Source: Thermodesulfobacteriota bacterium
Lineage (GTDB): Bacteria > Desulfobacterota_D > UBA1144
DNA: 44,148 nt
Direction of reading: 5' to 3'
NCBI GenBank assembly: GCA_030835345.1
Contig: JAURPH010000007.1
Span: 77,542-121,689, forward strand
Under the pieces are notes generated by a model, which was not told the DNA's origin, did not search any database, and saw nothing but the letters and a program-made list of their open reading frames with translations. Made by a program: the position numbers and the translations under genes. Below are positions 1 through 44,148 of the stretch, in pieces. Positions within the stretch are counted from its first letter, which is position 1. Each line of letters starts with the position of its first letter.

Positions 1-2
1 GA

Positions 3-1454
3 GTTGAAGCCGATGATGATTGGACACTTTTTTCGCCTGAGGAAGTGGGGGATTTACATGATTCTTTTGGAAAGAAATTTGAAGATTTATACATAAATTA
101 CGAAAGAATGACAAATACTGGTGAAATCAAAAAATTTAAAAAAATTCCTGCTAAAGAGTTGTGGAGAAAAATGCTTACTAGGTTATTTGAGACAGGACAT
201 CCTTGGATAACTTTTAAAGATCCTTGTAACCTAAGGTCACCTCAAGATCATGTTGGAGTGGTTCATAGCTCTAATCTTTGTACAGAAATTACGTTAAATA
301 CTTCTGCTGAAGAGACAGCAGTATGTAATCTTGGCTCGGTAAATTTATCTAAACATGTAACCGAGGACGGAAAATTAGACAGAGAATTATTAGAAGAGAC
401 AATAAACACGGCAATGAGAATGTTGGATAATGTAGTCGATTTAAACTTTTATCCAACTACCGAAGCTAAAAATTCAAACATGAAGCATAGACCAATTGGT
501 CTTGGTATTATGGGATTGCAAGATGCATTGTTTAAACTCGATCTTCCGTTTGATTCTCCAAAAGCTTTAAATTTTTCTGATCAATTGATGGAGCAAATTT
601 CATTTCATGCAATAAGTGCTTCTTCCGATTTAGCAAAAGAAAGAGGGGCATATGAATCTTTCAAAGGTTCAAAATGGGATAGGGGTATTTTCCCTTTAGA
701 CTCCCTCACCTTGTTGGAAGAACAGAGGGGTCAAAACATTGATGTTAACAAAATAACTTCACTTGATTGGGAAGGTTTGAAGGCAAAAGTTAAGGAAAAC
801 GGAATGAGAAATTCAAATACTATGGCTATTGCACCAACGGCAACAATCTCTAATATTGCAGGTTGCTATCCTTGTATTGAGCCAATATATAAAAACATCT
901 ATGTTAAAGCTAATATGAGCGGTGAGTTCACTGTTGTTAATAATTATCTTATTAATGATCTAAAAGCTCTAAACTTATGGTCTAAGGATATGTTAGATAA
1001 GATCAAGTATTTTGATGGTAATTTAGATCATATCGAAGAATTACCAGAGGATATAAAGAACAAATATAAAGAAGCTTTTTCAATAGATCCCGTTGTACTC
1101 TTAAAACACACTTCAGTTAGAGGAAAATGGATTGATCAGAGTCAATCACACAATGTTTTTATGCAAGGTGTGTCAGGTAAAAAGTTAAGTGAGATTTACA
1201 CAGCTGCTTGGAAGCTTGGTTTAAAAACTACTTATTATCTGCGAACATTAGCTGCAAGCCAGATTGAAAAATCGACTTTAGATGCTAATAAATTTGGTTA
1301 CACTCAAAAAAGAGAGTATAAAAAAGTTGAAGAAGGAGCTGCTGTTGGAGAACAACAATCTGTAAATAATAAGTCTGAAAGTACTGAAGCCCCAGGAAGT
1401 GAGGTTGCTAGTGCTTGTAGCATTATGGATCCAGATTGTGAAGCTTGTCAGTAA
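3..1454 (+). CDS. nrdA: Ribonucleoside-diphosphate reductase alpha subunit, C-terminal part (cut by left edge)
   Basis: Large catalytic subunit of class I ribonucleotide reductase, which reduces ribonucleoside diphosphates to deoxyribonucleotides in the cytoplasm. The reading frame is open to the window edge (codons from position 3). The GTG at 45 is only an internal codon, so the N-terminal part, including the ATP-cone region, lies outside. Seen about 90 codons in: the active-site loop NLCTEI (Asn, thiyl Cys and Glu of the family) and AVCNLGSVNL, carrying the second active-site cysteine. Near the end, TTYYLRT holds the Tyr pair of the radical-transfer path, and the tail ends CEAC, the redox-shuttle cysteines. 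nrdB follows after 24 bp with a strong AGGAGAGG site, so the two are co-transcribed. Confidence 0.96.
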   Translation, partial: VEADDDWTLFSPEEVGDLHDSFGKKFEDLYINYERMTNTGEIKKFKKIPAKELWRKMLTRLFETGHPWITFKDPCNLRSPQDHVGVVHSSNLCTEITLNTSAEETAVCNLGSVNLSKHVTEDGKLDRELLEETINTAMRMLDNVVDLNFYPTTEAKNSNMKHRPIGLGIMGLQDALFKLDLPFDSPKALNFSDQLMEQISFHAISASSDLAKERGAYESFKGSKWDRGIFPLDSLTLLEEQRGQNIDVNKITSLDWEGLKAKVKENGMRNSNTMAIAPTATISNIAGCYPCIEPIYKNIYVKANMSGEFTVVNNYLINDLKALNLWSKDMLDKIKYFDGNLDHIEELPEDIKNKYKEAFSIDPVVLLKHTSVRGKWIDQSQSHNVFMQGVSGKKLSEIYTAAWKLGLKTTYYLRTLAASQIEKSTLDANKFGYTQKREYKKVEEGAAVGEQQSVNNKSESTEAPGSEVASACSIMDPDCEACQ

Positions 1455-1478
1455 AGTTTTTAATAAAAGGAGAGGAAC

Positions 1479-2477
1479 ATGTCAATTATAGGATTAAATT
1501 CAAAAACAGATCCAAATAAAATATTACCCATGACGTATAAGTGGGCAAGAGAACATTACAAAGATGGTGTCGCAAACAATTGGACGCCAGAAGAAATTTC
1601 TATGCAGAAGGATGTAGAGCAATGGAAATCTGACAAAGCAATTTCTGATGTTGAAAGGAGAATGATATTGTGGAATTTAGGTTTTTTCTCAACTGCTGAG
1701 TCATTAACTGCTAACAATATTGTCCTTACAGTCTATAAACATGTTACAAATCCGGAATCTAGACAATATCTTTTAAGACAAGCTTATGAAGAAGCAGTTC
1801 ACACCGATACTTTTATTTATTGCTGTGACACTCTTGGATTAGATCCTGATTATATCTATTCAATGTATGAAACAATCCCATCAATTAAAGAAAAAGATGA
1901 TTTTGTTGTCGGCCTTACTAAATCTATAATGGACCCTAATTTTGAAATTAAATCTACAGAAGACATTCAAACATTTCTTCATGATTTGGTTGGCTATTAT
2001 GTAATCATGGAGGGCATTTTCTTTTATGCGGGATTTGCAATGATGTTGGCTTTAAAAAGACAAAATAAAATGGTTGGCATTGGCGAGCAATTCGAATATA
2101 TAATGAGAGATGAAAGTATTCATTTAGCATTTGGTTGCGATTTAATAAATACAATTAAAACAGAGAATGATGGTGTTTGGACTGACAGTCTTAAGGACAA
2201 AGTTCAAAAACTCATTATAAAAGCTGTAGATCAAGAAAAAAAATATGCATATGATGCATGCCCTAATGGTTTGCTGGGGATTAATCCTGAACAGTTTTGT
2301 GAATATGTCGAATATATTGCTGATAGAAGACTTGAAAGAATCGATTTACCTAAGGTTTATGGAACAGAAAACCCTTTCCCATGGATGTCACAATCAGTTG
2401 ATTTATCAAAAGAGAAGAACTTCTTCGAAACTAGGGTTACAGAATATCAGACTGCCGGTTCTTTGGATTGGGATTAA
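1479..2477 (+). CDS. nrdB: Ribonucleotide reductase small subunit with Phe at the radical-Tyr position (class Ic type)
   Basis: The 332-residue small subunit generates the oxidising equivalent passed to NrdA. Metal-ligand positions are all visible: Glu74, Glu105, His108, Glu178, Glu212 and His215. Four residues after His108, where typical enzymes carry the radical Tyr, there is Phe112 (EEAVHTDTF). This arrangement is known from the Chlamydia trachomatis R2c protein, which uses a Mn/Fe cofactor instead of a tyrosyl radical. The ligand spacings as I recall them for that protein match, and there is general sequence resemblance. Trp35 and the C-terminal Tyr323 (TEYQTAG) are present for long-range radical transfer to NrdA. 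The class Ic call rests on this residue and is inference about the metal. Confidence 0.95.
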   Translation: MSIIGLNSKTDPNKILPMTYKWAREHYKDGVANNWTPEEISMQKDVEQWKSDKAISDVERRMILWNLGFFSTAESLTANNIVLTVYKHVTNPESRQYLLRQAYEEAVHTDTFIYCCDTLGLDPDYIYSMYETIPSIKEKDDFVVGLTKSIMDPNFEIKSTEDIQTFLHDLVGYYVIMEGIFFYAGFAMMLALKRQNKMVGIGEQFEYIMRDESIHLAFGCDLINTIKTENDGVWTDSLKDKVQKLIIKAVDQEKKYAYDACPNGLLGINPEQFCEYVEYIADRRLERIDLPKVYGTENPFPWMSQSVDLSKEKNFFETRVTEYQTAGSLDWD

Positions 2478-2490
2478 AGATATTAAGGTT

Positions 2491-2512
2491 ACAGGGTCTC
2501 GAAAGACCCTGT
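2491..2512 (+). terminator. Perfect hairpin after nrdB, possible terminator
   Basis: A 9-bp perfect stem (ACAGGGTCT / AGACCCTGT) closes a CGAA tetraloop 14 bp after the nrdB stop. It is followed by GAAGTTTG rather than a T-run, so if it terminates or stabilises the nrdAB mRNA 3' end it is not a canonical intrinsic terminator. Confidence 0.5.
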
Positions 2513-2538
2513 GAAGTTTGAATTAGAAAGGAAATTGT

Positions 2539-2544
2539 TATAAT
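2539..2544 (+). promoter_or_regulatory. Candidate -10 box placed for leaderless transcription
   Basis: A perfect TATAAT ends 6 bp before the ATG at 2551, so transcription from it would start at or next to the start codon. A weak -35-like TTGAAT lies at 2518-2523 with a 15-bp spacer. A GAAAGGA sequence at 2526-2532 is far from the ATG and could serve as the ribosome site only if transcription starts further upstream. Confidence 0.3.
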
Positions 2545-2550
2545 TAAATA

Positions 2551-2985
2551 ATGAAAAGTTTTAAAACAGTTTGTATATCTTTCATCTTGTTGTTGACAAT
2601 AACAAGTTGTAGTCCAAAAATTTCTTGTGATTCTTCTGATGCTTTAGATGTAATCGATATGTTGATTATAGATAATGTAATAAATAATGATTATGAGTTT
2701 GGTTTTAGGTTCGGTGAGGCTGTAGGGCTACCCCTACTAACTGATGAAAAATATTCAGGATATTTAGATGGAAGTATTCCAATTCCAACACCAGAATGGA
2801 AAATTGATAATATAAGGGTTTTAGCAAACAATAAAAATACAAATTCTTATTCTTGTGCGGCTGAACTTTATTATGAATGGGATGATAATATAGTTAACAA
2901 TTTAAGATTGGTTAAATACATTTCGTACAGAGTTGATGAAACCACAGATGGGAATGTTTACATATCAAATTTTAAAGGATTTTAA
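2551..2985 (+). CDS. Unknown lipoprotein, 144 aa
   Basis: I do not recognise this family. The N-terminus (Lys3, then a hydrophobic run, then LTITSC) is a lipoprotein signal with the lipid-attachment Cys at residue 20, so the mature protein should be membrane-anchored outside the cytoplasm. The remainder is acidic, with many Asp, Asn and Tyr residues and no motif I can name. The next gene starts 2 bp after its stop, so the two are probably co-expressed and may work together. Confidence 0.75.
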   Translation: MKSFKTVCISFILLLTITSCSPKISCDSSDALDVIDMLIIDNVINNDYEFGFRFGEAVGLPLLTDEKYSGYLDGSIPIPTPEWKIDNIRVLANNKNTNSYSCAAELYYEWDDNIVNNLRLVKYISYRVDETTDGNVYISNFKGF

Positions 2986-2987
2986 TA

Positions 2988-3368
2988 ATGTCTTTTGACT
3001 GGAAAACATTAAGTCTAAACAAACAAATAATTTTAGGCTCTTTCGGAATATCTCTTTTTTCTTTGTTCTTACCTTGGGTTGATATACAGCTTATAACTCT
3101 TAATGGATTTCAACAACAGGGATATCTTTTTTTGATTTGTTTTATATATCCACTTTACTGTATTTTATCTGCAAAGAAGCACAATGCTTTAGTCTCCCTT
3201 GCTTTAGGTGTCTTGACTGTTATTTTAACAATTTGGTTTATTAACTCAAAAAGTGTTGAAATTTATGAAGGTGAAAGTGTTAATGTATCTGGGTCTGGTC
3301 TATGGCTTTTTGCACTATGTACTTTCGCTTTTACCTTTTCTTGTTTCAAAGAATTAAATGAAGATTAA
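2988..3368 (+). CDS. Unknown small integral membrane protein, four helices
   Basis: 126 residues with four likely membrane segments (about 13-33, 45-61, 66-86 and 103-120) and short charged loops. The loop between the third and fourth segments (residues 87-102) is acidic. No family recognised. It starts 2 bp after the lipoprotein gene, implying a two-gene unit downstream of nrdAB. Confidence 0.7.
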   Translation: MSFDWKTLSLNKQIILGSFGISLFSLFLPWVDIQLITLNGFQQQGYLFLICFIYPLYCILSAKKHNALVSLALGVLTVILTIWFINSKSVEIYEGESVNVSGSGLWLFALCTFAFTFSCFKELNED

Positions 3369-3402
3369 GAAAATTATTTAGATGAAAAATATCTAGCCAA
3401 TC

Positions 3403-3594
3403 TTAATCGCCTTCAATTTGAATTGAGTTTTCTTCTTTCATTAATATTGGCCTACCATCAGGAGTACTTAGTGGAATAATTTTGTTACCATTTTTAACAC
3501 AGAGAGTTGGATTATTATGTTTTTCTTTACCCAAGTTAACTTCAATATCAGCAATCACTAAATCAACATTTTTTAAAATTTCTAGAATTTTCAT
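3403..3594 (-). CDS. Unknown 63-aa protein coupled to the nitroreductase-like gene
   Basis: A small soluble protein with alternating hydrophobic and polar residues suggesting a small beta-rich fold (for example KNGNKIIPLSTPDGRPIL). It has no signal peptide or membrane segment, and one Cys (residue 32). Its ATG overlaps the stop of the upstream 434-residue gene by 4 bp, which argues that it is a real, translationally coupled gene and perhaps a partner subunit. I know no family for it. Confidence 0.6.
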   Translation of the reverse strand: MKILEILKNVDLVIADIEVNLGKEKHNNPTLCVKNGNKIIPLSTPDGRPILMKEENSIQIEGD

Positions 3595-4895
3595 TTTTTA
3601 AATGGATCCTCCATTTCAGGGTGCCAGAGAGCAAAATGATTTTTATGGTTCTCAGTGTATGAGCCTTCAGGATAGAAGTGATCATAAAAATCTAAATCAA
3701 TATGATGATTTTGCACCATCATTCTACAATACATTGCATCTGAAAAAGCAGGAAACCTGCCATAGGTCTCATACAGATAAGTACAAATATCTTTAACAAT
3801 TTCGATTTCTTTTTTTGATGGTCTAGGAGTATCTTTAAGTACACCTGTTGGGTCCTTGTACGGCATAAATTTTTCTTCCCAGTTTGACCATTTCATATCA
3901 TTAAAAGCTTCAACGGCTTCACCCATATTTGAATAATAGGGTGGCGAAAAAGCCTCGAATAATCCGTCTAAACCAATTGGTGCTTTAGACACTGCTTCTC
4001 CCCAATCTTCTTTTGACTCAACACATGTGAAACCTAGTCCTTTATATTCTTTGTCTGCACCTAGCATATAACGGCTTTGGAAACCACTAAACATCCATCC
4101 ACCAATTCCAAGAATTTGTTGGGTGAGGGCAACATTTTGACAAAACATAGGCTGTTCAGCTATGTATCCGTTAGCAAACCTTAATTCGGCTTCTATTAAA
4201 GGAATCGGATTGCTAATATCTATATAACCGTCATCAATCCATTTTTGTGTTCCTGCGGGTTTCATCTTTTTCAACTCGTCAACGAAATGGAATCTGTGAC
4301 CATCTCTCATATAAAAAAATAAAATATTTATTAGTCCTGCGCTTAAATCAGTTACTGGCATCATCAGCGTTGTTCCAGGTTTGTTTACACTCCATGTATT
4401 GTGTATTGCTAGACCAGGCGGTACTTTAGGTAAATCTGCCCTTCCATCATGTATTTTTATTCTAGATTCTTTAAAGAGTTCTATTATTTTTTCTATTTTC
4501 TTTTCTTTTGAAAGCCCTTCAATACCTTTTAAATCTGAAGGCAATTGATCATGAAGCTTTACTAAGTAGAGCCCTTCATCGTTTGTATAAAATAATTCAG
4601 TACGATGAATGTCTCCTAGAGAAGCAATTGTTTTGCTCATGAATTTAACTTCAAGATCTAATCCTTTATGTGGTGGAAAATCTGAAAGATTTATATTTTT
4701 AATTCCAAGACCATTCCATACAAGTATTGCTTCTTCAATTTCACTCAATGGAATCGGCTTATGTTTAGATTTGAATTTAAGCGGCCCTTCATCAATCTCG
4801 CCACCCATTGCAAACCTTCTGGACCTTCTTTCATATAAAGCATCTAAAAAAGAATGATCAGTGGCATTTTTAACACCTGGGGGTAATTTTGACAT
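3591..4895 (-). CDS. Uncharacterised nitroreductase-like protein, 434 aa
   Basis: The N-terminus resembles FMN-binding nitroreductase-fold proteins: an ERRSRRF run near residue 22, then IPLSEIEEAILVWNGLGI around residues 48-66, and a central QNVALTQQILGIGGW segment resembling the family's second conserved helix. It is about twice the length of a simple nitroreductase. The C-terminus holds a His- and aromatic-rich stretch (NHHIDLDFYDHFY from residue 396, further His at 417, 420 and 425) that I cannot assign. There is no signal peptide, so it is probably cytoplasmic. It is divergent from pyrE and coupled to the 63-aa gene. It could be a flavin oxidoreductase or a nitroreductase-derived modification enzyme; substrate unknown. 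Confidence 0.6.
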   Translation of the reverse strand: MSKLPPGVKNATDHSFLDALYERRSRRFAMGGEIDEGPLKFKSKHKPIPLSEIEEAILVWNGLGIKNINLSDFPPHKGLDLEVKFMSKTIASLGDIHRTELFYTNDEGLYLVKLHDQLPSDLKGIEGLSKEKKIEKIIELFKESRIKIHDGRADLPKVPPGLAIHNTWSVNKPGTTLMMPVTDLSAGLINILFFYMRDGHRFHFVDELKKMKPAGTQKWIDDGYIDISNPIPLIEAELRFANGYIAEQPMFCQNVALTQQILGIGGWMFSGFQSRYMLGADKEYKGLGFTCVESKEDWGEAVSKAPIGLDGLFEAFSPPYYSNMGEAVEAFNDMKWSNWEEKFMPYKDPTGVLKDTPRPSKKEIEIVKDICTYLYETYGRFPAFSDAMYCRMMVQNHHIDLDFYDHFYPEGSYTENHKNHFALWHPEMEDPFKK

Positions 4896-4939
4896 ATGGA
4901 TATTTTAACTCAAAATAACTAAAGCTTGTAATTATTATT

Positions 4940-5476
4940 ATGAAAGATCAATTGAAATCATTTTTGAAGAAATTTTCTATTTTAAAAGGAGACTTTACAT
5001 TATCATCTGGGGAGAAGAGCAGCTATTATATTGATGCACGTATCTGCTCACTTTCTTCTGAACCTCTTAGTATAATTTCTTCTCTCTTCTTTAAAAAGAT
5101 AAAAGAATTAAATATAAATTATGTTGGAGGACCAACGATTGGTGCAGACCCTATTGTTGGAGCAATCTTAAATAAAGCTGCTTATGAGAAATATTCTTTA
5201 AATGGCTTTCTAGTTAGGTCAACTGAGAAAGGGCATGGTACAAAAAAAACTATAGAGGGCCCAAGCACTGAAAACAAGAAAGTCATAATTGTCGAAGATG
5301 TTGTATCGACAGGGGGCTCAATAAAAAAAGCAATTAATAATCTTGAAGATAATGGTTGTGAAATAATCATGGTTCTTTCAATTGTTGATCGAGAAATGGG
5401 AGCAATTAAAATGTTTAAAAATATTGACATCCCTTATGAGCCATTATTTAGAATTTCTGAACTACTTGAAGATTAA
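4940..5476 (+). CDS. pyrE: Orotate phosphoribosyltransferase
   Basis: Converts orotate plus PRPP to orotidine 5'-phosphate in pyrimidine synthesis. The 13-residue PRPP-binding motif VIIVEDVVSTGGS is at residues 115-127, and the basic loop VRSTEKGHGTKK at 92-103. At 178 residues it is slightly shorter than the E. coli enzyme but normal for the compact form. Its last 29 bp overlap the end of the RND gene on the other strand. Confidence 0.93.
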   Translation: MKDQLKSFLKKFSILKGDFTLSSGEKSSYYIDARICSLSSEPLSIISSLFFKKIKELNINYVGGPTIGADPIVGAILNKAAYEKYSLNGFLVRSTEKGHGTKKTIEGPSTENKKVIIVEDVVSTGGSIKKAINNLEDNGCEIIMVLSIVDREMGAIKMFKNIDIPYEPLFRISELLED

Positions 5477-8400
5477 ATTTTCTTTTAAAATCTATAAATG
5501 CTAAATATAAAGAGGGAATAAGGAAGAGGGTTATTAATGTTGCAAATACCAGACCTACACCTAGTGAAATAGCCATAGGTGCCAAATAGGCTGCTTCACC
5601 TCTTGTTTCAAACATTAATGTCAAGAGTCCAGCAAATGTAGTAAGAGTTGTCAGAATTACAGCTCTAAAACGGTTTTTAGCTGATATAAATACAGCTAAG
5701 CCAAAATTATTATTCTTCACACCTTTATTGATAAAATTCATTAATAATAAACTATCGTTGATTACTACACCTATTAATGCAACTGCTCCGATAAGTCCAG
5801 TTATTGAAATAGGGTCCCCTCTTAATAGAATTCCAAAAGTAACTCCAATTAAACAAAATGGTACAATTGACATTATTAGCAATGGTTGGATATAAGATCT
5901 TAATATTGTGGCAAGTATTAAATAGATTAGTAAAATTGCAATTACAGATGCCCTTTTGACACTGTTTAGCGACTCTCTTGTATCTTGCTCTTCTCCATCC
6001 AGAGCTAATTTATAACCTGGGTATTCCTCAGCGATGGTTTCATAATATTCTAATGCAGAATTGATTACACCTCTTGGTGTAGTAATGTCTCCGTCAATTT
6101 CAGCTGTTACACTTGCTGCCCTTTGCCTATTAAATCTTGCAATAGTTAATAAATCAGAATTAATATTCAATTCAGTGAAATTTCCTATTGGTATGAATTC
6201 TCCACTGTTATTCATAATAAGATGATTTGATAACCCAGCAATTGAATCCTCTTTTTTATTTCCCCTATACCTTATTTTTATTTTTGCTTTTTCATCATTG
6301 ATTCTGGTTTCATCAATTTCAAGTCCATCTACATATGCTCTAATTTCTTTTCCTACAATTGCTGTATTTAATCCAAATTGTGAAGCTTTTTCTTCATTAA
6401 CTTTAAGGCTAGCTCTTGGTTTGCCAAACGAAAGGTTGTCGTTTATTCCATAAACTCCGGGTTGTTTTTTTAGAAAGTTTTTTATTTTAGTGCTAATTTG
6501 ATTTAAAATTTTTGTATCATCCCCTATTATTCTTATATCAAGGTCTTTACCTTTAGGAGGGCCTGTGGTTTCTACGAATTCAATTGCCGATGGTCCTATA
6601 ATTCCTTTATCAACCAAGATTTGAATTTGTTTCATAGATAACAATCCATTCTCCTCTCTATTTTCAAAATCCTGGAATTGAACAAGAATATTTGATACAT
6701 GGTCTCCAAACCCAGGTGGTTTTTTTGAAAAATCCACACCTATAGTTGAAAGTGTATTATTTTTTAAATTTTCAGAAGTATTTTCATTAATTATTTTTTC
6801 TATTTCTTTGGTTTTATTTAATGTGGATTTTATACTGTAAGTAGTTGGGTTCTGAATTTTTACAAGATATTGGTTTATATCTGAAGAATATAAAAGAACA
6901 AAAGGTAGTTTGATTAGAATAAATACACATGCGAAAAATACAATTATAAAAATTGAAATTATTTGATATTTTACTCTCAAAGACTGTACTAAAATTTTTA
7001 AATATTTCCTCTTTATTTTATCAAAGAATTTTGAAAAGATTCCTGAATTTTTTGTTACTTTTACAAAGTCCGCACAATGAGAAGGAAGGATTGCTAGTGC
7101 TTCAATCAATGAAAAAACTAGAGCAAAGATAGCACATAAGGGTATTATTGATAGAAATATTCCAAGCGTACCTTCAGCCAATAGTATAGGAAATAATGAA
7201 GCAATATTCGTTAAAACTGTTGCAATAACCGGCCAAGCAACTTCTTTTGCACCTATTATTGCTGCTTTGGCTGGTTCAATACCTTTTTGTATATAGCGTT
7301 TAATATTCTCAACCACAATAATTGCATCATCAACTACTATTCCCAGGACCATTATTAACCCAAACATGGTTATAACATTTAAAGAATTCCCAGTGTATTG
7401 CATTAATATAAAAGCACCAAAAAATGCTATAGGAAGCCCTAATGCAGCGAGGAAGGCTGATCGAATATCAAGAAATAGTGTTAATACTATTAAAACAGCA
7501 ATTATTCCATATATTCCTGTTTTAACCATTGAGTCAAATCTACCTTCTACCCAGTAGGATGAATCATTAGATAAGTAGATTTCAATATTATTTGGAATTG
7601 TATTTTTAAATTGATTTGTAATTTCTTTTATTTCTTGGACAGCTTTTATGGCATCTTTATTTTTTTGTTTTTCAATCCAAAAGGATACAGAATCCAAACC
7701 ATTTATTCTTGATAAGCTTAGATCATCCTCTTGGCCAAGCTCAATAGTTGCTAAGTCTTTTAGTCTCAATGTTATCCCATTGTTTAAGCTTTTTATTGGA
7801 AGATTCTCTAAATCTGATTTTCCAGCAACTTTACCTTTTGTCCTTACTGTAAATTCCTGACTACCAACACTTAAAGCTCCGGCAGGAAGGTCTATATTTT
7901 TTGACTTAATAAGGTTAATTATTGATTCAAGTCCTACCTCATATTGAATTAATTTTTTTTGGTCTATATTTATCCAAAAGACTAAATCACCATAACCTGA
8001 TACAATCAAGCTCTCTACAGAATCAAGCTTCTCAAGCTTATTTTTTAATTCCCTTGCATAATATCGCAACTCATTTTTATCATCATTACTTGCAATTGAT
8101 ACATTTATTAATGGAGCACTTCCTTTAACTTCATTTACAACTGGATCATTAATATCCTCTGGGAGCTCATTCTTGATCTGAGATATCTCAGATCTTATTT
8201 CCTGAGCGATTTCCTTTGTATCTTCTCCTGCATAAAGTTCAGCTATAACAAATGATCTTGATTCAGATGATTCAGATTTAATATTTTTTATTCCAGATAT
8301 AGATGCGATACGATCTTCTATTGGAATGGTTATTAATTTCTCCATATCCTCTGCAGTTGAGTTTTCATATACTGTTGAAATGGTAACTTTTTCAAATCCA

Positions 8401-8519
8401 ATTGATGGAAACAATTCTTTAGGTAGTCCAAATCCAATATAAAGACCAAAAATAATTATTGTTGCCATTAACAAATTTGCAAAAACAGGGTTTTTCACCG
8501 AGTATTCAATGATTTTCAT
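5448..8519 (-). CDS. RND-family efflux permease (AcrB/HAE1-like)
   Basis: A 1023-residue inner-membrane, proton-driven efflux pump. N-terminal helix at 12-32, a large periplasmic porter loop, a helix block at about 335-490, a second periplasmic loop, and a C-terminal helix block from about 845. The proton-relay pair Asp397-Asp398 sits in VLGIVVDDAIIVVEN. At the helix where AcrB has its essential Lys the sequence reads VVINDSLLLMNF, with Asn-Asp instead, as in several other RND subfamilies. The adaptor gene lies 2 bp upstream in the same operon. No outer-membrane TolC-type gene is adjacent. The substrate cannot be told. Confidence 0.92.
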   Translation of the reverse strand: MKIIEYSVKNPVFANLLMATIIIFGLYIGFGLPKELFPSIGFEKVTISTVYENSTAEDMEKLITIPIEDRIASISGIKNIKSESSESRSFVIAELYAGEDTKEIAQEIRSEISQIKNELPEDINDPVVNEVKGSAPLINVSIASNDDKNELRYYARELKNKLEKLDSVESLIVSGYGDLVFWINIDQKKLIQYEVGLESIINLIKSKNIDLPAGALSVGSQEFTVRTKGKVAGKSDLENLPIKSLNNGITLRLKDLATIELGQEDDLSLSRINGLDSVSFWIEKQKNKDAIKAVQEIKEITNQFKNTIPNNIEIYLSNDSSYWVEGRFDSMVKTGIYGIIAVLIVLTLFLDIRSAFLAALGLPIAFFGAFILMQYTGNSLNVITMFGLIMVLGIVVDDAIIVVENIKRYIQKGIEPAKAAIIGAKEVAWPVIATVLTNIASLFPILLAEGTLGIFLSIIPLCAIFALVFSLIEALAILPSHCADFVKVTKNSGIFSKFFDKIKRKYLKILVQSLRVKYQIISIFIIVFFACVFILIKLPFVLLYSSDINQYLVKIQNPTTYSIKSTLNKTKEIEKIINENTSENLKNNTLSTIGVDFSKKPPGFGDHVSNILVQFQDFENREENGLLSMKQIQILVDKGIIGPSAIEFVETTGPPKGKDLDIRIIGDDTKILNQISTKIKNFLKKQPGVYGINDNLSFGKPRASLKVNEEKASQFGLNTAIVGKEIRAYVDGLEIDETRINDEKAKIKIRYRGNKKEDSIAGLSNHLIMNNSGEFIPIGNFTELNINSDLLTIARFNRQRAASVTAEIDGDITTPRGVINSALEYYETIAEEYPGYKLALDGEEQDTRESLNSVKRASVIAILLIYLILATILRSYIQPLLIMSIVPFCLIGVTFGILLRGDPISITGLIGAVALIGVVINDSLLLMNFINKGVKNNNFGLAVFISAKNRFRAVILTTLTTFAGLLTLMFETRGEAAYLAPMAISLGVGLVFATLITLFLIPSLYLAFIDFKRKFNLQVVQKF

Positions 8520-8521
8520 TT

Positions 8522-9610
8522 TTAGTTAATGGCCTCTACAAGTTGCGAGTCCTGAATATTAGATTGTCCTTCAGTGATAATTGTTAATTCATCGTAGTTA
8601 TTAAAATTCTCAATAGCACAATTTTCATTATCAATCCAATTTGGTTCAATTTCCTTTTTATATGCATAGCCATTATCATAGATAAAAATATAAAATTTGT
8701 TATTTATATTTAAGACTGCTTTCGACGGGAATATTAAATAATTTTCAAATGCTTCAGTTTCAATTTCAACCTCAACTACTTCACCTGGTAAAAAATTTTT
8801 ATTTTCATTATTTAACTTAAATTCTAATAAATATGAAAATACTGATTTATCAATTTCCTTGCTAGTTCCTAATATTTCTATCTCTGAATCGCTATTTATA
8901 ATGTTAATAGTAGATCTATTAATTTGAATGTTTTTTATATCTTCTGATTTTAGACTAACCTTACCAATAAGTTTTGAATAGTTTGAAAACTGAATTAACT
9001 GCTGTCCTTTTAAAATTTTCTGCCCAACATCAAAATAATATTTATTTATTGTTCCATCAAATGGAGCTTTAATATTAAGATTATCAAATTCCCATAAAAT
9101 CCTTCTGTAGGTTGCTTCTCTATTATCATATTCGGATTTAGCTTTTCTATATAAATTTTCCTTAGAGCTTAATTCATCCTTTGATATAATTTCCTTTTTA
9201 TACAAAGTTATAGCATTTTTATAATTTTTAGATTCCTCATCAAGGACAGCTTTATAGGCCGATAATATATCTTTAATCTCTTTAAGTTCTAGAAGTTTTC
9301 TTGTATCAGTCATTTCTAGGATTATCTCATCTTTTTTGACATAACTACCTATGTTATATGGTTTCTTTTTAATAGTTCCATCAACTTCTGATATAATGTT
9401 TATTTCTTTTTCACTGTATAATTTGGCAAAAACTCTAATTTTATTCGTAAAACTCCCAGGTTTTGAGGTAAAAACACTAACTTTTTCAATTTTTTCTTTG
9501 ACGATGGTTTCAACTTCCTTCCTGGTATCAAATTGAAGTTTATAGAGAGTAAATAGTACAGATATAAATACTATAAGTATGATAAGGAACTTTTTTCGTT
9601 TTAAAGCCAT
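8522..9610 (-). CDS. RND periplasmic adaptor (membrane fusion protein)
   Basis: 362 residues. One N-terminal membrane anchor (about 6-24) is followed by a beta/lipoyl half-motif, an alpha-helical hairpin rich in Lys and Glu (about 110-170), the second lipoyl half (LNIKAPFDGTINKYYFDVG) and a beta-barrel. This is the HlyD/AcrA-type architecture that links an RND pump to an outer-membrane channel. It is first in a two-gene operon with the permease and divergent from HU. Confidence 0.9.
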   Translation of the reverse strand: MALKRKKFLIILIVFISVLFTLYKLQFDTRKEVETIVKEKIEKVSVFTSKPGSFTNKIRVFAKLYSEKEINIISEVDGTIKKKPYNIGSYVKKDEIILEMTDTRKLLELKEIKDILSAYKAVLDEESKNYKNAITLYKKEIISKDELSSKENLYRKAKSEYDNREATYRRILWEFDNLNIKAPFDGTINKYYFDVGQKILKGQQLIQFSNYSKLIGKVSLKSEDIKNIQINRSTINIINSDSEIEILGTSKEIDKSVFSYLLEFKLNNENKNFLPGEVVEVEIETEAFENYLIFPSKAVLNINNKFYIFIYDNGYAYKKEIEPNWIDNENCAIENFNNYDELTIITEGQSNIQDSQLVEAIN

Positions 9611-9659
9611 TCTGTGCTTAAATATACATGATTTTGAATATAATTTTAAAATATAAAAT

Positions 9660-9688
9660 TTGCATTTTAATGATTAAAAAACTATATT
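9660..9688 (+). promoter_or_regulatory. Candidate promoter for the HU gene
   Basis: TTGCAT (9660-9665), a 17-bp spacer and TATATT (9683-9688). The -10 is good and the -35 matches only its TTG. The resulting leader of about 45 nt contains an inverted repeat (AAACAG at 9696-9701, CTGTTT at 9715-9720) and a strong AAAGGAGG ribosome site. Confidence 0.4.
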
Positions 9689-9738
9689 AAGAATTAAACA
9701 GGTTTATTTTACTACTGTTTCATAAAGGAGGCTTACTC

Positions 9739-10020
9739 ATGGCTGCATTAACAAAATCACAAATAGCAAGTTCATTGGCAGAATCTTTAGGAATCTCTAA
9801 GGCTGATGCAAATAGATATCTTGATACTTTTGCTGAACTAGCATGTTCTGAAGCAAAAAACAATGGATCATTCACCGTTCCTGGTTTAGGTAAATTAGTT
9901 CTAGTTGATAGAAAAGCTAGACAAGGAAGGAATCCACAAACTGGCGAGGTAATTCAAATACCAGCAAAGAAAGTTGTTAAGTTTAGGGTTTCAAAAGCCG
10001 CTAAAGATTCAGTTTTATAA
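9739..10020 (+). CDS. HU-family nucleoid DNA-binding protein
   Basis: A small histone-like protein of 93 residues that bends and compacts DNA as a dimer. It shows the HU/IHF signature: an N-terminal helix pair (TKSQIASSLAESLGISKADANRYLDTF), the FTVPGLGKLVLVDRKARQG strand/turn and the DNA-intercalating GRNPQTGE arm, followed by IPAKKVVKFRVSKAAKD. A consensus AAAGGAGG sits 7 bp before the ATG, predicting strong translation. It stands alone, with its own candidate promoter and a terminator. Confidence 0.95.
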   Translation: MAALTKSQIASSLAESLGISKADANRYLDTFAELACSEAKNNGSFTVPGLGKLVLVDRKARQGRNPQTGEVIQIPAKKVVKFRVSKAAKDSVL

Positions 10021-10027
10021 TTTTTTT

Positions 10028-10061
10028 ATGGGGCAAAATTAAAAATTTTGCCTCATTTTTT
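10028..10061 (+). terminator. Intrinsic terminator of the HU gene
   Basis: A 13-bp stem with one G-U pair (10028-10040 paired with 10044-10056, AAA loop) followed by a T-run to 10061, starting 7 bp after the HU stop. It overlaps the last codons of convergent coaBC, so one sequence serves as terminator and coding end. Confidence 0.8.
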
Positions 10062-11244
10062 CAATTTTTGAAGCTAATTTTTTAGCTAGGTCATTTTTAT
10101 CAATTAATCCAAGTTCGTCTATGTTTCCAGACGAATCAATTAAGAAACTAAAATTTGAACTTTGCCCAAAACCACTATTTTTTTTAGAGATATCGTTCGC
10201 AACAATAAGGTCTAGATTTTTACTATTTATCTTCTTCTTTGCATTCTCAACTACATTCTGTGTTTCCGCAGCAAATCCAACTATGATTTGATTTTCTTTT
10301 TTATTTTCACCAATGTATTTTAATACATCAATATTTTTTTCTAACTCTACCCTGAAAACATCATCAGATTTTTTTACCTTGTTGTCTAGTCTTGTGCTAA
10401 AACGATAGTCGCCTACAGCTGCAGTTTTAATAACCAAGCTATATTTATTTAAATTTTTTGATATTTCATTTCTCATCTCTTCTGCTGTAGTAATTTCTTT
10501 GTATGAATCAAATTTATCAAAATTAACTTCATTGTATCCTGCTACAATATTTATCTTCGCACCCTTTGATTGGAACTCTTCAGCAATACAATAGCCCATT
10601 ACTCCAGTTGACGGATTCGAGATAAATCTTACTGGGTCCATATACTCTCGTGTAGCACCAGCTGTTATGAGAACATTTTCTTTTTTCAGGGATTTATTTT
10701 GAACTTTTTTTTTTATTATTTCCATTATAGTTTCTAGATTTGCCAGTCTGCCTTTTCCAATCCAACCACAGGCTAATGCACCGCTATCAGGCTCAACAAT
10801 ATGAATACCATTTTTAATCAATTTCTTTATATTGTCTTGTATTAGATTATTTTCATACATATTAACATTCATAGCAGGGCATAATATAATTTGAGACTTT
10901 GATGCGAGCAATACATTTAATAATAGATTGTCAGCAATTCCATTCGCATATTTGGAAATAAAATTTGCGGTTGCAGGACAAATTACTATTAAATCATTTT
11001 CGTCCGCAAGCTGAATATGAGATATTCCAGATTCTTCTAAATCATACATGTCATCTGCTACTTTATTTCCTGTAAGATATTGAAATGTTAACGATGATAC
11101 AAATTTTTTAGCATTGTTAGTCATTACAACTTTTACTTGAGCACCTTCTTTAATTATCATTCTTGATAATTCACATGCTTTATAAGCTGAAATTCCTCCA
11201 GTGACTCCAAGAACAATTTTTTTCCCTTTTAATTCTCCACTCAT
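10039..11244 (-). CDS. coaBC: Bifunctional phosphopantothenoylcysteine decarboxylase/synthase
   Basis: Catalyses two steps of coenzyme A synthesis: ligation of cysteine to 4'-phosphopantothenate (CoaB) and FMN-dependent decarboxylation (CoaC). The N-terminal flavoprotein domain (about 1-180) shows [14 protein letters not shown], the [20 protein letters not shown] active-site region and [11 protein letters not shown]. The C-terminal synthetase domain (from about 188) has [20 protein letters not shown] and AAVGDYR. The 401 residues are full length. It overlaps ilvD by 4 bp and is last in the sod-ilvD-coaBC operon. Confidence 0.95.
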
Positions 11245-12920
11245 TTTTTGACCCTATCCGTGACGGCACCTTCTGAGGCAGAACTAACTAAAATAGAATA
11301 TTTATATAATGCTCCTGACAAATGAGATCTGCTAGGTTGTTTCCATTTCATTTTACGCTTATTGAGTTCATTCTTACTAATAAGAACATCAAGCTTTTTT
11401 GTTTTTGAATCTATTCTGATTACATCACCATTTTTAACTAAAGCGAGAGGTCCGCCCTCAAAAGCCTCTGGTGTTATATGTCCAACTACAAACCCATGTG
11501 TCCCACCAGAAAACCTACCATCAGTTATCAGGGCAACATCTGACCCTAGTCCTTGTCCCATAATCGCTGAGGTAGGGGCTAACATTTCTCTCATACCAGG
11601 CCCACCCTTTGGTCCCTCATATCTTATAACAATCACTGAACCTTTTTTAATTTTTTTGTTTAATATTGCATTCATACATTGTTCTTCAGAGTTGAATACA
11701 ATTGCTTTACCTTCAAAATCTAGACCTTCTTTTCCTGATATTTTTGCAACTGATCCTTCAGGCGAAAGATTTCCTTTTAGTACCACAATATGACTATCTT
11801 TTTTAATTGGACTTCTTATAGGTTTAATTACATCATTACCTAAAATATCTTTTACATTTTTTAAGTTTTCTTTTACAGTTTTTCCAGTAACAGTCATGCA
11901 GTCACCATGGAGGAGTTTTGCATTTAAAAGTCTCTTTAATAATGGTGGCAGTCCTCCAATTTCACAAAATTTTGCCATCATATGAGTTCCGCTTGGCTTC
12001 AAATCCGCTAAAACAGGAATTTTTTTTCCAATTTTATTAAAATCATTAATATTCAATTTCACTTTTGCTGCGTCAGCCATAGCTAGTAAATGAAGAACAG
12101 CATTTGTAGAACCCCCTAAGGCTATCGTTACAGTAATAGCATTTTCGAATGCTTCCCTTGTCATGATGTCCCTAGGCTTTATATCTTTAGCGATTAGCTT
12201 CACTAGTTGTTTGCCTGAGTTAATACAATCATCTTTTTTGTTCTTTGATACAGCGATTTGGGTAGAACTACCAGGCAAGCTCATCCCTAGTGCTTCAATT
12301 GCTGATGCCATAGTATTTGCGGTGTACATACCACCACATGAACCAGGACCAGGTATAGCTGCTTTTTCTATATCAGTTAATTCTGATTTAGAAATTTCCT
12401 TATTTGAATAGGCACCTACCGCTTCAAATACTGATACAACATCTATTGGTTTTTTCTTATATTGACCAGGCATTATTGATCCACCATAAATAAAAATAGA
12501 TGGCCTATTTAATCTTGCCATTGCAATCAAGCAGCCTGGCATATTTTTATCACAACCTCCAATAGTAAGTATTCCATCAAAGCCTTCAGCCCCAGATACA
12601 GTTTCAATAGAATCAGCTATCACCTCCCTTGAAATTAGAGAGTATTTCATTCCAGGAGTTCCCATTGATATGCCATCAGAAACTGTAATAGTATTAAAAA
12701 TTATAGCTTTTCCACCATTTGTATTTGCGCCTTTTGCCGCATGATCGGCTAATAAATTAATATGCATATTGCAAGGTGTTACCATTGCCCAGGTTGAGGC
12801 AATACCAATTATTGGCTTATTAAAATCATTATTCTCAAAGCCTACAGCTCTTAGCATAGCTCTATTTGGTGCTTTATCAGCACCATTGGTAACATAAGAT
12901 GAATATTTTTTTTTGGTCAT
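11241..12920 (-). CDS. ilvD: Dihydroxy-acid dehydratase
   Basis: Fe-S dehydratase of valine, isoleucine and leucine synthesis, which removes water from 2,3-dihydroxy-carboxylic acids. The 559 residues are full length. The cluster cysteines are visible at Cys50 (TPCNMH), Cys123 ([10 protein letters not shown]) and Cys195 ([14 protein letters not shown]), with the C-terminal [15 protein letters not shown] motif. Enzymes of this family are known to be sensitive to oxidants. The gene starts 6 bp after the superoxide dismutase gene, so expression is likely linked. Confidence 0.96.
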
Positions 12921-12926
12921 AATCTT

Positions 12927-13529
12927 TTAACTTAAATTTTTTTCTACTTCATTCCAATTAATTATATTCCAGAATGCATTTATATAATCTGGTCTTTTAT
13001 TTTGATAATTCAAATAATAGGCATGTTCCCATACATCTATTCCAAGTAAAGGAGTCAAGCCAGCTGATAATGGACTATCTTGATTTGGAGTAGACATTGT
13101 TACAAGTTTTCCACTTTTATCCTGGCATAGCCATCCCCATCCACTTCCAAATTGTTTAGTAGCTTTCTCTCCAAAATCTTTTTTAAAATTCTCAAAATCT
13201 CCAAAGCTTTCATTTATTTTAGTAAGTAATTGGCCTGATGGAGTACCACCAGAATTTGGTCCAATTGTTCTCCAGAAAAGTGAATGATTGGCATGTCCTC
13301 CTCCACCATTTCTAACTGCACCTCTTATTGATTCAGGAATATTTTCAAGATTTATTAAAAGATCTTCAACAGTCTTTTCAAATAATTCGGGATAATTCTC
13401 TAATGCAATATTCAAGTTGTTGATATATGTTTGATGATGTTTGGTGTGATGAATTTCCATCGTTTTTGCATCTATGTGTGGTTCTAGTTCATTATAACCA
13501 TAATTTAGTTCAGGTAATGTATGTGCCAT
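12927..13529 (-). CDS. sodA: Superoxide dismutase, Mn-type signature
   Basis: Converts superoxide to oxygen and peroxide. 200 residues with the Fe/Mn-SOD metal ligands: His in HHTKHHQTY, His in [12 protein letters not shown], and Asp/His in [18 protein letters not shown]. The GGGG before HANH and a Gln in TPNQDSPL are features of manganese enzymes rather than iron ones (which have a Gln in the NAAQ context), so I call it Mn-type; metal use is inference. No signal peptide, so cytoplasmic. A GGAGG site sits 6 bp before the ATG. First gene of an operon with ilvD and coaBC. Confidence 0.94.
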
Positions 13530-13599
13530 TTAAAGCCTCCGAAAAAAAATTTTATTATATAAATATACCTTAGTCCTTCTTTAATTAAATTCTTTATAG

Positions 13600-14481
13600 T
13601 TAATTTTTTAATAAAGAATAAGACAATATTTTATAAGCCAACTTAGCTGCTAGGAAGTTGCAGGAGTGCATTGATTTGATTGGAGAAAGTTCGCATATAT
13701 CTGCTCCGTATATTTTTGATGATCTTGAAGCTACTTCTAAAACTTTAATAACATCATTCCAAAATAGTCCTCCAGGCTCAGGAGTTCCGGTTGCAGGCAT
13801 TAAGCTGCTATCAAAAGCATCTATGTCAAAAGTTATATAGAGCTTTTTATCTTTTAGTTTTCTTTCAAGCTTATTTAAATTCCATTTGTCGATATCTTGG
13901 GCTAGAAAAGAAGTTATTCTTTTTTTGTTATTGTTGCAATAAGAGGCTTCATATTTTGACATGCTCCTTACCCCTATCGATATTAAGTCAATATTTTTAT
14001 TGTCTAAGGATCTTCTCATAGCACAAGCATGAGAATAATGGTTATTCTCATATGAATTTCTTAAGTCAGCATGAGCATCAAATTGAAGAATTGTTAGGCT
14101 TTTTTCTTTTTTTAAAAGAGCTTCAATACAAGCACTTGTAATTGTATGTTCTCCTCCAAGTGTTAATGGGAATTTGTTTAAACTCAAAACTTGTTCAATA
14201 ATCCTCTTTAATTTTATTAGCCCATCAGCTTCCTTCTTTGGGATAGAAGGTTTTTTTAAAGTAAGAGGCAAGATTGTTTCAAAGGGTTCACATTTAAAAT
14301 GTTCATCATATAGCTCTAATTGCCGAGATGCTTTTAAAATTTCTTCCGGCCCTTTCGATGTCCCCTTTCCGTAGCTCACGGTTTTCTCATAGCCAAAAGG
14401 AATTATAATTGCATTAGATTTTGCCAGAGAGGAGTTCTCTATACCTAAGAAGTTTTTTCTTGAGTCATAAAAATTAAGCAT
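13600..14481 (-). CDS. speB: Agmatinase/arginase-family ureohydrolase, probably agmatinase
   Basis: A binuclear-metal hydrolase that cleaves a guanidino group to urea; agmatine to putrescine is the likely reaction. The metal motifs are all present: GGEHT, QFDAHADLRNSYENNHYSHACAMRR, TFDIDAFD and GTGTPEPGG. The last resembles agmatinases more than arginases, though the substrate cannot be fixed from sequence. Its ATG lies inside the end of ispF (8-bp overlap), so it is translated from the yacL-ispD-ispF message. No arginine decarboxylase gene is in the window. Confidence 0.88.
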   Translation of the reverse strand: MLNFYDSRKNFLGIENSSLAKSNAIIIPFGYEKTVSYGKGTSKGPEEILKASRQLELYDEHFKCEPFETILPLTLKKPSIPKKEADGLIKLKRIIEQVLSLNKFPLTLGGEHTITSACIEALLKKEKSLTILQFDAHADLRNSYENNHYSHACAMRRSLDNKNIDLISIGVRSMSKYEASYCNNNKKRITSFLAQDIDKWNLNKLERKLKDKKLYITFDIDAFDSSLMPATGTPEPGGLFWNDVIKVLEVASRSSKIYGADICELSPIKSMHSCNFLAAKLAYKILSYSLLKN

Positions 14482-14953
14482 TTTTTTGAATTAATACAAT
14501 GGATTTTGAAGCTATTGCTTTATCATTTCCAATCTCTCCAAGTTTTTCATGAGTAGTCGCTTTAATTGATATTTTATTTGGATTAATTTTCATTATTAAT
14601 GATAGTGAATTTTGAATCTTCTTTTTATAGCCTTTTAGGTTTGGTTTTTCGCAAATAACTGTTGAGTCTACATTACACACTTCGTAATTGTTATCTTTAA
14701 GAATTTTCATAATTTTTTTTAAAAAATTACTACTCTTTTTATTTTTATTTTTTGGATCTTTATCACTGAAATGTTCGCCAATATCACCATCATTTAAGGC
14801 ACCTAAAATTGCATCACATATTGAATGAATTAACACATCAGCATCTGAGTGACCGGCTAATCCGTTATTTTTTGAAATTAGCAAACCACCTAAAAAAAGT
14901 TTTCGGCTTTTTTCTTTTCTATGAATATCATAACCCAAACCAACTCTATACAT
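14474..14953 (-). CDS. ispF: 2-C-methyl-D-erythritol 2,4-cyclodiphosphate synthase
   Basis: Cyclises CDP-methylerythritol phosphate in the non-mevalonate isoprenoid pathway. 159 residues. The zinc ligands are in GYDIH (Asp9, His11) and GHSDADVLIHSICDAILGAL, with DIGEHFSD following. The C-terminal KATTHEKLG is typical. It starts 1 bp after ispD, the enzyme acting two steps earlier. Confidence 0.95.
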   Translation of the reverse strand: MYRVGLGYDIHRKEKSRKLFLGGLLISKNNGLAGHSDADVLIHSICDAILGALNDGDIGEHFSDKDPKNKNKKSSNFLKKIMKILKDNNYEVCNVDSTVICEKPNLKGYKKKIQNSLSLIMKINPNKISIKATTHEKLGEIGNDKAIASKSIVLIQKNA

Positions 14954-14954
14954 T

Positions 14955-15647
14955 TTATTTCACCTTTAATGCTTTAAAAATTTTTAAATCCTCTTTAGTG
15001 GTAATTTTTATATTATTTTCATCCATTTTAAATGTTTGCACACTGAAACCATTTTTTTCAACCATTTCAGACTCATCTGTAAAATTGATATTTGATTTTT
15101 TAATTTTCTTATAGCAATTTGTTATAACTTCTGTTTTAAAAATTTGTGGAGTTTGAGATATATATAAGTCATCTCGAGGGATAGTTTTTAAAACTAATTT
15201 TCCATGTACATTTTTTATTGTTGATGTAATTTTTGATACTGGTATGATTCCATCACTTTTTCCAATTTGAGTCATCATTTGATTTATATAATTAAAATTA
15301 AAATTTGGTCTTACAGCATCGTGGATTCCAACAAAAGGGGTGTCAATTTGAGACATACTAAAAGCTTTTTTTACTGTTTTAAATCTTGAATTTTCACCAT
15401 CTATAAGATTTATTTTCTTTTTAATTTTAAATTTTTTAAATAAATTCAAAAAATAGGTGTCATTTATATCAGCACTTTTTGCAACTATTATTCTTTTTAT
15501 CAATGATATTTTATCCATTTCAATAATGTTGTATAAAAAAATCGGAATATTTTTTATTTTTATGTATTGTTTTGGGACTTTGGATGCTTCGAATCTTAAG
15601 CCCTTACCCCCAGATGCAAGGATTATTGATAACTCCTTTTTTACCAT
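14955..15647 (-). CDS. ispD: 2-C-methyl-D-erythritol 4-phosphate cytidylyltransferase
   Basis: Transfers CMP to methylerythritol phosphate. 230 residues. The N-terminal nucleotide loop ILASGGKGLRFEASKVPKQY is the IspD/cytidylyltransferase signature, with a slightly extended loop. GIHDAVRPN and TIPRDDLYISQTPQIF are further IspD motifs. It lies between yacL and ispF, the usual order in many bacteria. Very Lys/Ile/Asn-rich, reflecting strong A+T bias. Confidence 0.93.
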   Translation of the reverse strand: MVKKELSIILASGGKGLRFEASKVPKQYIKIKNIPIFLYNIIEMDKISLIKRIIVAKSADINDTYFLNLFKKFKIKKKINLIDGENSRFKTVKKAFSMSQIDTPFVGIHDAVRPNFNFNYINQMMTQIGKSDGIIPVSKITSTIKNVHGKLVLKTIPRDDLYISQTPQIFKTEVITNCYKKIKKSNINFTDESEMVEKNGFSVQTFKMDENNIKITTKEDLKIFKALKVK

Positions 15648-15650
15648 ACT

Positions 15651-16676
15651 TTAATTGGCACCAGAAATTGAGTTATCTTTGTCTCTGAGATCTGCAACTT
15701 TAGAAAAAATCATTCTCCCCGTTGGGGTTTGGATAACACTTGTTATTATAAGATTTACGTCTTTATTGATATGCCTTTTTCCGTTATCTATTACAACCAT
15801 TGTTCCATCATCAAGATATCCTACACCTTGATTTTCGTCTTTACCTTCTTTAATTACTTTGATACTCATATGTTCACCTGGAAGAATCACAGGTCTTAGG
15901 GAGTTTGCAAGTTGATTTACATTCAGAACTTTAACACCTTGAAGATTTGCAACTTTTGTTAAATTAAAGTCATGTGTAACCAAGTGGCTTTTTAATTCTT
16001 TTGCAAGCCTTACTAGTTTTAAGTCTACTTCTTTTATATTGGTGAAGTCTCTATCAACAATTTTAACTTTTAAGTTCTTTTGCTCTTGCATTTTTTTTAA
16101 AGTTTCCATACCTCTTCTACCTCTAACTTTTTTTAGATTATCGTTAGAGTCAGCTATCCATTGTAATTCTCTAATTACAAATTGTGGGACGATGATTGTT
16201 CCTTCCAAAAAACCAACTTCAGAAACATCTGAAATCCTTCCATCAATTATTGCACTTGTGTCTAGAATTTTCCCCAAATAGAAATCACTTTCTTGAGTAT
16301 TTTTTGGATCGGGATTTGAACCCTTTTTTAATCCTACAGCAATACCAAGACAAAGTATTGAAAGAAAAACTATAGGATAGGTATATGGTGGATATTTTAT
16401 GCTTAAACCTATTATTTCTGAGAAATATGCAAAAGTCAGAAAAAAAAGTAGTGCAGCTCCAGTGCCTATTGTTGCGCCAACTAATGCTTTCGCACTTAAA
16501 TCACTAAAAAGTTTTTCAGAATAATAAACAAAAAAGAAAGTTATGAGACCACAAAAAAGACCTATTCCAACTGAGTAGGGTAGTATTAAATTTCCAGCAT
16601 CTTTGAGACTAGTTAAAGTTATATAAAATCCAGCTATTGAACTTATAATTGAGAAAATAATCCTTAATGGAGTCAT
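15651..16676 (-). CDS. Membrane-anchored PIN/TRAM-domain protein (YacL-like)
   Basis: 341 residues. Four N-terminal membrane segments (within about 1-115) are followed by a PIN-type nuclease fold (KILDTSAIIDGRISDV with acidic residues, later LVTHDFNLTKVANLQGVKVL) and a C-terminal TRAM RNA-binding domain (GEHMSIKVIKEGKDENQGVGYLDDG). This matches the Bacillus YacL family, whose exact role is unsettled but which looks like a membrane-tethered RNase. It heads the yacL-ispD-ispF-speB run. Confidence 0.9.
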   Translation of the reverse strand: MTPLRIIFSIISSIAGFYITLTSLKDAGNLILPYSVGIGLFCGLITFFFVYYSEKLFSDLSAKALVGATIGTGAALLFFLTFAYFSEIIGLSIKYPPYTYPIVFLSILCLGIAVGLKKGSNPDPKNTQESDFYLGKILDTSAIIDGRISDVSEVGFLEGTIIVPQFVIRELQWIADSNDNLKKVRGRRGMETLKKMQEQKNLKVKIVDRDFTNIKEVDLKLVRLAKELKSHLVTHDFNLTKVANLQGVKVLNVNQLANSLRPVILPGEHMSIKVIKEGKDENQGVGYLDDGTMVVIDNGKRHINKDVNLIITSVIQTPTGRMIFSKVADLRDKDNSISGAN

Positions 16677-16730
16677 CTATAAATTATAAATAATTGCAAT
16701 CATTTAACAAGTTTGTACTGATATATCTGT

Positions 16731-16784
16731 TTGACATAAGTAAATTATGATATTCTTTATTAACATCAAAAATTTGCATATACT
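16731..16784 (+). promoter_or_regulatory. Candidate promoter region for purB
   Basis: A perfect -35 hexamer TTGACA at 16731-16736 lacks a good -10 at 17 bp (TATTCT at 14 bp is the nearest). A second candidate -10, TATACT (16779-16784), is 11 bp before the ATG at 16796 and would give a leader of only a few bases. No clear ribosome site is present, so purB may be poorly led or near-leaderless. Confidence 0.3.
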
Positions 16785-16795
16785 TTGGACTAAAT

Positions 16796-18094
16796 ATGAT
16801 AGCAAGATATTCAACTAAAGAAATGACAGACATTTGGTCAGATCAAAATAAATATCAGAAATGGCTTGATATCGAAATCGCAGTTTGCGAGGCATGGGCT
16901 CACTATGGGTTTGTACCAAAAAAATCATTAAATAATATTAAAAAGAAAGCGAATTTTAATGTAAAAAAAATAAATAAAATTGAGAAAGTTGTTAAACACG
17001 ATGTGATTGCCTTCACAACCAATCTCGCAGAATACATAGGAAAGGATTCAAGGTTTATTCATTTAGGCCTGACCTCATCTGATGTGCTAGACACTGCATT
17101 TTCATTACAAATTAAAGAATCAGGAAATTTGATTCTGAATGAAGTTAATGAATTTATAAAAATTTTAACAAAGCTATCCAAGAAATATATAGAAACTCCA
17201 GTAATGGGGAGATCTCATGGTATTCATGCAGAGGTTACTACCTTTGGATTAATAATGGCAAATTGGCTCGATGAGGCAAAAAGAGCAAAAAAGAGATTGC
17301 TTAATTCTATAAAAATTTGCAGTGTTGGACAGTTTTCTGGTGCAGTAGGGACATATTCAAATATTCAACCTAAAATTGAACTTAAAGCCTGTAGGTTGTT
17401 AGGACTTAAACCAGTAGATATATCGAGCCAAATTATTAATCGAGATGTTTATGCAGACTTTTTTGTTTCATTAGCTTTTATTGCTAGCTGCATAGAGAGG
17501 ATTTCCGTTCAAATTAGGCATATGCAAAGAACTGAGGTGCTCGAGGTTGAAGAGCCATTCACTAAAGGGCAAAAAGGTTCGTCCGCAATGCCACATAAAA
17601 GAAACCCAATACTTTCAGAGAATCTTTCTGGATTGGCTCGATATGTAAGATCTAATCTTGCCCCAGCATTTGAAAATATTCCCCTTTGGCATGAAAGAGA
17701 TATAAGTCACTCGTCAGTTGAAAGAGTCATTGCTCCAGACTCATCAATAGCCATTCATTTTATGCTTCGAAGAGTTAATGGAATGCTAAAAGGGCTCAAT
17801 GTTTATAAAAAAACTATGTTAAAAAACATCTATATTACAAATGGAATTATCTTTTCTCAAAATGTTTTAATCAAGCTAATTGAAAAAGGAATTACTAGAG
17901 AAGAATCCTATAAGTTAGTTCAAAAGAATGCCCATTATGCTTGGGATCAGAATAAAGACTTTAAAACTGTTCTTGGTGAAGACAAAAATATTTTATCTCT
18001 ATTAAGCTTAGACGAAATTGAAAGTTGCTTTAAATTTAATAATTTGTTTGATAATGCTAAGGAAATTTTAAAAAAGGTGATAAATTCTAAATGA
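16796..18094 (+). CDS. purB: Adenylosuccinate lyase
   Basis: Fumarase/aspartase-superfamily enzyme acting twice in purine synthesis, releasing fumarate from SAICAR and from adenylosuccinate. 432 residues with the superfamily signature GSSAMPHKRNP (about 260-270), a GRSHGIHAE active-site His region and LGLTSSDVLDT. The start MIARYSTKEM matches the family's usual N-terminus. Its stop overlaps the next ATG by 4 bp. Confidence 0.96.
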   Translation: MIARYSTKEMTDIWSDQNKYQKWLDIEIAVCEAWAHYGFVPKKSLNNIKKKANFNVKKINKIEKVVKHDVIAFTTNLAEYIGKDSRFIHLGLTSSDVLDTAFSLQIKESGNLILNEVNEFIKILTKLSKKYIETPVMGRSHGIHAEVTTFGLIMANWLDEAKRAKKRLLNSIKICSVGQFSGAVGTYSNIQPKIELKACRLLGLKPVDISSQIINRDVYADFFVSLAFIASCIERISVQIRHMQRTEVLEVEEPFTKGQKGSSAMPHKRNPILSENLSGLARYVRSNLAPAFENIPLWHERDISHSSVERVIAPDSSIAIHFMLRRVNGMLKGLNVYKKTMLKNIYITNGIIFSQNVLIKLIEKGITREESYKLVQKNAHYAWDQNKDFKTVLGEDKNILSLLSLDEIESCFKFNNLFDNAKEILKKVINSK

Positions 18095-18954
18095 GATTTT
18101 TATTCATCTTGTTTATTGCTCTTTTTATTACATCCTGTGATTTTAAAGAAAAAATAAGTGGTGCATCTTCGCAAATTTCGAGAGAGCAGGTATTAGAAAA
18201 ATTTAAAAAAAATTTTTCTGATGTTATTTCATCAGATGTAATACTAAGTGTCAGCTCCTTTAAAGATTCGCCAATAGAAGGCTTAAAAGAAGGGGTTATT
18301 TTATTTAAATCTCTAGAGGATACTAAGCAGTTGTCTTTTTTGATAACAAATGACGGAAATTATATAATTTTTAATCCTGAAATATACAACCTGTCTGGTC
18401 CAAAAAGAAATGATGAAATTCTTTCAAAGATTAACTTAGAAAAAATCCCGAACAAAGGTAATCCGAAATCCAAAATAGTAATCGTAGAATATTCTGACTT
18501 TCAATGTCCTGCCTGTAAATATGGCGCTACAAAAGTTTTACCAGCATTGGAAGCTGAATTTTCTAATGAGGTAAATATTTATTTTAAACACTTTCCACTA
18601 AGCTTTCATAAATGGGCTGATGATGCGGCTCGCTTAACGTCATGTATCAGCTTAGAGTTTGGTTCAGATGAATTTTGGAAAATGCATGATTTGATTTTTT
18701 TAAATCAAGAAAATTTTACAGAAGCAAATTTTAAAACACAGGTTAGCAAATTATTGATAGAAAAAAATTTAGATTTAGACACCTGTCTTGAAAGATATAA
18801 TGACGAGAAATATGATAAGTTTGTTCAGGATAGTATTGGTGAGGCAAAATCTTTAGGTGTTAATTCAACACCCACTTTTTTTGTTAATGGTCATATGATT
18901 AAGGGTGCAGATTTATTAAAAATAGTTGAAGCTATAAATAAATTTTCTAAATAA
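18091..18954 (+). CDS. DsbA/thioredoxin-fold lipoprotein with CPAC active site
   Basis: An exported thiol-disulfide oxidoreductase. Residues 1-16 form a lipoprotein signal (LFITSC, lipidation at Cys16). About 100 residues of unassigned N-terminal region precede a DsbA-type thioredoxin domain with CPAC at 139-142 (DFQCPACKYG) and the cis-Pro loop NSTPTFFVNG near the end. It probably introduces or isomerises disulfides in the periplasm. Translationally coupled to purB and followed after 44 bp by gshA. Confidence 0.88.
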   Translation: MRFLFILFIALFITSCDFKEKISGASSQISREQVLEKFKKNFSDVISSDVILSVSSFKDSPIEGLKEGVILFKSLEDTKQLSFLITNDGNYIIFNPEIYNLSGPKRNDEILSKINLEKIPNKGNPKSKIVIVEYSDFQCPACKYGATKVLPALEAEFSNEVNIYFKHFPLSFHKWADDAARLTSCISLEFGSDEFWKMHDLIFLNQENFTEANFKTQVSKLLIEKNLDLDTCLERYNDEKYDKFVQDSIGEAKSLGVNSTPTFFVNGHMIKGADLLKIVEAINKFSK

Positions 18955-18998
18955 AAAAATTAGATCTTAAAATAAGTTTTATTTTTGATGAGAAAGAA

Positions 18999-20162
18999 AT
19001 GTCTATATTGAATTATACAGATGAAATTATTACAAAAAATTTAAATAAAATTAATGAATGGATTGATAATAAGAAAGTGCTATCTGTTCCTCCTTTTTAT
19101 ACATCAACTGACATAAGGGTCTCAAACCAGAAGGTGGCTGCAGTCGACACAAATATTTTTCCTGCAGGATTTAATAATCTTTCAAATTTTTTTTTACATG
19201 AAGCTGCGAAAAATATAAAAATTTATATTGAAAAACTAAATTTATCAGTGGAAAGAGTATTAATTATTCCCGAGCTCCATACACGTAATCCATTCTATTG
19301 GGACAATATTCTTGCAATTCAAAAAATGTTTAAAATCGCAGGAATATCGAGCGATGTAGGCTTAATAATTGATGATGGAACAAGTTTTAGTATTGAATTT
19401 GATTCAACCTCGGATTTGAGGGTGAAAGCCGCAACTGTTGAAAAATCAGATAACAAAGTATTTGTGAAGGACTTCATGCCTGACTTAATTTTAGTTAATA
19501 ACGATTTTTCTACTCATTTTCCAAATATTTTAAATAACATTGATCAACCTGTAATTCCTCCAGTTGAAGTTGGATGGCACTCAAGAAGAAAAAATATTCA
19601 TTTTAATTTTTACAATTCATTGATTGATGAATTCTGTGAGATCTTTAATATAGATTCCAAGATTTTTCAATTAAAAACAGAATTAATTAAGAAGATAAAT
19701 GTGGACGAAGAGGATGATAGATTAAGAGTTGCTAGTTTAATTAATGAATTGAAAAGTAAAATAGATAGTGAACAGAATGTCTTTATAAAAAGTAATTCAG
19801 GAACTTATGGAATGTCAGTTATGCAAGTAAATGATGGAAGTGAATTTGTAAATCTAAACAGAAGTGGCAAGAAAAAAATGAAGGTTTCTAAAGGTGGAAA
19901 ACTACTCAGCGACTTAATAGTTCAGGAAGGAGTCGATTCCATATTTGGAAATAAAGAACCGGTTTATTATTTAATAGATTGCAAAGTATCAGGAGCTTTT
20001 TACAGAGTGAATGACAATAAGTCTTCAATAGACAATCTTAATACTAGAGGGATGTATTTTGAGCCCATATGTGAATCAGAATTGAATCCAACAATAAGTA
20101 TTATTTCTCAGATTGGTGCATTAGCTACAGGCTTAGAGATTCAGCATTTAACAGAATCATGA
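18999..20162 (+). CDS. gshA: Glutamate--cysteine ligase (proteobacterial non-E. coli family)
   Basis: First step of glutathione synthesis. 387 residues resembling the glutamate-cysteine ligase family first described from Acidithiobacillus: PPFYTSTDIR near residue 31, VAAVDTNIFPAGFNNLS at 47-63, PELHTRNPFYWDN at about 90, and FIKSNSGTYGMSVM for nucleotide binding. It is unlike the E. coli-type enzyme. A GAGAAAG purine run precedes the ATG. No glutathione synthetase gene is in the window. Its end lies 4 bp from the convergent clcA gene. Confidence 0.87.
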   Translation: MSILNYTDEIITKNLNKINEWIDNKKVLSVPPFYTSTDIRVSNQKVAAVDTNIFPAGFNNLSNFFLHEAAKNIKIYIEKLNLSVERVLIIPELHTRNPFYWDNILAIQKMFKIAGISSDVGLIIDDGTSFSIEFDSTSDLRVKAATVEKSDNKVFVKDFMPDLILVNNDFSTHFPNILNNIDQPVIPPVEVGWHSRRKNIHFNFYNSLIDEFCEIFNIDSKIFQLKTELIKKINVDEEDDRLRVASLINELKSKIDSEQNVFIKSNSGTYGMSVMQVNDGSEFVNLNRSGKKKMKVSKGGKLLSDLIVQEGVDSIFGNKEPVYYLIDCKVSGAFYRVNDNKSSIDNLNTRGMYFEPICESELNPTISIISQIGALATGLEIQHLTES

Positions 20163-20166
20163 CAGA

Positions 20167-21906
20167 TTAGTTGTTATCTTCATTAAGTGCTTTATTATAA
20201 GCTATCAGAGCATCTCTTCTGGCTAAAATGCCGATAATTTTTTTGGAACCATCCTTAGAAACTACAGGCAACATATCGCCCTTGTCCCAATGCCTTAAAA
20301 CTTCAAGCATAGATTCCTCGGGTGTGACTGTATTTACTTGAGTTGATGCAAGATCTTTCATAATTACTACGTCTTTCAACTCTTCTTCTAACACCCAACC
20401 TCTATAGTCTTGAACACTAATAATTCCAGATAGATTGTCATTTTCGTCTATTAATGGAAAAGTTGTTAGTTGAGTAGTTGGTAAAAATTCAATAAATTTT
20501 CCGAGTGTCATTTTTTCAGGAATAGTGACAACATCTCTTCTCATAATTTCACTTACCTTCATATTATTTAAAATATTTGATTCTTCATTTTGAACTATTT
20601 CAATATTATCTTTTTTAAAATAACAAGACTCAAAAGATCTCCCAATTATTAATCTATATATTGAAGTTCCGATAACAGAACTAATCATTACTGGTAATAC
20701 AGCTTGATATGTTTGCGTAAGTTCAAAAGTAAAAAATATTGAGGTTAATGGAGCCTGGGTCATTGCTGCTAGAAAGGTTCCCATTCCTACTATGGAATAT
20801 GAAATCGAAAGACTTCCCGCTTCTATTAAATCTTTATAGAATAGATTTTCAACACCAAAACCAAACAAATAGCCACAAAAAGCACCAAGAAAAATAGCTG
20901 GTGCAAATATTCCCCCAGGCCAACCGCTACTTAGGGTTATACTTGTAGCAATTGGTTTTAAAAGCAGAATACTTATAGCTATCAATAGAGTATATTCTGA
21001 TGTTAAAGCTTTTTGCATGGCTGAGTAGCCATTACCTAGAATTTCTAACCCTATTCCAAATGGTATGAAAGCAAGCAGTCCTAAGAGAATTCCACCAATG
21101 ATTGGTCTGATTTTTTGATCTGGTATTAAACTTTCAAATTTTCCTTCAATTAAGAAATGCATTTTTGTAAAGAATGATGAAGCAAGTCCAATACCAATAC
21201 CCATCAAAGCATAAATAAAAAGTTCATTATAGCTTATAAGTAGGAAATCAATTTCATAGAATATATTTGAATCAGAGCTATAAAACCCTGCTACAACAGT
21301 TGCCGTAGCAGCTGATATAACTACTGGTAAGAAACTCCTGATTTTAATGTTTCTCAATAATGCAACTTCTTCGACAAAAAGAACTCCTGTTATAGGAGCA
21401 TTAAATGTTGCTGCAATTGCTCCCGCAATTCCACATGCAATAAAAATTTTTAAGTCAGACTTTTTTATCCTTATTTTTTGTCCAACAATACTCCCTATGG
21501 AACCACCAAGCTGTGCCATGGGACCTTCTTGACCAACTGAACCCCCAAATCCTAGTGATATAATTTGAGAGAAAGCTTTTGTTATGGTTTCTTTTATTGT
21601 TATAATTCCACTACCTTGAGAGACATTATGGATAAATCTGTGAAATTTATAACCTAATATATCGTCTTTTTTCGAAATATATGTAAGGAAAAAAAGAATC
21701 AGTCCGCCTATCAGGGTACCAAAGATTGTCATATTTCTGTTAGCTAAAGGGTCTAGAAAAGATGCAGTGAGCTTACTGTACAAGTAATGAAAGATTACAT
21801 TGGAAAAACCAGCACATATTCCAACAATGAAACCTATTAAGATGAAATAAGTATATTGATTGTTCCATAATTCATAAATTGTATTTAATAATTTTCTTTT
21901 AGGCAT
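20167..21906 (-). CDS. ClC-family chloride channel/exchanger with C-terminal CBS pair
   Basis: 579 residues: a ClC membrane domain (about 1-430) and two CBS domains (about 445-570). The filter and gate motifs are visible: GSGIIT at 98-103 (the GSGIP position), SVGQEGPMAQLGG with gating Glu127, and GWPGGIFAPAIFLGAFCGYLFG. The CBS pair (VSEIMRRDVVTIPE, later TVNTVTPEES-like repeats) normally senses nucleotides. Whether it is a channel or a H+/Cl- exchanger cannot be settled here. Divergent from the cation antiporter. Confidence 0.92.
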   Translation of the reverse strand: MPKRKLLNTIYELWNNQYTYFILIGFIVGICAGFSNVIFHYLYSKLTASFLDPLANRNMTIFGTLIGGLILFFLTYISKKDDILGYKFHRFIHNVSQGSGIITIKETITKAFSQIISLGFGGSVGQEGPMAQLGGSIGSIVGQKIRIKKSDLKIFIACGIAGAIAATFNAPITGVLFVEEVALLRNIKIRSFLPVVISAATATVVAGFYSSDSNIFYEIDFLLISYNELFIYALMGIGIGLASSFFTKMHFLIEGKFESLIPDQKIRPIIGGILLGLLAFIPFGIGLEILGNGYSAMQKALTSEYTLLIAISILLLKPIATSITLSSGWPGGIFAPAIFLGAFCGYLFGFGVENLFYKDLIEAGSLSISYSIVGMGTFLAAMTQAPLTSIFFTFELTQTYQAVLPVMISSVIGTSIYRLIIGRSFESCYFKKDNIEIVQNEESNILNNMKVSEIMRRDVVTIPEKMTLGKFIEFLPTTQLTTFPLIDENDNLSGIISVQDYRGWVLEEELKDVVIMKDLASTQVNTVTPEESMLEVLRHWDKGDMLPVVSKDGSKKIIGILARRDALIAYNKALNEDNN

Positions 21907-22034
21907 ATATTTAAACCAGTATTAATAATACCAATAACTTTATATTAATATTCACTAAATAAAATCATTATTTATTATGTTTGACTAGGCCATTTTTTCA
22001 TGCGAAAATTTAGTCGTTTTAATTGGTCTAAATT

Positions 22035-23282
22035 ATGTCAATCGATGATCCAAATTCATATACTCTTGGTAGTTTTTTTCTTGCTTTAGCTAGCATTTTC
22101 ATAGTTGGAAAAATAGTAAGTTCGTTGTTTGTTAAATATAAGCAACCTGAGGTTCTTGGTGAATTAATTGCAGGAGTTTTGCTTGGGATTTTTGGATTGA
22201 TACCATTATATGGTGAATTGGGCTATGATTTCTTCCATCTTCTATCAGAAGTTGGTGTTGCAATTCTATTGTTTGAAATTGGACTAGAAACAGATTTAGA
22301 TGATTTAATAAATGTAGGTTTGCCATCTTTAATAGTTGGTATTATTGGAGTAGTAGCCCCATTTGGCCTGGGATATTTTACGGTTTATGCTCTTGCAGAC
22401 TTAAATTTTGTTGATTTCGGCTCAGAAACAGCACAATTCCTTACAGCCCTAACAATAGGAGCAACTTTGACAGCAACAAGTGTTGGAATTACAGCCAGAG
22501 TTCTTTCTGAACTTGGAAAATTAAAGTCAACTGAAGCAAAAGTAGTACTAGGTGCTGCAGTTATTGATGATGTCCTGGGTTTAATTATCCTTGCTGTAGT
22601 CAGTGGAATTATATCTACATCATCTATGAGTGCAACTTCAGATATTAGTATCAGCTCTTCAGCAATATTAATCATATCAGCTAAGGCTTTTGGCTTTTTA
22701 ATACTTGCTATATTGCTCGGAAATTTGTTCACAAAAAAATTATTTATATTTATATATAACCTAAAAGCAAGAGGAAGCCTTTTGTTGGGTGCCTTAGCTT
22801 ATACCTTTATTTTTGCCTATTTAGCACAATTTGCAGGTCTGGCTCCAATTATTGGGGCATTTGCCGCAGGGTTGCTTTTGGCAAAAACTAACCAAAAAGA
22901 TCTTATCGAAGATAGATTGAAACCAGTTGCAGATGTTTTTATTCCTATCTTTTTTATTATGGTTGGGTCAGCTGTAGACATAACAGCTTTTAACCCCTTT
23001 ATTAAGGAAAATATTGCTGTTATAATTTTGGCTTTAGTTTTATTTGTAGTCGCAGTTATTGGTAAAGTAATTAGTGGCATAGGAGCTTATAAGCTTAATG
23101 TCAACAAATTGGTTATTGGCATTGGTATGATACCTAGAGGAGAAGTAGGATTAATTTTTGCCTCAATGGGTCTAGTTTCAGGAGTTTTAACGAAAAGTGA
23201 ATACTCAGCTCTTACAATAATGGTTATGCTGACAACTTTCGTTGCACCACCACTATTGTATAAGTTTTTTAGAGATAAATAA
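22035..23282 (+). CDS. CPA2-family cation/proton antiporter
   Basis: A 415-residue inner-membrane protein with about 12 helices, of the Kef/NapA/GerN type. The EVLGELIAGVLLG motif lies near residue 40, AAVIDDVLGLIIL at about 172-184 carries the transport Asp pair, and GLAPIIGAFAAGLLLA follows. It has no C-terminal regulatory TrkA domain, unlike KefB/KefC, so Na+/H+ exchange is more likely than glutathione-gated K+ efflux. Its stop overlaps the b' ATG by 1 bp (TAATG), tying it to the ATP synthase operon. Confidence 0.9.
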   Translation: MSIDDPNSYTLGSFFLALASIFIVGKIVSSLFVKYKQPEVLGELIAGVLLGIFGLIPLYGELGYDFFHLLSEVGVAILLFEIGLETDLDDLINVGLPSLIVGIIGVVAPFGLGYFTVYALADLNFVDFGSETAQFLTALTIGATLTATSVGITARVLSELGKLKSTEAKVVLGAAVIDDVLGLIILAVVSGIISTSSMSATSDISISSSAILIISAKAFGFLILAILLGNLFTKKLFIFIYNLKARGSLLLGALAYTFIFAYLAQFAGLAPIIGAFAAGLLLAKTNQKDLIEDRLKPVADVFIPIFFIMVGSAVDITAFNPFIKENIAVIILALVLFVVAVIGKVISGIGAYKLNVNKLVIGIGMIPRGEVGLIFASMGLVSGVLTKSEYSALTIMVMLTTFVAPPLLYKFFRDK

Positions 23283-23803
23283 TGAAGAAATTAATTTTTA
23301 TTTTTTATATTTTAATAACTAATATATCGAAGGCGGCAGATACCTCTAATATGTTGAGTGTCGATAAATCATATTTTATAGAATTAGCACTATATTTAGG
23401 AATAATTCTTTTTTTAAATAAATTTTTATTTCAGCCACTTTTAACCTTGAAAGAGAATCGAGATATAGAAAGTTCTGTTAGGCTAGAAAGAGCTGATAGT
23501 ATGAAAGATCAAGCAAAAAAATTAGAGGATGAATACAAACAAAAAATCTCCGAAGTTAGATTTGATATTGAAAAATCAGCTGTGGACAGAATAAACAAGG
23601 CTAAGTCTGACGCAGATGAGGCTGTAAAGAATGCGAAAAATATATCATTGGATAAAATCGAAGAATCCAGAAACAATTTGGAATCTTCGAAAATTCTCAC
23701 AAAAATTGAAAATTTGACTGATAAAGATGTCTCAGAAGGTAATGATGATGTTAGTATCCAAATTAGAGAAATTGCTGAGGCTATAAAGGTTAAGGTAGGT
23801 TAG
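23282..23803 (+). CDS. ATP synthase subunit b' (peripheral stalk)
   Basis: 173 residues. A hydrophobic N-terminal segment (3-17, ending SKAA, possibly a cleaved signal) is followed by a membrane helix (about 31-52) and a long charged coiled coil rich in Lys, Glu and Asp. Paired with the next b-type gene, it forms the heterodimeric stalk found in cyanobacteria, alphaproteobacteria and deltaproteobacteria. Coupled to the antiporter upstream and ending directly against the next ATG. Confidence 0.85.
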   Translation: MKKLIFIFYILITNISKAADTSNMLSVDKSYFIELALYLGIILFLNKFLFQPLLTLKENRDIESSVRLERADSMKDQAKKLEDEYKQKISEVRFDIEKSAVDRINKAKSDADEAVKNAKNISLDKIEESRNNLESSKILTKIENLTDKDVSEGNDDVSIQIREIAEAIKVKVG

Positions 23804-24316
23804 ATGGAAGAAATAAATACTGTAGCTCAATTAAAATTTGCTTCACAACATTTATTTAACCTTATATGTTTTATTGGAATTCTTTATTATTTCCTTAGAA
23901 AACCAGTATCAGTTTTCTTTGTTAACAGATCAAAAAATATTGAGGAATCGATAAATACTGCAAAAAATATAATTGATGAAGCTCAACAAAAATACGATGA
24001 AAATTCAATGAAAATTAACCAGCTAGATAATGAAGCAACATCTATTAATAAGTCGTCTGAAAATATTGTGGAATCAAAAATAGATGATATCAATAACAAT
24101 GCAAATTCTATGGTTTCAATGATAGAAAAAGATACTGAAGAAATTATTAAGCTTGAGTCGAATAAAATTGATTCACAAATACGATCCGCAATGATTCAAA
24201 AGGCCATTAAAATTTCTGAGAATGATTTAAAACAGAAATTAACCGATGAAAAAGATGAAGAATTAATTATATCATATCTGGCGGAGGTCAAAAAAGATGT
24301 CATCAGCAACAGTTAA
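23804..24316 (+). CDS. atpF: ATP synthase subunit b (peripheral stalk)
   Basis: 170 residues. One N-terminal membrane helix (about 13-30, LFNLICFIGILYYFLRKPV) is followed by a long coiled coil that holds F1 against the a subunit. It begins immediately after the b' stop. Its last 20 bp overlap the delta gene. Confidence 0.88.
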   Translation: MEEINTVAQLKFASQHLFNLICFIGILYYFLRKPVSVFFVNRSKNIEESINTAKNIIDEAQQKYDENSMKINQLDNEATSINKSSENIVESKIDDINNNANSMVSMIEKDTEEIIKLESNKIDSQIRSAMIQKAIKISENDLKQKLTDEKDEELIISYLAEVKKDVISNS

Positions 24317-24815
24317 TGACTTTTTTCAAGCTATAACATCATCTGGCACATCCAAAGATGATTTAAATATTATTTATGATTCTGTTCAAAAATTTTCAGA
24401 AGTTACTTCAAAAAATAAAGATGTAAAAGTTTTTTTAAGTAATGATATTTATCCTGCTGAATCAAAGATAGATGTTATAAAAGATGTTATCGGTGAAAAG
24501 CAGCAAGCAATTAATTTTTTTAAAACAATTATAGACTTTGGGATTTTGAATGATTTAATCGACTCTTCTGAGTTCTTCTTAAAAAAAATTAGAAGTATTC
24601 TCTCAAAAGTTAAAGTTAAAGTTGTAGTTTCATCTTTAAATCAAAGAAAAGAAGAAATTGTTAGAAAAGGTCTTGAAGAAATCTGGGGTACTGATTTGGA
24701 AATAGATTTCTTTATTGATGAAGATATTATTGGTGGTGTAATCCTTCAAGTAGAAGATAAGTTTTTTGATGGCTCCATCAGTGGAAAATTAAAGCAAATA
24801 AACAATATTATATAA
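24297..24815 (+). CDS. atpH: ATP synthase subunit delta
   Basis: 172 residues. Sits on top of F1 and binds the b stalk. The conserved C-terminal segment [25 protein letters not shown] is the delta/OSCP signature. The start inside the b gene is supported by a GGAGG at 24283-24287, 9 bp upstream of the ATG. Confidence 0.92.
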
Positions 24816-24831
24816 GATAGGAGATTGTAAA

Positions 24832-26337
24832 ATGGCAGATGCTAATATCCAAAATATAAGCGAACAGCTAAAAAATAAAATTAAAGGACTTGAATCAAAT
24901 TTTAAGTCTGACGAAGTCGGTACTGTAACTTCTGTTGGTGACGGTATTGCTAAAGTCTATGGATTAGATCAAGCCATGGCCGGAGAACTTGTATCTTTTG
25001 ATAACGGAGTAATAGGATTAGTTTTAAATCTAGAAGAGGATAGTGTTGGTGTAGCAATTTTTGGAGATGATAGCTCTGTTTTAGAAGGAGATACTGTTAA
25101 AAGAACTGGTGATATTGCTCAGGTTGGAGTAGGTAACTCAATGTTGGGAAGAGTAGTTAATGGCCTGGGAGAACCTGTAGATGGTAAGGGCGATATTCAA
25201 GCTACAGAATTCAAACCTGTTGAAATAAAAGCTCCAGGTGTTATTGCAAGGAAATCTGTTAATGAACCGCTTCAAACAGGAATTAAGGCTATTGACTCTA
25301 TGATACCAATAGGAAGAGGACAAAGAGAACTGATCTTGGGTGATAGACAAACTGGAAAAACAGCTATTGCTGTTGATACGATTATAAACCAGAAAGGAAA
25401 AGGAGTTAATTGTATTTATGTGGCCATTGGTCAAAAACAGTCCACGGTTGCACAGGTTGTAGAAAAACTAAAAGAGAACGGAGCTTTTGAATATACAACA
25501 GTTGTGGCAGCTAATGCCAGTGACCCAGCACCGTATCAATTCCTTTCACCCTTTACTGGGTGTGCAATAGGAGAGTATTTTAGAGATAACGGACAACATG
25601 CATTAGTTATTTATGATGATTTAACTAAACACGCATATTCTTACAGACAGCTTTCACTTCTTCTTAGAAGACCTCCAGGTAGAGAAGCTTATCCAGGTGA
25701 TGTCTTTTATTTACATTCAAGATTACTTGAGAGAGCAGCCAAAATGAGTGATGAGCTTGGTGGAGGTTCATTGACCGCACTTCCAATAATTGAGACTCAG
25801 GCTGGTGATGTTTCTGCATATATTCCAACAAATGTAATATCAATAACAGATGGTCAAATATTCCTTGAAACTGACTTATTTTACTCAGGTGTGAGACCCG
25901 CAATTAATGTTGGACTTTCAGTTTCAAGAGTTGGAGGTTCAGCTCAAGTTAAAAGCATGAAAAAAGTTGCTGGTACATTAAGGCTTGATTTAGCTCAGTA
26001 TAGGGAAGTCGAAGCATTTTCTCAATTTGCTTCTGATCTTGATGAAGCTACAAAGTCTCAACTTCAGAGAGGGTCTAGATTAGTTGAAGCTTTAAAGCAA
26101 GGACAATATGTTCCACTACCTGTAGAAAAACAAGTCCTTCTATCATTTGCTGTTACAAATGGTTTTGCTGATGAGATTGATACTGATAAAATCCTAGATT
26201 ATGAAGAAAAATTATATGAATATTTTGATGCTAATCATAAATCTATTTTAGACGACTTGAAAACAAATTATTCAGATGAAATTATTTCATCCTTAAAATC
26301 AGCTTTGGAAAAATTTAAAGAGGTATATTCTTCATAA
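24832..26337 (+). CDS. atpA: ATP synthase subunit alpha
   Basis: 501 residues, full length. P-loop GDRQTGKT at about 170, the [20 protein letters not shown]-terminal barrel, and the signature [17 protein letters not shown]. Non-catalytic nucleotide-binding subunit of F1. An AGGAG ribosome site precedes the ATG. The gamma ATG follows the stop without a gap. Confidence 0.98.
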
Positions 26338-27174
26338 ATGCCAAGTTTAAAAGAAATTAGAACAAAAATATCTAGTGTTAAAAGCACTAAGAGAATAATG
26401 CAAGCAATGAAAATGATTGCAACTGTGAAATATGCAAAAACTCAGGTCATGATTAATTCATTTAGACCCTATTATGATGCTTATCAAAAAATAATTGCGA
26501 CTGTTTCAAAAATGCCTACTAAAAGTGGAGAGAAATTTCTTAAAAAAAGAGAGGGTGATAATGATTTATTAGTTTTGATTTCTTCAGATCGAGGCTTATG
26601 CGGTTCTTACAATACTAGCTTATTTAGAAAAGTAGAGAAAGAAGATGCAACATATTCAGCTAAGTTGTTCGTAGGAAAAAAAGGGCAAGATTACTTTAAG
26701 GAAAATAGCCTTTATGGTGAAGAAATTTCTTTTACTGAAAAAAATTATAAAGAGGTAGGTAGGGATATTTCTGATAAACTTTTAAGTTCTTATTTAAATG
26801 ATGAGCTCTCTAATATATACATAGGATATAATCATTTTGTTAGTGCTATCGTACAAGAGCCAAAAATAGCTAAAGTTTTACCTTTTGAAAATACCGGAGA
26901 AGGTGAAGGGTTGAGTGCTGATGTGCTGATTGAGCCTGATGTAGAATCATTTGTTGACATAGTATTTCCACAATATTTTAATTTAATAGTTTGTAGTATT
27001 TTACTTGATGCTATCACTAGCGAACATGCAGCAAGAACGGCTGCAATGGATAATGCTACAAAGAATGCTGATGAAATAATTAAAGAAACAACTAAGTTGT
27101 TTAATAAAACAAGGCAAGCTTCTATTACAAAGGAATTAATGGACATTGTAAATGGAGCCGAGGCAGTTAAATAA
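26338..27174 (+). CDS. atpG: ATP synthase subunit gamma
   Basis: 278 residues. The rotor shaft of F1. The N-terminal helix SLKEIRTKISSVKSTKRIMQAMKMIATVK and the C-terminal helix ARTAAMDNATKNADEIIKETTKLFNKTRQASITKEL form the coiled-coil axle. ISSDRGLCGSYNTSL is the family motif. Near-normal length. Confidence 0.97.
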   Translation: MPSLKEIRTKISSVKSTKRIMQAMKMIATVKYAKTQVMINSFRPYYDAYQKIIATVSKMPTKSGEKFLKKREGDNDLLVLISSDRGLCGSYNTSLFRKVEKEDATYSAKLFVGKKGQDYFKENSLYGEEISFTEKNYKEVGRDISDKLLSSYLNDELSNIYIGYNHFVSAIVQEPKIAKVLPFENTGEGEGLSADVLIEPDVESFVDIVFPQYFNLIVCSILLDAITSEHAARTAAMDNATKNADEIIKETTKLFNKTRQASITKELMDIVNGAEAVK

Positions 27175-27184
27175 GGAGTTTTAA

Positions 27185-28594
<1,410 letters not shown>

Positions 28595-28858
28595 ATGGAA
28601 ACTTCTTTTAAGCTTAAAATCTTAACTCCTGACGGAATATTGTTTTCTGATTCTGCAAGACAAGTTACTGCTAGAAATTCTACTGGTGAATTTGGAGTAC
28701 TTCCTGGTCATACTGTTTTTGCATCAGATATAGTTAGTGGAAAAATGGATATAATTTCTCAAACTGGAGAGAATATGTCTTTTGAAGTTGGAAATGGCTT
28801 GATAAGTGTTGAAGGAGAAGAAGTTACTATTGCTCTTGATTCTGGCACTAAAGTTTAA
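28595..28858 (+). CDS. atpC: ATP synthase subunit epsilon, beta-sandwich domain only
   Basis: Only 87 residues, against about 130-140 in most bacteria. The whole N-terminal beta-sandwich is present (FKLKILTPDGILFSD, TGEFGVLPGHT, GLISVEGEEVTIALD). The two C-terminal helices that can insert into F1 and inhibit ATP hydrolysis are absent. The stop is shared in a TTAA with the stop of the convergent inositol-phosphate synthase gene, so there is no room for a frameshifted remainder. Short epsilons are known in a few lineages such as green sulfur bacteria. Confidence 0.93.
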   Translation: METSFKLKILTPDGILFSDSARQVTARNSTGEFGVLPGHTVFASDIVSGKMDIISQTGENMSFEVGNGLISVEGEEVTIALDSGTKV

Positions 28859-30174
28859 TCATAATAATAATCTAAACCAGTATGGTCTATAGGTTTTTCC
28901 CCTGCAATAACTCTGAGTGTATTTTTTAATTTCATACTTTGAATAAATAAGTCATGTTCTGGATATAGACCCTCACCGTGCATTGGACTTTTAAAATAGA
29001 ATGACATCCATTCTTGAATTCCATACATTCCAGCTCTTTGAGCTAGATCCATGAAAATAACTAAATCAAGAACAATTGGTGCAGCTAGGATACTATCTCT
29101 ACAAAGAAAATTAACTTTAATTTGCATTGGATATCCTAACCATCCAAAAATATCAATATTGTCCCAGGCCTCTTTTTCATCACCGCGTGGCGGATAGTAA
29201 TTAATCCTTACTTTATGATAAAAGTCACCATATAGATCAGGATACAAATCAGGCTGAAATATATGGTCTAAGACACTTAACTTGCTTTCTTCCTTTGTTT
29301 TGAAGTTTTTGGGATTATCTAATACTTCACCATCTCTATTCCCTAATATATTTGTTGAAAACCAACCATTGAGACCCAAGAGCCTGCTTTTTATCCCTGG
29401 TGCTAAAATAGTTTTCATCAATGTTTGACCAGTCTTAAAATCTTTACCACAGATAGGGACATTATTCTTTCTGCTTAATTCTATTAATGCAGGTATGTCT
29501 GCTGATAAATTGGGTGCCCCATTAGCATATGCTGCTCCACATTTGATAGCTGCATATGCATAAATCATGCTTGGCGAAATATTTTTGTCATTATTTTTAA
29601 GCCCTTTTTCAAAAGAACTTATTGTTTTGTGTACTTTGCTAACTTTCAGGAAAATTTCTGTGCTACCGCACCAAACCATAACAAGCCTATCGATTTTCTT
29701 CTGTTTTTTAAAATCATTTATTTCTTTTATAAGTTCTTGAGCTAATTTATAAAGATTTTTTTCTTTTTTTATATTTTTTCCTTTGAGGTTAGCTGCAAAT
29801 TTTTTATTGAAAACAGCTTTTTGTGGGACAATTTGTTCCAATTCAGACTTTATTGAATTTATCTGATCGTCTTTTAATACTCCAGCTTTTTTACAAGATT
29901 CATAGCAATTATCACCATAGACATCCCAACCATAAAATTCAATATCTTCAATTTTGGCTAAAGGTAAAACATCTTTTATCAAAGGGGATTTCTTTGAAGT
30001 CCTTTTTCCAAGTCTAATAGTCCCAAGTTCGGCTAATGAGCCATGAAGTTCACCAATATTATTTTTCTTTGCTAATATTCCCGCTATAAAAGTTGTACTA
30101 ACAGCACCAGCTATTCCTGGAATTAGCACTCCAAGTTTTCCGGTTGCTTTTTTTAGTTTAAATTTTTTTTTCAT
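28855..30174 (-). CDS. Inositol-3-phosphate synthase
   Basis: Converts glucose 6-phosphate to inositol 3-phosphate with bound NAD. The dinucleotide loop GVLIPGIAGAVSTTFIAGI sits near the N-terminus, and NYYPPRGDEKEAWDNIDIFGWLGYPMQIKVNFLCRDSILAAPIVLDL carries the conserved core. The frame is open up to 30231, but I place the start at the ATG at 30174 (439 residues): this is 11 bp past the rpsI stop and matches where family members begin, whereas 30231 lies well inside rpsI. Last gene of the rplM-rpsI unit. Confidence 0.9.
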   Translation of the reverse strand: MKKKFKLKKATGKLGVLIPGIAGAVSTTFIAGILAKKNNIGELHGSLAELGTIRLGKRTSKKSPLIKDVLPLAKIEDIEFYGWDVYGDNCYESCKKAGVLKDDQINSIKSELEQIVPQKAVFNKKFAANLKGKNIKKEKNLYKLAQELIKEINDFKKQKKIDRLVMVWCGSTEIFLKVSKVHKTISSFEKGLKNNDKNISPSMIYAYAAIKCGAAYANGAPNLSADIPALIELSRKNNVPICGKDFKTGQTLMKTILAPGIKSRLLGLNGWFSTNILGNRDGEVLDNPKNFKTKEESKLSVLDHIFQPDLYPDLYGDFYHKVRINYYPPRGDEKEAWDNIDIFGWLGYPMQIKVNFLCRDSILAAPIVLDLVIFMDLAQRAGMYGIQEWMSFYFKSPMHGEGLYPEHDLFIQSMKLKNTLRVIAGEKPIDHTGLDYYYD

Positions 30175-30184
30175 AAAAAGAATA

Positions 30185-30574
30185 CTATCTTTTGGAAAAC
30201 TGTGATCCTCTTCGAGCCTTCTTTCTACCATATTTTTTACTTTCGACCATTCTCGAGTCTCTAGTAAGTAATCCTAATGGTTTCAACTTGCTTCTTAATG
30301 TCTCATTATAGAGAACTAATGCTTTTGAAATCCCTAGTCTAACAGCACCACTTTGGCCAGTAAGACCGCCACCTAGAACTGAAATACGAATATCAAAATC
30401 ACTTTTAGTTTCAGTTATTGCTAATGCCTCTATAGCATGTTTAACCCATGTTTCTCTGGGAAAATAGGAATCAATTTCCTTTTTATTGATTTTAATATCT
30501 CCGTTTCCTTTTGTAAGCCATACTTTAGCTATGGCATTTTTTCTTCTTCCTGTTGCATAAAATTTATCTGACAA
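30185..30574 (-). CDS. rpsI: 30S ribosomal protein S9
   Basis: 129 residues, full length. The N-terminus YATGRRKNAIAKVWL and the basic C-terminal tail KKARRGSQFSKR, which reaches the ribosomal P site, are diagnostic. Starts 4 bp after rplM. Confidence 0.98.
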   Translation of the reverse strand: MSDKFYATGRRKNAIAKVWLTKGNGDIKINKKEIDSYFPRETWVKHAIEALAITETKSDFDIRISVLGGGLTGQSGAVRLGISKALVLYNETLRSKLKPLGLLTRDSRMVESKKYGRKKARRGSQFSKR

Positions 30575-30578
30575 TTTA

Positions 30579-30980
30579 TTAAACCTCTAAGCTCTCTAAT
30601 TTTTGTGCTGTATGTGGGTGAATTGTGGAATTGTAAACCCTTAATCTTGTCAAAAGCTTATTTTGCCATTTATTTTTAGGCAACATTCCTTTGACAGCTT
30701 TGATCAATACTTCTGGAGAGTTATCTTTCAATAGGTCGCCCGCTTTTGTGCTTCTTAATCCACCAGGATGACCAGTGTTTCTATAGTAGAATTTATGCTC
30801 AAGCTTGTTTCCAGTAAATTTTAAAGAATCTGAATTTACAACAACAACAAAATCTCCATTATCTGCACCGGGTCTAAAACTAGATTTATTTTTACCGATT
30901 AGGATAGTAGCTATTCTGGTAGCTAGCCTTCCAACAACTTTATCTTTCGCATCTATTAAAAACCATTTTTTATCTGTCAT
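30579..30980 (-). CDS. rplM: 50S ribosomal protein L13
   Basis: 133 residues. KWFLIDAKDKVVGRLATRIATILIGKNK and the KAVKGMLPKNKWQNKLLTRLRVY motif are typical of L13. First gene of the L13-S9 operon, here extended by inositol-3-phosphate synthase. Confidence 0.98.
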   Translation of the reverse strand: MTDKKWFLIDAKDKVVGRLATRIATILIGKNKSSFRPGADNGDFVVVVNSDSLKFTGNKLEHKFYYRNTGHPGGLRSTKAGDLLKDNSPEVLIKAVKGMLPKNKWQNKLLTRLRVYNSTIHPHTAQKLESLEV

Positions 30981-31008
30981 AAGTAACTCTTTAATAAGAA
31001 ATTAAGCT

Positions 31009-31039
31009 ATTATATTACTGTATAGCTAATGCATGTCAA
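31009..31039 (-). promoter_or_regulatory. Candidate rplM-rpsI promoter
   Basis: On the minus strand a perfect TTGACA (31034-31039) and a perfect TATAAT (31009-31014) face the L13 gene, separated by 19 bp. That is longer than ideal, but both hexamers are exact. Confidence 0.5.
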
Positions 31040-31050
31040 GCTTTAAGCTT
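31038..31050. promoter_or_regulatory. AAGCTT-T-AAGCTT repeat between rplM and the Rrf2 gene
   Basis: Two 6-bp palindromes AAGCTT separated by one T. The first overlaps the end of the candidate rplM -35 hexamer, and the pair lies 56 bp upstream of the preferred Rrf2 start. The position would suit an operator for the Rrf2 regulator. There is no direct proof of binding. Confidence 0.25.
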
Positions 31051-31105
31051 TAGCCATATTATATCCTTATTTTATGTTATATTTATGTTTAATGAGGTTT
31101 TTTAT

Positions 31106-31516
31106 ATGCAAGTTAGTAAGACTTTAGATTATGCTGTTAGGTGTTTAAGCTTTATGGCTTCATCTAGTGATGAACATATAACTATTAAGCTCGTATCAGA
31201 GAATCAACATATTCCTTCAAGTTATTTGGCCAAAATAATGAGAAAACTTGTTGAGAGGGGCCTTCTTGTCTCTTCTTCAGGGCCAAATGGTGGATATTTT
31301 TTTAAAAAAGACCCCAAAGAAATATCTTTAAAGGAAGTTTATGATGCAATAGAAGGAGATATGCAACTTGTTGACTGTATGGATGGGGACCAAGTTTGTG
31401 AATTGTTCAAATCATGTAATCAAAGATCAATATGGGATCATTTACAACTTAATACTTTAGAATTTTTAAGTAAAATAAGTGTATTAGATTTGGCCAAGGG
31501 TAATTTTAAAAATTAA
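31106..31516 (+). CDS. Rrf2-family transcription regulator of the suf operon
   Basis: A winged-helix regulator, probably carrying an Fe-S cluster and controlling the suf genes it precedes. I prefer the ATG at 31106 (136 residues, MQVSKTLDYAVRCL), which has GAGG 8 bp upstream and matches the family N-terminus, over the ATG at 31085. The DNA-binding half includes HIPSSYLAKIMRKLVERGLLVSSSGPNGGY. Three cysteines lie in the pattern C-X6-C-X5-C (DCMDGDQVCELFKSC), near the IscR cluster-binding spacing. sufB follows 17 bp after its stop. Confidence 0.88.
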   Translation: MQVSKTLDYAVRCLSFMASSSDEHITIKLVSENQHIPSSYLAKIMRKLVERGLLVSSSGPNGGYFFKKDPKEISLKEVYDAIEGDMQLVDCMDGDQVCELFKSCNQRSIWDHLQLNTLEFLSKISVLDLAKGNFKN

Positions 31517-31533
31517 CATGAAAGGGGTGTAAA

Positions 31534-32991
31534 ATGAGAGATGAACTTAAAATTGATAATGATGAAGCAACCAAAAAAATGCTTGAAGAGGAAGACTATA
31601 AGTATGGATTCATAACAGATGTTGAGCAGGATATTCTTCCCTCAGGTTTAAATGAGGATGTTGTAAGACATATTTCAGCTAAGAAAGAAGAGCCTGAGTG
31701 GTTATTAAACTTTCGCCTTAAGGCATATAAAAGATGGTTGAAAATGAAAGACCCAAGTTGGGCAAAATTGGACATAGAAAAAATTGACTACAATAAGATG
31801 AGCTATTTTGCTGCACCGAAAAAGAAACCTGAATCACTTGATGAGATAGATCCTGAGATTTTAGAAACTTATGAGAAATTAGGTATTCCATTAGAAGAAC
31901 AGAAAATGCTCGAAGGAGTTGCAGTAGATGCTGTTTTTGACAGTGTATCTTTGGTGACAACCTTTAAGGATAAATTGGCAGAGCTTGGTATTATTTTTTG
32001 CTCTTTTTCAGAAGCTGTAAAAGATCATGAAGATTTAGTAAAAAAATATCTAGGAACAGTTATTCCATCGGGAGACAATTATTTTGCAGCATTGAATGCT
32101 GCTGTTTTTACGGATGGGTCTTTTGTCTATGTTCCTAAGGGTGTTAAATGCCCTATGGAACTATCTACTTATTTTAGGATTAATGCAGAAAATACGGGGC
32201 AATTTGAAAGAACACTAATAGTTGCTGATGAGGGTAGCCAAGTCAGTTATCTTGAAGGCTGTACTGCTCCTAAAAGGAGCGAAAGTCAATTGCATGCCGC
32301 ATGTGTTGAGTTGGTGGCATATGATGATGCAACAATTAAATATTCTACAATTCAAAATTGGTATCCTGGAGACAAGGAAGGTAAGGGTGGTATATACAAT
32401 TTCGTAACTAAAAGAGGACACTGTATTGGAAAAAACTCAAGAATTTCATGGACTCAAGTAGAAACTGGCTCATCTATCACTTGGAAGTATCCAAGTTGTA
32501 TTTTAACTGGTGACAATTCTGTTGGTGAATTTTACTCGGTAGCATTGACTAATAATATGCAACAAGCTGATACAGGTACAAAAATGGTTCATATCGGAAA
32601 AAATACAAAAAGTACGATTGTCTCAAAAGGAATTTCTGCAGGGAAGGGTCAAAATATTTACAGAGGCCTTGTTCAGGTAGGTAAGAATGCTGAAAATGCT
32701 AGAAATTACACTCAATGTGATTCTATATTGATTGGTGATAAGTGTGGTGCTCATACTTTTCCCTATATTGAAATTAAGAATTCATCAGCACAGCTAGAGC
32801 ATGAGGCAACTACCTCCAAAGTTGGTGAGGACCAAATTTTTTATTGTCAGCAAAGAGGTATGTCAGAAGAAGATGCTTTATCTTTAATCGTAAATGGTTT
32901 CTGCAAAGAAGTTTTCAAAGAATTACCATTTGAGTTTGCTGTTGAAGCAGAAAGATTATTGAGTGTTAGTCTTGAAGGCAGTGTTGGATAG
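31534..32991 (+). CDS. sufB: Fe-S cluster assembly protein SufB
   Basis: 485 residues. A scaffold protein of the SufBCD complex, which builds Fe-S clusters. Typical SufB segments: [61 protein letters not shown] and the C-terminal [28 protein letters not shown]. An AAAGGGG site precedes the ATG. Confidence 0.97.
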
Positions 32992-33031
32992 ATCTTCTAA
33001 ATTTTTTGACCAATAAGTAAGGAGAGTTTTT

Positions 33032-33772
33032 ATGTTAGAGATTGTAAATCTTCATGCAAAAATTGAGGATAAAGAGATTTTAAAAGGGTTGACCTTGAAA
33101 ATAGATAAAGGAGAAGTTCACTCCATTATGGGACCTAATGGCTCTGGTAAGAGTACCCTCGCTTCTATTTTGGCTGGTAAAGAGGATTATGAAATCACTG
33201 AGGGTGATATCATTTTTAATGGTGAAAGTATATTGGAGATGTCACCTGAAGAGAGAGCTCAAGAAGGAGTTTTTTTAGCATTTCAATATCCGATAGAAAT
33301 TCCAGGTGTATCGAATAGTTATTTTTTAAGAGAGGCATTAAATTCTATTAGGAAGTCAAAAGGGAAAGACCCTTTAAAGCCTGTGGAATTCATAAAGATT
33401 GCAAAAGAAAAAATTAAAGATTTAAAGATGAATGAATCTTTATTAAATAGATCCCTTAACGAAGGTTTTTCTGGTGGGGAAAAAAAGAGGAATGAAATTT
33501 TACAAATGTCTATTCTAGATCCTATGATGGCAATATTGGATGAAACGGATTCTGGTCTAGATATCGATGCTCTTCAAATTGTTGCTGATGGGGTTAATGC
33601 TCTTAAGAATGATGAGAAATCGTTTTTGGTTATAACTCATTATCAAAGACTTTTGAACTATATAGTCCCAGACTATGTTCATGTCTTAGTTTCAGGACGA
33701 ATTGTTAAATCTGGAGATAAAAGCTTAGCTTTAGAGCTAGAATCAAAAGGATATTCTTGGTTAGAGGGTTAA
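33032..33772 (+). CDS. sufC: Fe-S cluster assembly ATPase SufC
   Basis: 246 residues. ABC-type ATPase. Walker [10 protein letters not shown] at 34-42, signature [11 protein letters not shown], and Walker [14 protein letters not shown]. No membrane domain, as expected for SufC. An AAGGAGAG ribosome site precedes the ATG. Confidence 0.97.
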
Positions 33773-33776
33773 TGAA

Positions 33777-35081
33777 ATGGGAAACTTTGAAAACAATATT
33801 AGCTTAGAATTTGATAGATTCAATAATAATAGTGCAGATAGTTGGATTAGTTCTCACAGAGCTGACACTTTTGGAAAATTTAAATCCTTAGGAGTCCCAA
33901 AACTTACAGATGAAGATTGGAGATTCACTAATTTGGCAGATTTTTCTTCGAAATCATATTCGTTAAATAATAAAGCCTCTGATATTTTTGATAAAAGACT
34001 TATTCCAGAAATTTTAAAAGATATTGATGGGCACTTTATAATATTAGTCAATGGGAAGCTTGTTGAATATTCATCAGATAATTTTCAAGTCCATGATCTT
34101 TCAAAGATGCTCCAAGAAGATGAGTGTTCTTTTAAGAATTTAATCAAGGGAAGTTTCTCAGATAAGAATCAAGATTTTTCATTTTTTCTGAATTCAGCCT
34201 TTTTGGATAGAGGATGTTTTATTGAGATTGATTCTTCCATTAATGTTGAAAAGCCAATAGTAATTCTTAATTTTTTTGATAGCAATGCAGAAATGTCTCT
34301 AGTTAATCATAGAAATATAATAAGCATTTCTACATCTTCATCCGTTAAAATTATTGAATACTCATTTGCTGTTAATGATATTGATTATTTTTCAAACAAA
34401 TCTACTTTCTTTTATTTAAATGATAATTCAAAAGTAGAACATTTATCAATTGATGATGGAAGTAAGAATTCCAATATTTTTTCTAACATAAAAATTATGC
34501 AGGGAAGAGATTCAAATTTCACAACAGACACCATTCTTATTGGTGGTAAATTATTTAGAAATAATGTTCATCCAATTTTGAATGGTGAAGGTTCAAATTC
34601 TAATGTTTTAGGCTTATATCTATCAAAAGATTCACAACTCATGGATAATTATATGTTTGTTGAGCATGCTAAGGCACATTGTGATAGCAGGCAGTTATAT
34701 AAAGGCTTGCTAAATGATGATTCTAAGGGTGTTTTTCATGGTAGGATTTTGGTTCATAATGAAGCCCAAAAAACTGATGCAAAGCAGACAAACAGAAATT
34801 TACTCCTTTCAAATACAGCTCAGGTTGATACAAAACCGCAACTTGAGATATATGCGGATGATGTCAAATGTACACATGGAGCTACTACAGGCCAGATTGA
34901 TAAAGAGGCATTATATTATTTAAGAGCAAGAGGTATCAATGAAGATCTTGCAAGAATAATGATGATAAGGTCTTTTACTGAAGAGGTTCTTGAATTCATC
35001 TCTGATGATATTTTACTAGGTTTACATAAAAAAGTTGTAGAGAGATGGTTTGTTGAATCAAATTTAATCTCTGGTGATTAA
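33777..35081 (+). CDS. sufD: Fe-S cluster assembly protein SufD
   Basis: 434 residues, partner of SufB. An N-terminal helical region with DEDWRFTNLADF is followed by a beta-helix core and the conserved C-terminus KTDAKQTNRNLLLSNTAQVDTKPQLEIYADDVKCTHGATTGQID...YYLRARGI. Starts 4 bp after sufC. Confidence 0.96.
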   Translation: MGNFENNISLEFDRFNNNSADSWISSHRADTFGKFKSLGVPKLTDEDWRFTNLADFSSKSYSLNNKASDIFDKRLIPEILKDIDGHFIILVNGKLVEYSSDNFQVHDLSKMLQEDECSFKNLIKGSFSDKNQDFSFFLNSAFLDRGCFIEIDSSINVEKPIVILNFFDSNAEMSLVNHRNIISISTSSSVKIIEYSFAVNDIDYFSNKSTFFYLNDNSKVEHLSIDDGSKNSNIFSNIKIMQGRDSNFTTDTILIGGKLFRNNVHPILNGEGSNSNVLGLYLSKDSQLMDNYMFVEHAKAHCDSRQLYKGLLNDDSKGVFHGRILVHNEAQKTDAKQTNRNLLLSNTAQVDTKPQLEIYADDVKCTHGATTGQIDKEALYYLRARGINEDLARIMMIRSFTEEVLEFISDDILLGLHKKVVERWFVESNLISGD

Positions 35082-35082
35082 G

Positions 35083-35385
35083 ATGATAGAAATATGTTCT
35101 ATAAATGACTTGCCTGAAAATGAAATTGTTAAAAAAGAAATAAAGAACCATAAAATTATTTTAATAAAAAAAAATGAAAAAATTTATGCAATTGAAAATC
35201 TTTGCAGTCATATGAATTATCCTTTAGATGATGGTGAACTTGAAGATTTTGAAATAGAATGTTTATATCATGCTGCAAGATTTGATATTCGAGATGGTTC
35301 TGCAAAGTGCTTGCCAGCTACAGAACCAATAAAAACTTATGAAACCGAAATAAAAGATAATAAAGTTTTTATTGAAATCTCCTAA
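35083..35385 (+). CDS. Rieske-type [2Fe-2S] ferredoxin in the suf operon
   Basis: About 100 residues. The Rieske cluster motifs CSH and CLYH lie 16 residues apart (LCSHMNYPLDDGE and IECLYHAARFDIRDG). The fold matches the small ferredoxin subunits of non-haem oxygenases. A GTG at 35074 is in frame, but the ATG at 35083, 1 bp after the sufD stop, gives a natural start. It sits where sufS or sufE/sufU usually follows, so it may be a client or an electron donor for the Suf system; that role is inference. Confidence 0.9.
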   Translation: MIEICSINDLPENEIVKKEIKNHKIILIKKNEKIYAIENLCSHMNYPLDDGELEDFEIECLYHAARFDIRDGSAKCLPATEPIKTYETEIKDNKVFIEIS

Positions 35386-35394
35386 ATAAATTCC

Positions 35395-35423
35395 TTGACT
35401 TACAAATCAAAAAAAATTACAGT
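35395..35423 (+). promoter_or_regulatory. Promoter for the histone-like gene
   Basis: TTGACT (35395-35400), an exact 17-bp spacer and TACAGT (35418-35423). It lies between the Rieske stop and the histone-like gene, suggesting that gene is transcribed on its own with a leader of about 50 nt. Confidence 0.55.
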
Positions 35424-35482
35424 AGAAAAAAATGGGTTATTTTATTCAACTCTTTTTTTAATCTAAAATGGAGGTTTCTGAT

Positions 35483-35977
35483 ATGGCAGTAGCAAAGAGA
35501 AAACCTGCAGCAAAAAAAACTACAGCAAAAAAAACTACAACTAAAAAAACTGTTGCTAAAAAGACAGCAGCTAAAAGAAAGCCTGTAGCAAAGAAAAAGA
35601 CTACAGCAAAGAAAAAAACTACAGTTAAGAAAACTGCAGCTAAGAAAACTGTAGCGAAAAGAAAGCCTGTTGCAAAGAAAAAAACTACAGCTAAGAAAAC
35701 TGTAGCGAAAAGAAAGCCTGCAGCTAAGAAAAAAACTACAGCTAAGAAAACTGTAGCGAAAAGAAAGCCTGCAGCTAAGAAAACTGTAGCGAAAAGAAAG
35801 CCTGCAGCTAAGAAAACTGTAGCGAAAAGAAAGCCTGCAGCTAAGAAAACTGTAGCGAAAAGAAAGCCTGCAGCTAAGAAAAAAACTACAACTAAAAAAA
35901 CTGTTGCTAAAAAGACAGCAGCTAAAAGAAAGCCTGTAGCAAAGAAAAAGACTGTAGCTAGAAGAAAGAAGCGTTAA
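35483..35977 (+). CDS. Histone H1-like Lys/Ala-rich repeat protein
   Basis: About 164 residues made almost entirely of Lys, Ala, Thr, Val, Arg and Pro, in repeats of the KKTVAKRKPAA type. This resembles the C-terminal tail of eukaryotic H1 and bacterial H1-like proteins such as AlgP or Hc1. It should be extremely basic and unstructured, binding DNA or RNA non-specifically. I choose the ATG at 35483, which has GGAGG 8 bp upstream; the ATG at 35468 abuts that site. Own promoter upstream. No globular domain. Confidence 0.85.
   Translation: MAVAKRKPAAKKTTAKKTTTKKTVAKKTAAKRKPVAKKKTTAKKKTTVKKTAAKKTVAKRKPVAKKKTTAKKTVAKRKPAAKKKTTAKKTVAKRKPAAKKTVAKRKPAAKKTVAKRKPAAKKTVAKRKPAAKKKTTTKKTVAKKTAAKRKPVAKKKTVARRKKR
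35528..35602 (+). repeat. 75-bp direct repeat, copy 1
   Basis: Identical base for base to 35879-35953, 351 bp downstream in the same frame. The two copies flank the 33-bp repeats, so recombination between them would delete the middle of the gene in frame. Confidence 0.93.
35741..35872 (+). repeat. Four exact 33-bp tandem repeats in the histone-like gene
   Basis: Four identical 33-bp units (start positions 35741, 35774, 35807 and 35840), each encoding AKKTVAKRKPA. A fifth identical copy lies at 35690-35722, separated by an 18-bp insert. Identity at silent positions shows recent duplication, not only amino-acid constraint. Confidence 0.95.
35879..35953 (+). repeat. 75-bp direct repeat, copy 2
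   Basis: Second copy of the 75-bp exact repeat at 35528-35602. It ends about 25 bp before the stop of the histone-like gene. Confidence 0.93.
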
Positions 35978-35989
35978 ATTATAATGTTA

Positions 35990-36016
35990 GGGGTGTTAGA
36001 GATCATCTAGCACCTC
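35990..36016. terminator. Hairpin between the convergent histone-like gene and rho
   Basis: An 11-bp stem with two G-U pairs (35990-36000 with 36006-36016) and a 5-nt loop, sitting 12 bp after the histone-like stop and directly against the rho stop. No T-run on either side, so it may act as an mRNA end or a weak bidirectional terminator. Confidence 0.45.
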
Positions 36017-37336
36017 TTATCCAGCATTCATAGCATTTAAAAATTCTTTATTACTTGTGCTACCTTTTAATTTATCGAGTAAAAATTCCATAGATTCATT
36101 TGGACTCATTGGGTTTAGAACCTTTCTTAATAACCAGATTCTAGTTAAATCAGCTTGATCAATCAATAATTCTTCTTTTCTAGTTCCAGACTTTTGAAGA
36201 TCTATTGCAGGATATATTCTTTTCTCAGCTAATCTTCTGTCAAGGTAAATTTCCATATTTCCTGTACCTTTAAATTCTTCAAAAATAACATCATCCATTC
36301 TGCTGCCAGTATCAATTAAGGCAGTAGCAATTATTGTTAAGCTTCCACCTTCCTCTGTGTTTCTTGCAGCACCAAAAAAACGTTTTGGTCTTTGTAGTGC
36401 ATTAGCTTCCATACCACCAGTTAAAACTCTTCCACTTGCTGGGGTCACAGTATTACTAGCCCTTGCTAGCCTAGTGATACTATCCAGAAGAATGACTACA
36501 TCCTTACCATGCTCTACCAATCTTTTTGCTTTTTCTAGTACCATGTCTGCAACTTGAACATGTCTTTGTGGAGGTTCGTCAAAAGTTGAACTTACAACTT
36601 CACCTTTTACAGATCTTTCCATATCAGTGACTTCTTCTGGTCTTTCGTCAATAAGAAGAACAAAAAGAGAAACATCTGGGTTGTTGTCTGTTATGGACTT
36701 TGCTATTTTTTGAAGCAAAACAGTTTTACCTGTTCTTGGTGGGGCCACTAAAAGAGCTCTTTGACCTTTACCAATTGGAACAAACATGTCTATTATTCTT
36801 GTTGAGTATTCTTGGCCATCACTTTCCATATCTATTCTTGAATTAGGGTGAAGAGGAACCCTGTTGCCGAAACTTATACGCTCACGGCAATAGCCAGGAT
36901 CTTCAAAATTTACTGATTCAATTTTTAATAGTGCTAGATTTTTTTCTCCCTCTCTTGGCAATCTTACATAGCCACCGATAGTATCACCAGATTTCAATAA
37001 AAAAGATCTGACTTGGGATTTTGAAACATAAATATCATCAGGCCCAGGAAGATAACTATATTTTGGGGACCTCATAAAACCATACCCTTCTTGAAGAATC
37101 TCTAGAACTCCTTCAGCATATATTTCAACTTGTTTCTCTGATTGAGATTTTAAAATTGCATATATCTGTTCTTGCCTGGTCATTCTCCCAGTATCTTCAA
37201 TTTTAAGGTCAATTGCCATTTTTTGCAGGTCTGCAGGCTTTATTGCACGTAATTCATTTAAATTCATCAAAGATAGATCGGATGCTTTAATTTTACTATC
37301 CTCTTGGTTTTTTGTTGAAACTGCTTTTTTGGCCAT
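36017..37336 (-). CDS. rho: Transcription termination factor Rho
   Basis: 439 residues. A hexameric RNA helicase that ends transcription. An N-terminal Rho domain ([16 protein letters not shown] at about 26-41) precedes an RNA-binding cold-shock fold with GYGFMRS at 84-90, then the ATPase with P-loop [11 protein letters not shown] at 198-208, [29 protein letters not shown], and the R/Q loop region ending GTRKEELL. Full length, with an atypical short Lys/Ser-rich lead. Strong promoter upstream. Confidence 0.97.
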
Positions 37337-37392
37337 AATTAATCCTTGGAAATAAACTTTGGAATGTTATTAGATAATTAATAACTCTATAA

Positions 37393-37421
37393 TATATAAT
37401 TCTTAAATGTGATTATGTCAA
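37393..37421 (-). promoter_or_regulatory. Promoter for rho
   Basis: On the minus strand TTGACA (37416-37421), a 17-bp spacer and TATATA (37393-37398). A TATATT two bases further on is an alternative -10. It predicts a leader of about 50 nt before the rho start. Confidence 0.6.
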
Positions 37422-37452
37422 TTATTATATATAAAATTATGAATAAAAACGA

Positions 37453-37458
37453 TATAAT
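37453..37458 (+). promoter_or_regulatory. Candidate -10 box for yebC
   Basis: A perfect TATAAT 25 bp before the yebC ATG. No convincing -35 at the usual distance. A GAGGAG ribosome site follows at 37473-37478. Confidence 0.4.
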
Positions 37459-37483
37459 TATTTTTATTCAATGAGGAGTTTTT

Positions 37484-38230
37484 ATGTCAGGACATTCAAA
37501 GTGGAGCTCTATTAAGCATAAAAAAGGTGCATTAGATGCCAAAAGAGGAAAGATTTTTACCAAGCTGATAAGAGAAATAACAGTGGCTGCAAGAGATGGT
37601 GGTGGTGACCCAGACACAAATCCAAGGCTTAGGCTCGCATTGTTGAATGCAAAGAGCGCTAACATGCCAAAAGATACATCTGAAAGGGCCGTTAAGAAAG
37701 GTACTGGTGAACTTGCAAGTGATGCATTAATTGAAACTACTTATGAAGGTTACGGACCTGGTGGTACTGCAGTTCTTGTAGAGGTTATGACAGACAACAA
37801 AAATAGAACTGTGTCGGAGCTTAGAAGGGCTTTCTCCAAATATGGAGGGAATCTTGGTGAATCAGGTTGTGTAGCATGGAACTTTGAAAGAAAAGGTAGA
37901 ATCCTACTTTCATCAATTGATCTTAATGAAGAGGAAATATTTGAAAGAGTAATAGATTTTGGTGCTGAGGATTTGATAAATTCTGGAGACTTCTATGAAA
38001 TAATAACAAATGCAGAAGATTTAGAAGATGTCAGGTTAGACATAGAAAAGGTTGGGTATGAAATAAATTCCTTCGAAATTTCAATGATTCCTAAAAATTC
38101 TATTAGCATAGAAGGGAAGCCTGCTGAACATATGCTTAAGATGATGGAAGCCCTAGAAGACTGTGATGATGTTCAAAATGTTTATTCAAATTTTGATATT
38201 GCTGACGATGTAATTGAAGCTTTGGCTTAG
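37484..38230 (+). CDS. yebC: YebC/PmpR family regulator
   Basis: 248 residues. The N-terminus SGHSKWSSIKHKKGALDAKRGKIFTKLIREI is diagnostic. Members of this family are described as transcription regulators and, more recently, as factors relieving ribosome stalling. In many genomes it precedes ruvC-ruvA-ruvB. Here the next gene is convergent and sharing a stop (TTAG). Confidence 0.96.
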   Translation: MSGHSKWSSIKHKKGALDAKRGKIFTKLIREITVAARDGGGDPDTNPRLRLALLNAKSANMPKDTSERAVKKGTGELASDALIETTYEGYGPGGTAVLVEVMTDNKNRTVSELRRAFSKYGGNLGESGCVAWNFERKGRILLSSIDLNEEEIFERVIDFGAEDLINSGDFYEIITNAEDLEDVRLDIEKVGYEINSFEISMIPKNSISIEGKPAEHMLKMMEALEDCDDVQNVYSNFDIADDVIEALA

Positions 38231-38583
38231 TTGGTATTAACCCATTCCTTAACCCAATCTGAAAGGTCGGGATATATTTCAATAAGTGTTTTTTTTTCTT
38301 TCATTGGTGTTGAATAAAAAAGCTGCATACCATACTCATCTAGTGATTTTACAATTTCCCTTTTTTTCTCGGGCAAAGAAACATAACCTCTTTTACATTG
38401 AACTCCAAACCATGTTCTGGAGTTATTTTTTTTATTAAATAGCCCAAAGATTATATCCGCAGTCCCCTTACTACCTCTGCTCTCAATTGCATAAAACTTT
38501 AAATTATTGAATTTAGATAAAAGTTCTTGGATATATGCATTTGTTTTTTTCTCAAAAATATAACCTTTTCTATACTGCGACAT
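38227..38583 (-). CDS. Hjc-like PD-(D/E)XK nuclease-fold protein
   Basis: 118 residues with the layout of the archaeal Holliday-junction resolvase/restriction-nuclease fold: RKGYIFEKK (Glu11), SRGSKGTADIIFG (Asp43) and WFGVQCKRG (Gln62-x-Lys64). The second acidic residue of the catalytic motif is Gln here, which occurs in some families of this fold. The chain could be a resolvase-like or structure-specific nuclease, or an inactive relative; function is inference. It shares its stop with yebC. Confidence 0.7.
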   Translation of the reverse strand: MSQYRKGYIFEKKTNAYIQELLSKFNNLKFYAIESRGSKGTADIIFGLFNKKNNSRTWFGVQCKRGYVSLPEKKREIVKSLDEYGMQLFYSTPMKEKKTLIEIYPDLSDWVKEWVNTN

Positions 38584-38652
38584 CTAACTTTATTGATATT
38601 AATCTATAATGTGAATAAATCATAACTAATGTATTCTATATTTTAGTTTAAA

Positions 38653-39261
38653 ATGAAAATTCAGTTAATAAGACATTGCGAGACCGAATGGAACAGACTT
38701 GAAAGATGCCAGGGGATAAGCGATATAGAGTTAAACAGTAATGGTATAGAACAGTCTATATTGTTGAAGAATTTTTATTTAGATAAACATATTGATTTAA
38801 TATTCAGCAGTGATTTAAAGAGAACAATGCAAACTACATTAGAGATTAATAAAAATCTTAAATCTAATATAATTCAAACCGAAGAATTAAGAGAAATGGA
38901 CCAAGGAGATTTTGAAGGACTTTCTTTTTCCTATATAAGAAAGAATTTTGCTTCACAGTTATTAGAATGGAGAAGTAATCCTAAAAAGTTTAGAATTCCA
39001 AATGGAGAAACCTTAGGTGAGGTTCAAGATAGAGCATTGGCTTTTATGGAGAGCCTTTTTATTAAATATAAAAGCTTTAAAAATATAATTATTGTAAGTC
39101 ATAATTTAGTAATAGCTTCAATACTTTGTTATTACTCAAATCGTGATTTAAAAGATTTTGCTGATTTTACATTAGATTCGGGTTCTATTAGTACATTAAT
39201 GTATAGTAATGATAAAATTTCAATAGAGGAAATTAATTACACTAAACACTTAGTTAGATGA
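38653..39261 (+). CDS. Histidine phosphatase (phosphoglycerate mutase-like)
   Basis: 202 residues. Catalytic motif LIRHCETEWN with His8 near the N-terminus, the acid region ELREMDQGDFEGLSF, and the second His in IIVSHNLV. A phosphatase of the broad-specificity or CobC/GpmB-like branch; substrate unknown. Cys replaces the usual Gly in the RHG motif. The stop overlaps the argS start by 4 bp. Confidence 0.88.
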   Translation: MKIQLIRHCETEWNRLERCQGISDIELNSNGIEQSILLKNFYLDKHIDLIFSSDLKRTMQTTLEINKNLKSNIIQTEELREMDQGDFEGLSFSYIRKNFASQLLEWRSNPKKFRIPNGETLGEVQDRALAFMESLFIKYKSFKNIIIVSHNLVIASILCYYSNRDLKDFADFTLDSGSISTLMYSNDKISIEEINYTKHLVR

Positions 39262-40892
39262 TAAAAGAATTAATAAAAGATAGAATTTATAAATCTGTAA
39301 GTCCACTTTTTGAGGATATAGATTTTGACTTAAACCATATAGATTTGGATCTCACAAAGAATCCTATGCATGGAGATTTTGCCACAAATCTAGCACTAAA
39401 ATTTGCAAAAAGAATTAGTCTTAAACCCATGGATCTTGGAAATAAAATCTCAATTTTATTAAAAAATCAAAATAGTGATATTTTTGCATCTGTAGAATGT
39501 ATTAACCCAGGTTTTATAAATTTGAAATTAAAATTGTCAGTATTCCATGATTGTTTATCAAATATCTTTGTTGAACGCCAATATTATGGCTCTGGATCAA
39601 AGAAAAACGAAAAGGTTTTGGTTGAGTTTGTTTCAGCGAATCCAACAGGTCTTTTGCATTTAGGGCACTTGCGTAATGCTGCTGTGGGCGACTCTTTGGC
39701 AAGAATTTTAGAATTTGATGGTTATCAAACCGAGAAAGAATATTATATAAACGATTACGGGAATCAAATTAAACTTTTAGGTGAATCTCTAAAGATTAGA
39801 ATAGCAAATATTCTAGGAGATGAATTGGAAATGCCCGAAGATGGATATCATGGGGAATATCTTAAAGAAATTGCCCAAAATTTTATCGATAATAATTCAA
39901 GTATAGATCAGGCCAAAGATATTGAACTCTTATCATCATATGCAAAAGAGAAACTTCTAAATGAAATAAAAAATGATTTACAATTAATCGATGTTACTTT
40001 TGATAATTGGTTTTCAGAAACATCCGAGGTTCATCATACCAAACTTCTTGAAGATACTTTAAAAAATTTAAGAGATCTAAATGTTACATATGAGAAAGAT
40101 GATGCTGAGTGGATAAAAACATCCGAGCATGGAGATAATGATGACTGGGTAATTATCAAAAAAAATAAATTAACAACTTATTTTTTGAATGACATTGCTT
40201 ATCATCGAAATAAATTCTCACGTGGATATTCTAAAATAATTAATGTTTGGGGAGCCGATCATCATAGTCATGTCTCAAGATTAAATGCAGCTATGAAAAG
40301 CCTCAGCTTCGATAATGACAAATTACAGTTTGTAATGATTCAATTCGTTAGGCTACTAAGAGATGGTCAGGATATTTCAATGTCTAAAAGATCAGGAGAA
40401 TATACAACTATTAGGGATTTGTTAGCTGAAGTAAATAAAGATGTAGTTAGATTTATAATGGTTATGAGAAGTTCTGATAGTCATTTTGATTTTGACCTAG
40501 GTAGATGTTTAGAGGATTCTGATGATAATCCTGTTTTTTACATACAATATGCAAATGCAAGAATTTCAAGTATTTTAGAAAAAGTAAATATTCATGATTA
40601 CGATTTAACAAAAACTAAATATTTAACTAATGATAAAGAAATATCATTAATAAAAAAAATTATTTCATTCAAAGAAGTAATCGAAGAGTCCTCTAAAACC
40701 ATGTCACCTCATAAAATTTCCTTTTATCTTCAGGATTTAGCTAGAGATTTCCACTCTTATTATAAATCAGTAAAGATATTAGATGAGAATCAATCACATC
40801 TTGAAGCACGTTTGATTTTGATACTTGTTGTAAAAGAGATTTTAATTAATGGGTTAAAATTATTAGGAGCTTCTTCACCGGAAAACATGTAG
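39258..40892 (+). CDS. argS: Arginyl-tRNA synthetase
   Basis: 544 residues, class I synthetase charging tRNA-Arg. An N-terminal additional domain (about 1-110) precedes the HIGH motif in ANPTGLLHLGHLRN at 128-141 and the KMSKS-like ISMSKRSG. The C-terminal helical anticodon-binding part includes YIQYANARISSIL. Coupled to the phosphatase upstream, and ending directly before the phosphatidyltransferase. Confidence 0.96.
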   Translation: MIKELIKDRIYKSVSPLFEDIDFDLNHIDLDLTKNPMHGDFATNLALKFAKRISLKPMDLGNKISILLKNQNSDIFASVECINPGFINLKLKLSVFHDCLSNIFVERQYYGSGSKKNEKVLVEFVSANPTGLLHLGHLRNAAVGDSLARILEFDGYQTEKEYYINDYGNQIKLLGESLKIRIANILGDELEMPEDGYHGEYLKEIAQNFIDNNSSIDQAKDIELLSSYAKEKLLNEIKNDLQLIDVTFDNWFSETSEVHHTKLLEDTLKNLRDLNVTYEKDDAEWIKTSEHGDNDDWVIIKKNKLTTYFLNDIAYHRNKFSRGYSKIINVWGADHHSHVSRLNAAMKSLSFDNDKLQFVMIQFVRLLRDGQDISMSKRSGEYTTIRDLLAEVNKDVVRFIMVMRSSDSHFDFDLGRCLEDSDDNPVFYIQYANARISSILEKVNIHDYDLTKTKYLTNDKEISLIKKIISFKEVIEESSKTMSPHKISFYLQDLARDFHSYYKSVKILDENQSHLEARLILILVVKEILINGLKLLGASSPENM

Positions 40893-41669
40893 ATGGATTA
40901 TATATTAGAGAACCTACATATTGTTTACTTGTTTATTATCCTTCTTTTTATAGCTTTTTGGATTAAATCAAGGGTTACAAATTCTTTCAATATTGATAAA
41001 GAAATATTTCATAATGCCAAAAGTGCCACGAAAAACCCTGAGGGATATAAAGACAAAACCATGATATCAAATTTTTACAAAGATTGGTGGTGCTACATGA
41101 TTGAACCATCTGAAAATTTACTAATTAAAAATAATATTTCACCTAATACCATTACTATTGTCTCACTTTTTATATCTTTAATAACGGCTTGTATATATTC
41201 CCAAGGATATATATTCACCGGATCAGTTTTCTTATTAGCTGGTTCCACATTTGATATGTTAGATGGACGGGTTGCAAGGAAGACAAATTCAGAATCTACT
41301 CTTGGTTCTTTTATGGATAGCTGTTTTGATAGGTTTTCTGAAATTTTTATAATGGTTGGATTATTTATCTATTATTTTCCAGATATTTTTTGCTATGTAA
41401 TAATGGTTGCTTCTCTTTTTAGTTTAACCGTAAGTTATGTGAAAGCCGCAGCTGATAATTTAGGGTTGAGTTCTAATGTGGGGTTGATGCAAAGAGCTGA
41501 TAGAGTAGTTTATTTAGGAGTAGGTGGAATAATAAGTGGTTTTTGTGAATATTTTAATATAATTTTCTTCAATTCTAGTCATCTATTATTTATGGGAGTA
41601 ATTGTTATTATTGGAATATTTTCATTTACAACTACAATACAAAGATTGTTATATGCAATGAAGCAATAA
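40893..41669 (+). CDS. CDP-alcohol phosphatidyltransferase
   Basis: 258 residues in the membrane. The full family motif D-x2-DG-x2-AR-x8-G-x3-D-x3-D is at 121-146 (Asp121, Asp124, Asp142, Asp146). There is an extra N-terminal membrane helix (about 7-25) and about five further helices. It attaches a phosphatidyl group from CDP-diacylglycerol to an alcohol. With an inositol-3-phosphate synthase in the same window, inositol phosphate is a possible acceptor; glycerol phosphate or serine are not excluded. Confidence 0.9.
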   Translation: MDYILENLHIVYLFIILLFIAFWIKSRVTNSFNIDKEIFHNAKSATKNPEGYKDKTMISNFYKDWWCYMIEPSENLLIKNNISPNTITIVSLFISLITACIYSQGYIFTGSVFLLAGSTFDMLDGRVARKTNSESTLGSFMDSCFDRFSEIFIMVGLFIYYFPDIFCYVIMVASLFSLTVSYVKAAADNLGLSSNVGLMQRADRVVYLGVGGIISGFCEYFNIIFFNSSHLLFMGVIVIIGIFSFTTTIQRLLYAMKQ

Positions 41670-42011
41670 CTATTTATTACTTTCTTTAATTCTAGATGCT
41701 TTTTTAGATAGTCCCCTAATATAGTAAAGTTTTGCTCTTCTTACTCTACCTTTTCTGAGTACTTTAATCTTTTCAATTTGTTTGGAGTGAATTGGGAAGA
41801 TTCTTTCTGTTCCAACACCATATGAAATTTTCCTTACTGTGAAAGTTTCTTTTATACTTGTCCCTTTTCTAGATATTACTAAGCCTTCAAAAATTTGAAT
41901 TCTTTCTTTTTGGCCTTCCTTAATTTTATAATAAACACTTACAGTATCACCAGCTTTAAAGCTTGGCACTTCCTGCAAACTATCTTTTTCTATTAAATCA
42001 ATTTCATTCAT
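41670..42011 (-). CDS. rplS: 50S ribosomal protein L19
   Basis: 113 residues. [33 protein letters not shown] and the C-terminal [21 protein letters not shown] are diagnostic. Last gene of the rpsP operon. Its stop abuts the stop of the convergent phosphatidyltransferase with no spare base. Confidence 0.97.
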
Positions 42012-42019
42012 ACTAACAC

Positions 42020-43312
42020 CTAAAATTTACACCCTAATAATCTATCCAATATTATAGCTACTGCACTTCTAACTGACAAATGGTTGTATTCATAATACCC
42101 ACCCACAGGCTTTAAAATATAGTCGGCAGACTCTAAAGTACTTTTAGTTAGTCCCCAACCAGTTCCAAATATTATTAAAACAGGCTTATCAATATTTAAG
42201 ATACGATCTCTTAAAGTAGAGTAGCTCGTCATATTATGCACCATTCTTGCATCTGTTGCAATTGTGATTGGTCTAACACCATGCTTTGCTCTAATTTCAC
42301 GAATTGCACTATTAAGTGAATTCTTCAATATTATTTTATCGATAGATGAATGTTTGGTGTTGTCATTCTTTCTTACCTTCTCATTCGACCAATATTGAAT
42401 GACTTTTTCAGCAAGCATCCTTTGTTCTTTAACTGGATGAGTAATGAAATATTTATTTATACCATAGGTATTAGCAGACCTTGCGATATCTTGTATATCT
42501 AGATTTGTAAGAGATGTCTTAATTGTCTCGCCTTTTATGTTTTCTATAGGGTAGTGGACAAGGGCAATATAAATATTTTTATTTATAATTTCTTTTTTTA
42601 TGCTCTTAAGCTGATTTGACTCTTCTAGACTAATTTTTGTGTTCTCGAGTAAATCTTCTCTTTTCTTCAGGGTTGTAACTAAAGAAGTTTTTCTAAGATG
42701 TTTTTTAATATTTGCATGATTTCCAGATAAAAGAATATTTGGGACTTTTTTACCTCTATATATTTTAGGTCTTGTATAAACTGGACCTTTCAACATAGAC
42801 TCCATAAGGCTATCAGATGTAACAGAATTCTCGTTACCGACTACTCCCTTTATCATTCTTGCTACAGAATCAATTAAAACACAAGCTGCTAGCTCGCCAC
42901 CAGTTAAAACATAATCACCTATAGAAACTTCTAAATCACAATATTCATCAATAATTCTTTGGTCATATCCTTCATATCTTCCACATACAATAGTAATATT
43001 TTTTTCACTAGATAATGATATTGCCAAATCATTTGTTAATTTTGTACCTTTTGGACTAGTAAATATAAATTTTGTATTTGGATTCAATGTTTTTATTCTT
43101 TTAAATAATTTGTAACTTTTTTCATAGGAAAGTACCATTCCTGGCTCTATTCCATATTGTTCGTCGTCAATTCTGTCGCCTTGACTTAAATCATTAATGA
43201 GCGAGAAGTGATTTATATTTATTAATTTATTTTTAACTGCATTAGAGACTATTCCATATTTAGTGGCTTCTTTTATTATTCTCGGAAATGTAGATACAGT
43301 ATTAATTTTCAT
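42020..43312 (-). CDS. trmD: TrmD tRNA (guanine37-N1)-methyltransferase fused to a second SPOUT methyltransferase domain
   Basis: 430 residues. Residues 1-235 are TrmD, which methylates G37 of t[14 protein letters not shown] at 110-120, the knot [15 protein letters not shown] at 130-144, Arg152, catalytic Asp167 and [13 protein letters not shown]. Residues from about 245 form a second alpha/beta-knot methyltransferase-like domain ([42 protein letters not shown]), a fusion known from deltaproteobacteria and relatives. The usual Gly-rich YGGGPGM loop reads YGIEPGM. Overlaps rimM by 4 bp. Confidence 0.93.
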
Positions 43313-43815
43313 AGCTCGGCCAAATTTACAATATTTTTAATAGTAATTTTTTTATTTTGTATATTAACATTAATAATAAAAGATTCGTTAAATGGGACAA
43401 GAAATGTTTTCTCTTTATTTTGAATTTCTAATATTGAACCATTTGATGAATCAATAATTCTAATAATTTTCCCATAAATTATTTCATTTTCATCTATTGC
43501 ATTGCATTCAACTAATTCATCATTATAAAACTCATCTTTCTCAAGGATTGGGAGGTTCTTATTTTCAATAAAGATCTCAGATATTCCCTTTAGTTCTTCA
43601 ATAAATTTTTTACTTTCAGAATCAATTTCTAGTAGATATTTATTTTTTTCATTAGACTTTATTTTGAATTTAACGGAAAATCTTTCACCATCTTTTTTAA
43701 GTATGAAACTGTCAATTGATTTTATAGTGGTGTTATTTTTAGTAGATGAAGTGAATTCTATTAGATCTTTGGAATATTTATCTTTCCTAATAATTCCAAT
43801 TTTAGAAAAAGACAT
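43309..43815 (-). CDS. rimM: 16S rRNA-processing protein RimM
   Basis: 168 residues. Assists 30S head maturation. The sequence is divergent, but the PRC-barrel half is readable (EFYNDELVECNAIDENEIIYGKIIRI), and the operon position between khpA and trmD makes the call firm. Very rich in Lys, Ile, Asn and Glu. Confidence 0.87.
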   Translation of the reverse strand: MSFSKIGIIRKDKYSKDLIEFTSSTKNNTTIKSIDSFILKKDGERFSVKFKIKSNEKNKYLLEIDSESKKFIEELKGISEIFIENKNLPILEKDEFYNDELVECNAIDENEIIYGKIIRIIDSSNGSILEIQNKEKTFLVPFNESFIINVNIQNKKITIKNIVNLAEL

Positions 43816-43821
43816 TTAAAT

Positions 43822-44061
43822 TTATTCGATAATCTCAAGAACTGCTCTTCTTTTATCTTTAGCAGCAGCAGCACCTAGCAAAGTTCTAATGGCTTTTGCA
43901 GTTTTACCTTGTTTTCCAATTATCTTTCCAAGATCATCTTTTGCAACTCTTAGCTCATATACAGTTGTAGAGCCACCCGCAACTTCTGTTATCTCAATAT
44001 CATCAGGACTATCAACTAATGAGCTTACAATCAATTTAATTAAATCAGATACCTTATCCAT
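43822..44061 (-). CDS. khpA: KH-domain RNA-binding protein KhpA
   Basis: 79 residues, a single KH fold. LGKIIGKQGKTAKAIRTLLGAAAAK contains the GxxG loop (GKQG) that grips RNA. The standard partner gene between rpsP and rimM. A GAGGGAATATT sequence precedes the ATG as ribosome site. Confidence 0.94.
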   Translation of the reverse strand: MDKVSDLIKLIVSSLVDSPDDIEITEVAGGSTTVYELRVAKDDLGKIIGKQGKTAKAIRTLLGAAAAKDKRRAVLEIIE

Positions 44062-44118
44062 AATATTCCCTCTTTTCCAGATTATACATTATATGAAGTT
44101 AATTAATCTACTGTTAAC

Positions 44119-44148
44119 TTATTCTTTTGCCTCTTCAGCAGGTGCAGC
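44119..44148 (-). CDS. rpsP: 30S ribosomal protein S16, last nine codons (cut by right edge)
   Basis: The minus strand at the right edge reads an open frame ending AAPAEEAKE and a TAA stop at 44119-44121. An Ala/Glu-rich tail is common at the end of S16, and rpsP is the expected gene before khpA-rimM-trmD-rplS. Identity rests on gene order. Confidence 0.65.
   Translation of the reverse strand, partial: AAPAEEAKE

Follow-up and report, generated by a model that had tools for sequence, protein, structure and literature searches.

A predicted nitroreductase-fold family with a conserved histidine-rich tail that lies outside the Pfam and NCBIfam models

On the minus strand of the 44,148-nucleotide stretch of bacterial DNA analysed here (the window), a gene for a 434-residue protein is followed by one for a 63-residue protein, and the pair raises the question of what kind of enzyme the large protein is and whether the small one works with it. 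The positions of both genes and of the segments discussed below are collected in Table 1. The two frames overlap by four nucleotides, ATGA, which hold the stop of the large gene and the start of the small one, just as an earlier sequence-only reading of this DNA had claimed. The genome is 0.97 Mb in size (15 contigs) and retains the 434-residue family; its class is called Dadabacteria here, a name inferred from the bin labels of related records. The divergent 178-residue neighbour is presumably orotate phosphoribosyltransferase-like. Beyond the small gene, window positions 2551-3368 hold two uncharacterised frames, one of 144 residues with a lipoprotein-like start and a hydrophobic one of 126 residues, lying between the 63-residue gene and a gene that we take to be nrdB-like. 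Relatives of one or both of these frames adjoin the gene at other loci in the same two genera that carry the small gene.

Table 1. Features of the locus, in positions of the window
Feature	Position	Strand	Basis
434-residue protein of subfamily A, predicted nitroreductase fold	3591-4895	minus	open reading frame, homologues, predicted structure, alignments
63-residue gene, lineage-specific, under purifying selection	3403-3594	minus	open reading frame, homologue search, dN/dS
Codons 23-29, RRSRRFA, with invariant R23, R24 and R27	4809-4829	minus	95 of 95 sequences
Codons 87-105, SKTIASLGDIHRTELFYTN, loop matching the SagB-type PSaGarhp-E-Y segment	4581-4637	minus	hhalign
Codons 247-267, E247 to W267, EQPMFCQNVALTQQILGIGGW	4095-4157	minus	forced hhalign; E247 in 95 of 95 sequences
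Codons 397-425, HHIDLDFYDHFYPEGSYTENHKNHFALWH, conserved His/Asp/Tyr/Trp tail, candidate metal or acid-base site	3621-3707	minus	alignments
Divergent neighbour, 178 residues	4940-5476	plus	homologue at most 50 nt away at 13 of 13 loci examined in the window's family

Family recognition and predicted fold

Searches of Pfam and NCBIfam with the window protein returned no nitroreductase match at E-values up to 1, and the PPR and trehalase matches that they did return were at chance level. The nitroreductase model PF00881 matched one of 28 relatives (E 0.24). Although PF00881 nitroreductases would share the same fold, the best score among eight family members from outside Dadabacteria was below threshold, at 17.1 bits against a gathering cut-off of 23.5, and the whole window genome (G000) gave no match to this model. 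PDB sequences yielded no match to the window protein at E-values up to 1, and the family profile drew three rows from them that are no better than chance (E 1 to 1.6). We found no paper in the open-licence literature whose title or abstract treats the family. The family falls outside the Pfam and NCBIfam models.

To gain structural information we used AlphaFold2 with an alignment of 28 sequences from 51 loci (duplicates among the 51). The resulting model had a mean pLDDT of 80 and a pTM of 0.84, with residues 64-94 below pLDDT 50. In a Foldseek comparison with the PDB, ranks 1-5 were all nitroreductases, the best at E 2.1e-3, with no match at E <0.001; viral structures gave nothing at E <2.7. 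VIA-align placed the FMN nitroreductase BT_0217 of Bacteroides first (8cqs; Z 11.7, rmsd 3.0 over 176 residues), followed by BF3017 from the same genus (3hoi; Z 11.5), a Ralstonia nitroreductase, BmdC and ThcOx, and its first seven rows (Z 11.7 to 10.0) consisted of FMN nitroreductases and BmdC/ThcOx-type oxidases. The solved chains of BT_0217 and BF3017 comprise about 190 residues and are 14-17% identical to the window protein over the aligned part. The nitroreductase fold proposed from sequence is thus almost certain on the strength of the model, and long extra parts are supported too; those of the 434 residues that lie beyond the structurally matched core are insertion and tail. An internal duplication was considered and rejected, the N-terminal and C-terminal halves matching only at P 2.5 in a profile comparison.

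Profile-profile comparison had been named as a check in the sequence-only reading. Of the profiles tried with hhalign, the best match to the family was a set of 19 SagB-type proteins picked with TIGR03605 (P 93.8, E 1.8e-7), in a confident alignment that is local, covering 67 columns and residues 11-104 of the window protein. The 15 members from outside Dadabacteria reached P 92.7 on their own, while 40 column-shuffled profiles reached at most P 0.9 and 14 families of neighbouring genes at most P 1.1. Ordinary nitroreductase profiles built from 11 and 16 sequences did not match the family (P 7.3 and 3.4). SagB locus L193 and nitroreductase loci L172 and L176, which yielded no usable frame, and nitroreductase locus L173 were left out of the profile sets. 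These results indicate, but do not prove, that the nearest branch is the SagB/ThcOx type rather than the ordinary nitroreductases, because the sets of nitroreductases were mixed and of small size, and because the SagB-type profile itself found them (P 97.7 and 89.6). With SagB/ThcOx-type enzymes (TIGR03605; ThcOx 5lq4, BmdC 7ly4, McbC 6gos) the family has in common the predicted nitroreductase fold, the RRS-x-R start and a PS-x-G-x-x-x-x-E-Y-like loop; it differs from them in its long insertions and its histidine-rich tail.

Its nearest profile, and some of its nearest folds, would suit a SagB-type azoline dehydrogenase acting in the modification of ribosomal peptides, a role close to one that had been raised for this protein. 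We regard this as very improbable, and for Dadabacteria as largely refuted. TIGR03605 (cut-off 78.4 bits) did not match the window protein at E-values up to 1 or three distant members at E-values up to 0.001. The YcaO cyclodehydratase was found in none of 60 genomes by a search that was positive in five of 14 control genomes. In SagB-type enzymes a [KR]Y motif before GH..QN is catalytic. Of the 17 SagB segments obtained (two of the 19 proteins gave none), 16 contain it, mostly as RY, with KY alone in two of the 19. By eye, [KR]Y is absent before E247, where the segment from E247 to W267 pairs with SagB-type GHvcQNlyLaaeai at low confidence and in a forced alignment only (-mact 0.01). It is the absence of YcaO from the 60 genomes and the missing motif that make peptide modification unlikely.

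Conserved residues and the histidine-rich tail

Conservation was assessed in 95 sequences: 19 of subfamily C, 21 of B, 14 of A1 (the window protein included), 26 of A2 and 15 from outside Dadabacteria. A split Phyllobacterium gene (L152), partial archaeal sequences (L144-L146), contig-end fragments and a divergent 351-residue copy were omitted. Eight residues, R23, R24, R27, N166, N171, E247, Q395 and Y404, are invariant in all 95. In AlbA, R24 and R28 bind the FMN phosphate according to PMC11055893, and the matching spacing of R23 and R27 suggests that these are putative FMN-phosphate arginines. By this analogy, FMN is quite probably the cofactor.

The six tail histidines had been placed at residues 397, 398, 406, 417, 420 and 425, and all six positions are correct. 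The hypergeometric probability that six or more of the protein's 15 histidines fall within its last 38 residues, a stretch chosen post hoc, is 0.0008. Directly after the last core element, the alignments show the pattern Q-x-H-H-x-D-x-x-F-Y-D ... Y-x3-H-x2-H-x3-W-H. H417 is present in 93 of the 95 sequences, and position 400 is aspartate in 92 and glutamate in the other three. Among the 76 sequences outside subfamily C, H420 and W424 are found in every one, H397 and H425 in 74 each, and H398 in 73, with the residue undetermined in one more. Across subfamilies A and B and the 15 outside relatives, five tail histidines are thus under strong conservation, together with D400, Y404, D405 and W424. 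The exception is H406, which is variable even within the closest group (seven of 14), so that the idea of a histidine-rich site stands for five of the six histidines and fails for the sixth. In the 19 sequences of subfamily C the tail is eroded, with H397 in one, H420 in five, H425 in 12 and W424 in none, and still H417 and D400 are kept in all 19 and H398 in 16.

Since the tail persists across Dadabacteria, haloarchaea and rhizobia and is partly dismantled in one paralogue, it resembles a functional site. Judged by this pattern of conservation, the tail rather probably lies at the active site; that it binds a metal is a more doubtful proposition, to which we give somewhat less than even weight. 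The tail would then form a metal or acid-base site of an FMN-dependent oxidoreductase.

Distribution, paralogues and the 63-residue gene

The family was found in 56 of the 60 genomes searched (its own included). All 56 belong to the window's class, from which 57 genomes were searched; the three genomes from other groups gave no family match. By our count, 53 of the 57 have a close copy of the subfamily A type, and most genomes contain two or three paralogues. Among the best 80 of 167 relatives, records 92-99% identical to the window protein come from bins called 'bacterium' or 'uncultured bacterium' and from one labelled Candidatus Hydrogenedens, records at 80-82% include the bins Candidatus Dadabacteria UBA1144 and Deltaproteobacteria TMED58, and many at 62-66% are labelled Candidatus Dadabacteria. 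More distant relatives, 27-32% identical and spanning 90-97% of the protein, are carried by 19 plasmid records, with Haladaptatus, Rhizobium, Rhodobacter, Phyllobacterium and Nonomuraea as hosts; in the annotated plasmid records that we opened they are named 'hypothetical protein', and two further records have no feature there. None of 16 pattern matches on viral contigs was a relative, and none was found in phages searched with the Haladaptatus member.

Two further bins with relatives are labelled Desulfovirgula (G060) and Ferroglobus (G061), labels that are possibly wrong because both are bins. Matches were found in nine of the 196 genomes of the phylum around G061, which is counted among the nine, and in one of the 149 of the phylum around G060, namely G060 itself; the phylum of G057 held one genome only. 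A quick tree of 95 sequences gave support of 100 for B (21 rows), 100 for C (19 rows) and 95 for A (40 rows). Of the G060 copies, one falls on the A side of this tree and the other on that of B and C, which suggests that the paralogues arose before the class did, in a tree whose program flags long branches, the G060 rows among them.

Several variant copies were encountered. Beside a full copy in G060 lies a diverged one of 351 residues (L132:83-1138), 26% identical to the window protein and ending before the tail, which could be a non-catalytic subunit. A 49-residue frame (L033:7025-7174) duplicates the family's tail and nothing else; a full copy, itself 46% identical to the window protein, lies about 1.1 kb upstream of it. 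The annotation divides the Phyllobacterium member between two genes (L152:8235-9351). The members from Rhizobium SL42 (L148:7869-9263) and Rhodobacter CZR27 (L149:7857-9239) begin, by eye, with twin-arginine-like starts, none of which was seen in the remaining aligned rows. A start of this kind fits export of a folded cofactor protein.

The multiplicity of paralogues also bears on whether the protein could be an F420-linked enzyme, either a stand-alone dehydro-F420 reductase resembling FbiE or an F420-dependent oxidoreductase. F420 genes are reported from Dadabacteria, and FbiE is described as a nitroreductase-superfamily protein, in PMC8498797. As circumstantial evidence, the window genome encodes a CofD-like protein that scores 243.8 bits with TIGR01819, just below the cut-off of 257.45, and 39.3 bits with the YvcK model; PF01933 is present in 56 of the 60 genomes, and the lack of a PF00881 match in G000 would fit too. 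However, ordinary PF00881 proteins also occur in 36 of 40 relatives, and both the several paralogues per genome and the Tat-like signals of the alphaproteobacterial members are a misfit for a biosynthetic step, so that we consider an F420 role improbable.

The 63-residue frame behaves as a real gene under purifying selection. The dN/dS ratio of the window gene was 0.064 against L004, 0.086 against L006, 0.091 against L008 and 0.085 against L005, the four window comparisons with unsaturated dS, in all of which dS is high (synonymous differences of 0.57-0.70 per site). The gene is also narrowly distributed, and the conservation anticipated for it held only in part: at E <1e-20 it was found in six of the 60 genomes (its own included), which belong to two genera within the window's family, and G013 is without it though it belongs to the same genus as G011. 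The overlap with the large gene is retained in five of the six. In the remaining genome, G011, the homologue (L005:2808-2993, minus) is inverted and convergent with the large gene, and is preceded by AAAGGAGA, its own ribosome-binding-like site. The single-sequence model of the protein consists mostly of strands (pLDDT 80.6 for the best of five, 55.3 for the worst), with no fold match in the PDB at E <3.4. Weak extra search matches were discarded, as they fall in different reading frames that are mostly long; one whose DNA we inspected reads, as far as we can judge, as dehydrogenase-like.

A start/stop overlap retained in five of six genomes and a small gene under purifying selection would be expected of a two-component enzyme resembling AlbAB, with the 63-residue protein as obligate partner at the flavin site, and AlbA- and AlbB-type genes often overlap, as described in PMC11055893. 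AlbAB (8uc3) has the nitroreductase fold, at Z 8.8 against the 434-residue model, and an overlapping small neighbour gene, as does part of the window's family. Yet the small partner accompanies AlbA generally, whereas the 63-residue gene is present in six of 60 genomes against 56 of 60 for the large gene; it is inverted in G011; and AlbB is described in that paper as a helix bundle, in contrast to the mostly stranded model obtained here. The CDOB partner of cyclodipeptide oxidase is assigned there to PF19585; the 63-residue protein has no Pfam match. The passages on AlbA seen in PMC11055893 describe no histidine-rich tail like that of the 434-residue protein. An AlbAB-like arrangement is consequently slightly less probable still than an F420 role. 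The small protein had been put forward as a likely partner, and because it occurs in six of 60 genomes and is inverted in one, besides being missing from G013, it is no general partner and is at most a local accessory.

Gene neighbourhoods and proposed function

Genes were counted within 5 kb of family members. At the window's own locus we recognised no pathway and no CoA-related neighbour. At the 26 other A loci, a gene that we take to be D-2-hydroxyacid-dehydrogenase-like lies downstream in 11, and a protein of about 78 residues with the motif MGVWDS or MGIWDA (for example L087:8813-9049) is encoded near 17; outside the window's family it thus recurs, and within that family it was found in none of 14 genomes. 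It is related to a protein encoded just downstream of the A-like copy of G060 (L134:1283-1591; P 97.4, E 1.2e-11), and the L087 protein has no Pfam match. It was also tried, and rejected, as a relative of the 63-residue protein (P 0.1).

B copies have a Fur-type regulator upstream at 15 of 21 loci. Near the 19 C copies we observed a rhodanese-type gene at 10, a SufU-type gene at nine and SufE at three, and at 10 of the 19 a pyridine-nucleotide reductase and a NapH-like Fe-S membrane protein are encoded downstream. On a single strand, L047:2338-8886 carries rhodanese-type, SufE, SufU, nitroreductase-fold C, pyridine-nucleotide reductase and NapH-like Fe-S membrane genes, a run that is possibly a sulfur or electron-transfer operon.

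Both G060 copies share a region of about 18 kb with genes for a TRAP permease, a thiolase, a ChsH2-type OB protein and MaoC and with acyl-CoA ligase, HpaB-type and hydantoinase-type genes. The acyl-CoA ligase of G060 and those of three of the 19 Dadabacterial C loci constitute one subgroup, with 48-65% identity between loci (80% between two sister loci) as against 21-29% to other ligases. With the ligases encoded close to the C copies of the window genome, G006 and L119, the G060 enzyme shares 48-54% identity, compared with 23-29% for the remaining ligases in the set. An HpaB-type gene is near two of the 19 C copies, and at 14 of the 19 C loci a ligase is lacking from the surrounding 5 kb. Because acyl-CoA ligase, MaoC, thiolase and HpaB-type genes are linked to the family, CoA-activated organic acids are tentatively favoured as substrates, a suggestion that we make with little confidence and for which these linkages are the sole pointer; the Tat-like starts of the two alphaproteobacterial members argue against a CoA substrate there.

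The rhodanese-type and SufU-type genes beside C, together with the failure of ordinary nitroreductase profiles to match, would also be consistent with a protein that has abandoned flavin redox chemistry, in which the fold serves as a scaffold and the tail has turned it into a metal-binding or metal/sulfur-handling protein. This seems to us unlikely. The putative FMN-phosphate arginines are kept in 95 of 95 sequences, C is the subfamily with the Fe-S neighbours and yet the one with the eroded tail, and the reductase and Fe-S membrane protein encoded after C at 10 of 19 loci fit electron delivery. A broader proposal, rather speculative but less improbable than a scaffold, is that the family represents a bacterial-archaeal class of flavin-plus-metal enzymes with the nitroreductase fold, in which the HH-x-D ... 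H-x2-H-x3-WH tail would put a metal at the flavin site and in which, among Dadabacteria, paralogue C has lost that site and been recruited to a reductase/NapH-like chain beside sulfur-transfer genes.

The reading that we prefer, and that we consider reasonably probable, is that of an FMN-dependent oxidoreductase from an unmodelled nitroreductase-fold family nearest to SagB/ThcOx, with its tail capping the active site. Such an enzyme would most likely act as a homodimer and bind FMN between its subunits, the FMN phosphate held by R23, R24 and R27, and hydride or electrons would move between the flavin and a small substrate. The C-terminal tail would cap the active site, where it may either coordinate a divalent metal or contribute acid/base groups.

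With this analysis a nameless gene, nearly universal in its class and kept in a genome of 0.97 Mb, gains a predicted fold and residues that can be tested, and Pfam and NCBIfam prove to have no model for a branch of this well-studied fold that bacteria and archaea share. Should a metal indeed be held by the tail next to the flavin, this would be a kind of chemistry for which we know of no precedent among nitroreductase-fold enzymes.
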